A DNA stretch of 37,431 bases from Psychromonas sp. (lineage in GTDB: Bacteria > Pseudomonadota > Gammaproteobacteria > Enterobacterales > Psychromonadaceae), in NCBI GenBank assembly GCA_013619145.1, contig JABXKR010000134.1, forward strand, positions 1 through 37,431. The letters run 5' to 3'. Under the pieces are notes generated by a model that saw only the letters and a list, made by a program, of their open reading frames with translations, did not search any database and had not been told where the DNA came from. A program made the translations under genes and the position numbers. Below are positions 1 through 37,431 of this stretch, in pieces. Within the stretch, counting starts at the first letter, position 1; each line of letters begins with the position of its first letter.

Positions 1-14
1 CAGAAAAATTATAA

Positions 15-278
15 TCAGCGGTCAGAACATCAGTTGTACTAGGTGTTAAGGGGGTTAAAGTCAAATTTACAGCATTAGGTAATCTAATCTCTCCTGCTAA
101 AAGACTTGCAATATCTTCTAATCAGCAGGTTTTGATAACAAAAGAAACTTATGAAAGAGGAATTTCAGTTCATGGATGGGTTTTTGACGTAAAAAGCGGA
201 AAATTAATTGATTTAAAAATCAGTGATTTTCTATCAAAATTAAACCTGTATGCATGTTATAGTTTGCTATCACAATAG
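15..278 (+). pseudogene. 3' fragment of a decayed or truncated gene; C-terminus (ISVHGWVFDVKSGKLIDL) resembles beta-class carbonic anhydrase, while the middle (FTALGNLISPAKRL..VLITKETYE) also resembles a class III nucleotide cyclase
   Basis: Open frame from 15 to TAG at 276-278 with an in-frame TAA at 12-14 and no obvious start; motif resemblance by eye only. Confidence 0.3.
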
Positions 279-303
279 GCAAGTAAAGGGCTACATTAGT
301 ATT

Positions 304-603
304 ATGTTATGTGCTGTATATAAAAGTATTCGTAAATCACAGACTTATCTTTTTATCGCTAAAAGAGACGACTTTTCACCTGTTCCGGATGCGCTTTTAA
401 CACAATTTGGTCCTCCGCAATTAGTTTCGTTATTAAATATCAAAGAAGGAACAAAACTCGCGCTTGCAGACGCAGACAAGGTACTCGCTGCAATTACAAA
501 AGATGGTTATTATTTGCAACTTCCGCCTCCTCCTGTTGACTATTTAAAAGAGCATAAAAAGTGGCAAGAAAGGCAAAAAGGAAACAGTTATGAAATTGAT
601 TAA
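304..603 (+). CDS. ycgL: YcgL-domain protein
   Basis: MLCAVYKSIRKSQTYLFIAKRDDFSPVPDALLTQFGPP..LPPPPVDYLKEHK matches the YcgL family; ATG at 304 is more likely than the ORF-track start at 250. Confidence 0.85.
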   Translation: MLCAVYKSIRKSQTYLFIAKRDDFSPVPDALLTQFGPPQLVSLLNIKEGTKLALADADKVLAAITKDGYYLQLPPPPVDYLKEHKKWQERQKGNSYEID

Positions 604-1621
604 ATCAACACATCTCCCCTGTGCATTTAAAAGAGTTTGCTTAACGGTTTTAACAAGCTTGTTATTAACTCAAACAGCAGCTGCCGACAAGCAACAAAAA
701 ATACCTTTTGCAGATTATGTTGCAAAGATAAAAATTGAAGCAAAAGAAAATGGCATAGATGCAACCGTTGTTGATAATGCCTTTGCTAACGTAGAATTTT
801 TACAGCGCAGTGTTAAATCAGATAAGGCGCAACCTGAGTTTAAATTAACATTAGATACCTATATTCCACGTGCAGTACCTGACTGGAAAATTGAACAGGC
901 ACGAGATGCTTATAAAAAGCATTACCATCTGTTACATAAAATTGGTAAAGAATATGGTGTACAACCTCGATTCATTGTTGCACTTTGGGGAATTGAAACT
1001 AATTTTGGTAAGCTAACAGGTCGTCATTATGTTATCTCTTCATTAACAACTATGGCTTATGACGGTCGTCGTGAAGAATTGTTTAAAAAACAGTTATTTG
1101 CTGCATTAACCATTTTAGAACAGGGTCATATTAAACAACAAGAGTTTATCGGTTCATGGGCGGGTGCAATGGGACAGGTGCAATTTATGCCAACCTCTTA
1201 CCTGAACTATGCGGTGGATTATGATGGTGATGGCAAAAAAGATATCTGGAATAGCTATGCTGACGTTTTTGCTTCTGCTGCTAATTATTTAAAAACAGAA
1301 GGTTGGGATTATGATGAAACATGGGGACGCCAAGTTTTATTGCCGGACGATTTTGATAATCAGCTAGCAGGTCTTAAACAGCAAAAAACACTGCTGCAAT
1401 GGCAAGATTTGGGTGTTCGCCGTTTTGATGGTACAGCCCTGCCTAAGGTTGATATTAATGCATCAATTGTTATTCCTGATGATGCCAGCGGCAGAGTTTA
1501 TCTTGCTTATAATAACTACCAAGTATTAATGCACTGGAATCGTTCATATTATTTTGCAACGGCAGTGAGTTACCTTTCTGAGCGTATTAATCATCCGCGC
1601 ATAAACGCACCAACACAATAG
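590..1621 (+). CDS. lytic murein transglycosylase (MltB/SLT-B family)
   Basis: ALWGIETNFGKLTGRHYVISSLTTMAYDGRRE..GSWAGAMGQVQFMPTSYLNYAVDYDGDGKKDIWNS is characteristic of MltB-type transglycosylases. Confidence 0.9.
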   Translation: MKLIKSTHLPCAFKRVCLTVLTSLLLTQTAAADKQQKIPFADYVAKIKIEAKENGIDATVVDNAFANVEFLQRSVKSDKAQPEFKLTLDTYIPRAVPDWKIEQARDAYKKHYHLLHKIGKEYGVQPRFIVALWGIETNFGKLTGRHYVISSLTTMAYDGRREELFKKQLFAALTILEQGHIKQQEFIGSWAGAMGQVQFMPTSYLNYAVDYDGDGKKDIWNSYADVFASAANYLKTEGWDYDETWGRQVLLPDDFDNQLAGLKQQKTLLQWQDLGVRRFDGTALPKVDINASIVIPDDASGRVYLAYNNYQVLMHWNRSYYFATAVSYLSERINHPRINAPTQ

Positions 1622-1628
1622 GGTCGAC

Positions 1629-2069
1629 ATGGCTAATTTTTGGGAAAAGAAAACACTATCACAAATGGATAAACAAGAGTGGGAATCACTCTGTGATGGT
1701 TGTGGTAAATGCTGTTTAAACAAAATTATTGATGATGATACGGAAGAACTGCATTTTACCAATGTTGCGTGCCATCTGCTGCATACGAAATCATGCCAGT
1801 GTCGGAAATATGAGCAACGTTTTAAATTAGTAAAAGATTGTGTCAAAGTCTCTTTAGAGGATATAGATCAATTTCACTGGTTACCTGCAAGCTGTGCATA
1901 CCGTTTATTAGTTGAAGAAAAACCGCTGCCAGAATGGCATCCTTTAATTACCGGCAGTCAATCAGCAATGCATAAAGCTGGATGTTCAATTCGAGGTAAA
2001 ATCATTTCCGAAGCGGCTATTGATCCCGATAATCTGGAAGATTACATTGTCACTTGGCCAGCTGAATAG
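1629..2069 (+). CDS. ycgN: YcgN/UPF0260 family cysteine-cluster protein
   Basis: FWEKKTLSQMDKQEWESLCDGCGKCCLNKI..; conserved neighbour of ycgL. Confidence 0.88.
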   Translation: MANFWEKKTLSQMDKQEWESLCDGCGKCCLNKIIDDDTEELHFTNVACHLLHTKSCQCRKYEQRFKLVKDCVKVSLEDIDQFHWLPASCAYRLLVEEKPLPEWHPLITGSQSAMHKAGCSIRGKIISEAAIDPDNLEDYIVTWPAE

Positions 2070-2133
2070 TTAACAAAAAAGTAACTACTCAACACCGCAT
2101 TAATCTGAGTTTTTTTTATAAAATAAGACTGTA

Positions 2134-2321
2134 AATACTCAGGGTTAAGCCATTTATGATGAGTTCAAGGCGAAAAAGCGCAGTTTAGTCGTTTAAATGA
2201 GCATTTTTTAACGCAGACAAATATGTATGGAACATATTTGAATGACTTTAGCCAGTTGCGTAGCAATGAAGTACACGGATGTACTTCATAAATAAGCTTA
2301 AATGGCGACGGCCTGAGTAAT
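2134..2321. repeat. MITE-like palindromic element (~188 bp)
   Basis: Terminal inverted repeats aaatACTCAGGgttaaGCCATTTA / TAAATGGCgacggCCTGAGTaatt, internal hairpin gaagtacacggatgtacttc, no ORF. Confidence 0.6.
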
Positions 2322-2342
2322 TACACAAAAAAAGGAATAAAG

Positions 2343-2693
2343 ATGACCGACATTACTATCTACCATAACCCGCGTTGCTCAAAAAGCCGTGAAACTTTAG
2401 CTTTACTTGAAAATAAAAGCGATGCGATCGTTGTAATTAAATACTTGGAAACACCACCAAGTGTCGAAACACTGCAGCAGATCATTGGCTTATTAGGTTT
2501 TACCTCGGCACGCCAATTGATGCGCTGCAAAGAAGAGCTCTATAAAACATTAGCGCTAAAAGATGAAAACAGTGAATCAGTCTTACTCAAAACAATGGTT
2601 GAAAACCCAAAACTGATTGAACGTCCAATTGTCCTGGCAAATGGCAAAGCTGCGATTGGCCGCCCACCTGAATCTGTCCTTGATATTATCTAA
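2343..2693 (+). CDS. arsC: arsenate reductase (glutaredoxin), ArsC/YfgD-like
   Basis: ITIYHNPRCSKSRETLALLENK..RPIVLANGKAAIGRPPESVLDII. Confidence 0.88.
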   Translation: MTDITIYHNPRCSKSRETLALLENKSDAIVVIKYLETPPSVETLQQIIGLLGFTSARQLMRCKEELYKTLALKDENSESVLLKTMVENPKLIERPIVLANGKAAIGRPPESVLDII

Positions 2694-2731
2694 GAAACAA
2701 GGAGCTAGACTTTCTGGCTCTTTTTTATAAG

Positions 2732-3130
2732 TTGAGTTATATGAAAACCGATCACTATCAATTGCTGGCAAAATCAGGTTATTTTGGATTATTACTTTTA
2801 GTACCTATTTGGCATTTATGGTTATCCCCCCCGACATTAAACCTAAGCCCGTGGTTTGTAACTAGTATCTGGTTTGTGCCTTTACTGTTCCCTTTTAAAG
2901 GTATTTTACGCGGTGATCCCTACACCTATGCGTGGAGTGGTTTTTTAGCCTTATTTTATTTGATACACAGCATTGTTATTTTATTCAGCTCAGAAACGGA
3001 AACAATCCTGGCAACTATCGAATTATTGTTAACGCTTTTATTTCTAACGGGGAATATCTACTTTGCTAAGCATAAAGGAAGAGAGTTAGGACTGAGTATT
3101 CGTAATAAAAAGAGCAAAAAGAAAAATTAA
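2732..3130 (+). CDS. DUF2069-like small membrane protein
   Basis: Several hydrophobic segments; position next to arsC-like/hda; W-rich YxYAWxGFLALFYLIH motif. Confidence 0.7.
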   Translation: MSYMKTDHYQLLAKSGYFGLLLLVPIWHLWLSPPTLNLSPWFVTSIWFVPLLFPFKGILRGDPYTYAWSGFLALFYLIHSIVILFSSETETILATIELLLTLLFLTGNIYFAKHKGRELGLSIRNKKSKKKN

Positions 3131-3151
3131 ATTATCACTCCTCCCTGTTTA

Positions 3152-3880
3152 TTAAAGATCTAAAACTTCTTTAACAAATGGAATGGTAAGTTTACGTTTT
3201 GCTACCAGTGAAGCGTTATCTAATCGGTCCAGGGTTTTTAATAAGGTATTCATCTCTCGTGATAAACGGTTTAATAAAAATCGCCCGACATCAACGGGTA
3301 ACTTCATACCTTTAAGTTGCGCTCGTAATTGCAGAGCACCGAGTTTTTCTTCATCATTAAGTGGTGATAAATGGTAACAGGCCCCCCACTCAAATCGGGA
3401 AACAAGATCGTCAAGCTTTATACCCAACTGTTTAGGTAAATCGCTTGCACAAAGCACTAAACTTGCACCTGACGGGCGATTGCTTTTGTTATCTAGCCAG
3501 CGATTATAAAAATCAAAAAGAGCTTTTTCCCACGTTTTATCGCCCGCAATTGCACCTACATTATCAATACAAACAAGTGTTACAGCTTCCATATTTTCAA
3601 AAATATCTAAGCTCATGCCCTGATAATGATCAAGTGGAATATAAGCAACACTTTCACCGCGCTCATCAACTTCGGAGCATAATGCATGTAATAGATGTGA
3701 GCGCCCACTACCGGACTCCCCCCACATATATAAAACAGGTTCACCCAAACCAACAACACTATTTTTCAGTTGTGTTAATAAGCTTGCGTTTTGACCCGGA
3801 TAAAAACTGGCAAAAGTTTCATCGTCTGGAAATTTGAGTGCTAATAATGGATATTGAAAGCGCAATTCATCCTGCGGCAT
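3152..3880 (-). CDS. hda: DnaA regulatory inactivator Hda
   Basis: DnaA-like AAA+ protein of 242 aa with Walker A GESGSGRSH; lacks the DnaA domain IV length. Confidence 0.9.
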   Translation of the reverse strand: MPQDELRFQYPLLALKFPDDETFASFYPGQNASLLTQLKNSVVGLGEPVLYMWGESGSGRSHLLHALCSEVDERGESVAYIPLDHYQGMSLDIFENMEAVTLVCIDNVGAIAGDKTWEKALFDFYNRWLDNKSNRPSGASLVLCASDLPKQLGIKLDDLVSRFEWGACYHLSPLNDEEKLGALQLRAQLKGMKLPVDVGRFLLNRLSREMNTLLKTLDRLDNASLVAKRKLTIPFVKEVLDL

Positions 3881-3892
3881 GGGGTTCCTTAA

Positions 3893-4969
3893 TTAACGCC
3901 AGTTAAAGTGAAATTCTTCACTTTGAGAAAGGTCTTGTTGTAAATTGGGCTGTGCAGAAAGTCCATTTTTAAAACTATTCAGACCGCCATTAATTTTAAT
4001 ATTCACAGTGACCTGTGAACCTTCTACTGCAGTCACTTTAAATGAAGCAATCGCTAATAGGTTTGATAATACTTTATTTAGTTGGGTTAATTCCACTAGG
4101 GAGTCAACGCCACTGATATAAATAGTTTGCGAAAACTTTTCACCTTGATTTTCTAAAATAGCATATTGGCTTGCATAATAATCAGCAATATTACTTACCA
4201 TTGAGGACAGTAGCGAGGATTTCTTACCGTTAACTTTCTCTGAAAACAGCACCTCGTTTTGTTTACTAAGCGGATTATATTTTAGCAGTTCCCACTCTAA
4301 AGACCATTTTTCAGCACTGTTTTGTTTTAAATTTGCAACAACAAAATGATTAATACCATAACGGTTAGAAGCCGTCGCTATTGGATCATAAAAACGCCCC
4401 GAAACATCAGAAATAGATAACGCTAAATTATCCTCAAGATCCATTAATGGAAATTGTAAGGCGATACCGCGGTTATGCTGCTGGTTTTGAAGTGCCCAGG
4501 ATAATGCAGAATCTGCACTGCGGTTTACCATATGATCAGAAACAAGTTGGCGATCACTATTGCTATCTTTAATTAACCAAACCAGTGTTGTGGGTCTTGT
4601 ATCCCCCCAAATCGGTTGTTGCATCTCTTTTAATGCTTGATTAATTTTATGTTTATCAAATACAGCCATAAAATAACGCGTATCTTTTAATGTTTGGTAG
4701 CCATACTGAGACAATATACTCTGTGTGTTTTTCAGCAGCTGTTTACTTTCATCAAGTTTAGCAATTTCAACATTTCCAGATACTTTTACTAAAACTTGTT
4801 TTAATGCCAGCTCTTTTAATTGAGCTTCACTTTGTTGTTTTACAACAATATTACCTTGATAAGGGTTATCAAACTGACTTGCAAAAAGTAGTGAACTGAA
4901 TGAAAGAAGTAAGATAAATAAACTACGCGCTAAGTAAATGAATGTCATTAATTTAACTGCCAATTGCAA
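3893..4969 (-). CDS. DUF2066-type exported protein
   Basis: N-terminal signal-like sequence; AQLKELALKQVLVKVSGN pattern; located between hda and purM. Confidence 0.7.
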   Translation of the reverse strand: MQLAVKLMTFIYLARSLFILLLSFSSLLFASQFDNPYQGNIVVKQQSEAQLKELALKQVLVKVSGNVEIAKLDESKQLLKNTQSILSQYGYQTLKDTRYFMAVFDKHKINQALKEMQQPIWGDTRPTTLVWLIKDSNSDRQLVSDHMVNRSADSALSWALQNQQHNRGIALQFPLMDLEDNLALSISDVSGRFYDPIATASNRYGINHFVVANLKQNSAEKWSLEWELLKYNPLSKQNEVLFSEKVNGKKSSLLSSMVSNIADYYASQYAILENQGEKFSQTIYISGVDSLVELTQLNKVLSNLLAIASFKVTAVEGSQVTVNIKINGGLNSFKNGLSAQPNLQQDLSQSEEFHFNWR

Positions 4970-5184
4970 ATAATAAAAGCTAGATCATAAGCAGATCTAA
5001 TTCTATTGCAAGATGATAATCATAATTAAGTTGTTAAACTCGTCAATTTAAACAAAGGAAAATGCATTTTAGTTTTCCATATAGCGCCTAATAACTATTA
5101 ATTTATGAAAGATTCACCATAAAGTTTCAATTCAGCACATAAATAATTAGACCCTAATCATATAAATGCTAAAATGCGCACAGT

Positions 5185-5240
5185 TATACTCAAACCATTT
5201 GCAAATGCAGGAATCTGCATTTTGAAATGATTTGGTAAAT
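5185..5240. repeat. hairpin copy of a TATACCCAA..CTTGAAAATGCAG repeat family
   Basis: TATACTCAAACCATTTGCAAATGCAG-gaat-CTGCATTTTGAAATGATTTGGTAA, near-perfect inverted repeat; related to 26854-26899 and 32285-32443. Confidence 0.65.
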
Positions 5241-5288
5241 AAATTCAATAAAAGCGATAAGCGCTTTTAAATTTTGCGAGGATTGCAA

Positions 5289-6329
5289 GTGAGCAACGAA
5301 AAAACCTCTTTAAGCTATAAAGACGCTGGCGTTGATATTGACGCAGGGACAGCATTAGTTGAACGTATTAAAGGTGTAGCAAAGCGCACTAAACGCCCTG
5401 AAGTAATGGGTGGTTTAGGTGGTTTTGGCGCATTATGTCAACTACCAACCGGGTATAAAGAGCCTTTATTAGTTGCAGGTACTGATGGTGTCGGTACAAA
5501 ACTGCGTTTGGCAATTGACCTTAAAAAACACGATACAGTTGGTATTGATTTAGTTGCAATGTGTGTAAACGATCTTATCGTTCAAGGCGCAGAGCCACTA
5601 TTTTTCTTAGATTATTACGCGACTGGTAAGCTTGATGTTGATGTTGCAGCAGATGTTGTAACAGGTATCGGTGAAGGTTGTTTACAATCAAACTGTTCAT
5701 TAATCGGTGGTGAAACTGCTGAAATGCCAGGTATGTATGAAGGCGACGATTATGATATCGCGGGTTTCTGTGTCGGTGTTGTTGAAAAAGCTGACGTTAT
5801 TGACGGTACTAAAGTTGCAGCCGGTGATGCATTAATCGCTGTAGGTTCAAGTGGTCCTCACTCTAACGGTTACTCGTTAGTACGTAAAATTTTAGAAGTA
5901 TCAAAAGCTGATACAAGCGCACCATTTGGCGATTCAACGCTAGGTGACACATTATTAACACCAACTAAAATCTACGTTAAGTCTACTCTGGAATTAATTA
6001 AAAACTGCCCAGTTCATGCTATTTCACATATTACAGGTGGTGGTTTCTGGGAAAACATCCCTCGCGTATTACCACAAGGCAGTAAAGCGGTTGTTGATGG
6101 CAAAAGCTGGGAATGGCCAGCTATTTTCAACTGGTTGCAAGAAAATGGTAACGTAGAAACAGAAGAGATGTACCGCACGTTTAACTGTGGTGTTGGTCTG
6201 ATGATTGTTGTGCCGGCTTCTGAAAAAGAAAAAGCAGTTGAGATTTTAACTGCACAAGGTGAAAACGCCTGGGTACTTGGTCATATCGAAGATGCCGCTG
6301 AAAATGAAGCGCAAGTAGAGATTAACTAA
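5289..6329 (+). CDS. purM: phosphoribosylformylglycinamidine cyclo-ligase
   Basis: Full-length PurM; GTG start at 5289 ([20 protein letters not shown]) preceded by gcgagga. Confidence 0.97.
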
Positions 6330-6335
6330 ACGCTT

Positions 6336-6998
6336 ATGACAACTTTAGTTACTAAAAAAATTGTTGTACTTATCTCTGGTAACGGCACTAACCTGCAAGC
6401 GATCATTGATAAGTTACATAACAGCGAACTTGCAAATCAAAAAGTAGAAGTCGTTGCTGTGATTAGCAATAAAGCTGATGCTTATGGTTTGCAACGCGCA
6501 AGTGATGCCGGTATTAACACTCAAGTTGTGCTTAGCGAAGGTATTAACTCTCGCGAGCAATACGATCTTTTGTTAAGTGAAGCTATTGATACATTCCAAC
6601 CTGATTTAATTCTAATGGCTGGGTTTATGCGTATTTTAAGCACACAATTTGTTAATAAATATATCGGCAAAATGCTTAATATCCACCCTTCGTTATTACC
6701 TAAATACCAAGGTGTCAATACACATCAACGTGCTATTGATGCAGGTGATAGCGAGCATGGTGCAAGTGTTCATTTTGTGACACCTGAGTTAGACAGCGGC
6801 CCGACAGTATTACAAGCTAAAGTGCCTGTTTTTGCTGAAGATACAGCCGAAGATCTAGCTGAGCGAGTACTCACACAAGAGCATTTAATCTACCCTTTAG
6901 TAACACAATGGTTTCTATCTGAGCGTTTAATGATGGTCAACAGCCAAGCTGTACTTGATGGTGAAATACTGCCAGAAAACGGTTATGCTGCTGATTAA
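6336..6998 (+). CDS. purN: phosphoribosylglycinamide formyltransferase
   Basis: ISGNGTNLQAIID, AGFMRIL, NIHPSLLPKYQGVNTHQRAIDAGDSEHGASVHFV; adjacent to purM. Confidence 0.96.
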   Translation: MTTLVTKKIVVLISGNGTNLQAIIDKLHNSELANQKVEVVAVISNKADAYGLQRASDAGINTQVVLSEGINSREQYDLLLSEAIDTFQPDLILMAGFMRILSTQFVNKYIGKMLNIHPSLLPKYQGVNTHQRAIDAGDSEHGASVHFVTPELDSGPTVLQAKVPVFAEDTAEDLAERVLTQEHLIYPLVTQWFLSERLMMVNSQAVLDGEILPENGYAAD

Positions 6999-7020
6999 CC
7001 TTCAGTTGCAGTAAACATAA

Positions 7021-7050
7021 AAAAGCCGAAGTATCACTTCGGCTTTTTTG
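7021..7050 (+). terminator. rho-independent terminator after purMN
   Basis: aaaaaGCCGAAGtatcaCTTCGGCttttttg. Confidence 0.85.
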
Positions 7051-7076
7051 TGCTTGTTGAAAAACTTTTTAACTGA

Positions 7077-7799
7077 TTAAAAAAGAAAAGCATATAACAG
7101 CGGCATTAATAGTGCAGATAAAATGGCACAGAGTATCAATGCAACAGAAGAAAATGCCCCCGCTACTGTATCGACTTCTAATACTTTGGCCGTACCTAGC
7201 GCGTGGGAGGCACAACCGATTGCGATACCTTGTGCCTGACGGTTTTTCACACCGACCAGCTTTAGAAATCCTAAGCCGACACTTGCACCAATAATACCCG
7301 CAAAAATAACCATAGCAGCTGTTAATGAAACAATGCCTTGTAAACTTTTACTTATCTCCATTGCAATGGGTGTGGTGACTGACTGAGCGGCCAACGATGC
7401 CGATGTGATTAAATCAGCACCTAGCAAAGGCATCACATAAAAAGCACAGCAAAATGCGACCAGCACTGAAAGCAAGCAGGCTAATAAAATACTATTTAAT
7501 TTTTCTTTAATAAGATGAAGTTGCAGATACAGCGGCAATGCTAGGGCAACAACGGCTGGCTCTAATAACGCCGTCAATGGATAGGCCCCCTTTTGATACT
7601 GGCTATAATCTAAACCCAATAAATAGTGGAGCAATATCAAAAACAAAATTGACAATAGTACCGGATTTAAAATTGCCCATGGTTTTACTGAATAGAGATA
7701 TTTACAGGCAAAAAATACTAATATGGTTAACGGTAAAGCAAGGTATAAAAACAAATCAGCTCTCCTCTTTTTTATTAAGATACTGATAGAAGTGCCCAA
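7077..7799 (-). CDS. lrgB: LrgB/CidB family protein
   Basis: Hydrophobic protein with ALLEPAVVALALPLYLQL, VTTPIAMEISKSLQG, GIAIGCASHALGTAKVLE signatures. Confidence 0.9.
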   Translation of the reverse strand: MGTSISILIKKRRADLFLYLALPLTILVFFACKYLYSVKPWAILNPVLLSILFLILLHYLLGLDYSQYQKGAYPLTALLEPAVVALALPLYLQLHLIKEKLNSILLACLLSVLVAFCCAFYVMPLLGADLITSASLAAQSVTTPIAMEISKSLQGIVSLTAAMVIFAGIIGASVGLGFLKLVGVKNRQAQGIAIGCASHALGTAKVLEVDTVAGAFSSVALILCAILSALLMPLLYAFLF

Positions 7800-8166
7800 C
7801 TAAAAACATAATAAATAGTGTTGTAAATAGTAAAGAGAACACAATAACCAACCAATGGCTGATAATCAGATCAAAATAATTAAGCAAACCCACTCCTATT
7901 GGAATAAACAGCAATGCCATATATTTTAAAATAAAATTACCTGACATGGTTATCCATTCCACCTTTACTAGCGAAGTCGATAAAGCAATAAACAATAAAA
8001 TCAAACCAATAATGCTAGCAGGGAAAGGAATGGGTAAATATGCGCTGATCAGCTTCCCAAAGCTTAGAAAAAGCAGAATAAGTAAAAAACCACGCAAAAA
8101 GTTAATCATTTTGCACAGTAAATTGAGCTGTTGAACTTGTCTGATACAGTTTTTAAAGTTTGTCAT
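7756..8166 (-). CDS. lrgA: LrgA/CidA family holin-like protein
   Basis: Small membrane protein LSFGKLISAYLPIPFPASIIGLILLF; overlaps lrgB. Confidence 0.88.
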   Translation of the reverse strand: MTNFKNCIRQVQQLNLLCKMINFLRGFLLILLFLSFGKLISAYLPIPFPASIIGLILLFIALSTSLVKVEWITMSGNFILKYMALLFIPIGVGLLNYFDLIISHWLVIVFSLLFTTLFIMFLVGHFYQYLNKKEES

Positions 8167-8360
8167 AATATATTGAGGCGCTTAAATATTTTAGATAGCA
8201 ATAATAGCAATACTTTATAGCAATCGCATTAAGTAATATACACACTAGCGGCTCTAGGGAGCAATTCCAGGCATGCCATTGCAACATCCAATAGAAATCC
8301 AGAAGCACCTTACAGCTTGCTTTCAAAGAGCTGGTTAATTGGTCTTTAAAAAAAACGCAA

Positions 8361-8392
8361 AAAAAAACCTAGACTTAACAAGTCTAGGTTTT
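8361..8392 (-). terminator. terminator of the tRNA-Asn transcription unit
   Basis: aaaaaaACCTAGACTtaacaAGTCTAGGTttt, i.e. T-rich on the minus strand. Confidence 0.8.
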
Positions 8393-8397
8393 GGATG

Positions 8398-8473
8398 TGG
8401 CTCCTCTTGCTGGGCTTGAACCAGCGACACACGGATTAACAGTCCGTTGCTCTACCAACTGAGCTAAAGAGGA
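8398..8473 (-). tRNA. tRNA-Asn (GTT), with encoded CCA
   Basis: Reverse complement TCCTCTTTAGCTCAGTTGGTAGAGCAACGGACTGTTAATCCGTGTGTCGCTGGTTCAAGCCCAGCAAGAGGAGCCA, complete cloverleaf. Confidence 0.97.
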
Positions 8474-8505
8474 ATTATTCTTTTCTAAATTTTATTCTTT
8501 TATGA

Positions 8506-8570
8506 TTGTTCCGTATCACGGATTATCATTCATTCCCGTACTCTACTAATTGAGCTAAAGAGAAGTTCTT
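8506..8570 (-). pseudogene. degenerate tRNA-Asn 5' half followed by fold-back sequence
   Basis: Minus strand TTCTCTTTAGCTCAATTAGTAGAGTACGGGAATGAATGATAATCCGTGATACGGA: D-arm like tRNA-Asn, no T-arm or 3' acceptor. Confidence 0.7.
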
Positions 8571-8649
8571 ATTTTAAAAATATTTATAGTGCTTTCACAC
8601 TTTTCAATCTCGACTTATCTAATAGAAAAAAGTCAAGACTGAAAGAAAG

Positions 8650-8725
8650 TGGCTCCTCTTGCTGGGCTTGAACCAGCGACACACGGATTAACAGTCCGTT
8701 GCTCTACCAACTGAGCTAAAGAGGA
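8650..8725 (-). tRNA. tRNA-Asn (GTT), with encoded CCA, second copy
   Basis: Identical over 76 nt to 8398-8473. Confidence 0.97.
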
Positions 8726-8737
8726 ATTGTTCTTTTA

Positions 8738-8797
8738 CTGTTAATCCGCGTAATGGATTAACAGAGCCTCTACTGCTCTACAAACTGAGCTAAAGAG
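8738..8797 (-). pseudogene. chimeric tRNA-Asn 5' half with perfect fold-back of the anticodon arm
   Basis: Minus strand TCCTCTTTAGCTCAGTTTGTAGAGCAGTAGAGGCTCTGTTAATCC-ATTACGC-GGATTAACAG; 10-bp perfect inverted repeat, T-arm absent. Confidence 0.75.
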
Positions 8798-9016
8798 GAA
8801 TTGTCATTTATTTTTCTTGCCGGCTAAACAAGCTAAAAGAAAAATATATTTAACACTTAATTTAATACAGAAGTGTTGAAGACGGGCGCAGTATATTTTT
8901 TGCATTTCTTTCTGTCAACAAAAAAGGCGTATAAAATAATTGGTTGCTGATAATTCAAGCAACCAATCACAAAAGAGCACGTTTTTGATTTATTTAAAGA
9001 GTAGATTCAAGGTTTT

Positions 9017-9742
9017 CTAAATATTCCATTGAATATTTTTTTGTAATTTTAAATGCATTTTTTCAAGTGGCTCATCTTTTTCTCCGACAATAACCACATT
9101 GGCATTACCCATTTTTTCAGTTAGTCCTTTTAAATGCTGATTATTAAAAACTGGCGTTTCAATAAATCCAGCATCATCAGGTACAACAAAGACCGTAATA
9201 CGCCCTTTTTCTCCCTGCATAATCATATGCAAGGCGGGAGTTCCTTCAAAACTACAGTAATTTACAAAAAATACATTCCCCAAATCGCCCTGCACCTTAC
9301 CTCCGTAACTTGCAAGCTTGGCATTAACCGCTGTTCGGCTAGCTTGCTCATCTATTTTGGCAGTAAAATAATATTCTTGTTGCACATGTTGCATTGCAAC
9401 CGTGCCAATATCTAATGGCAAAGAATTAAGATTATTTAACAGTGGTAAACTAATACCGATAATAAATGCAATTGAAGCTGCGATCGCCATATGCCAGCGA
9501 TTATTTAGTGTTTTTTTATTCTCAACTGCAAAGCTTTGCTCTAGTAGTATTTTTTCTGCTAAATCTTCTGGTAAGTCCACTTTTAATACCGACTGCAGAT
9601 CTAAATCAAACTGCTTAGCTTCATTTACCAGTGCTTTATCCTGCTCAGCCTCAGCCTGCCTTTGCAAAAAATCATCACCTTTATCATTCGGTGTCGCAAT
9701 TGCAGTATGACGAAATAAGATATCATCCATGTGCTTCCCCAT
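9017..9742 (-). CDS. DUF3379-like protein, possible anti-sigma partner with one TM segment
   Basis: Immediately downstream of and overlapping the ECF sigma gene; one central TM (WHMAIAASIAFIIGISLPLL). Confidence 0.65.
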   Translation of the reverse strand: MGKHMDDILFRHTAIATPNDKGDDFLQRQAEAEQDKALVNEAKQFDLDLQSVLKVDLPEDLAEKILLEQSFAVENKKTLNNRWHMAIAASIAFIIGISLPLLNNLNSLPLDIGTVAMQHVQQEYYFTAKIDEQASRTAVNAKLASYGGKVQGDLGNVFFVNYCSFEGTPALHMIMQGEKGRITVFVVPDDAGFIETPVFNNQHLKGLTEKMGNANVVIVGEKDEPLEKMHLKLQKNIQWNI

Positions 9743-10289
9743 TTTCTTTAGTGACGGATGTCAATGATGACTTCAATAAGTTCTTTGCCCTAAAAAGACG
9801 TGTTAATACGGTGTTTTTATTTAAATCTAACTGTATTGCAATCTCTTCGGCTGTGAAACCGGCAATAAGCTGCATCAATAACGGCTCTTTATATTCACTT
9901 GGCAAAGCCGATATTTTTCGTCTTAAAAACTCATTTTCCATCTCTTTGCTTGAATCGTATTGCCCCGCAACTTCATGATCATCAATATCAACCATAGGTA
10001 ATTGTTTTCGTTCAAAGCGCCGTGCATTTTCACGGCGCAATATAGTAAACAACCAACCTTTGGCTGATTTATCATCTAATAAACTGTCCAGGCTTTTCCA
10101 TGCTCTTAAACAAGTTTCTTGCACTAAATCCTGGGCAATATCCGGATCATGGCAAATCCAATATGCATAACGATAAAGATCAGGACTATAGACATGGACA
10201 AGTGCTTCATAACGTTTCTGTTTTCTGTTCATATCTAAAAAGACCGTTGACTCAGCATTTTTATTTCGTTTGCGAGTGAATAAATTCAT
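9723..10289 (-). CDS. ECF-type RNA polymerase sigma-70 factor
   Basis: YRYAYWICHDPDIAQDLVQETCLRAWKSLDSL (region 2) and FTAEEIAIQLDLNKNTVLTRLFRAKNLL (region 4). Confidence 0.92.
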   Translation of the reverse strand: MNLFTRKRNKNAESTVFLDMNRKQKRYEALVHVYSPDLYRYAYWICHDPDIAQDLVQETCLRAWKSLDSLLDDKSAKGWLFTILRRENARRFERKQLPMVDIDDHEVAGQYDSSKEMENEFLRRKISALPSEYKEPLLMQLIAGFTAEEIAIQLDLNKNTVLTRLFRAKNLLKSSLTSVTKENGEAHG

Positions 10290-10564
10290 TTATCTCCTTT
10301 CCCTTGAAAATCTCACATTTTTGATTTAATGATAATAAAGCAATTTAAAGAGTAACCAATAGAAAACAAGCAACAATTTGAATTGTTGCTAATAAATCAG
10401 CCTGATTTAATAATACGAGTAATTTATTGCTTATTTGCGTTATTTCAACGAAAACAACAAACCTTTAAGTTTGATAAATGACAGAGAGCGCTTCCATGCT
10501 CAGTTTGCAGGCGTTTGCAAAGTCGACTAATTGCCGACTTCACAATTCTTGATAGAGGTTTTTT

Positions 10565-11767
10565 TTAATATCCTAACTGCTCTAGATGCCAGTGATTAAA
10601 ACGCGGCATTAGCATCATCAATAACAAACTTATTGCTAAACCGCCCATCAGTACTATCACCGCGTAGGGTGCGCTTAAGCCTGTCTGCTGGATCAGGCCG
10701 GCAAGCAGCGCGGCGCCGCTCATCTGAATACAGCCGAGCATTGCTGAAGCCGTACCGGCGCGCTCGCCAAATGCAGACAGTGCCATACTGGTGGCCGGTC
10801 CAAGCAATAGTGCAAAACCGATACATAGCAGCATCATAGGTAACATAAAGCTAAATGCGGCCGGCAAACCGTTGCCCGGTCCCCATTGCTGGGCAACGAG
10901 CTGCAGTATCGCTGAAGCGACTAGTGTGGATAAGGCAATGATAACCGTAGGGCGATTACCAAATCGTTTAATCACCATAGGTGCGCAGAAGCAGGCGACA
11001 ATATTAACCGCCGCATTCAGGCCGAATAAGGCGCTGAAGCCCAGTTCAGAAACGCCTAGGTGTCTTATCAGCCAATCAGGCGCATAAGATACGTAGGTTA
11101 AAATAGATGCCATGCCGGCCATGCAGGCAAAAGCATAGAACATAAAATGCGGCTCCCGCAGAACTGGTTTAAAGCGTTCCCAATGATACAGGCGCCCGCT
11201 GGTATCGGTATTTTCCGGGCGTGTTTCAGGAAGCCTGTATAATACGAACAGCAGTACAAATATCGCAAACAGGGCCATAAATATAAAAGTTGCACGCCAG
11301 CCGAACTGCAGCGCAAGTAATCCGCCTAAGGTCGGAGCCAGCGCCGGAATAACGCAGATAACCCCATTCAGATAACTGTAATAATGCGCGCTTTGCTGGC
11401 TGTTGAAACTGTCACGCACCGCACTGAATACCACAATAGAAGTCGCACAGGCGGCAATCCCCTGCAGTACTCGTGCTATTTGTAACCATTCAAACTCCAC
11501 CGCCATAGCGCCTAGTAAGCTACTAAGGCCATAAAATACGATACCGGCAATGGCGATCGGACGGCGTCCAAAACGATCCGCAAGCGGGCCAATCAATATT
11601 TGCCCGATTCCCATCGCAAATAAAAACAGTACTAAAGTAGACTGTACTTCACTGGATGAAACATTAAATTCAGTAGCCATAACAGGCATAGAAGGTAAAT
11701 AGATATCAATAGCAAGGGGGCTTAAAACCACCATAGCCATCAGTACAGGTAATATATTTCGGCGCAT
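10565..11767 (-). CDS. Bcr/CflA-family multidrug MFS transporter
   Basis: LSPLAIDIYLPSMPVMATEF..GPLADRFGRRPIAIAGIVFYGLSSLLGA, 12-TM pattern. Confidence 0.93.
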   Translation of the reverse strand: MRRNILPVLMAMVVLSPLAIDIYLPSMPVMATEFNVSSSEVQSTLVLFLFAMGIGQILIGPLADRFGRRPIAIAGIVFYGLSSLLGAMAVEFEWLQIARVLQGIAACATSIVVFSAVRDSFNSQQSAHYYSYLNGVICVIPALAPTLGGLLALQFGWRATFIFMALFAIFVLLFVLYRLPETRPENTDTSGRLYHWERFKPVLREPHFMFYAFACMAGMASILTYVSYAPDWLIRHLGVSELGFSALFGLNAAVNIVACFCAPMVIKRFGNRPTVIIALSTLVASAILQLVAQQWGPGNGLPAAFSFMLPMMLLCIGFALLLGPATSMALSAFGERAGTASAMLGCIQMSGAALLAGLIQQTGLSAPYAVIVLMGGLAISLLLMMLMPRFNHWHLEQLGY

Positions 11768-11892
11768 TACTTTCCTCGACTTAGATAATGATAACCAAAA
11801 CCTTAGGTTATCGAACAGATGCAGTTTACGCAGTATGAGATATGAATCATAATGGCATAATTTCCAAACTTAATTTCCTTTAAGGAATATCT

Positions 11893-12864
11893 ATGAATCT
11901 TGATAATCTTGCCAGAGTTGATCTTAATCTATTAGTTATCCTGCAAATATTACTCGAAGAAGAGAGTGTTACCCGAGCAGCCAGTCGCCTGCATCTCAGC
12001 CAGTCAGCATTGAGTAAGAGTCTTAACCGACTTCGCGATACCCTGGATGATCCGCTTTTTTTACGCAGTGCTCATGGTCTAAAGCCCACCTCACATGCCT
12101 TGCAGTTAAAATTGCAGCTGCCGGCTCTTTTACAGGGTTTATATCAAGTTACCCTGCCACCGGGCTTTACCCCCGCGACCAGCCATCGCCAATTCTCTTT
12201 TGCGATGGTAGAAAGTGCCTATGAAACCTCACTGCCCTCTTATATTGGCCCGCTGCTCAGCCAGGCGCCGCAAATAACCTTAGATATTTATGACTGGACA
12301 GGAAAATCGATGCAGGATCTGCAACAGGGACAAGTTGATTTCGGCATTACCGCTCGGGATCTTCATCCCATATCTGATTACAGACTTAATAATCTTCCCG
12401 AAGGTATTATGCAAACTACCCTGTTTACCGATCAGCAGATCTGTTTAGTACGCAAAAATCACCCGGTGCTTGCCACACTAAAGAACGGCAGTTGGAATTT
12501 AGATACGTATCTGCAGATGTCGCATGTACAAGTGCGTTGTGAAGGTAATGATTGGTGGGCATTAGATTACCTTTTAGCAGAATCAGGTAAACATCGCCGT
12601 ATTAGCAGCACCCTGCCAGATTTCTACGGTGCCACCAGCGTCTGTGCAAACAGCGATCTTATTTTCACCCTGCCATCCGGTTTTGTAGCGCATGCCCAGA
12701 AACTCTATCCGTTAGTACAGTTGCCTCTGCCGATTGAGTTTTCACCACTCGCTTATGTGCTGTTATGGCACAAACGCAATAACGATGAACCTGGACATAA
12801 ATGGATCCGGGATACCATCTGTGAAAGCGTAGCAAAAGCAATACAAGCGCCTAGCAGTAAATAG
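11893..12864 (+). CDS. LysR-family transcriptional regulator
   Basis: LDNLARVDLNLLVILQILLEEESVTRAASRLHLSQSALSKSLNRLRDTLDDPLFLRSAHGLKPT; divergent from the MFS gene. Confidence 0.93.
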   Translation: MNLDNLARVDLNLLVILQILLEEESVTRAASRLHLSQSALSKSLNRLRDTLDDPLFLRSAHGLKPTSHALQLKLQLPALLQGLYQVTLPPGFTPATSHRQFSFAMVESAYETSLPSYIGPLLSQAPQITLDIYDWTGKSMQDLQQGQVDFGITARDLHPISDYRLNNLPEGIMQTTLFTDQQICLVRKNHPVLATLKNGSWNLDTYLQMSHVQVRCEGNDWWALDYLLAESGKHRRISSTLPDFYGATSVCANSDLIFTLPSGFVAHAQKLYPLVQLPLPIEFSPLAYVLLWHKRNNDEPGHKWIRDTICESVAKAIQAPSSK

Positions 12865-12869
12865 GAGTG

Positions 12870-13030
12870 ATACCAAATCCACTAATTATCTATTCATTTA
12901 CGCTTGTTAAAATGAATGCTAGCTTCGTTATTGATTTTGCAATTAGAACAACTAGTTACTGCAATCAATGCCTTGCTTTCATCCATTTTTCTTGCGCCTA
13001 AATAGATCATCTAATTAGTGGAATTGGTAT
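12870..13030. repeat. 161-bp full-length imperfect palindrome, MITE-like
   Basis: ATACCAAATCCACTAATTATCTATT.. / ..GATCATCTAATTAGTGGAATTGGTAT plus internal complementarity (CGCTTGTTAAAATGAATG../..CATCCATTTTTCTTGCG). Confidence 0.75.
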
Positions 13031-13249
13031 GAATAGCGAGTTATATGCAGCAAAGAAAATAGACGATCCAATTCATTTATTGAACAATATTTTCTTTTTC
13101 TCCAAGTAATTACCTATAACCCTTGTGCTTACTGGCTTTTTTCTACCTTGCCCTCTACAATGCGCGACAATTTTCATTCCAATATTTGTAAATAGAATTA
13201 TCGACCGTTCTGTTTCTAGACAAATATTCTTATTTAGACGAATAACGCC

Positions 13250-14275
13250 ATGAGTAATTTAAAAAAGACACGTATACGACATGCTAAAGGCCCTTTTGCT
13301 ATGACTGTGGTATACAGCTTTACTGGTGCAGCTATTTTAGCTTCAATTATATTTTCTCTACTTCTCTTTCTCTCCATTGACGATGATCCCTGGATGAAGG
13401 TGCTATTTGGCGCTTTGGCTGTGATTTTTGAGTTAGGCAAGTTTTTTGCGTGGTATGAGTTTGGTGAGCGCGTTGCCAGACGCAATTTAACGGCGGCCTT
13501 TTCAGCGTTTACGTTTTATTCTATTTTAGCTGCCATCTCGATTGGAGGCAGTGTCGGTGGTATCAATAGTGCAACTAATACAGCGCAACGACATGTGGAT
13601 ATCCAACAAAGCAAGATTACTGCATTTGACTTGCAGATTACTGCGATAGAGAAACAGATTGATTTAAACAATGTTGCTGCCGAAAAATATATTGAACTTA
13701 ATCGTATCGCTACCGGGGTTGCGCGTATTCAAAAAGAGAACGCGTTACTTAGACAGCAACAGGTTGAGCTAGCAGTACAAAGAGACAGTTTACCCGTTGC
13801 CACTCAAGGCTCTGTCTTCGGGCTTATTGGTAGCTTAGCTGATGGGCTTAATATTAATGCAGCGGAAGCTCAGCTTGGCCTGGTAGTCTTTTTATCCGTA
13901 TTACTGGATCTGTTCGCCGCTTTTTTTGTCGGTTTAATCGGTGAAGAGATTAGATTTACGCGAACCATGGCAAGCAGAATAAAACAAGCTGAGTTGCTTA
14001 CGAATAATGCTAACAGTGCAAAACAGCCAATTGAACTTGAGGTTAACGATATTCCAGAGGAAGTCGAGATGGGCATCACTCGCCCCGAAATTCTCTTTCA
14101 AAAAGCACTTGATATATTACATAAAGGTGATGTTCGCTGCAGCAAAAAAGCAATTGCAAATAAGCTTAATATTAGTGGCGAAGAAGTTGACACGATATTT
14201 TTTGGTTTACTGGAAAAAGGCTTAGTCACCCAAAAACCAAACCGCCATTTCAGCTGGCAGGGTGCAGCCGCCTGA
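13250..14275 (+). CDS. membrane protein of unknown function: about four TM segments, coiled-coil, C-terminal putative winged-helix tail
   Basis: Three N-terminal hydrophobic helices, a Gln/Glu-rich coiled-coil (~120-190), a fourth TM (~205-230), and a tail FQKALDILHKGDVRCSKKAIANKLNISGEEVDTIFFGLLEKGLVTQKPNRHFSWQG. Confidence 0.75.
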   Translation: MSNLKKTRIRHAKGPFAMTVVYSFTGAAILASIIFSLLLFLSIDDDPWMKVLFGALAVIFELGKFFAWYEFGERVARRNLTAAFSAFTFYSILAAISIGGSVGGINSATNTAQRHVDIQQSKITAFDLQITAIEKQIDLNNVAAEKYIELNRIATGVARIQKENALLRQQQVELAVQRDSLPVATQGSVFGLIGSLADGLNINAAEAQLGLVVFLSVLLDLFAAFFVGLIGEEIRFTRTMASRIKQAELLTNNANSAKQPIELEVNDIPEEVEMGITRPEILFQKALDILHKGDVRCSKKAIANKLNISGEEVDTIFFGLLEKGLVTQKPNRHFSWQGAAA

Positions 14276-14395
14276 TAATAAAAAGCCGTGCACAATCGGC
14301 TTAAGCAGAACATTTCTGTTCCAAGGCAAAATACAGCAGGCTATTATTGCTTCTCTGAATGAGATGTTACACTTGGAAATTATCCCAGGTTATGA

Positions 14396-15151
14396 TTATT
14401 CCAACGCGCGCTTCAACCCGGCAACGTATTCAGGATACAGCGAAATATCGTTATGATCGGCTCCGCTGACTAGAGTAGAGTCGATCAGTTGATCTGAGAA
14501 CTCTGCAATTAACCGCTCGCTTCTTGCCCGGGGGATCACCCGATCGTTTTCCGCAATAAAGATATAGGTTTTCGCGCTAATGTTTTTCACCCGCTTTATT
14601 GACTGGAACTTATCTTTAATAAGCAGAGATACCGGAAACATCCAATAGACACTTTTAGCGACATTTAAGATGCTGTCATAAGGGGTGACCAGTATTAGTT
14701 TTTCCACCAGCCGGTTAACCGCCACATAGGTGGCAACGCCGGAGCCAAGACTCCTGCCCATTAAAGATATCTGCTGATGGTTAACTTTTACCCGATCAAA
14801 AATATGCAGAGCATCGTGATAGAGATGCGCTTCGCTGGGATCACCGGTACTGTTACCATAGCCCCGATAAGGAATTAAATACACGCTATAATCCGGCAAT
14901 ACTCTCTTAAAAAAAGCAATATTGTTTTCGATACTTTCGGCATTGCCGCCATAATAGATTAACGCCTTAGCACTCCCCTCATTGACCACCCAGCCGCTTA
15001 ACTGCTCGCCATCCGTATTAAACTGGATTTCAGTCACACCACTGATTACAGCTGGCGGTTGTGGAAAATATAAAAACTTACGCTGCATAATAAACAGCAC
15101 GAGGCACAAGCCAATATAGAACAACACTATTTTAATCATGGCATTTTTCAT
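14396..15151 (-). CDS. alpha/beta hydrolase (YfhR/ABHD17-like), membrane-anchored
   Basis: N-terminal TM; YYGGNAESIENN, YRGYGNSTGDPSE, SLMGRSLGSGVATY nucleophile elbow, SGADHND. Confidence 0.85.
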   Translation of the reverse strand: MKNAMIKIVLFYIGLCLVLFIMQRKFLYFPQPPAVISGVTEIQFNTDGEQLSGWVVNEGSAKALIYYGGNAESIENNIAFFKRVLPDYSVYLIPYRGYGNSTGDPSEAHLYHDALHIFDRVKVNHQQISLMGRSLGSGVATYVAVNRLVEKLILVTPYDSILNVAKSVYWMFPVSLLIKDKFQSIKRVKNISAKTYIFIAENDRVIPRARSERLIAEFSDQLIDSTLVSGADHNDISLYPEYVAGLKRALE

Positions 15152-15555
15152 CCTCGTTTCCTACTCTGCTTAGTCATACGTTTATAATAGACAAAAGAAT
15201 AGATGCCGATATTAATTACCACGACAAATATGCCAATTACAATCTGCATATTGAGGGTTAAATTGACCGGGTAAATGACAGGGATTAGATAGTGACTGAC
15301 AAATCCTCCCGTATAGCCCTCACTCCCGGCAAGACTCCTAAACTGATTTTCCAGCGGGGTCAATGGACAGATCCAGCCCTTAAAACTGATCAGCGCTGCC
15401 CAGATAGCGGCGGGGAGATGAACAAAAAACAGAGAGCCGCGCCAGATCAGCAATAGCCCGCCCAAGAGAGCAAAAATAATAAACAGCAGGTGTACTATCA
15501 GCACTAAATCCGCCAGTATTAGGTAAATCATTCTCTTTACCCCACTTATCAGCAC
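15148..15555 (-). CDS. DUF2784-type membrane protein
   Basis: LADLVLIVHLLFIIFALLGG..WICPLTPLEN. Confidence 0.8.
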   Translation of the reverse strand: MLISGVKRMIYLILADLVLIVHLLFIIFALLGGLLLIWRGSLFFVHLPAAIWAALISFKGWICPLTPLENQFRSLAGSEGYTGGFVSHYLIPVIYPVNLTLNMQIVIGIFVVVINIGIYSFVYYKRMTKQSRKRG

Positions 15556-15757
15556 CCATACCTGATATTAAGAATTGCATACCTGCAACTTAAAGACTCA
15601 GAAATCAGCATCTTGAAATAGTTTGGCTATACATTCTGCAATCAAGATTGCAAGCAAACGCCAAGCTTTATACAACTATGGCTGAGGCATGCAATCTATG
15701 CCAATTAATACACATCATCTTGGCACTTAACATTAAAGTTTTTTATCGTCTATCAAG

Positions 15758-16405
15758 CTAACAGTTAGTTATTGCCTTTTTAATAAATACCGCCAGTGTA
15801 TCCATTGCCCGCTGTAAATGGGCTTGCTGGGTAAATCCGCTCTTTACTCTAGGTTTAAGGTCGTGGTTACCATCTTCAAGCCATAACCATTCAATATTGG
15901 CAGGCAGGCCATAACTATCAACCTCCTCTTTATTTCCCATGGTATCTCGCTCACCTTGAATAATTAAGAGATCCTGCTTAATTAATGGAAAATGTTCAGT
16001 GCGCAATTTTTCCGGCTTACCAGTTGGGTGAAACGGGAAACCTAAGCAGGCAACGCCTTTAATAAGACTATCATCTGCAATCACTTTTTCACTGGATAAC
16101 TGCGCTGCCACTAAACTTGCGATACGCCCTCCCATAGACTTACCGCCAATCACCATAGGTTGCTCTATGCCGGCAATCAGCGCTGCATATTGCACAATTA
16201 ACTTAGGCGCCCGCTCCGGTGGTCGACGCGTGCCGTTATCAATACGTTGCTGCATATAGGGGAAATTAAAACGGGCCACGCGAATCCCCCGCAAAGCCAG
16301 CCCTTGCGCGATGCTTTCCATAAAAACGGAATCAGCGCCCGCGCCTGCACCATGTGCAAAAACAAATAAAGGCCCGTCAACGGGACCGTTGTAGATTATT
16401 TTCAT
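15758..16405 (-). CDS. alpha/beta hydrolase, KANL3/Tex30-type
   Basis: VFAHGAGAGADSVFMESIAQGLALRGIRVARFNFPYM, GGKSMGGRIASLVA, GNHDLKPR. Confidence 0.88.
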   Translation of the reverse strand: MKIIYNGPVDGPLFVFAHGAGAGADSVFMESIAQGLALRGIRVARFNFPYMQQRIDNGTRRPPERAPKLIVQYAALIAGIEQPMVIGGKSMGGRIASLVAAQLSSEKVIADDSLIKGVACLGFPFHPTGKPEKLRTEHFPLIKQDLLIIQGERDTMGNKEEVDSYGLPANIEWLWLEDGNHDLKPRVKSGFTQQAHLQRAMDTLAVFIKKAITNC

Positions 16406-16700
16406 TATTGTTCCTAGTTAAGTCGGGTTCAGTTTTTATAAAATGCAAAGGATAATGCTGATAATGCGTTAGCTGCGCTTCCATCGTCAAGCTTTGATCT
16501 TTTGGCGTTAACACTTTTCATTTGTGATTTCGCTAAAGTCCTCGAGCAAACAGGAAAAACGAAAACGGAAATATCCTAACCGAACAGCTTGTTATAAGCA
16601 AAATACAGCGCCCTGCTCTCTATTTTTTTGTAATGACAAAAAGCACAACGACAAAACAGCAAAAGGCAGTGGACAGATCTTTTTTACAGTAATAAGGATT

Positions 16701-16855
16701 TTCCGTGTTTCCACCGCAAACAGGGAACTTTTCCACCTTTCTACAATAGCTAGATCCTATTGTAAAATACAAACGCTTGATAAAATCAACAAAAGACGTA
16801 AAATTAATCTTTATTGCAAATGTTTGATGGGCGTTTTTCTTGTGGAAACACGGAA
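16701..16855. repeat. 155-bp segment bounded by a 14-bp perfect inverted repeat
   Basis: TTCCGTGTTTCCAC (16701-16714) and GTGGAAACACGGAA (16842-16855). Confidence 0.6.
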
Positions 16856-16874
16856 TTGTTCCGTCTAATAAGAT

Positions 16875-17497
16875 GTTAGTTGCATGATAAGCTAGTCTAG
16901 TTAACTCTTTACTTTATAAACTATAAAAGGAAAATTAATGTTTAAATATATTGTGATATTAGCGATCGCATTTGGGGGATATAAAGCTTTTCTATCCCCC
17001 GAAGGGTTTATGAAATCATCATCTAGTGAAGTGTATTCAGATGAATATAAGTTTCAAGTACAGTTCCCTAACAAACCTAAAGAAAAGTCACAAACGGTAG
17101 ATTTACCTGAATTTGGCAAAATTAAGTTAACTACTTATTATGTTCGAAGTCCTGAACTAGCGTGCTCTGTTGGGGTTTCGGATTATTTAGAGCAAACAGA
17201 AGTCTCGGGAGATATCTATGATCAAATAGATGTAGCCAAAAGACATTTGCTAAAAGGCTTTGGAGGTAGCATTAATAAAGAGGAGTTTATTTATAACGGA
17301 AGTGTAAGTGGTTATGAATTCAATATGCGAACAAAAAGCAATAAATTATTACAATCACGCATTTTTACATATGAAAACAATGCATATAACCTTATATGCC
17401 AATACCAAGATACTGATGACTATAGAATAAAAGTGAACGATTTCATGCAATCATTTACTTTTATTTAAATAGATTAATAGGTTACAGAGCAACTAAT
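16875..17497 (+). mobile_element. candidate integron-type gene cassette A
   Basis: 5' core GTTAGTTGC (16875-16883) complementary in 8 of 9 positions to GCAACTAAT (17489-17497), flanking a single + strand ORF. Confidence 0.5.
16938..17468 (+). CDS. hypothetical small membrane-anchored or secreted protein
   Basis: ORF with AG-rich RBS (aaaggaa); N-terminal hydrophobic segment MFKYIVILAIAFGGYKAFL. Confidence 0.7.
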   Translation: MFKYIVILAIAFGGYKAFLSPEGFMKSSSSEVYSDEYKFQVQFPNKPKEKSQTVDLPEFGKIKLTTYYVRSPELACSVGVSDYLEQTEVSGDIYDQIDVAKRHLLKGFGGSINKEEFIYNGSVSGYEFNMRTKSNKLLQSRIFTYENNAYNLICQYQDTDDYRIKVNDFMQSFTFI

Positions 17498-17573
17498 CGG
17501 GTAGCCTGAGATATCTAGCCTCCAGCCCCCACACCACCCTGCATTCGGCTCCACACAGGGCGGTTCATCTATC

Positions 17574-17624
17574 GAAATGTCATGATCAAGTATTTAATCT
17601 TGTTAAAGACTTGATCCCATTAAC
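17574..17624. repeat. REP-like palindrome, copy 1
   Basis: gaaatgtcatgaTCAAGTATTTAATCTTGttaaagacttgatcccattaac; homologous to 18287-18346. Confidence 0.6.
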
Positions 17625-17635
17625 TTTTTTGAGGC

Positions 17636-18242
17636 GTTAAGTGTATTAGGAGCATTATGGAACAAAATCAAATTTTTACCCGACCAACATATTTGGAGGT
17701 TTCCAGTCATTTTCTCCATGATGCCATCGACTTCAACATTAGATACAAGTTTTGTATGGAAAGTGATGGACCACTTTTTGGTGAGCCGAAGTCTAGGCGA
17801 GCAAAGTGTTTCATTGACCTGAGAATGGGGATCGAGTCAGATCTAAAGTCACTGATATGCTATCACGACTTCAATAATAGAAAAGGTAAAACGCTAGTAA
17901 AATGGATTGAAAAGTTTCGGCATAATATAGAACGAATGACGAATCGAATTGAGCCATATTTAGCAGCCGAGTTCATGGAAAAGCATAAATCGAACTTACT
18001 AAAGCTAGAAAAACTACCAGTAGATTTAAGGTATCGCTTCGATACATGGGAGTTCAGTGAAAACCAGGAAGCGTTGTACGATGAAACCATAGGTTGCAAT
18101 AGATGGTTAACGGAAATGTATCAAATCTTAGAACAGTTGATAGATTTGGCTAATTGCAATCTAAAACAACACGGTGGCATTGTAACAATGGAGGAAGTAT
18201 TAAAAGAGTTAACTGAGCCAAGGTTCAAAAAACACACTTAAC
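17636..18242 (+). mobile_element. candidate integron-type gene cassette B
   Basis: 5' core GTTAAGT (17636-17642, fits GTTRRRY) is the exact reverse complement of ACTTAAC (18236-18242, fits RYYYAAC); the stop codon lies in the latter. Confidence 0.65.
17657..18241 (+). CDS. hypothetical protein
   Basis: ORF with RBS ttaggagc; no recognised family. Confidence 0.7.
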   Translation: MEQNQIFTRPTYLEVSSHFLHDAIDFNIRYKFCMESDGPLFGEPKSRRAKCFIDLRMGIESDLKSLICYHDFNNRKGKTLVKWIEKFRHNIERMTNRIEPYLAAEFMEKHKSNLLKLEKLPVDLRYRFDTWEFSENQEALYDETIGCNRWLTEMYQILEQLIDLANCNLKQHGGIVTMEEVLKELTEPRFKKHT

Positions 18243-18286
18243 TAATAAGGATAGGTCGTAAGGATGTCAGCGAAATGTCAGGGTCA

Positions 18287-18346
18287 GAAATGTCAGGGTC
18301 AAGTCTTTAATCTTGATATCAATATTAAAGATTTGACCCCATTAAC
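18287..18346. repeat. REP-like palindrome, copy 2
   Basis: gGGGTCAAGTCTTTAATCTTGatatcaatATTAAAGATTTGACCCC-type stem; also a local duplication of gggtcagaaatgtca. Confidence 0.65.
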
Positions 18347-18421
18347 TGCTCGCCGGTGAGAAAGGCGTTATATTTTTTGACAATAGTCAGTACAAATCGA
18401 AAATAAAAAGGAGGATTAAGG

Positions 18422-19072
18422 GTGGAGATTAGTCTTTTCGGAATGTTTGTGACGGTAGCTGTAGCGCATTTCCTTGCACTTATCAGTCCCGGACCTGATT
18501 TTATACTTGTGGTAAAAAGTGCAATTAAAAATGGAAGTAAAAAATCCATTAGTGTGGCGGCTGGCATCGCTAGTGCTAATGCAGTGTACATTAGTTTGTG
18601 TTTAATTGGTGTTGGTTCCATTCTTGCGAGTTCTTTGATGGTTATGGTCGTTCTTAAAGTGGCTGGCGGTCTTTTTCTTATTTATTTGGCAATAATGGCT
18701 TTACGAGCAAAGAAAAGCAGTTACAAGGATTTGGCTTTAAGCAAGACAGATAGCCTTTATGTAGAAACAACCTTCACACGCGAATACCTGACGGGATTTA
18801 TGTCAGGTATTTTGAACCCGAAAAACCTACTATTTTACATGAGTTTATTTACGGTTGTTTTAACGAAGGATGTTAACTTTACCTTCAAAGTGGTGCTTGG
18901 TGTTTGGATGACATTGGTCGTATTCTTATGGGATTTATCGATTATTTATCTTTTATCAACAAGCAAGGTACAACGTAAGTTCTCCAAAATAGCGTATTAC
19001 TTAGACAAGTTTACTGGTGCTGTTTTAGGCATAATTGGTTTCACAATAGTGAAGTCTGCGCTTACGAAATAG
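18422..19072 (+). CDS. LysE/RhtB family exporter
   Basis: ALISPGPDFILVVKSAIKNGSKKSISVAAGIASANAVYISLCLIGVGSILASS. Confidence 0.93.
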   Translation: MEISLFGMFVTVAVAHFLALISPGPDFILVVKSAIKNGSKKSISVAAGIASANAVYISLCLIGVGSILASSLMVMVVLKVAGGLFLIYLAIMALRAKKSSYKDLALSKTDSLYVETTFTREYLTGFMSGILNPKNLLFYMSLFTVVLTKDVNFTFKVVLGVWMTLVVFLWDLSIIYLLSTSKVQRKFSKIAYYLDKFTGAVLGIIGFTIVKSALTK

Positions 19073-19170
19073 GATGGTGGAACAAACTATAAGTTGCTGC
19101 ACTGGACTGTTTACGGCTGTCACGGTTTTTGTGGGTAACATCAATTTACTTATGAAAGGGTAATTATCTT

Positions 19171-19809
19171 TTGAATTTTGAAACTTGGTTATTATTTTTT
19201 GTAGCTTATTTAACAATTACTTTATCTCCTGGCCCAAATGTTTTGCTGGTGATAAAAAATGCGGTTAAGTATGGTTATAAAGCAGCAAGCGTTACTATTC
19301 TGTTAAATCTCATCTGTCAGCTTATGATCATTACATTAGTTGCTTATGGCGCTGGTGCATTATTAGAAAAGTCCCCTATATTGTTTTTCGCTTTAAAGTT
19401 AACAGGCGGGGCTTACTTGATTTATCTTGGTATAACAGGCCTTCTTACAAAAGTGGGATCTAGCCATACAGAGAAAATAGAAGAGATATCTCCAATACAA
19501 TTTTCTTATTATAAAGTGTGCAAAGAAGCTTTTTTAGTTTCAGCAAGTAATCCTAAAACGATAATTTTTCTTTCAGCTTTTTTACCGCAATTTATAGCAA
19601 CTGACGCATCTATTGGTTGGCAATTTACAATAATGTTTTTGACAATTTGTTTTATTGTCATGTCTGTGCATTTAGTTTATTCGTATATCGCGAAAAATAT
19701 AAATAAGAAATGGTCAGGCTTAAAAGCACAACCTATTTTTTCTAAAATAACAAACAGTGCATTTTTAGCCTTTGGTTGTGGTGTGCTATTAAGTAGTCGT
19801 ACAACGTAA
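19171..19809 (+). CDS. LysE/RhtB family exporter
   Basis: YLTITLSPGPNVLLVIKNAVKYGYKAASVTILLN; TTG start. Confidence 0.92.
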   Translation: MNFETWLLFFVAYLTITLSPGPNVLLVIKNAVKYGYKAASVTILLNLICQLMIITLVAYGAGALLEKSPILFFALKLTGGAYLIYLGITGLLTKVGSSHTEKIEEISPIQFSYYKVCKEAFLVSASNPKTIIFLSAFLPQFIATDASIGWQFTIMFLTICFIVMSVHLVYSYIAKNINKKWSGLKAQPIFSKITNSAFLAFGCGVLLSSRTT

Positions 19810-19817
19810 ATATAAGC

Positions 19818-19903
19818 AAATTAACAGGACTGAAACAGCGGGCTATTTTCGCTACGCACAAGTTTAGCCCACAATTTTCAGCCCGTTAATTTGGGCGTTA
19901 CTT
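19818..19903 (+). other. candidate attC site between LysE-type cassettes
   Basis: AAATTAACAGGACTGAAAcagcGGGCTA..loop..TAGCCCacaatTTTCAGCCCGTTAATTT (long imperfect palindrome), followed by GGGCGTTACTT. Confidence 0.65.
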
Positions 19904-19931
19904 TTTGAATTTAACGAAATAAGGATTATTC

Positions 19932-20567
19932 GTGTCTGATTTTAGTTTTTGGTTATTATTTTTTTCCACTGCATTAGCTTTGAATATCGCTCCTGGGCCT
20001 GATCTTTTATATATATTGACCAAGACAATAGCGAATGGGAAAAAAGTAGGTATCGCATCTTCTCTGGGAGTATGTACAGGGGCGCTTTTTCATGTGGCAG
20101 CAGCTGCTGTTGGTTTATCTGCTATTTTGGTTTCATCCGCATTTTTGTTTTCAATAGTGAAATTTTTAGGGGCTGGTTACCTAATCTATTTAGCCTACCA
20201 GTCATTTCGTTCTGCTGGTACTAGTTTAAATATCAAGTCAGAGGAGCAGCCTAAAGAATCCGCATGGACAGCTTTTAAGCAGGGTGTACTTGTTGATATT
20301 TTAAATCCTAAAGTGGCTATCTTTTTCATGGCATTTTTACCCCAGTTTATTCGCGATGGCTATGGCTCTGTTCCCATTCAGCTACTTTATTTAGGTTTGT
20401 TAGTTATTGCGGTCGCTGTTGTAGTTGAAGTTATTTATGTATTAGTCGCATCAAAACTGACAGAAAAAGTAAGAAGCAGCAAGACTGCCAGTGTATGGAT
20501 CGATCGTGTTGTCGGAACGATTTTTACTGGATTAGGGTTGAAACTGGCAATAAGTTCGAGCATATAA
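19932..20567 (+). CDS. LysE/RhtB family exporter
   Basis: ALALNIAPGPDLLYILTKTIANGKKVGIASSLGVCTGALFH; GTG start. Confidence 0.93.
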   Translation: MSDFSFWLLFFSTALALNIAPGPDLLYILTKTIANGKKVGIASSLGVCTGALFHVAAAAVGLSAILVSSAFLFSIVKFLGAGYLIYLAYQSFRSAGTSLNIKSEEQPKESAWTAFKQGVLVDILNPKVAIFFMAFLPQFIRDGYGSVPIQLLYLGLLVIAVAVVVEVIYVLVASKLTEKVRSSKTASVWIDRVVGTIFTGLGLKLAISSSI

Positions 20568-20656
20568 CCTAGTGTCTTAAAAGCGCTTAAAATGCGATAT
20601 CAAAGCGCTATTTTTTCTAATATTTGCTGTGAGATAATTCTACAGCCTCGTTATAT
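20562..20656 (+). other. candidate attC site
   Basis: ATATAAC (20562-20568) and exact complement GTTATAT (20650-20656) bracketing a 95-bp imperfectly palindromic spacer directly after the stop and before the next gene's RBS. Confidence 0.65.
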
Positions 20657-20670
20657 TTCAAGGAGAGTGT

Positions 20671-21135
20671 GTGCACTTTATTTCAGCCACTGAGGCTCAC
20701 TATAAGGGAATTTTAAATTTAGTTCCTTCTCGTGAAGAGTTATATCTTGTTTATCCAAGCGGTACTTTCCCTTTGGATAATTCTCAGTTACAACAACTTG
20801 CAAAAACACGCAGTGATTTAACCGTCGCTATTGATGGTGAGCATGTCGTGGCTTTTGCTAACCTGTATCAGGTTAATCAAAGCTGCTCAGCCTTTATCGG
20901 GAATGTTGTGGTTGCCAATTCACACAGAGGACAGGGAATAGGTAAAGCTTTAACATTACACATGGCTGAAGTATGCCAAGTAAAATATGAAGCAACTCCC
21001 CATTTATCTGTGTTCAACTTTAATACTAAAGCTTTGTTAATGTATACAGGATTAGGCTTTAAGCCATATGCAATTGAGCAACGTGAAAACTTAACAAAAG
21101 AACCTGTCGCGCTTGTACATATGAGCCTGCGTTAG
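20671..21135 (+). CDS. GNAT family N-acetyltransferase
   Basis: FIGNVVVANSHRGQGIGKALTLHMAEV acetyl-CoA binding motif; GTG start after AAGGAGAG. Confidence 0.92.
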   Translation: MHFISATEAHYKGILNLVPSREELYLVYPSGTFPLDNSQLQQLAKTRSDLTVAIDGEHVVAFANLYQVNQSCSAFIGNVVVANSHRGQGIGKALTLHMAEVCQVKYEATPHLSVFNFNTKALLMYTGLGFKPYAIEQRENLTKEPVALVHMSLR

Positions 21136-21175
21136 AACATTACAAATCAAGCGAGGCATTACGGCTGTTTGCGGC

Positions 21176-21943
21176 GTTATAAGGAGAGTGTGTTGGAAAA
21201 ATTTGCTGTACTGTCAGATATTCATAGCAACGTATTTGCTCTTAAAGCTGTTGTTGATGATGCGAAATCAAAAGGTGTGACAACTTTTATTAATCTTGGT
21301 GATATTTTATATGGACCGATTGCTCCAAGAGAAACATATGATTATTTGCTTTCTCTGGATGCAATAACGATTTCGGGCAATCAGGACCGACAAATTTATG
21401 AGGCCACAGAAGCTGATATTATTTCTAATCCAACCATGCAGTTTATCTTGAATGATTTGGGTAAATCACCCTTGTTATGGATGCAGCAGTTACCTTTCGA
21501 TTTACAGATTAACGCTGATATTTATGCGTGCCATGGCACCCCGAGCGATGATCTTGTATATCTATTAGAGGAGATCAGTTCAGGTCGTGCCGAACTGCGA
21601 TCTGATAGTGAAATAATTGAGTTATTAAATGGCGTATCTTCACCGGTAATTATTTGCGGGCACACTCACACGCCAAGATGTGTTGAGTTATCAACGGGTC
21701 AAATAGTTATTAATCCTGGGAGCGTCGGCCTTCAAGCTTATAGCGACGATCAACCTAGCGTGCATTCTATGCAAAATCATTCATCAAAAGCATCCTATGT
21801 AACCTTGCAGAAAAAAGCAGATAAACAGTGGGAGATAGTGTTTCACAAAGTTGATTATGATCTACAAAGTGCAATAAATGCCGCCAAATCACAAGGTCGT
21901 GATGATTGGGTGCATTTCCTGTCCACAGGCAGGTGCTTATAAC
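21176..21943 (+). mobile_element. candidate integron-type gene cassette G (metallophosphoesterase)
   Basis: 5' core GTTATAA (21176-21182) is the exact reverse complement of TTATAAC (21937-21943), which contains the TAA stop. Confidence 0.65.
21190..21942 (+). CDS. metallophosphoesterase (YfcE/MJ0936-like)
   Basis: FAVLSDIHSNVFALKAVVDD, NLGDILYGP, GNQDRQI, CHGTPSD, CGHTHTPR, NPGSVG. Confidence 0.93.
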   Translation: MLEKFAVLSDIHSNVFALKAVVDDAKSKGVTTFINLGDILYGPIAPRETYDYLLSLDAITISGNQDRQIYEATEADIISNPTMQFILNDLGKSPLLWMQQLPFDLQINADIYACHGTPSDDLVYLLEEISSGRAELRSDSEIIELLNGVSSPVIICGHTHTPRCVELSTGQIVINPGSVGLQAYSDDQPSVHSMQNHSSKASYVTLQKKADKQWEIVFHKVDYDLQSAINAAKSQGRDDWVHFLSTGRCL

Positions 21944-21974
21944 AACGCAAGCAATCGGCGTGTAAAATTGCACA

Positions 21975-22004
21975 AAAGGTAAATAAAGGTAAATAAAGGT
22001 AAAT
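21975..22004 (+). repeat. three tandem copies of AAAGGTAAAT immediately upstream of a start codon
   Basis: AAAGGTAAAT x3 read directly; ATG at 22006. Confidence 0.95.
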
Positions 22005-22005
22005 C

Positions 22006-22623
22006 ATGCACCGAATCATAGTTTCAGATATTTTTGGAAAAACAAAATCATTAGAGAAAATATCAGATTCACTATCTGGAACTGTAGAAATTTTTGATCC
22101 CTACGATTCTGTATCAATGAATTTCAAGACAGAGCAGGAAGCCTATGCACACTTTAGTTCTGAAGTTGGCTTGGAAAAATACACAGAGAAGCTTAAAGAA
22201 TATTTGTTGAATCTTAAAAAACCGGTATCTTTGCTTGGGTTTAGTGTCGGAGCTTCAGCAATATGGAAACTATCAGCAGAGCAAGAGATCGTTAATGTTT
22301 TGGGCTCAGTATGCTTCTACAGTTCTCAAATCCGACACTACAGAGAGATAGTGCCACAATTTCCGGTTCAACTTGTCTTCCCAAGTGATGAAAATAGCTT
22401 CTCGATAACTGAGCTGATAGAACAACTTAAAAAAAATAAGCGAGTAAAAATTCACCAAGCGCCATACCTTCATGGATTTATGAATTTTCATTCTCCAAAC
22501 TTTACCCCTTATGCATACGCCCTATACTTAAGGGCTTTGTGCAATGTGCCATGTAACACCTGTATCCAAATGAGCGAATTCTTCAGAATAAGCGACTTCA
22601 GCAAACGCTTTGTGAGCGGCTAA
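22006..22623 (+). CDS. alpha/beta hydrolase fold protein (dienelactone-hydrolase-like)
   Basis: VSLLGFSVGASAIWKLS nucleophile elbow, C-terminal HGF. Confidence 0.65.
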   Translation: MHRIIVSDIFGKTKSLEKISDSLSGTVEIFDPYDSVSMNFKTEQEAYAHFSSEVGLEKYTEKLKEYLLNLKKPVSLLGFSVGASAIWKLSAEQEIVNVLGSVCFYSSQIRHYREIVPQFPVQLVFPSDENSFSITELIEQLKKNKRVKIHQAPYLHGFMNFHSPNFTPYAYALYLRALCNVPCNTCIQMSEFFRISDFSKRFVSG

Positions 22624-22662
22624 CTCACTAATTGGAGGCTAGCAGCAAGTGGCGAGTTATTA
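22618..22662 (+). other. short candidate attC-like hairpin
   Basis: TAACTCAC..GTGGCGAGTTA; the stop codon lies in the left arm as for cassettes B and G. Confidence 0.45.
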
Positions 22663-22757
22663 TGTCTATAGCTAGCAAGCGTATAGATCCAAATGAGTTT
22701 CGTGAAAATGGTTGATTTAGCGTAGTATGTCGGTAATTGAATATACTGAAGTTATCT

Positions 22758-23048
22758 ATGACTATTGAAGTAACAAATCTGCCAGATCCTGAAGTAACAT
22801 GTGCAAAATGCCAAGCTTGCTGTTGTCGTTTAGAAGTTATGATTGTTACTGACACTGGTGTGCCAGAGGAACATATTGCAGCTGATGCCTGGGGAGGTCA
22901 AGTTATGGCTCGTTTAGATGATGGTTGGTGTTCAGCCTTAGATCGCGATACCTTGATGTGTACAATCTACGAAAATCGACCATGGATTTGCCGAGAATTT
23001 GAAATGGGTTCGTATGAGTGTCTCAATGAATATAACGAAAATACGTAA
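22758..23048 (+). CDS. YkgJ-family cysteine-cluster protein
   Basis: VTCAKCQACCCRLEVM..WCSALDRDTLMCTIYENRPWICREFEMGS. Confidence 0.88.
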   Translation: MTIEVTNLPDPEVTCAKCQACCCRLEVMIVTDTGVPEEHIAADAWGGQVMARLDDGWCSALDRDTLMCTIYENRPWICREFEMGSYECLNEYNENT

Positions 23049-23244
23049 CGGTTTTACCTAGCACTAATTGATAGATGATTTCTTCTTTTTGCGGTCGTCT
23101 ACTCTTCCCCTCGAAACACAGCATCGTTCAAACCTCCTTCCTATGTTCACTAAATAGCCAACCTGAATTAACACCACCTACAAGGCGGGAGATCCGCTTT
23201 TATTTTGCAGGTAATTCAATGTATTAGAATAGCAAAGCAATTCA

Positions 23245-23307
23245 GAAAATGGCTTGAGCGCTCAAAAAGAAAATCGCCACTTCAGTTGGCAAGGTGAATC
23301 CGCCTGA
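23245..23307 (+). pseudogene. 3'-terminal fragment of a homologue of the 13250-14275 gene
   Basis: Translates ENGLSAQKENRHFSWQGESA* versus EKGLVTQKPNRHFSWQGAAA*; many differences at third positions. Confidence 0.8.
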
Positions 23308-23350
23308 TAGCAAAATGAGCTTATAGCCAAGCTCTCTGCCAAAGCGCCCA

Positions 23351-23384
23351 AAAAAAGCCCGCTAGTTAATCTCTCGGGCTTTTT
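23351..23384 (-). terminator. rho-independent terminator, possibly bidirectional
   Basis: aaaaaAGCCCGctagttaatctctCGGGCTttttt. Confidence 0.75.
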
Positions 23385-23407
23385 AAAACTACAGGTTAAC
23401 TGGACAA

Positions 23408-24619
23408 TTAATCAATGCAGGCTTGTTGATTAAACTCAGCTTTTAACGCCAAGCGTTCCCTTTCTGCTAAGTACATGAAAAACAGAGCAATTAAACAAAA
23501 CAGGGCTGCGGCGATAAATACCGCATAATAACTGAAATATTGTGCGATCCCCCCCACTATTAGGCTGCTTGATAATATGCTGAGCATTATGCTGTTATTA
23601 AACAGTGTTGAGGCTAAACCTATCTGTTTTTTCATCAAATCCTGTACAACCAGCATACCTAAACTGGCGTTGATACCAATAAACACACCGTTAAATAGCT
23701 GCAGTAACATAAACTGCCAGAGCTGTTGTGCAACTAGCAAACCAGCAAAAAATAGCAGGCCGCTAATACAAGCGATATAGATTAGTCGCGTTGCACCGAA
23801 CCTCGGCGCAAGATAACCCGCACTTAACATAATTGGGATTTCAACAAAGGCCGCAATTCCCATCAGGTAGCCCACCCATTTAGAGTCAAAATTTAACTCT
23901 TGAGTGATATAAAGACTTATTGATGTGAGGTACATATTGTTGGCACTAAAGGCAAAAAAGATGGATATCAAAAAGAATAAGACGCCAGATATTTTTAGCC
24001 AATTCACGTTTTCGCTCTCAACCTGCTCTTCTTTAATCTGGCTATCAGTCATAGCAAAGCAAACAATAATAAATACCACTGCAGCAAAAAAAACCGCAAG
24101 CAGAAACGTTTGTTTAAAACCGAAAGAATCATTTATTAAAAAGGCCACTGGTGGTCCAATCACCCACGCCATAGCCATTGCTGCACGCATCATAGTAACA
24201 AATACTGCCGCTTTATCAGCAAGCTGGTTATCTGCAAAATCACGCCCCATGCTGAAAATTTGCGGTAAACAAACCGCACTTAACGACATAAAAAAAATAA
24301 CCGCACACAATATAGTGTAATAGTGATGACTCATTGCCAAAAAAATCGTAGTGATAATAAACCCAGTTTGGCCCGCTAAAACAATATACTTGCGACTTAA
24401 ACCCTTATCTGATTTTTTGGCAATATATTGCGAGACCAATACCCCGCTTAAAACCATGCAAGTAATCAAAATACCCATGCTTATTGGTGTAGCGTGAACT
24501 TCCTCAATCAGATAAAGACTTAATATAGGATAAATGAAGGCGGTACTTAGCCCGATAAAAAAACAGGTCAATAAATAGATAATCGATTGTTTGCTAAATA
24601 ACATGTTGCGCTCCTTCAT
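23408..24619 (-). CDS. MFS transporter, sugar-efflux SetA/SotB-like
   Basis: FFIGLSTAFIYPILSLYLIEEVHATPISMGILITCMVLSGVLVSQYIAKKSDKGLSRK. Confidence 0.85.
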   Translation of the reverse strand: MKERNMLFSKQSIIYLLTCFFIGLSTAFIYPILSLYLIEEVHATPISMGILITCMVLSGVLVSQYIAKKSDKGLSRKYIVLAGQTGFIITTIFLAMSHHYYTILCAVIFFMSLSAVCLPQIFSMGRDFADNQLADKAAVFVTMMRAAMAMAWVIGPPVAFLINDSFGFKQTFLLAVFFAAVVFIIVCFAMTDSQIKEEQVESENVNWLKISGVLFFLISIFFAFSANNMYLTSISLYITQELNFDSKWVGYLMGIAAFVEIPIMLSAGYLAPRFGATRLIYIACISGLLFFAGLLVAQQLWQFMLLQLFNGVFIGINASLGMLVVQDLMKKQIGLASTLFNNSIMLSILSSSLIVGGIAQYFSYYAVFIAAALFCLIALFFMYLAERERLALKAEFNQQACID

Positions 24620-24718
24620 AATTGAATAATTTATGCACGTAATTTAGCAATTTAAGGCACAACAAGTGATTCTTTTCAGGCCACTTCTGATACTATCCTA
24701 TCATATGCAAAGGCGGCT

Positions 24719-25594
24719 ATGATAGAAAAGGTATCTGTATTGAAACCGACAATTGAAAAAGTAAGCAATCAGCGTGATTTTAGCTGGCGAATCCACCGTT
24801 ATGATTGTTGTGATGCACAATTTGACTGGCATTATCATTTTGAATATGAGGTTGTACTGCACCGTCATTTAAGCGGAAAGTTGTTTGCCGGTGACTACAT
24901 TGGTGAAATAAAACATAATAACCTGACTATCTTTGGCCCTAAACTGCCTCATACTGTGATCCACGAAGCTGATTCAGATAAACAAAATAACAGCACCTAT
25001 ATCTTATGGTTCAGCCAGCAATGGATAAACCAACTGATTAATCAGCTGCCTGAGCTTAATAATCTGAAATCTTTATTAAGTCGCTCGATTCAGGGATTGC
25101 AGTTTGACGAATTGACAGCTGAGCGTGTATTTCAACTTTTACAAGAGCATCAAGCTTTCAGTCCTGCGATGGGATTTAGCCGCTTAATTGAAGTCCTGAT
25201 TATTTTAAGTGAGGCAAAACAGGTAAAACGGTTAAATACCTACAGCTTGCCCGAGATTGAAGACAATCCAAAAGAGTTAAAGCTGGTACGGAAAATCTCT
25301 AATTATATTGAATTAAATTACCGTAATAATATTCAAGTTATTGACTTATGTAATGAGATACATGTCAGTGAAAGCACCGTTTATCGGCTTTTTGAGCGCC
25401 ATTTTGTATGCAGCTTTTCTAATCATGTTAAGGAATTTAGGATAGGCAAAGCCTGTGAACTTTTGGTTAACAGCAATACCAGCATCGCAGTAATTGCAGA
25501 CTTAGTCGGTTTTAGTAATTTATCGAATTTTAACCGCCAGTTTAAACAGTGTAAGCAGATGACACCTAAGCAGTTTCGCTTACTGTTTGCTTAA
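24719..25594 (+). CDS. AraC-family transcriptional regulator
   Basis: Cupin-like N-terminus plus C-terminal HTH: VIDLCNEIHVSESTVYRLFERHFVCSFSNHVKEFRIGKACELL..VIADLVGFSNLSNFNRQFKQCKQMTPKQFR. Confidence 0.93.
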   Translation: MIEKVSVLKPTIEKVSNQRDFSWRIHRYDCCDAQFDWHYHFEYEVVLHRHLSGKLFAGDYIGEIKHNNLTIFGPKLPHTVIHEADSDKQNNSTYILWFSQQWINQLINQLPELNNLKSLLSRSIQGLQFDELTAERVFQLLQEHQAFSPAMGFSRLIEVLIILSEAKQVKRLNTYSLPEIEDNPKELKLVRKISNYIELNYRNNIQVIDLCNEIHVSESTVYRLFERHFVCSFSNHVKEFRIGKACELLVNSNTSIAVIADLVGFSNLSNFNRQFKQCKQMTPKQFRLLFA

Positions 25595-25659
25595 ACAGAT
25601 AAGATCCCCATGTTTACGCCCTGCTCGATCGGGCTTTTGTCCGCCAGATGATAAAAAGG

Positions 25660-26817
25660 CTAAAGCCCCATCGCATACTTCATCACTTTATTTTTAACTA
25701 CCCCGCTATTCTGCGCTAAATGCAAAATTCCCTTACGTAACAAACGCACTGAATCCAATTCACATTTGCTGCCTTTATAAAACAGATCCATTGCGCTCTG
25801 CATCAGCAAGTTCGCAGGTTTTCGTTTGCATTCATAACGTTTTAACAAAACAGGTATTGGCAAATCTGAGCTGTTTTGCAATAGATCCACTAAACATTCT
25901 ACATCTTTAAAACCAAGATTAACCCCCTGCCCTGCTAATGGATTAATGGTGTGTGCCGCATCGCCCAACAGTACAGATGCCCCCTTAAAATAGCTTTGCG
26001 CATGACGACGTGTTAAAGGAAATGCACCTTTATCTTCGACGCTAAAATCGAACGGCAATGGTGGAAATTCATCAACAATCACCTGTTTTAACTGCTGGTT
26101 AGATAATGATTTCAGATGGTTAATTTTTTGCGGGCTGTGGTACCAGACTAAACTGGCATTGTTTTCTGCAAGCGGCAAAAAGGCACACGGCCCTGTTTCA
26201 CGAAACTCCTGCCAGGTAATATTTTGCTGAGCGCTATCGGTTTTAATATTAATCAACAGACATTTCTGGCGATAATCCCAAGCCGTAATACCGATATTTA
26301 ATAATTGACGCAGCGCTGAATTAGCCCCATCGCAAGCAATTAAAAGATCCGCTTGAATTTGCTGATTATTATCTAAGTTAACTGACACGCCTGAGTCAGA
26401 ATTATGAATGCTGGCAACTTGCCTGTTATCGTAAAAGGTTACATTGTTGAGCGTTTTCAGGGCTTGCCATAAAACAGCCTGGATCCAACGGTTTTCGGCA
26501 AGATAACCTAAGGCATCGATACCAATCTCTTTACTATCAAAGCAGAGTTTCTGACTGCCTTTTTCCCATGTCTGCAATCTTTGATAGGCACACAAACGAT
26601 TTTTCGGGAGCAAATCCCATACTCCAGCCAACTCAAGAAGTTTTTTACTTTGTGCGCTAAACGCCGAGACACGCAAATCAAAAGCTTCATTTTCAAGGGG
26701 GTGAATACAAGGCGTTTTTTCAACAAGATGAATAGAGTCGCCCTGTTTGGCTAACAATAATGCAGTTAATGCGCCGACCATGCCGCCGCCAATCACAATC
26801 ACTTGTCTGTTTTGCAT
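25660..26817 (-). CDS. ubiF: UbiH/UbiF-type FAD-dependent ubiquinone biosynthesis hydroxylase
   Basis: MQNRQVIVIGGGMVGALTALLLAKQG, LLGDAAHTINPLAGQGVNLGFKDVECL; divergent from miaB as in E. coli; the extra N-terminal ORF-track residues come from a repeat. Confidence 0.88.
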   Translation of the reverse strand: MQNRQVIVIGGGMVGALTALLLAKQGDSIHLVEKTPCIHPLENEAFDLRVSAFSAQSKKLLELAGVWDLLPKNRLCAYQRLQTWEKGSQKLCFDSKEIGIDALGYLAENRWIQAVLWQALKTLNNVTFYDNRQVASIHNSDSGVSVNLDNNQQIQADLLIACDGANSALRQLLNIGITAWDYRQKCLLINIKTDSAQQNITWQEFRETGPCAFLPLAENNASLVWYHSPQKINHLKSLSNQQLKQVIVDEFPPLPFDFSVEDKGAFPLTRRHAQSYFKGASVLLGDAAHTINPLAGQGVNLGFKDVECLVDLLQNSSDLPIPVLLKRYECKRKPANLLMQSAMDLFYKGSKCELDSVRLLRKGILHLAQNSGVVKNKVMKYAMGL

Positions 26818-26853
26818 TATTATTTTCCTTTTAAATATCAACAAACAGCATTG

Positions 26854-26899
26854 TATACCCAAATTACTTGAAGATGCATTTTCAAGTAGTTTGGGTATA
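26854..26899. repeat. 46-bp near-perfect palindrome of the TATACCCAA family
   Basis: TATACCCAAATTACTTGAAgatgcaTTTTCAAGTAGTTTGGGTATA. Confidence 0.85.
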
Positions 26900-27039
26900 A
26901 GCAAATTATGATAAAGAATGGAGAAATTTAGCCGACTTTTTCAGGAGCAATAGATAGCTAAACAAAAAGTAGCAAGTTAGTCTTGATCTGCGTAAAATGC
27001 GACCTCTTTATTTTAGAACCACAGTATGAGCAGCAGATT

Positions 27040-28337
27040 ATGAGCATGAAATTACACGTCAAAACTTGGGGTTGCCAGATGAATGAATACGATTCATCTA
27101 AAATGGCCGATCTTTTAAATTCAACCAACGGTTATATTAAAACTGAAAATGCAGAAGATGCTGACGTTATTTTATTAAATACCTGCTCAATCCGTGAAAA
27201 AGCCCAGGAGTTGATATTGTATTTGGCCCGCAGACATTGCATCGTTTACCTGAGATGATTAAACAGGTTCAACAAGATCACGGCACCGTTGTTGATGTCA
27301 GTTTCCCTGAGATTGAAAAATTTGATTCACTACCTGAGCCAAGAGCGGAAGGAGCAACTGCATTTGTATCTATTATGGAAGGTTGTTCTAAATACTGTAC
27401 CTACTGTATTGTTCCTTACACGCGTGGTGAAGAAGTAAGCCGCCCACTTGATGATATCTTATTAGAAGTAGCGCAATTAGCAGAACAAGGTGTTCGTGAA
27501 ATTAACCTGTTAGGTCAAAATGTAAACTCATTTGTTGGTGCAACCCATGATGGCGGCACTTGCAGTTTTGCTGAGTTATTACGTTATGTAGCATCAATCG
27601 ATGGTATTGACCGTTTACGCTACACCACCAGTAACCCAATCGATTTTACAGATGATATTATTGATGTTTATACAGATACCCCTGAGTTAGTTGATTTCTT
27701 ACATCTACCTGTGCAGGCCGGTGCCGATCGTATTTTGAATCTGATGAAACGTGGTCACACTGCCGAACAATACAAAGAAATAATTGCCAGTTTAAAAGCT
27801 GTTCGTCCTAATCTGACTGTCAGCTCAGACTTTATTGTTGGCTTTCCAAATGAAACCGATCAAGATTTTGAGCAGACTATGGATCTGATCGATTATATCG
27901 GCTTTGATACAAGCTACAGCTTTATTTACAGCCAGCGTCCCGGCACACCCGCTGCTGATATGCCTGATGATGTAACCCTTGAAACTAAGAAACAACGTTT
28001 AGCGATTTTACAAGACCGAATTCATCAGTATTCTCAACAAATTGGTCGTCGTATGGTGGGCTCTGTGCAGCGCATTTTAGTGGAAGGTCCTTCGCGTAAA
28101 AACATTATGGAGCTATACGGACGTACTGAAAATAACCGTATTGTGAACTTTGAAGGTGATCACCGCTCAATCGGTGGATTTGTAGATGTGGAAATTACTG
28201 AAGTACATAGCAACTCGATTCGCGGTAAATTCATCCGTGGCGAGTCTGAAATGAACTTACGTGAATCAATTCGCCCTAGCGATATCGTTAATAAACATGA
28301 AGACACATTAGGTGTTTCAACATTTACTCCAGAATAA
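27040..28337 (+). pseudogene. miaB: tRNA-2-methylthio-N6-dimethylallyladenosine synthase with an internal out-of-frame deletion
   Basis: [37 protein letters not shown] stops aligning at ~27210; homology resumes in another frame as [40 protein letters not shown] to the C-terminus. Confidence 0.88.
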
Positions 28338-28352
28338 AAGGCGTTAACTATT

Positions 28353-29387
28353 TTGACTACAAAACTGACTACGGTTTATCTTGATTTAGTGCCAGCAGAT
28401 ACTAACCGATTAGCAGTATTATGCGGTGCATTTGATGACAATCTTAAGCAGATTGAACGTCGTTTAGGTGTTGAGATCATTTATAAAAACTCACACTTTC
28501 AAGTTGTTGGTGAGCATCGTTATGCTCAGGCTTGTAGCGATCTTTTAAAAGAGCTGTATATTGAGACACAAACGGTAAAAGGTAAAAACCCTAGTTTATC
28601 GGACGGTGATGTGCATCTTGCACTGCAAGACTTAATCTCTAATCACCGCCTGCTAGAAGTAAAACCAGTTAACGATCAAAGCAGTTCCCATAGTCTGACG
28701 ATTAAAACTAAACGTGGCGTAATCAAGCCGCGTGGTGAAAACCAGACTAAATACGTTAATAACATTTTAAAAAACGATATCAGTTTTGGTGTCGGTCCTG
28801 CTGGTACCGGAAAAACTTATTTAGCGGTTGCTTGTGCGGTTGAAGCATTAGAGCGCCAAGAGGTGCGCCGTATTCTACTTACCCGTCCAGCAGTTGAAGC
28901 GGGTGAAAAACTCGGTTTTTTACCTGGAGATCTGTCGCAAAAAGTGGATCCTTATCTGCGCCCACTTTATGATGCCCTATTTGAGATGCTCGGGTTTGAA
29001 AAAGTTGAAAAACTAATTGAACGTAATGTTATTGAAATTGCGCCACTCGCTTATATGCGCGGCCGTACCTTAAATGATGCGTTTGTTATTTTAGATGAAG
29101 CGCAAAACAGCACGGTTGAACAGATGAAAATGTTCTTAACCCGTATCGGTTTTAATTCAACCGCGGTGATCACGGGTGATATCACGCAAATCGATCTGCC
29201 GCATCGTCAAAAATCAGGCCTGCGCCATGCGATTGAAGTACTCGGTGATGTTGAAGACGATATCAGCTTTAGTTTCTTTATAGCCGATGATGTTGTGCGC
29301 CACCCCGTTGTTGCGCGAATCGTTAAAGCATATGAAGCCTTTGAACGTAACGCTGAAATTGAAGCCGCTAAATCGGAAAATAAATAA
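28353..29387 (+). CDS. ybeZ: PhoH family ATPase
   Basis: [66 protein letters not shown] start. Confidence 0.95.
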
Positions 29388-29863
29388 TGGATCTGTTTGT
29401 TGATTTACAAATTGCCAGTGCAAATGAAGATTCGCTACCTGATTTGGCCTCTCTTGAAAAATGGATCCAAACTGCCATTATTGCAGGCTCTGAAATGGAG
29501 CGACAAGAAGCTGAACTAACAGTGCGTATTGTTGATATTGATGAAAGCCAGCAGCTAAATCTTCAATATCGGAACAAAGATAAACCAACCAATGTGCTGT
29601 CATTTCCTTTTCAAAATCCACCCGGGATCACATTACCTTTACTCGGTGATCTGGTAATCTGTAAACAAGTGGTTGAAAATGAAGCTATACAACAAGATAA
29701 AACCTTAACAGAACATTGGGCTCATATGCTTATTCATGGCACGCTGCACCTGTTAGGCTATGATCATATCATCGAGAAAGAAGCTGTTGAGATGGAAGCC
29801 ATTGAGACAAAACTGTTAATCGAACTTGGTTTTGCAGATCCCTATTTAAGTGAAAAAGAGTAA
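29387..29863 (+). CDS. ybeY: rRNA maturation RNase YbeY
   Basis: [37 protein letters not shown] zinc motif. Confidence 0.96.
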
Positions 29864-29872
29864 ATAAAATTA

Positions 29873-30742
29873 ATGTCAGAAGACAAAACAGAATCATTAC
29901 AAGATAGTTCAAAATCAGGACTGCTCGATAAAATTGGCAATCTGTTCCAAGGAGAGCCTAAAAACCAAAAAGAATTACTAGAAATCATTCATGGCGCGAA
30001 ACAGCGTGCAGTCATTGATCAAAAAACCAAAGATATGATCAAAGGCGTTTTAGATGTCTCCAAGCTACGTGTCCGCGATATTATGATCCCTCGTTCACAA
30101 ATGATCACACTAGGCCTGCATCAAACAGTTGAACAGTTTTTACCGCAATTAATTGAGTCTGCACATTCCCGTTTTCCTGTAATCACTGAAGATAAAGACC
30201 ATATTGTCGGTTTATTACTTGCAAAAGATCTTATTAAATATGGCTTCACCAGTGAAGCAAACGGCTTTAAAATTGAAGATATTCTCCGAGAAGCGGTCGT
30301 TGTTCCTGAAAGTAAACGCTTAGATACTTTATTAAAAGAGTTTCGCAGTCAACGTTACCATATGGCGATTGTTGTTGATGAATATGGCGGTGTTTCAGGG
30401 CTGGTAACTATTGAAGATATTTTAGAAGTGATTGTCGGCGAGATCGAAGATGAATTTGATGACATCGATGTCGCTGAAATTCGCAAGATTGGTAAAAGAA
30501 CCTATACGGTCAATGCGTTAACATCAATTGATGATTTTAATGAGTATTTTTCGACCGACTATAATATCGAAGAACAAGATACTATTGGCGGCTTAATGAT
30601 TCATAAACTTGGACACTTGCCTGGTCGTGGCGAAAGCATCTCAATGGGCGAATATAATTTTAAAGTAACCAATGCCGACAGCCGCCGTTTAGTACAACTG
30701 CAGGTTCGCATCCCAAAAGAGTTAAAACATATTGAGCAATAA
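29873..30742 (+). CDS. corC: CorC/YbeX CBS-domain and transporter-associated-domain protein
   Basis: VRDIMIPRSQMITL, CBS repeats, VDEYGGVSGLVTIEDILEVIVGEIEDEFD. Confidence 0.95.
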   Translation: MSEDKTESLQDSSKSGLLDKIGNLFQGEPKNQKELLEIIHGAKQRAVIDQKTKDMIKGVLDVSKLRVRDIMIPRSQMITLGLHQTVEQFLPQLIESAHSRFPVITEDKDHIVGLLLAKDLIKYGFTSEANGFKIEDILREAVVVPESKRLDTLLKEFRSQRYHMAIVVDEYGGVSGLVTIEDILEVIVGEIEDEFDDIDVAEIRKIGKRTYTVNALTSIDDFNEYFSTDYNIEEQDTIGGLMIHKLGHLPGRGESISMGEYNFKVTNADSRRLVQLQVRIPKELKHIEQ

Positions 30743-32327
30743 TATCATCAATAAGCTAAACAGTTTTACACAGCATCTTTTCGGGCAACTTATTTTTGCC
30801 CTTATTTTGGGCGCAATTCAAGTTTTTGCTTTTGCCCCTTTTGAGCAGTGGTGGGTTCTCTATCCCTCATTAATCGGCTTTTTTTTATTATTACAGCAAG
30901 TTCAAAAAAGCACACAACGCTATTTTTTAATTAGTTTTACTTTTAGCATATCGATGTTTATTGCCACCATTCACTGGATTTATGTAAGCATGGATCTTTT
31001 TGGCGGCATGCCGACAATAGTAAGTGCACTTTTAATTGTTATCTTCTGTGCGTATTTGGCACTATTTCCAACGATTGCATTATGGGCAAGTACACGTTTT
31101 CTAAACTTATCAAATGCAACGCGTTATCTTTTACTTATTCCCGTTTTTTGGTTAATTTCCGATTGGCTTAGAGGTTATATTTTAACCGGATTTCCTTGGG
31201 CCTATCTGGGATATAGCCATGCCGATACACCTTTAGTCGGATTTGCGCCGATATTGGGAGTACAAGGTATAACACTGGCAATTATGGTTATTTGTGGCGC
31301 ACTAACTTTGCTTATGCAAAAACAAAGAATCGTATTAAATATTTCGCTGATTTGCGGGCTGCTAATAACAGGTTATATTTTACAGAAACAACAATACAAC
31401 GAGCTGCAGCCGGAAATAATGGTGTCGTTAGTACAGGGTAATATAGATCAAAATGACAAATGGAAATCTGATCAGCTCTACCCATCACTATTTAAATACC
31501 TGGATCTCAGTGAAACAGGACTAGACATTCAACCCGAGCTAATTATTTGGCCAGAATCAGCAATTGCAGCCTTAGAAATTGATATGCAGCGCTTTTTGCA
31601 GCCTTTATCAATTAATTTAGCAGAAAAAAACAAAACCTTAATTACTGGCATTATTGGTTATAAATCGGCCAGTGATGAATACCACAATACCATTATCGCA
31701 TTAGGTAAATTACCACTAGGCCAAGGTTACTCTTTAACGGGCAAAAATCGTTACCAAAAACATCAGTTATTACCCATTGGTGAATTTGTCCCATTTGAAG
31801 ATCTACTGCGTCCCCTTGCGCCCTACTTTAATCTGCCTATGTCGAGCTTTCAGCGTGGTGATGAAATTCAACCTAATTTGCAAAGCGGACAAACAACATT
31901 AGCCTCAGCTTTATGTTATGAAATCGCCTTTCCTGAGTTATTACGCAAAAACATTGCCGAAAAAACAGGTATGTTATTAACATTAAGTAATGATGCTTGG
32001 TTTGGTGACTCCATTGGTCCAGATCAACACTTACAGATTGCAAGAATGCGTGCAATAGAGTTTGCTCGCCCATTATTGCGTAGTACAAATAATGGCGTGA
32101 CTGCTATTTTTGATGCCTATGGCAATGAGTTAGGAAGACTGCCATCTAATACTGCAGATGTGTTAAGTAAAAAGGTGCAGCCTGCGTTTGGTAATACCCC
32201 CTACCAAACTTATGGTTCGAGTCCACTTTACTTATACTGCTTATTGATATTGATAGGGATATTTTTTCACAGCAAAAAAGTTAATATACCCAAGCTACTT
32301 AAAACGCGGGAATCTGCAAGTCGATAA
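30732..32327 (+). CDS. lnt: apolipoprotein N-acyltransferase
   Basis: WPESAIAALE, KHQLLPIGEFVPFE, CYEIAFPELLR, NDAWFGDSIGPDQHLQIARMRAIE; downstream of corC; C-terminus encoded by a repeat element. Confidence 0.95.
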   Translation: MSNNIINKLNSFTQHLFGQLIFALILGAIQVFAFAPFEQWWVLYPSLIGFFLLLQQVQKSTQRYFLISFTFSISMFIATIHWIYVSMDLFGGMPTIVSALLIVIFCAYLALFPTIALWASTRFLNLSNATRYLLLIPVFWLISDWLRGYILTGFPWAYLGYSHADTPLVGFAPILGVQGITLAIMVICGALTLLMQKQRIVLNISLICGLLITGYILQKQQYNELQPEIMVSLVQGNIDQNDKWKSDQLYPSLFKYLDLSETGLDIQPELIIWPESAIAALEIDMQRFLQPLSINLAEKNKTLITGIIGYKSASDEYHNTIIALGKLPLGQGYSLTGKNRYQKHQLLPIGEFVPFEDLLRPLAPYFNLPMSSFQRGDEIQPNLQSGQTTLASALCYEIAFPELLRKNIAEKTGMLLTLSNDAWFGDSIGPDQHLQIARMRAIEFARPLLRSTNNGVTAIFDAYGNELGRLPSNTADVLSKKVQPAFGNTPYQTYGSSPLYLYCLLILIGIFFHSKKVNIPKLLKTRESASR

Positions 32328-32443
32328 GTGCTAGATTCAAGGCATAAACTCAAGGAGCTAATTGTTCCAGAGCAAGGAGTTAAAGCGCCTTACACCGGCA
32401 TCTTAGCTTAACCCCAAGCACTATTTGCAAGTGGTCAGGTATA
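32285..32443. repeat. 159-bp MITE-like element of the TATACCCAA family, overlapping the lnt 3' end
   Basis: TATACCCAAGCTACTTAAAACGCGGGAATCTGCAAG ... TTGCAAGTGGTCAGGTATA terminal inverted repeats. Confidence 0.65.
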
Positions 32444-32464
32444 AATCTCCCAATAGGAATACCT

Positions 32465-33835
32465 ATGAAGAATAAAATAGCAACATTCCGCCATCCGGAT
32501 TTTCAGCAAAAACTTTGGCAATTAGCCCTGCCTATTACTTTCCAGTCGCTGTTATATTCATTTCTTGGCCTTGTTGATATTTTAATGGTCGGCCAGTTAG
32601 GTGAAAGTGAAATTGCCGCGGTTGGCCTGGGTAATAAAATATTCTTCTTTAACCTGTTAATGATGGTCGGCGTCAGCCATGCAGGTGGCGTACTTGCTTC
32701 TCAATACTTTGGAGCAAAAGATCTATCAGGCTTAAGACGCAGCTTAGTGATATCACTCCTGTTTACTTTTTTGATTACGATTCCCTTTATAGCTTTTTAT
32801 ACTATCTCTCCACAAACCGTTACTGGACTCGCAAGTGATGACCCTCGGCTTTTATTATTAGCCAACGATTATTTAGTGATCACTGCATGGAGCTTTATTT
32901 TTACCGCCGTTGTACTGCCCGTTGAAACAGCATTACGTTCAGCAGGAGATACCAAAACTTCAATGCGCATTAGCATGCTGGTTATACCTATTAATGCTCT
33001 GCTTAACTATATATTCATTTTTGGTCACCTTGGATTTCCAGCAATGGGTGTCCAAGGTAGCGCCTGGGGCACGTTAATCGCGCGGGCCATCCAGTTATTA
33101 TTACTGCTTATTTTCGTTGCTAAAAAACGCTCATTTATCATCACTAAGCGAAATGAGATCAAACAGGCACTTAGCCGATATGAAATAAAACGTTATATAA
33201 AACTGGCAATACCAATGGTATTACATGATAGCGGCTGGGCTTTAGGTGTTTTTGTTTACACTTTAATTTTTGCCATGATTGGTATTCAAGAACTGGCAGT
33301 GATGAGTATGATATCCACCATAGAGCAAACTATTTTTGCACTGTTTATTGGTATCGCTATTGCCAGTGGCACTATGATAGGACATCAGCTCGGGGCAAAA
33401 TCATTTAATATAGCCTGGCAACAAGCCTGGACATTTATCCTGTTTGTACCCATTCTGGCATTTATCTTTACCCCTATCATTATTATATTTAGAGAGCCCG
33501 TATTATCACTATTCCCGGCCCTATCATTAAGTGCAAGCGAAAGTGCATCCCAGGTTTTACTGGTATTGGCATGTGCGTTGTTTGTTCGGGTTATTAACTT
33601 TATTGGTATTATCGGCGTCTTACGTAGCGGCGGAGATGTTAATTACAGTACATTTATTGATATTTTCTGCATGTGGTGCGTGGGTATCCCGTTAACCTAT
33701 ATTGCCGTTAAATATTATAACTTCAGCTTAGTTGAAGCGTATATTGTTACTCTGTCAGAAGAGCTGCTCAAGGTTATTTTAGTGATCCAGCGTGTCCATA
33801 AAAAACACTGGTTAAGAAATATGATCCAAACATGA
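32465..33835 (+). CDS. MATE-family multidrug efflux transporter
   Basis: LALPITFQSLLYSFLGLVDILMVGQLGESEIAAVGLGNKI; 12 TM. Confidence 0.93.
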   Translation: MKNKIATFRHPDFQQKLWQLALPITFQSLLYSFLGLVDILMVGQLGESEIAAVGLGNKIFFFNLLMMVGVSHAGGVLASQYFGAKDLSGLRRSLVISLLFTFLITIPFIAFYTISPQTVTGLASDDPRLLLLANDYLVITAWSFIFTAVVLPVETALRSAGDTKTSMRISMLVIPINALLNYIFIFGHLGFPAMGVQGSAWGTLIARAIQLLLLLIFVAKKRSFIITKRNEIKQALSRYEIKRYIKLAIPMVLHDSGWALGVFVYTLIFAMIGIQELAVMSMISTIEQTIFALFIGIAIASGTMIGHQLGAKSFNIAWQQAWTFILFVPILAFIFTPIIIIFREPVLSLFPALSLSASESASQVLLVLACALFVRVINFIGIIGVLRSGGDVNYSTFIDIFCMWCVGIPLTYIAVKYYNFSLVEAYIVTLSEELLKVILVIQRVHKKHWLRNMIQT

Positions 33836-33943
33836 TAAAAAAACCCAATAGAATCAAATAAAAATTAAGATTAATCCTACAATTTAAACTACAAGCTGAT
33901 AACATCATATTTTTGTTTTCTATAATAATGGTTAGGGATTTTT

Positions 33944-34636
33944 ATGTTTTTAAATAAAACCGCACTTATAACTGCAGTCGCTATTTTTGTAAGCACAGGT
34001 TGTGTCAGCATAGATAATGAAGCACAACAAACACAAATAACCAACCTGCAAGGTGAGCTTGTGCAAGCACAAGAAACTAACCAGCAAACACAAACAAAGC
34101 TAACTACAGCCAATAAAAACTTAACTGGCTGTCAAAATAAAGTTGATGAATTAACAATCTTATTAGCAAAATCAACAAGCGCAAAAAATGCCACAAAACT
34201 GGATGATAAAACAATTCTCGGCCAGTCTGAATGGGTTTATATTTCAACGACTAAAAGTAACTACAAAGGCAGAATTGATACGGGTGCAGCAACCTCTTCA
34301 ATTAACGCGGTTGATATTGAACGTTTTGAACGCGATGGCAAAAAATGGGTGCGTTTTAATCTAAGTCATGAAAAAGGATTAGATCCGCAAATTGTTGAAG
34401 CTAAAATTGAACGTATTGCTAAAATTATTCAATCAAGTAAACCTGGTGAAGAAACTGAACGCCCCGTTGTTAAATTACATGTGCGTATTGGTGATGTAAC
34501 ACATCAAACAGAGTTTACCTTAACGGATCGCACTCATATGGTATACCCTGTATTAATCGGTCGTACATTTATGCAGGATGTTGTATTAGTTGACGTCAGC
34601 AAAGAATACATTCATCCAAAATACAACGCTAAATAG
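33944..34636 (+). CDS. retropepsin-like lipoprotein ('ATP-dependent zinc protease'/RimK-associated family)
   Basis: Lipobox-like VSTGCVS, coiled-coil, GRIDTGAATSSINA Asp-protease motif, YPVLIGRTFMQD. Confidence 0.88.
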   Translation: MFLNKTALITAVAIFVSTGCVSIDNEAQQTQITNLQGELVQAQETNQQTQTKLTTANKNLTGCQNKVDELTILLAKSTSAKNATKLDDKTILGQSEWVYISTTKSNYKGRIDTGAATSSINAVDIERFERDGKKWVRFNLSHEKGLDPQIVEAKIERIAKIIQSSKPGEETERPVVKLHVRIGDVTHQTEFTLTDRTHMVYPVLIGRTFMQDVVLVDVSKEYIHPKYNAK

Positions 34637-34648
34637 TAAGGGCTCCCC

Positions 34649-36175
34649 ATGAACTCAAGAATTGTCTTTTTCGCCTTAGTCGCAGGCCTGTTCACTTTAG
34701 GCATATTTCAAACTGTACAACGCCATTTCGCGTTCGATATTCCCTGGTTGCCTGGCGAAACACGTACCATCTGGAATATTGATGCAAAAGTCGATTTTAA
34801 TGCGATGGGAGAGTCTGTTCTTGCATCACTAACCACGCCAAAAGCGCAAGCTGGTTACACCCAAATTAGTCAAAATGCGGCTTCACCTGGTTACGGGCTT
34901 TCATTTTTAAATGAAAACACTGCGCCACAAGCTCAATGGGCAATTCGCGAAGCAACGGGTAAACAAACGCTTTATTATAATATTCAGGTACTTGCTGATA
35001 ATAAAAGTAAAGATCAAAAATACACTGAAATGCCAGCTTTATTCGATAAAGAATATGATGCTGCGAGCTTGGCTGCCGGCACTGAAATTATCAGAGATGC
35101 ATATAAAACCAGCGCGGATGCATTCAGTTTAACTCGCGAACTGTTAAAAGTACTTAATGCTGAAACCCCGAATCAAAATATCAGCTTGATTTTAAACAGT
35201 GAAATAACAAAAACAGATCTTTTAATCGCACTCTTAAATGAAGCAAAAATTCCGACTAAAAAAGTTGGTGCGCTTCACTTAGAAGATGGTCGTCGCCGTC
35301 AACACTTACAGCCTATAGTGGAAGTATTCCAAGAAAAAGATGGGGTTATCACTTCCCAACTATTTAATGCTAATAATACAGCAGCAGTAAATCGTAATAA
35401 TTTATTGCTTTGGGATCAAAGTGGTAAAGCCTTGCTTGAACTTGTTGGTGGTGAGAACTCCAAAGTCAGCTTCTCAATGATTAAACAAGAGCAGCCGGCA
35501 TTAGCTGCAATCCTTCAAAAAACTGAAGATAATCAATTATTCAACTTTTCAATTCATAGCCTGCCTGTTGAAGATCAGTCACTGTTTAAAGGTATCTTAA
35601 TGATTCCTTTAGGTGTTTTGATTGTAGTTATAATGCGCGTTTTAATCGGTCTGAAAACATCCGGTACTTTTATGCCGGTTTTAATCGCCATGGCATTTAT
35701 TCAAACAAGCCTTGTAACTGGTCTGGTTGGTTTTATTCTATTGGTGGCAGTTGGTTTATTTATCCGCTCATATCTATCACATCTTAATTTATTACTGGTG
35801 TCACGAATATCCACCGTAATCATTATGGTTATCCTGCTGATTGCAATGTTTGGTGTACTCTCATACAAACTTGGTCTTACTGAAGGACTTAAAATCACCT
35901 TTTTCCCAATGATTATTCTCTCTTGGACGATAGAGCGTATGTCTGTTTTATGGGAAGAGGAGGGTGCAAAAGATGTAATTACTCAAGGTGGCGGCAGTTT
36001 GGCGGTTGCAGTGCTTGCATACTTTGCCATGAGCAATGAGGTTACACGTCATCTAATGTTTAATTTCATTGGCTTACAGTTTGTTGTGATGGCCTTTGTT
36101 CTGTTACTGGGAAGTTATACGGGCTACCGCCTGTTAGAATTACGTCGCTTTAAACCCTTGGCTGATAAGGACTAA
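34649..36175 (+). CDS. inactive transglutaminase fused to 7 TM helices
   Basis: Soluble transglutaminase-like N-terminal domain and 7-TM C-terminus (GLKTSGTFMPVLIAMAFIQTSLVTGLVGF); flanking genes match the known trio. Confidence 0.85.
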   Translation: MNSRIVFFALVAGLFTLGIFQTVQRHFAFDIPWLPGETRTIWNIDAKVDFNAMGESVLASLTTPKAQAGYTQISQNAASPGYGLSFLNENTAPQAQWAIREATGKQTLYYNIQVLADNKSKDQKYTEMPALFDKEYDAASLAAGTEIIRDAYKTSADAFSLTRELLKVLNAETPNQNISLILNSEITKTDLLIALLNEAKIPTKKVGALHLEDGRRRQHLQPIVEVFQEKDGVITSQLFNANNTAAVNRNNLLLWDQSGKALLELVGGENSKVSFSMIKQEQPALAAILQKTEDNQLFNFSIHSLPVEDQSLFKGILMIPLGVLIVVIMRVLIGLKTSGTFMPVLIAMAFIQTSLVTGLVGFILLVAVGLFIRSYLSHLNLLLVSRISTVIIMVILLIAMFGVLSYKLGLTEGLKITFFPMIILSWTIERMSVLWEEEGAKDVITQGGGSLAVAVLAYFAMSNEVTRHLMFNFIGLQFVVMAFVLLLGSYTGYRLLELRRFKPLADKD

Positions 36176-36178
36176 ACT

Positions 36179-37126
36179 ATGTTTTTTTGTAATCCTTTTA
36201 AGCTCAAACAGAAAGGCATTATGGGCATGAACCAGCGCAATAGCGGCTATATTGGACGCTATAACCCGCGTAAATTATACCCTTTAGTTGATAATAAACT
36301 AAAAACGAAAATTATTGCGCGTGATGCTAATGTTACCACTCCTGCTTTATTGGGAGTAATTTCCATGCAGGCAGAAGTTCAAGGTGTAGAAGAGTTTATT
36401 AAAGATACCCCAGGCTTTGTTATTAAGCCCGCTAAAGGTAGTGGTGGTAAAGGTATTTTAGTTATCACTAAAATTGAAAACGGCCGTTATTTTAAACCCA
36501 ATGGCAGTGAAGAAAGCCTTTCTGAAATTAAGCGTCACGTAACAGATATCCTTGCGGGTTTATTTAGCTTAGGTGGCAGTGCTGATGTTGCTGTAGTTGA
36601 AGGTTTAATTCAGTTTGACAATGCCTTTGATGGTTTTAGTTTCGAAGGCGTGCCTGATGTGCGAGTGATCGTCTTTAAAGGCTTCCCGGTAATGGCGATG
36701 ATGCGTCTTTCCACCGCCGCTTCTGATGGTAAAGCTAATTTACACCAAGGTGCCGTTGGCGTGGGTATTGATATAGGCACAGGCAAAGCCCTGCATGCCG
36801 TGCAGTTTGATCTGCCTGTCCATCACCACCCGGATACCAATAAGGAGCTTAAAAAATTAGAGGTTCCAAAATGGGAACGGCTTATCTATTTAGCCGCTAG
36901 CTGTTATGAGATGTCTGGCATGGGCTATTTAGGCACCGATATGGTACTAGACCGCGATTTAGGGCCAATGCTACTCGAATTAAATGCTCGCCCGGGTTTA
37001 GCTATTCAAACTGCCAATGGGCAAGGCATTCTGCCGCGTTTGAAGCTCATTGAAAGCTTGGGTGATGATCATGGCATGAGCGTTGAAGAGCGTATTAATT
37101 TCTGTCAAAAGCACTTCTCTCAATAG
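36179..37126 (+). CDS. ATP-grasp alpha-L-glutamate ligase-like protein (RimK-related)
   Basis: GFVIKPAKGSGGKGILVI, VRVIVFKGFPVMAMMRLST, GYLGTDMVLDRDLGPMLLELNARPGLAIQTANGQG. Confidence 0.92.
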   Translation: MFFCNPFKLKQKGIMGMNQRNSGYIGRYNPRKLYPLVDNKLKTKIIARDANVTTPALLGVISMQAEVQGVEEFIKDTPGFVIKPAKGSGGKGILVITKIENGRYFKPNGSEESLSEIKRHVTDILAGLFSLGGSADVAVVEGLIQFDNAFDGFSFEGVPDVRVIVFKGFPVMAMMRLSTAASDGKANLHQGAVGVGIDIGTGKALHAVQFDLPVHHHPDTNKELKKLEVPKWERLIYLAASCYEMSGMGYLGTDMVLDRDLGPMLLELNARPGLAIQTANGQGILPRLKLIESLGDDHGMSVEERINFCQKHFSQ

Positions 37127-37150
37127 TTATAGCAAATTAATTAATCTGAT

Positions 37151-37192
37151 AAAAAAAGCCCCTGTTTATTTTAATAAACAGGGGCTTTTTTG
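37151..37192 (+). terminator. strong rho-independent terminator
   Basis: aaaaaaAGCCCCTGTTTATTttAATAAACAGGGGCTtttttg. Confidence 0.9.
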
Positions 37193-37431
37193 TACTCTTA
37201 ACTTTCATCTGCAATAGCAGATAAAAGCTGTCACTATCTAGGATGGTTAAATGAATCATTCAACCTTTATTTCGCAACAAGTGGATAGTAGTCATATACT
37301 TAAAAGTGAGGATATCGACAAACTAGCCATGATCTTTTGCAAGCGACTTTGAGATAAGTAAAGATTATTGTGCAGCTGCTATTTATCACGATTGAGATCC
37401 CGGCATTAACGGATGACCGTAATAAACTGAT

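Follow-up and report, generated by a model that had tools for sequence, protein, structure and literature searches.

The window, i.e., the whole stretch of 37,431 nucleotides that was analyzed (the 37.4-kb contig C102 of a Psychromonas assembly), contains a run of short genes between 16938 and 22623. The question raised by this locus is whether these genes were inherited together as an ordinary gene run or taken up one at a time as integron cassettes and, in the latter case, at which site and with the help of which integrase. The initial annotation proposed a chromosomal, CALIN-like cassette array that begins with a cassette core at 16875.

The attI site at the head of the array

The segment 16698-16879 shares 83% identity with the DNA located directly upstream of an intact integrase gene (intI) in a relative, G023. 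In 19 copies of this attI segment, ATGTTA is invariant and identity collapses from the next base on, with a mean of 0.71 over the 44 nt that precede the core and of 0.30 over the 44 nt that follow it; this is the pattern expected if the copies have captured different first cassettes. On the evidence of this homology and of its core, the attI at the head of the array is predicted to be genuine. Therefore, the left edge G^TTAGTTGC at 16875 was rightly recognized as a core, but it is more than a cassette core: a true attI, which had been overlooked, ends here, and the boundary of the feature should be moved left to approximately 16670. The features of this region are:

16701 to 16878, plus strand: attI, with the core G^TTA at 16875-16878 and homology to the intI-adjacent DNA of G023
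16674 to 16689: LexA-type box relic, CAGATCTTTTTTACAG, with six of eight consensus bases

The attI includes the inverted repeat TTCCGTGTTTCCAC (16701-16714) / GTGGAAACACGGAA (16842-16855). In the intI-linked attI copies, a LexA box, CTGTTTGCGCATACAG, is found at offset -33, and the relic in the window lies at -32; judged by its sequence, CAGATCTTTTTTACAG is the remnant of a LexA-type box and integrase promoter, with the same attI spacing as the intact box of the relatives. A Pc-like element, TTGATA-16-TAAAAT, is present inside the attI (16777-16804), although promoter-like sites are no commoner here than in shuffled sequences. A 114-aa open reading frame (16524-16868) was rejected as a gene: it reads through the attI and has no Pfam match.

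The cassette genes

The genes between 16938 and 22623 are all on the plus strand, as initially annotated, and comprise about eight units of mutually unrelated content:

16938 to 17468, plus strand: cassette 1, open reading frame of 176 aa, no Pfam match
17657 to 18241, plus strand: cassette 2, open reading frame of 194 aa, no Pfam match, between the cores GTTAAGT and ACTTAAC
18422 to 19072, plus strand: cassette 3, LysE-type exporter 1 (PF01810, 2.3e-29)
19171 to 19809, plus strand: cassette 4, LysE-type exporter 2 (PF01810, 4.3e-30)
19932 to 20567, plus strand: cassette 5, LysE-type exporter 3 (Pfam LysE match), with relatives scattered over many phyla
20671 to 21135, plus strand: cassette 6, GNAT acetyltransferase (PF00583, 9.7e-12)
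21193 to 21942, plus strand: cassette 7, calcineurin-like phosphoesterase (PF12850, 9.7e-16)
22006 to 22623, plus strand: cassette 8, open reading frame of 205 aa without a Pfam match, with a patchy distribution of relatives
22737 to 23048, plus strand: CxxCxxCC-domain open reading frame, possible ninth cassette

Neither the frame at 16938 nor that at 17657 has a homologue among 296 genomes of the order, and cassettes 1 and 2 are apparent ORFans. The three LysE exporters share just 24-36% pairwise identity, and tandem duplication was rejected as their origin on this ground. The nearest named match of LysE3 is from Psychromonas marina (81%). Two of the genes have relatives that are cassettes elsewhere: a LysE3 relative in a Methylomonas MAG (L190) sits between attC sites at 2745-2878 and 3654-3784, and a relative of the gene at 22006 occurs within an attC array of G022 (L167). 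For cassette 7, TTG at 21193, which follows AAGGAGA, appears to be a likelier start than the opening of the frame at 21169. The CxxCxxCC-domain frame is a possible ninth cassette; no significant attC match was found next to it in 23040-23410.

attC sites and their remnants

We built an attC covariance model from 29 attC sites that adjoin integrase genes of relatives, leaving the window out. The expectation that the array contains attC sites was borne out by one strong match, 19810-19903 on the plus strand (48.6 bits, E 9e-10), the only window site to pass the model; the next-best window matches score 13 bits. In addition, the junctions were scored as attC fragments against 85 genuine attC sites, with 600 control segments as the background, and 18349-18371, 19091-19131, 19814-19900 and 21143-21169 beat 99.8-100% of the controls. 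Thus, the array has one clear attC and, on the same strand, three further junctions with significant attC fragments; the remaining junctions are weak or have been broken by a palindrome or by the end of a group II intron or of an IS:

17489 to 17642, plus strand: attC1, broken; left core GCAAC(T), intron remnant, palindromic repeat and right end GAGGC-GTTAAGT (17636-17642)
17494 to 17570, minus strand: group II intron 3'-end remnant of 77 nt, in the orientation opposite to that of the cassettes and directly next to the predicted R'' core (GCAAC)
18236 to 18373, plus strand: attC2, split by a palindrome (18296-18339); R'' ACTTAAC and left half before it, right half CTCGCCGGTGAGAAAGGC-GTTATAT after it
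19086 to 19131, plus strand: attC3 relic, of which the left half and the center remain and the right core is missing
19810 to 19903, plus strand: attC4, best preserved; R' core GTTACTT (19897-19903), R'' eroded
20562 to 20656, plus strand: attC5, a different attC-like type; ATATAAC ... CTACAGCCTCGTTATAT
21132 to 21182, plus strand: attC6, shortened stem; R'' TTAGAAC, R' GTTATAA
21937 to 21958, plus strand: attC7, reduced to its left half (R'' TTATAACAACGCAAGCAATCGG) and followed by 10-bp direct repeats
22618 to 22669, plus strand: R''-like GGCTAAC and a 34-bp IS relic (short match, 85-88%)

None of the 600 controls was as good as attC3 or attC6, and the right half of attC2 beat 99.8% of them; the right half of attC1 (0.067 of the controls) and the left half of attC7 (0.042) are borderline. 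The junctions after 19072 and 21135, which had been noted as eroded, are both attC relics. The long imperfect hairpins that had been described, clearest at 19818-19903, held for attC4 (bottom-strand fold z = -5.56, none of 200 shuffles as good); attC5 folds at z -2.1, and the fold of attC6 is not significant. attC6 resembles a 55-nt attC of contig C129. attC5 has no significant match to the attC sites of model R1; repeated boundaries in the G005 and G022 integron arrays match the right end of attC5. An Rfam search matched neither the array nor a control attC array, and is thus uninformative for attC.

The cores quoted in the initial annotation were all found in place or within one base. GTTAAGT (17636) / ACTTAAC (18236) and GTTATAA (21176) / TTATAAC (21937) are exact reverse complements, as are ATATAAC (20562) and GTTATAT (20650). 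Such exact reciprocal cores are present in only 2 of the 8 cassettes. In a strict test of upstream and downstream cores, 1 of 9 array genes was positive versus 0 of 27 other genes of the window, and shuffled sequences contained at least one reciprocal pair in 49 of 2000 trials. Core pairing by itself is weak evidence, and homology is decisive; matching of GTT/AAC cores alone was rejected as a criterion, because such matches are about equally frequent on both strands in relatives.

Integrase genes and the locus in relatives

The array was initially described as lacking an integrase, and this holds for the whole contig: a profile search with TIGR02249 found no intI in C102, and the IntI of G023 had no match in the window (tblastn). 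In the rest of the assembly, which is 86% complete, an intI truncated at its N terminus was found on C34 (profile positions 71-314) and, beyond that, nothing but fragments, among them pieces on C184 and C234; C245 starts inside the upstream end of one. In the genus, intI is present in 42 of 60 relatives, and attC matches were found in 23 of 24 genomes. Compared with a complete integron, the locus has an attI with a G^TT core and an attC that folds on the bottom strand, and has no integrase beside the attI.

At the corresponding position of G005, MscS, TRAP-transporter and malic-enzyme genes lie between the abhydrolase and the MiaB-side genes, without an array, and the MFS/AraC pair of G005 lies at a distance of 2.4 Mb. 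G004 has the closest homology to the left flank, and this homology stops at 16492, some 180 bp short of the attI region; a clean empty site for the window was found in neither genome. The signs that had been named for an ordinary gene run, i.e., no attC match and a conserved gene order, were not observed, the order in G005 being different.

Origin of the array

The identity of the attI, the behavior of its junctions, the attC sites, the lack of intI in the contig and the absence of the array from G005 together point to a decayed, integrase-less integron, and we therefore consider it highly probable that the attI platform (16701-16878) took up about eight single-gene cassettes at G^TT. The proposed status as a chromosomal cassette array thus stands, given the strong attC match, the three same-strand fragments and the LysE3 relative located between attC sites elsewhere. 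The cassettes would have been acquired by site-specific recombination, loaded by IntI either in cis, prior to the loss of intI, or in trans from another locus. The attC sites would later have been eroded by deletion, the intron, the palindrome and the IS end, and after this erosion the array is probably frozen today. The cassette genes are probably read from the putative promoter in or near the attI and from their own signals.

It is extremely improbable that the locus is an ordinary vertically inherited gene run or genomic island with att-like sequences arising by chance. Intact attC sites are indeed missing from most junctions, and the matched cores are mostly imperfect; however, the attC match of E 9e-10 was obtained with an independent model, the attI homology of 19 copies breaks off precisely at G^TTA, and the gene run is not conserved among relatives. 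Single entry of cassettes at a non-att chromosomal site (the attG route), through an integrase located elsewhere and without any attI, is very unlikely. Insertion at attG has been established by experiment, according to passages of PMC12444791 and PMC12901181 that cite it, and the same genome has many attC matches on separate contigs, but a complete attI and the relic of a promoter head the array in the window, and the arrays on C245, C281, C311 and C194 of this genome open with the same core segment.

Dispersed attI copies

The attI segment is present in about ten copies in this genome and in thirteen copies in a relative, mostly without an integrase and with differing cassettes behind it. 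In many copies the left bound is consistently at the equivalent of 16701, and the left flanks are unrelated. On C209, the attI follows the chromosomal gene hypD, and the hypD orthologues of three relatives have no attI there; on C23 of G023, attI copies lie inside arrays. With the segment at approximately ten loci, the window would represent one of the platforms of an integron system in which multiple attI sites are dispersed over the genome.

We tentatively suggest that one integrase locus, intact in G023 and decayed here, acts in trans on about ten attI platforms that are dispersed and lack an integrase, each of which would take up its own cassettes at a different chromosomal locus, the attI segment having been mobilized with its promoter. 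Independent loss of intI from several complete integrons, with attI and cassettes remaining, is a possible, if somewhat doubtful, history: it would account for the truncated intI on C34 and the pieces on C184 and C234, for an internally deleted intI on C24 of G023, and for the LexA-box relic found at the same spacing upstream of several intI-less copies. Conversely, most copies have no trace of intI coding sequence alongside, the unrelated left flanks start at nearly the same place, unlike what independent deletions would produce, and the hypD orthologues without attI speak against it at C209. It is rather unlikely that the 178-bp segment is a small non-autonomous MITE-like element that only resembles an attI and spread by transposition. 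The constant left bound before unrelated flanks and the inverted repeat noted above fit such an element, yet the segment abuts an intact intI in G023 with the LexA box at a fixed spacing, it is bounded on the right precisely by the integron core, and same-strand attC sites lie downstream of many copies. A true attI that is mobile as well may combine the two.

Delta-attI-type cassettes of mobile integrons, in which a piece of attI replaces the attC of a cassette (PMC12901181), similarly place attI sequence away from intI and within cassette arrays. Here, however, the segment stands at the head of arrays, and the gene before it is chromosomal, an opposite-strand abhydrolase gene in the window and hypD on C209, rather than a cassette reading frame that starts at a core site; such cassettes were rejected as a full account of the spread of attI at these two loci. 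The copies inside arrays on C23 of G023 are possible cases of this type.

Comparison with known integrons

An integrase-less chromosomal integron with a retained attI is of a known kind. The array resembles the sedentary chromosomal integrons of Vibrio, Xanthomonas and Shewanella in its attI core, attC hairpins, one-strand cassettes of mixed function and ORFans, and the genus also carries such integrons with an intact intI; it differs in having no adjoining integrase, few cassettes and eroded attC sites. CALINs, for which IntegronFinder 2 demands two or more attC sites by default (PMC9024848) and of which Xanthomonas provides examples (PMC12444791), likewise have cassettes without a nearby integrase, and the array is also apart from the other arrays of its genome. 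The CALIN-like label suits the lack of an integrase in the whole contig; against the default of two attC sites, the array has one attC above the threshold of our own 29-site model, together with three significant attC fragments. The label falls short in that a genuine attI and a promoter relic head the array, which makes it more than a bare attC cluster.

Integrons typically have one attI, beside the integrase, and outside class 1, attI sites have been little described and go undetected by IntegronFinder (PMC9024848). The unusual part is the repetition of the attI segment at many loci of the genome and in relatives, in contrast to the textbook layout of one per genome and to the typically single attI of sedentary integrons; the array in the window lacks an integrase but has an attI of its own, which is found at about ten loci in one genome. 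A search of the open-access literature for solo or multiple attI sites returned nothing relevant. If these platforms are live, cassettes would be captured and expressed at more than a single locus, and many of the arrays that are now classified as CALINs or degraded integrons could be sites of active loading by an integrase acting in trans.

Mobile element remnants at cassette junctions

Certain group II introns and IS1111/IS110-type elements are known to target attC sites. The array is alike in that the 3' end of an intron lies at one cassette junction and an IS110-like end at another, and unlike in that only remnants are present in the window. The intron remnant shares 91% identity with a segment just after a group II maturase reading frame in L148 (Pfam GIIM, 7.7e-22), and the other copies of this intron end do not all adjoin attC sites. 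Its position affects the near-match GTTAGTTGC (16875) / GCAACTAAT that had been proposed to bound the first cassette: the two agree at 8 of 9 positions, but the right half of the pair is confounded by the intron end, GCAAC being host sequence and TAATCGGG... recurring behind unrelated flanks and therefore being part of the intron end. The 34-bp relic that follows GGCTAAC resembles a segment preceding an IS110-type transposase.

The array and its attI

The initial reading of a cassette array is right but has to be enlarged: the array is a decayed integron that lacks an integrase yet has an attI of its own, and the genome contains many platforms of this sort. The window is the complete 37,431-bp contig C102 of a 3.95 Mb assembly (336 contigs, estimated completeness 85.6%). 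The array genes, all on the plus strand, encode two ORFans, three LysE exporters, a GNAT acetyltransferase, a calcineurin-like phosphoesterase and one unknown protein.

Features of the array and its surroundings
15758-16405, minus: alpha/beta hydrolase gene, left neighbour
16701-16878: attI
16938 to 22623, plus: array genes
19810-19903, plus: strong attC site
22737-23048: CxxCxxCC protein gene, after the array genes
23408-24619, minus: MFS transporter gene, right neighbour

The CxxCxxCC gene may be a ninth unit of the array. Elsewhere in the window, two tRNA-Asn genes of equal Rfam score (8398-8473 and 8650-8725) lie 177 bp apart.

The segment 16698-16879 is 83% identical to DNA directly upstream of the intact integron integrase gene in the related genome G023, and also resembles attI regions of other genus members. 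Its end coincides exactly with the G^TTA core at 16875. The initial annotation took this core as the first cassette boundary; the position holds, but the core is the end of an attI. In 19 attI copies from four genomes ATGTTA is invariant, and mean ungapped identity is 0.71 over the 44 nt that end at the core but 0.30 over the next 44 nt, the signature of a single attI with different first cassettes behind it. A LexA-type box lies upstream at fixed spacing, perfect in G023 where intI is present and a 6-of-8 relic in the window (16674-16689). The attI contains an exact 14-bp inverted repeat, TTCCGTGTTTCCAC (16701-16714) and GTGGAAACACGGAA (16842-16855), which, judged from sequence, could be integrase-binding arms or the ends of a mobile unit. 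As to a possible promoter in the attI, consensus matches were no commoner than in shuffles. Approximately 180 bp (16493-16670) separate the homology to the G004 chromosome from the attI region; this stretch contains TTATAACAAGCTGTT on the minus strand, which resembles the left half of an attC.

attC sites and junctions

Because Rfam offers no attC family that could be used (even a genuine attC array from a relative gave no match), we built a covariance model from 29 aligned attC sites adjoining integrase genes in relatives, leaving the window out. It detected one strong plus-strand site, 19810-19903 (48.6 bits, E 9.2e-10), and no other match above 13 bits in the rest of the window. Folding of its bottom strand gives the hairpin expected of an attC (z -5.56), and its closest relatives are same-genus attC sites (88.6% over 88 nt in L050, an integron stretch of G022, and 84% in L053), bearing out the proposed integron-type array.

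Each junction was also compared to 85 genuine attC sites and to 600 random control segments from the same contig. The scores of 18349-18371, 19091-19131, 19814-19900 and 21143-21169 were equalled by 0 to 0.17% of the controls. The junctions after 19072 and 21135, suspected of being eroded, are attC relics. Junctions 21936-21958 and 17626-17640 are borderline, with 4-7% of controls scoring as well. Junction 20562-20656 is of another boundary type, the right end of which, TGAGATAATTCTACAGCCTCGTTATAT, is repeated in integron arrays of G005 and G022. The boundary GAGAAATTCTACAGCCTCGTTAT, common to window 20631-20656, recurs in L050 (3720, 4966, 5517, 8081), where three of the four copies lie about 105 bp beyond an attC; it may represent a cassette without an ORF or another type of attC.

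The first junction contains the 77-nt 3' end of a group II intron, on the strand opposite to the cassettes; its counterpart in G004 lies behind a group II maturase ORF (Pfam GIIM, 7.7e-22). Two related palindromes of the GGGTCAAGTCTTTAATCTTGATATCAATATTAAAGATTTGACCC type, at 17575-17630 and 18296-18339, lie within two attC sites; the rest of the genome gave no more than short, partial matches to them. A short relic in the junction after 22623 is similar to a segment upstream of an IS110-type transposase.

Evidence of cassette mobility

Among 296 genomes of the order, none has a relative of gene 16938 or of gene 17657. Close relatives of the third LysE gene (19932-20567) are scattered over Gammaproteobacteria, Desulfobacterota, Campylobacteraceae and Chloroflexi MAGs, and one, in a Methylomonas MAG, is directly flanked by attC on both sides; a relative of gene 22006 lies within an attC array of G022. 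At the corresponding place, the complete genome G005 carries MscS, a TRAP transporter and malic enzyme between the abhydrolase and the MiaB-side genes, and its counterpart of the window's MFS/AraC pair is 2.4 Mb away.

Dispersed attI copies

In this genome the attI segment occurs on about ten contigs; G023 has it at thirteen places, and G015 (6), G006 (5), G005, G010 and G021 carry fewer copies. Besides the window, the 178-bp segment occurs on C245, C281, C297, C209, C311, C149, C107, C130 and C194. The copies have the same bounds, mostly lack an integrase, and continue with a different sequence after ATGTTA in each. Integrase sequence adjoins only three of the examined copies: C71 (intact) and C24 (internally deleted) of G023, and C245, where the contig end cuts it. 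The left flanks are otherwise unrelated, and many copies have attC sites downstream on the same strand; contig C23 of G023 has copies inside arrays. On C209, 190 bp separate attI from the chromosomal gene hypD that precedes it, and the orthologues of this gene in G005, G021 and G023 are without a copy. These observations indicate that attI spread to new loci and acquired cassettes there afterwards, presumably in trans.

The array by itself belongs to a known kind; the dispersed attI is its unusual feature. The nearest reported case is that of the delta-attI-type cassettes of resistance integrons, in which, however, the attI piece is the end of a cassette (PMC12901181), whereas here attI is the head of arrays. 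Since IntegronFinder 2 recognises attI only in class 1 (PMC9024848), such platforms would escape notice.

Integrase genes and origin of the array

The integrase is absent from the window, as initially stated: contig C102 has no match to the integron-integrase profile, nor the window a tblastn match with G023 IntI as query. The rest of the assembly yielded an N-truncated IntI on C34 (profile positions 71-314), small intI fragments, and C245, which opens partway into the upstream end of an intI, but no intact integrase.

Past cassette capture at this locus is strongly supported by the junction sequences. Most likely, cassettes entered at the 16875 core through the action of an IntI; intI would later have been lost, or would never have adjoined this attI copy, and the attC sites would then have decayed. 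Since the cores are eroded and the assembly has no intact integrase, we infer that the array is inactive at present.

In the C34 integron (L009, 6943-7671), IntI lacks about 70 N-terminal residues and there is one cassette; from about 8541, an apparent IS110/IS1111-type element directly follows the R'' core of its attC. The intI of G023 contig C24 (L287, 1715-2236) has lost residues from about 78 to 218, unlike the intact gene on C71, and lies beside a further copy of this attI.
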